NCBI GenBank assembly: GCA_031262335.1
Contig: JAISHX010000040.1
Coordinates: 1 to 5,921 of the forward strand
Source: Clostridiales bacterium
Lineage (GTDB): Bacteria; Bacillota; Clostridia; Lachnospirales; WRAX01
Direction: 5' to 3'
Length of the DNA: 5,921 bases
In this document: piece by piece, positions 1 to 5,921 of the stretch
Numbering within the stretch: position 1 is the first letter of the stretch
Layout: each line of letters starts with the position of its first letter
Made by a program: the position numbers and the translations under genes
The notes under the pieces: generated by a model
Databases searched by the model: none
What the model was told of the DNA's origin: nothing
The model's input: the letters and a program-made list of their open reading frames with translations, nothing else

Positions 1-37
1 AATAAATAAGATAAACTAAACAGTATGAGGGTGACTT

Positions 38-1072
38 ATGAAAACGTATAACATAGGGATACTGGGGTTTGGGACAGTTGGCTCCGGCGTATTTGACATT
101 TTCAGCAAAAACGCAGATATAATTAAAGAGAAAAACTGTCTTGCGGTTAATGTAAAACGGATTCTTGACCTTAGAAAATTTCCCGGGAGTCCCGCCGAAA
201 ATCTTATTACAACAAATTTTGACGATATTGTCAGCGACAATGAAATCTCCCTTGTAGTTGAAGTTCTGGGCGGAGAGCAGCCTGCTTTCGATTTTTGCAA
301 ACAAGCTCTTGCCGCAAAAAAAAGTGTCGTAACAAGTAACAAAGAGCTTGTTGAAAAACACGGTGCGGAGCTTATGAAAATCGCGTTTGAAAACGGCGTG
401 CATTTTCTGTTTGAGGCAAGTGTCGCAGGAGGCATACCCGTAATTCGATGCCTTAACGAATCTTTTAATTCCGATTCTGTCATTGAAATTTCGGGTATTC
501 TGAACGGTACAACAAACTACATTCTTACAAAAATGACAAAAGACGGGCAAAGCTTTGAGGACGCACTGGCGGACGCACAATCATTGGGATATGCGGAGCA
601 AAATCCGTCTGCCGATATTGAAGGCACAGACGCATGTCGGAAACTTGCAATACTTCTTTCGATTGCAACAGGTAAAGATGTTGACTGTCGTGACATAAAC
701 ACAAAAGGAATAGATGCGGTTACGACTTCGCAAATTGCAAAAGCCAATGAGAAAGACGGCGTAATTAAATTAGTTGCAAAAGCGAAAATAGAGAAAGATA
801 ATGTTTTTGCGCAAGTTGCTCCAATGTTTATCGGCAAAGAAAGCAGTTTGTTTAAAGTTGACGGAGCACTTAACGCTGTCAGCATACGCGGTTCCGCAAC
901 AGGAGAAATTACGCTCATTGGAATGGGTGCGGGCAAACTCCCGACTGCAAGCGCAATTGCGTCGGATATTATTGCCGCTCTTACAAGACGTCCATCCGCA
1001 CCGTTTTGGTGCGAACAGCGTCAGTCTGTTGCATCGTTTCCTGCACAGTATGCTGAAAGGTTCTCAATATGA
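38..1072 (+). CDS. hom: Homoserine dehydrogenase, short form without ACT domain
   Basis: Cytosolic enzyme that reduces L-aspartate 4-semialdehyde to L-homoserine with NAD(P)H, the branch point towards threonine and methionine. The 344-residue protein opens with a dinucleotide-binding Rossmann motif, GFGTVGSG at 10-17. The catalytic domain carries SNKELV (100-105), the ILNGTTNYI segment (154-162) and the family signature around 187-203, with E187, D198 and K202 at the positions of the yeast enzyme's Glu208, Asp219 and Lys223. The conserved GMGAGKLPTASA segment (295-306) follows. Most Bacillota homologues run to about 400-435 residues with a C-terminal ACT domain; this one stops just where that domain would begin, leaving no room before thrB. 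The ATG at 38 has a GAGGGTGA ribosome binding site (27-34) and starts right at the Rossmann fold. All three forward frames carry stops within bases 1-19, so no upstream gene overlaps it. Function is near certain; loss of allosteric control is inference. Confidence 0.95.
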   Translation: MKTYNIGILGFGTVGSGVFDIFSKNADIIKEKNCLAVNVKRILDLRKFPGSPAENLITTNFDDIVSDNEISLVVEVLGGEQPAFDFCKQALAAKKSVVTSNKELVEKHGAELMKIAFENGVHFLFEASVAGGIPVIRCLNESFNSDSVIEISGILNGTTNYILTKMTKDGQSFEDALADAQSLGYAEQNPSADIEGTDACRKLAILLSIATGKDVDCRDINTKGIDAVTTSQIAKANEKDGVIKLVAKAKIEKDNVFAQVAPMFIGKESSLFKVDGALNAVSIRGSATGEITLIGMGAGKLPTASAIASDIIAALTRRPSAPFWCEQRQSVASFPAQYAERFSI

Positions 1073-1980
1073 GAGAATTTTGTGTAAAAGTCCCCGCGAC
1101 AACCGCGAATCTTGGTCCCGGATTCGACTGCATAGGAATGGCTCTTCAGTTATATAATTCCGTAAAAGTCGAATTAACAGAAGATAAAAAAATTCCTCTG
1201 GAAATAATTTCAAGAAACAATTTCCACATTCCGGCGGATGAAACAAACTTAATTTATGCTTCTATAAAAAGATTCTACGATGAGGCGGGAATCGGAAATT
1301 TACCCCCGATTAGACTTACACAAGACGATAAAATTCCAATGACGCGCGGACTTGGCAGCAGTGCAGCCTGCATTGTGGCAGGACTTATTGCCGCCAATGA
1401 AATTTCCGGCTTGAAACTGAAAAAAGAAGACCTTGCCGCGCTTGCGGCAAAAATTGAAGGGCATCCCGATAACTGTGTTCCCGCGATTATGGGCGGAGTT
1501 GTCGTCGGAGCGGTTACAAACGGACAGCTTTCTTTTATTAAGCTGTATACAGGACTTTTTGAGCAAAACAATGTTTCGTTTGCGGTTTGCGTGCCGGGGT
1601 TTGAGCTTTCAACAGAGCTGGCACGCAAAGTCCTGCCCGAAAAATATTCCCGTGCGGATGCGGTTTTTAATGTTTCGCACGCCTCGCTTTTGACCGCCGC
1701 GCTTGCAAACGGCGACTTATCAAAGCTGTCTGCGGCAATGGCGGACAAAATCCACCAGCCTTACCGCTCGGCACTTGTTCCGAATATGACGGAGATTTTT
1801 GAAAAAGCCAACAAACTCGGTGCGATTGGGTCTTTTTTAAGCGGTGCCGGACCTACAATTATTTCATTGTTTACCGAACATGATTTTGAGAAAAAAATGC
1901 AAAGCTATTTGGACACGCTGCCCGGAGGCTGGCAAATTTTTAATCTTAAACTTGATTACAACGGAGCTGTAATTGAATAA
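1069..1980 (+). CDS. thrB: Homoserine kinase (GHMP kinase family)
   Basis: Cytosolic kinase that transfers phosphate from ATP to L-homoserine, giving O-phosphohomoserine, the substrate of threonine synthase. The 303 residues match the usual family length. All three GHMP motifs are visible: PATTANLGPGFD near the N terminus (9-20), the glycine/serine-rich ATP loop PMTRGLGSSAA (90-100), and the C-terminal SGAGPTIIS (258-266). EGHPDN (130-135) supplies the glutamate that helps bind magnesium in this family. The ATG overlaps the hom stop codon as ATGA (4 bases), and GAAAGG at 1055-1060 inside hom is a well-spaced ribosome binding site, so the two genes are very probably co-transcribed and translationally coupled. 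No threonine synthase gene follows; a probable terminator lies just downstream. Nothing looks broken or unusual. Confidence 0.96.
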   Translation: MREFCVKVPATTANLGPGFDCIGMALQLYNSVKVELTEDKKIPLEIISRNNFHIPADETNLIYASIKRFYDEAGIGNLPPIRLTQDDKIPMTRGLGSSAACIVAGLIAANEISGLKLKKEDLAALAAKIEGHPDNCVPAIMGGVVVGAVTNGQLSFIKLYTGLFEQNNVSFAVCVPGFELSTELARKVLPEKYSRADAVFNVSHASLLTAALANGDLSKLSAAMADKIHQPYRSALVPNMTEIFEKANKLGAIGSFLSGAGPTIISLFTEHDFEKKMQSYLDTLPGGWQIFNLKLDYNGAVIE

Positions 1981-1986
1981 CTAATT

Positions 1987-2019
1987 TAAGGGGCTGCTTG
2001 CCCCTTGTTGCGTTTGTTT
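1987..2019 (+). terminator. Probable intrinsic terminator after hom-thrB
   Basis: A perfect 7-base-pair stem (AAGGGGC at 1988-1994, GCCCCTT at 2000-2006) with a 5-base loop begins 8 bases after the thrB stop. It is followed by the moderately T-rich tail GTTGCGTTTGTTT. The stem is GC-rich and well placed, but the T-tract is interrupted by G and C, so termination may be partial. Readthrough into lysC cannot be excluded. Confidence 0.6.
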
Positions 2020-2030
2020 AAAAAATGTTT

Positions 2031-2059
2031 TTGACAATCATTTTGTTTTAGACCATGTT
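2031..2059 (+). promoter_or_regulatory. Possible sigma-A-type promoter for lysC
   Basis: A perfect -35 consensus TTGACA lies at 2031-2036 between the probable thrB terminator and lysC. At the ideal 17-base spacing the -10 hexamer would be CATGTT (2054-2059), which keeps only the A2, T3 and T6 positions of TATAAT. The T-rich spacer and the position between a terminator and a new gene support a promoter; the weak -10 argues that it is weak or needs an activator. Transcription would start near 2066, leaving a leader of about 35 bases. Confidence 0.4.
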
Positions 2060-2082
2060 AAATGTATCGGCACACGGTCTAA
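2048..2082. promoter_or_regulatory. Imperfect inverted repeat before lysC (operator or leader hairpin)
   Basis: TTAGACCATGT (2048-2058) and ACACGGTCTAA (2072-2082) pair at 10 of 11 positions around a 13-base centre, with a perfect outer 7-base arm, TTAGACC/GGTCTAA. The left arm covers the proposed -10 element and the right arm ends 2 bases before the lysC ribosome binding site. If the promoter at 2031 is real, this would be a repressor-type operator, because a transcript starting near 2066 would lack the left arm. If transcription comes from upstream, it could form an RNA hairpin beside the ribosome binding site. I do not recognise it as the site of a named regulator. Confidence 0.45.
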
Positions 2083-2084
2083 CA

Positions 2085-2104
2085 GAGGAGAGAGATATAG
2101 ATTG
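2085..2104 (+). promoter_or_regulatory. Ribosome binding site and TTG start of lysC
   Basis: GAGGAG (2085-2090) lies 11 bases before the TTG at 2102. No in-frame ATG or GTG exists between the ribosome binding site and the conserved KFGGSS motif, which begins at codon 6. Aspartokinases normally have this motif within the first 5-10 residues, so the TTG is the best start despite the rather long spacing. Confidence 0.75.
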
Positions 2105-3349
2105 CTGATTGTTCAGAAGTTTGGCGGGAGTTCTGTTGCAAACGCCGAACGGATAAAACGTTGCGCCGGAAGAATAAAAGAATGTTACGACAAAGGAAAT
2201 GCGATGGTTATCGTATTGAGCGCACAGGGAGATACTACAGATGACTTAATTGAAAAAGCGCGTGAAATTTCACAAACGCCGTCGCGGCGTGAAATGGATA
2301 TGCTGCTTTCAACAGGGGAGCAAATTTCCGTTGCGCTTATGTCTATTGCGCTTCAGGAATTAGGCGTGCCGGCAGTTTCATTAAACGCCGTTCAAGCCGG
2401 AATAGTTACGACTGCGGCACACTCAAACGCCCGCTTTAAAAAAATTAAAACCGAAAGAATTATTGCCGAACTCGACAAGAAAAATATTGTTGTTATTACC
2501 GGATTTCAGGGAATAACCGAATCGGGAGATATTACAACACTCGGTCGCGGAGGTTCCGATACGACAGCCGTCGCACTTGCCGCCTCACTTAACGCCGATA
2601 TTTGCGAAATTTATACGGACGTTGAGGGCGTTTTTACCGCCGACCCTCGTGCTGTTCGTACCGCGCGTAAGCTTGATGAAATAAGCTACGACGAAATGTT
2701 GGAACTTGCCTGCCTCGGAGCAAAAGTGCTTGAAAAACGCTCTGTTGAGCTTGCGAAAAAATATAATATCAGTCTTGTCGTGCGTTCAAGCATGTCGAAC
2801 GCGTCAGGAACAACTGTCAAGGCACAAAGTGCGTTGAAACCTATGCTTGTAAGCGGTGTCGCCGTTGACAAAGACGTTGCGCGTGTTTCGATTACCAGTA
2901 TCAGCAACGTACCGGGCGCAGCATCAACCATCTTTTCATTACTGGCGAAAAACCGTATTTCCGTTGACATAATACTTCAGTCAATCGGGCGTGCATCCAC
3001 TTTAAAAGACATTTCTTTCACCGTCGCAAAATCCGACCTGAACGAAACAATGCAAATCCTTAAAGACAATCAGGCTTATATATCATATAAAGACATTTCA
3101 AGTGACGATTCAATAGCAAAACTTTCTGTCGTCGGCGCGGGAATGGAATCAAATTCCGGAATTGCGGCAGACTTTTTCACCGCGCTGTCTGCTGCCGGCG
3201 TAAATATCGAAATGATTGCAACTTCCGAAATAAAAATTTCCGTACTTGTAAATAGTAATGATGCTGACAAAGGTGCAATAGCCGCCCATAATAAGTTTAT
3301 CAACAGTACGACACTCGGCACAACAATTACACAAAAGGAGGAGCGCTGA
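2102..3349 (+). CDS. lysC: Aspartokinase, monofunctional, with tandem C-terminal ACT domains
   Basis: Phosphorylates L-aspartate with ATP to give 4-phospho-L-aspartate, the committed step to lysine, threonine, methionine and (via dihydrodipicolinate) related products. The 415 residues are close to Bacillus LysC length. The amino acid kinase domain (about 1-235) shows KFGGSS (6-11), STGEQIS with E73 (70-76), the TTLGRGGSDTTA loop (145-156) and DPR (181-183). Two ACT domains follow (about 260-330 and 340-400), including DIILQSIGR (289-297) and the STSEI-like ATSEIKIS (373-380). Residues that shift lysine/threonine inhibition when mutated in the Corynebacterium enzyme (A279, T311, S381) correspond by hand alignment to A274, S305 and S375, and the N-x-P-G ligand loop is intact (269-272). 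Feedback inhibition is therefore likely; lysine, threonine or both cannot be decided. Codon 1 is TTG. One base separates it from the next gene, which duplicates its ACT region. Confidence 0.96.
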   Translation: MLIVQKFGGSSVANAERIKRCAGRIKECYDKGNAMVIVLSAQGDTTDDLIEKAREISQTPSRREMDMLLSTGEQISVALMSIALQELGVPAVSLNAVQAGIVTTAAHSNARFKKIKTERIIAELDKKNIVVITGFQGITESGDITTLGRGGSDTTAVALAASLNADICEIYTDVEGVFTADPRAVRTARKLDEISYDEMLELACLGAKVLEKRSVELAKKYNISLVVRSSMSNASGTTVKAQSALKPMLVSGVAVDKDVARVSITSISNVPGAASTIFSLLAKNRISVDIILQSIGRASTLKDISFTVAKSDLNETMQILKDNQAYISYKDISSDDSIAKLSVVGAGMESNSGIAADFFTALSAAGVNIEMIATSEIKISVLVNSNDADKGAIAAHNKFINSTTLGTTITQKEER

Positions 3350-3827
3350 TTTGAAAGACGAATTATTGGAAACTATGCTCATTAGTGATGTTGGCGTAGA
3401 GAAAAACATCGGTCGTATAGCTATTATCGGCGTCAGGCATTTGCTCGGTTCAGCTTCTGAAATTTTTACGGCTTTGGCAAAAAATAATATTTCTGTCGAT
3501 ATAATATTGCAGTCAATCGGACGTACGCAAAAAAAAGACATTTCTTTTACCGTTGCGAAGTCCGATTTGGAAAAGGCAAAACAGACTATTGAAGAAAACA
3601 GAAATTCCATAATATTTGATAAAATTTCTGTTGACGATTCTGTTGCAAAAATTTCTGTTCTCGGCGCGGGAATGGCGTCGAACCCGGGCATTGCGGCAAT
3701 GTTTTTTGAATCTCTTTTTAAAGCCGGTATAAATATTGATATGATTTCAACGTCCGAAATTAAAATAGCCGTACTTGTTCCGGAACAATATGCCGATGCA
3801 GGCGCGGAGGCAGTTCGCAACAGGTTT
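2843..3827 (+). repeat. Tandem paralogous duplication: lysC ACT region and downstream ACT gene
   Basis: The lysC segment 2843-3298 and the segment 3375-3827 of the next gene are direct, diverged copies, offset by 532 bases, then 529 after a one-codon indel. A hand alignment gives about 88 identical residues of 153 (roughly 57%). The longest stretches are ISVDIILQSIGR, KDISFTVAKSDL and TSEIKI. DNA identity is mostly broken at third positions, with only short perfect runs such as TCGGCGCGGGAATGG, so the duplication is old and both copies appear to have been kept under protein-level selection. Confidence 0.9.
3335..3353 (+). promoter_or_regulatory. Strong ribosome binding site and TTG start of the ACT gene
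   Basis: AAGGAGG at 3335-3341, a near-perfect Shine-Dalgarno sequence, lies inside the end of lysC and 9 bases before the TTG at 3351. This is stronger than the lysC site and shows that the downstream reading frame is meant to be translated in its own right, probably by coupling to lysC termination at 3347-3349. Confidence 0.85.
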
Positions 3828-3851
3828 ATTGCCGAAAATATGCTTGTTTGA
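3351..3851 (+). CDS. Standalone tandem-ACT protein, aspartokinase regulatory-subunit-like
   Basis: A 166-residue protein made of two ACT domains (about 22-90 and 100-160) with no kinase domain, signal peptide or membrane segment. It aligns end to end with the ACT part of the adjacent LysC, with DIILQSIGR at 50-58, KDISFTVAKSD at 62-72 and STSEIKIA at 133-140. ACT domains bind amino acids and dimerise with one another. In Bacillus aspartokinase II and Corynebacterium aspartokinase, a free ACT-pair beta subunit, made from an internal lysC start, assembles with the full alpha subunit. I infer that this gene encodes such a beta subunit as a separate product. It begins with TTG after a strong ribosome binding site, one base after lysC. 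The first ACT loop differs from LysC (HLLG at 30-33 instead of NVPG), while Q54, S65 and S135 at known effector-site positions are kept. It could instead be a residue of a lost second aspartokinase, but the intact frame and signals argue against decay. Confidence 0.88.
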   Translation: MKDELLETMLISDVGVEKNIGRIAIIGVRHLLGSASEIFTALAKNNISVDIILQSIGRTQKKDISFTVAKSDLEKAKQTIEENRNSIIFDKISVDDSVAKISVLGAGMASNPGIAAMFFESLFKAGINIDMISTSEIKIAVLVPEQYADAGAEAVRNRFIAENMLV

Positions 3852-3876
3852 AAATACTTGCGGAGGATGAGATAAT

Positions 3877-5607
3877 ATGACATTTATGGAAAATTATCAG
3901 AAGTGGCTTTCCGACCCTTATTTCGATGAAAAAACGAAGGAAGAACTGAAATCACTTGCGGGCAACGAAAAAGAAATCGAGGATAGATTCTACAAAAACC
4001 TTGAGTTTGGCACAGGCGGATTGAGAGGCGTTCTTGGTGCGGGCAGTAACCGTATGAATATTTATACAGTACGGCAGGCAACACAGGGGCTTGCAAATTA
4101 CATTATAAAGCATGGCGGCAATGAAGGCATTGGTATTGCCGTCGCCCATGACTCCCGCCGAATGAGCCGCGAATTTGCGTTGGAAACGGCTCTTGTTTGC
4201 TGTGCAAACGGGATTCCGGCGTATATTTTTCCGTCTTTGCGTCCAACACCGATGCTTTCGTTTGCTGTCCGAAACTTAGGCTGTATTGCCGGAGTTGTTA
4301 TTACCGCAAGCCATAACCCTGCCGAATATAACGGATATAAGGCATACTGGGCAGACGGCGGGCAGATTCCTTTTCCGAGAGATGAAGAAATAATAAAAGA
4401 AGTCGCGCTTATAACATCGTTTTCACAAGTGAAAACAATGAGTGAAGATGAGGCAAAAGAAAAAGGTTTACTGAAAATTATAAGCCATGAAGTGGACGAC
4501 GCTTTTGTCGAAAATGTAAAGGCTCAAATTGTTAATCCCGAAATTATTACAAGAAATGAAGACCTCAAAATTGTATACACGCCGTTGCACGGAGCAGGCA
4601 ACCGCCCTGTAAGACGCGTTTTATCGGAACTCGGATTCAAAAAAGTGTACGTTGTGCCGGAACAGGAATTTCCCGACCCTAATTTTACAACCGTTTCCTA
4701 TCCTAATCCGGAAGATTTTAAGGTTTTTGAACTGGCAATTAAACTTGCCGCCGAAATTGATGCCGACATTATTGCCGCAACAGACCCCGACTGTGACCGT
4801 GTCGGCATTGTTGTACGCGATTCTCAAGGAAATTATTCAGTGCTGACAGGAAACATGACAGGCGCACTCCTTTGCAATTATGTTTTGTCACAGCGGCATG
4901 AAAAAGGCATTATGCCTGAAAAAGCCGCCGTTGTTTCCACAATTGTTTCCACCGATATTACAAAAGAAATAACAAAAAAATTCGGTGTCAAATATTATGA
5001 GGTTTTAACCGGATTTAAATATATAGGCGAGAAAATTAAAGAGTTTGAAAACACCGGTGAAAACTTTGTTTTCGGCTTTGAAGAAAGCTACGGCTGTCTT
5101 GCAGGCACTTACGCCCGCGACAAAGACGCCGTTGTTGCAACCGCTCTTATTTGTGAAATGACTGCTTATTATAAAGAAAAAGGCATGACTCTTTATGATG
5201 CCCTTCAGGAAATGTATAAAGAATACGGTTATTACAAAGAATCTATCCAGAGCATAACTCTCAAAGGCAAAGACGGTGCGGAACAAATCAAAAAAATTAT
5301 GTCAAATCTGCGTCTTAATCCTCCGAAATGTATCGGGGGGGCAGTCGTTTCGGAAATACGCGACTATACAACAGATACTGTTAAAAACATTATTTCAGGC
5401 AAAACAAGCGACACGGGTCTGCCCGCTTCAAACGTATTATACTATGAGCTTTCGGACGGAAGTTGGTTCTGTGTACGCCCGTCCGGTACAGAGCCTAAAA
5501 TCAAAGTATATTTCGGCACAAAAGGCGACTCTGCCGCTAATGCCGACGAAAAACTCAAATCCGTCATAGCAGGAGTTATGGAGGAGTTTAACAACGCCAA
5601 TTCATAA
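3877..5607 (+). CDS. pgcA: Alpha-phosphoglucomutase / phosphomannomutase
   Basis: Interconverts glucose 6-phosphate and glucose 1-phosphate (and, in many relatives, the mannose phosphates), supplying nucleotide sugars for cell-wall, glycolipid or glycogen synthesis in the cytosol. The 576 residues match Bacillus PgcA-type enzymes. GTGGLRG (45-51) opens domain 1. TASHNP (143-148) holds the phosphoserine S145. DPDCDR (303-308) gives metal ligands D303, D305 and D307. GFEESYG (400-406) is the sugar-binding loop, and RPSGTEPK (534-541) binds the substrate phosphate. All four domains are complete. GGAGG (3862-3866) lies 10 bases before the ATG at 3877; a second ATG at 3886 is too close to a start codon that already has good spacing. 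It follows the ACT gene by 25 bases with no terminator, so co-transcription is likely although the pathway is unrelated. Glucose or mannose preference cannot be read from the motifs with confidence. Confidence 0.93.
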   Translation: MTFMENYQKWLSDPYFDEKTKEELKSLAGNEKEIEDRFYKNLEFGTGGLRGVLGAGSNRMNIYTVRQATQGLANYIIKHGGNEGIGIAVAHDSRRMSREFALETALVCCANGIPAYIFPSLRPTPMLSFAVRNLGCIAGVVITASHNPAEYNGYKAYWADGGQIPFPRDEEIIKEVALITSFSQVKTMSEDEAKEKGLLKIISHEVDDAFVENVKAQIVNPEIITRNEDLKIVYTPLHGAGNRPVRRVLSELGFKKVYVVPEQEFPDPNFTTVSYPNPEDFKVFELAIKLAAEIDADIIAATDPDCDRVGIVVRDSQGNYSVLTGNMTGALLCNYVLSQRHEKGIMPEKAAVVSTIVSTDITKEITKKFGVKYYEVLTGFKYIGEKIKEFENTGENFVFGFEESYGCLAGTYARDKDAVVATALICEMTAYYKEKGMTLYDALQEMYKEYGYYKESIQSITLKGKDGAEQIKKIMSNLRLNPPKCIGGAVVSEIRDYTTDTVKNIISGKTSDTGLPASNVLYYELSDGSWFCVRPSGTEPKIKVYFGTKGDSAANADEKLKSVIAGVMEEFNNANS

Positions 5608-5621
5608 CAAAGGAGGTTCAT

Positions 5622-5921
5622 ATGAAAAAATTATCTTCACTATTAATTGCTGTATGTCTTTTGGTAAGCGCGTGGGGAGCGTCTTATGTTTACGGCGCGA
5701 AATCACCCAACGATAACTTCGTTAAGGCGACTATTTATACCGGCGCAAAGTTATCTGTCCGTGATATTCCGCTCAATGCAGACGCTATTTTGTATAACGA
5801 AGCTGTTTATGCAAAAGTGAGCACTTTAGCCGCTTACACAGGCTACAGCCATAAATGGGACTCAAAAACAGATGTTACTTACCTGACAAAAACTTCCGTA
5901 TTTACAACAACACCGCGTAAT
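5622..5921 (+). CDS. Secreted stalk-domain-like protein (partial, 3' end outside window)
   Basis: The first 100 codons of an open frame that runs off the window edge. The N terminus is a classical Sec signal peptide: MKK, a hydrophobic core (about 4-17), then a likely cleavage after VYG (23-25) or YGA (24-26). The cysteine at 12 is not in a lipobox, because valine precedes it. The mature part (about 51-91) has the pattern of the copper amine oxidase N-terminal-like 'stalk' domain common in Clostridia surface proteins: a short beta hairpin (AILYNEAVYAKV, 55-66), a helix with LAAYTGY (69-75), then KWDSKTDVTYL (78-88), equivalent to the family's usual W-D-x-x-T-x-x-V ending. It lies 14 bases after pgcA with an excellent AAAGGAGGT site (about 5609-5617), so it is probably in the same transcript. 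What follows the stalk domain, and hence the function, cannot be seen. The domain call is by pattern only. Confidence 0.72.
   Translation, partial: MKKLSSLLIAVCLLVSAWGASYVYGAKSPNDNFVKATIYTGAKLSVRDIPLNADAILYNEAVYAKVSTLAAYTGYSHKWDSKTDVTYLTKTSVFTTTPRN

Follow-up and report, generated by a model that had tools for sequence, protein, structure and literature searches.

A free-standing ACT-pair gene directly behind lysC in a Clostridiales bacterium, proposed as an un-nested aspartokinase beta subunit

The 5,921-nucleotide stretch of DNA analysed here (the window) makes up the whole of contig C170 in a Clostridiales draft genome and carries, directly behind lysC, a separate gene for a pair of ACT domains (3351..3851, forward strand; 166 aa). 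This gene probably encodes the beta subunit of an alpha2beta2 aspartokinase that was formerly nested within lysC (rough probability 0.77); the part of lysC encoding the ACT pair would have been duplicated in tandem, with the internal ribosome-binding site decaying afterwards. The reading draws on an intact second gene with its own ribosome-binding site, the loss of a Shine-Dalgarno sequence within lysC and the conservation of that site in relatives, as well as on trees in which the two ACT pairs are sisters, on purifying selection and on a fold matching solved aspartokinase beta subunits. Because the small regulatory subunit has its own gene and the internal ribosome signal is gone, it is likely made separately from the large subunit and free to change separately.

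All genes of the window lie on one strand (+): hom, thrB, lysC, the ACT-pair gene, a phosphoglucomutase-like gene (3877-5607) and a further open frame of which only the start is present (5622 on). The first gene of the conserved hom-thrB-lysC run, hom (38..1072; Pfam/NCBIfam), encodes a short homoserine dehydrogenase of 344 aa, and its stop overlaps the start of the homoserine kinase gene thrB (1069..1980; Pfam, TIGR00191) as ATGA. The C-terminus of this dehydrogenase is shorter than in UBA4039 (406 aa) and in G007, a genome of the same family (up to 450 aa). Loss of an ACT domain from hom was considered and rejected; since Pfam detects none in the longer homologues of G007 or UBA4039 either, only the shorter C-terminus is claimed. 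The aspartokinase alpha subunit is encoded by lysC (2102..3349; TTG start; 415 aa; TIGR00656, 440.8 bits against a cut-off of 402.25) and comprises an amino-acid kinase domain and two ACT domains. No Rfam family matched the window at gathering thresholds when riboswitch or leader control was sought, and search patterns derived from the new ACT gene retrieved no viral contig that encodes a relative. The locus is known from a single contig of a single draft genome (58.5% complete; 1.10 Mb in 224 contigs), and further aspartokinases could sit in the missing portion. The protein searches revealed no second assembly of the locus; P0001 and P0121 both belong to one contig. Positions 1-119 of the window are identical to the 3' end of contig C150 (L102 9076-9194), which is therefore probably the upstream neighbour.

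The ACT-pair gene is an intact frame of 166 codons that begins, like lysC, with TTG, and a single base (3350) separates this start from the lysC stop (TGA 3347-3349). Its Shine-Dalgarno sequence, AAAAGGAGGAG (3333..3343, forward strand), lies within the last lysC codons and forms a duplex of -11.8 kcal/mol with the anti-Shine-Dalgarno sequence. Automatic gene calling instead placed the start at ATG 3375 (P0001; 158 aa), where the sequence has no good Shine-Dalgarno. Pfam finds only ACT_9, ACT_7 and ACT in the protein and no kinase domain. The frame, the Pfam matches and the duplex energy thus bear out the preliminary description of a complete ACT-only gene with its own strong ribosome-binding site one base behind lysC, and the identity of about 57% to the LysC ACT region given there is reproduced at 56.5% over 161 aligned positions. 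A search within the genome matches the protein to its own LysC at an E-value of 5.3e-48, and this similarity is not due to chance. The AlphaFold2 model (mean pLDDT 89) matches the folds of 3s1t, 2dtj and 3aaw chain D. Pfam, NCBIfam, PDB matches and fold therefore all point to the kinase-less, aspartokinase-type ACT pair of a beta subunit. Translation of a nested beta subunit begins at an in-frame start within lysC; here there is a separate gene and a degenerate internal site, and for this reason the gene is proposed as a derived, un-nested beta.

The top match in the sequence search with the ACT protein is the cyanobacterial aspartokinase 3l76, which raises a different reading of the junction. 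The Synechocystis enzyme (PDB 3l76; NF005656) has the same order of kinase, ACT pair and second ACT pair within one chain, and a one-base change anywhere in 3335-3347 would bring lysC and the ACT gene into one frame; a +1 frameshift at CGC-TGA, aided by the Shine-Dalgarno sequence, or a one-base assembly error could then yield a single polypeptide of the cyanobacterial style. In the window, however, there are two genes: lysC ends at TGA 3347-3349, the new start at 3351 is in another frame, and LysC scores 523.1 against NF005656, for which the cut-off is 657. The junction contains no homopolymer, the Shine-Dalgarno sequence stands 9 bases before the TTG, as expected of an initiation site, and the longest of the 120 LysC relatives listed has at most 423 aa. 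The two cyanobacterial ACT pairs also group with each other, apart from the new gene, in the 79-row tree, the only tree that includes both. A single chain is hardly credible on this evidence.

Class II aspartokinases make beta from an internal start (PMC8690038, PMC5743806), and the corresponding place in lysC was compared among relatives of the window gene. An AAGGAGG-type Shine-Dalgarno sequence followed by ATG, GTG or TTG stands just upstream of ACT1 in 84 of the 86 relative genes compared, a site of the kind from which the beta subunit of alpha2beta2 aspartokinases is made: it is present in 65 of the 67 complete lysC genes fetched besides that of the window (duplex -8.9 to -15.4 kcal/mol) and in all 19 from a wider sample of the class (-10.7 to -12.6 kcal/mol). 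The two exceptions, L033 (34% identity) and L088 (27%), encode distant aspartokinases. In the relatives, codon choice across the site is fixed (Lys as AAG in 52/52, Glu as GAG in 61/61), whereas elsewhere in the same genes AAG accounts for 768/1869 and GAG for 577/1680. Among 1561 other start-type codons inside these genes, just 9 have a comparable Shine-Dalgarno sequence in front of them. In the window, lysC reads GTCAAGGCACAAAG-TGCG-TTG at this place. The TTG (2834..2836, forward strand) remains, by sequence comparison, at the position of the relatives' internal beta start, but the Shine-Dalgarno sequence has decayed (2816..2829, forward strand; GTCAAGGCACAAAG against GTNAAGGAGGNNNN in relatives), leaving a duplex of -2.8 kcal/mol. 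Over residues 201-300 of the window LysC there are five start codons, the best with a duplex of -5.8. Nine further aspartokinases divide into six with the site (L126, L127, L131-L134) and three lacking it at that place (L128, L129 and L135), so its loss is not unique to the window. L128 and L129 are divergent; L135 is the second aspartokinase of G610, whose first (L131) keeps the site, and one beta might be shared between these two enzymes.

Phylogenetic analysis places the new ACT pair as sister to that of the adjacent LysC in three trees (support 93/94 with 79 rows; 93/90 with the 76 rows that remained once five long ones had been removed and near-duplicates reduced; 91/92 for a selection of 30 rows), the ultrafast bootstrap values of 91-93 falling under the 95 mark. 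This placement indicates that the ACT gene arose in this lineage. In the 76-row tree, the next neighbour of the two copies is the LysC of G007 (83/40). G007 has the same hom-thrB-lysC order and a nested TTG start with a Shine-Dalgarno sequence (-11.1), and has no ACT gene behind lysC. Taken together, the tree and the distribution suggest that nesting is the ancestral condition, from which the separate gene is derived. The claim of the preliminary description that beta had been split off by duplication and had then diverged is thereby strengthened, both by the sister placement and by the loss of a nested site that 84 of 86 relatives keep. The junction of the duplication was not located by comparing, at the protein and DNA levels, the C-terminal tail of LysC with the linker before ACT1. 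With 16 residues ending in KEER, this tail is the longest among the 66 LysC compared. Its resemblance to the GTT..KEE before ACT1 was considered as a relic of a duplicated linker and rejected: shuffled tails scored as well in 380/2000 (protein) and 760/3000 (DNA) trials, as did 94/323 other stretches of lysC, and a relic is accordingly not claimed.

The two copies have diverged under constraint. Between them dN is 0.33 and dS 1.70 (NG86), giving a dN/dS of about 0.2, and differences at the first, second and third codon positions number 50, 35 and 88 over 159 codons. These values bear on the suggestion that the gene is a recent duplicate heading for decay, its frame open by chance. Such a duplicate would fit the longer branch of the ACT gene (0.93 against 0.54 for the LysC copy in the 76-row tree), its presence in one genome only, and the change of five of 29 strongly conserved columns, including the ACT1 proline. 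Against this stand the low dN/dS with changes concentrated at third codon positions, a neutral simulation, albeit crude, in which the frame was still open in only 1 of 2000 runs, and the strong Shine-Dalgarno sequence and confident fold; decay would also leave the loss of the nested beta start in lysC unexplained. A decaying duplicate is thus very improbable, and a maintained beta subunit is favoured.

The 29 columns in question reach at least 95% conservation across 74 relatives; the ACT protein keeps 24 of them and LysC 27, and for 48 of 64 relatives the ACT protein is less similar to the relative than is the ACT region of LysC. Judged from the alignment, the altered column set includes one loss most likely to matter, namely that in the ACT1 loop (3438..3449, forward strand). 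In ACT domains, the D-x-P-G loop contacts the amino acid. Relatives carry D in 68/74 and P in 74/74 sequences, and positions D30 and P32 are at least 90% conserved; the new protein has H30-L31-L32-G33 and LysC has N-V-P-G. The positions of Corynebacterium glutamicum D274 and P276 are H and L in the new beta, which keeps the residues at D294, N374 and T380 and also at Q298, I375, S381 and E382, four positions reported as deregulating when mutated in an excerpt of PMC10464499. D294, Q298, N374, T380, S381 and E382 lie around the effector site. With this change in a conserved loop, the two ACT pairs have likely ceased to be equivalent, and a weakening or retuning of one of two effector sites is probable.

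A second tandem of lysC and ACT gene was sought in four overlapping genome sets, each including the window's own genome. None was found among 96 genomes (E<=1e-5) or among 391 genomes (E<=1e-25), and no extra ACT-only frame beside lysC appeared among the matches listed for 392 genomes (E<=1e-20) or 398 genomes (E<=1e-25), searches that could miss weaker copies, as well as free pairs in genomes with a single match. The preliminary description had proposed looking for the same gene pair in related genomes; across these sets of 96 to 398 genomes, and among the matches listed, it was not seen. That description also held that loss of the gene from close relatives would speak against the reading. 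Absence itself stands, as 15 other genomes of the family carry no second ACT copy, yet it is not counted against the reading, because the duplication would postdate the split from these genomes, which keep the nested start. A scan of contigs from named genomes gave two loci, both complete aspartokinases (L032 of UBA4039 and L033 of Evansella), the closest being the LysC of 'Clostridiales bacterium UBA4039', 56% identical to the new protein. Second full-length aspartokinases occur in G188 (392-genome set) and in G417 and G610 (391-genome set). Short ACT frames were seen at contig ends in G312, G015, G168, G837, G567 and G913, and lysC is broken in G039 (L011).

Free-standing ACT pairs do occur away from lysC. 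Among the genomes of the 96-genome set with two matches, G052 has a second frame of 412 aa and eight have an ACT pair at another locus. The latter form a conserved family (L078-L085; 155-161 aa) at upp/deaminase genes, with wecB nearby in several; its members share 26-33% identity with the new gene, have other neighbours and are not assigned as its orthologues. The search across the phylum showed LysC-type pairs in two further genomes. In G795, which also carries a divergent aspartokinase, the pair lies right behind thrB and is not preceded by a kinase part (L123 2738-3292 / L130); in G878, a genome with two matches in the 398-genome set, it lies right behind hom (L136 1504-1980), with AAGGAGG before a TTG start, and the complete lysC keeps its nested site. 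The start of the G878 pair resembles the ancestral nested start, and at the place of the G795 pair the related genomes G872 and G836 carry a complete lysC that includes a nested start. Both free pairs resemble the window gene in being kinase-less ACT pairs within a run of threonine-pathway genes, though neither adjoins lysC, and in the trees each falls beside a LysC from the same genome or family. A single clade of all three free pairs is rejected (p-AU 1.17e-44; 30-row tree), and together with their placement this suggests at least three separate origins of free beta genes. Among these three, only the window combines a tandem arrangement with loss of the nested site.

Such pairs also lend some weight to the idea that the new protein is not an aspartokinase subunit but forms a homodimer or joins another partner, for example in sensing amino acids or beside the short homoserine dehydrogenase. 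Free ACT pairs stand away from lysC at the upp/deaminase/wecB loci of eight genomes, at thrB in G795 and at hom in G878, and the window hom is itself short relative to its homologues. However, the ACT gene lies one base behind lysC and is sister to that same LysC, the nested start has been lost from that same lysC, and the fold matches aspartokinase beta subunits. A role with another partner is consequently judged unlikely, and assignment as the beta subunit is retained.

Known systems offer partial parallels for an un-nested beta. According to excerpts of the respective sources, aspartokinase alpha and beta are produced from in-frame overlapping genes (PMC8690038), and in Bacillus subtilis lysCB is BSU28475, the 'Beta subunit of aspartokinase II' (PMC5743806). 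The window beta has the same ACT pair and fold as B. subtilis lysCB and C. glutamicum lysC-beta, and the same role is proposed for it. It differs in having its own gene behind lysC and in being 43% different from the ACT region of alpha, while the internal start of the window lysC, unlike that of the nested systems, lacks a Shine-Dalgarno sequence. Among the papers listed in searches of the open-licence PMC literature, none was seen to describe an aspartokinase ACT-pair subunit with a gene of its own. A comparable alternation is described for the CRISPR protein Cas11, which, as excerpted from PMC11899642, is nested in cas8/cas10 in some subtypes and encoded by a separate gene in others, so that in both cases a small subunit comes either from inside the gene for the large subunit or from its own gene. 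Cas11 is an unrelated protein whose separate and nested forms are distributed by subtype and, in the same excerpt, lack significant similarity, whereas in the window donor and copy adjoin.

With stop and start one base apart and a strong Shine-Dalgarno sequence in the end of lysC, translation of the two genes would be coupled, supplying alpha and beta together. By analogy with C. glutamicum, beta would pair with the ACT domains of LysC, and binding of lysine and/or threonine at the alpha-beta interface would shut off the kinase. The altered ACT1 loop would leave one of two effector sites weaker or differently tuned. Fold, knowledge of the family and this one altered loop are consistent with the heteromer proposed in the preliminary description, which may have two unlike effector sites. 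Alpha and beta no longer come from one stretch of DNA and can therefore diverge. More tentatively, at somewhat under even odds, the window may represent a natural un-nesting, in which tandem duplication split alpha from beta and the sensors specialised, so that two signals, or one signal at two affinities, could be read through unlike ACT sites; free beta genes would have at least three origins in the phylum.

Caution is warranted in annotating short ACT proteins encoded in threonine and lysine operons, since such proteins may be aspartokinase subunits. Nesting locks the regulatory subunit and its copy in the enzyme to one sequence, and in this bacterium the lock looks to have been opened. With the gene pair in the window, the constraints imposed by nesting can be tested directly, as can the question whether lysine and threonine feedback can be set separately for each aspartokinase subunit.
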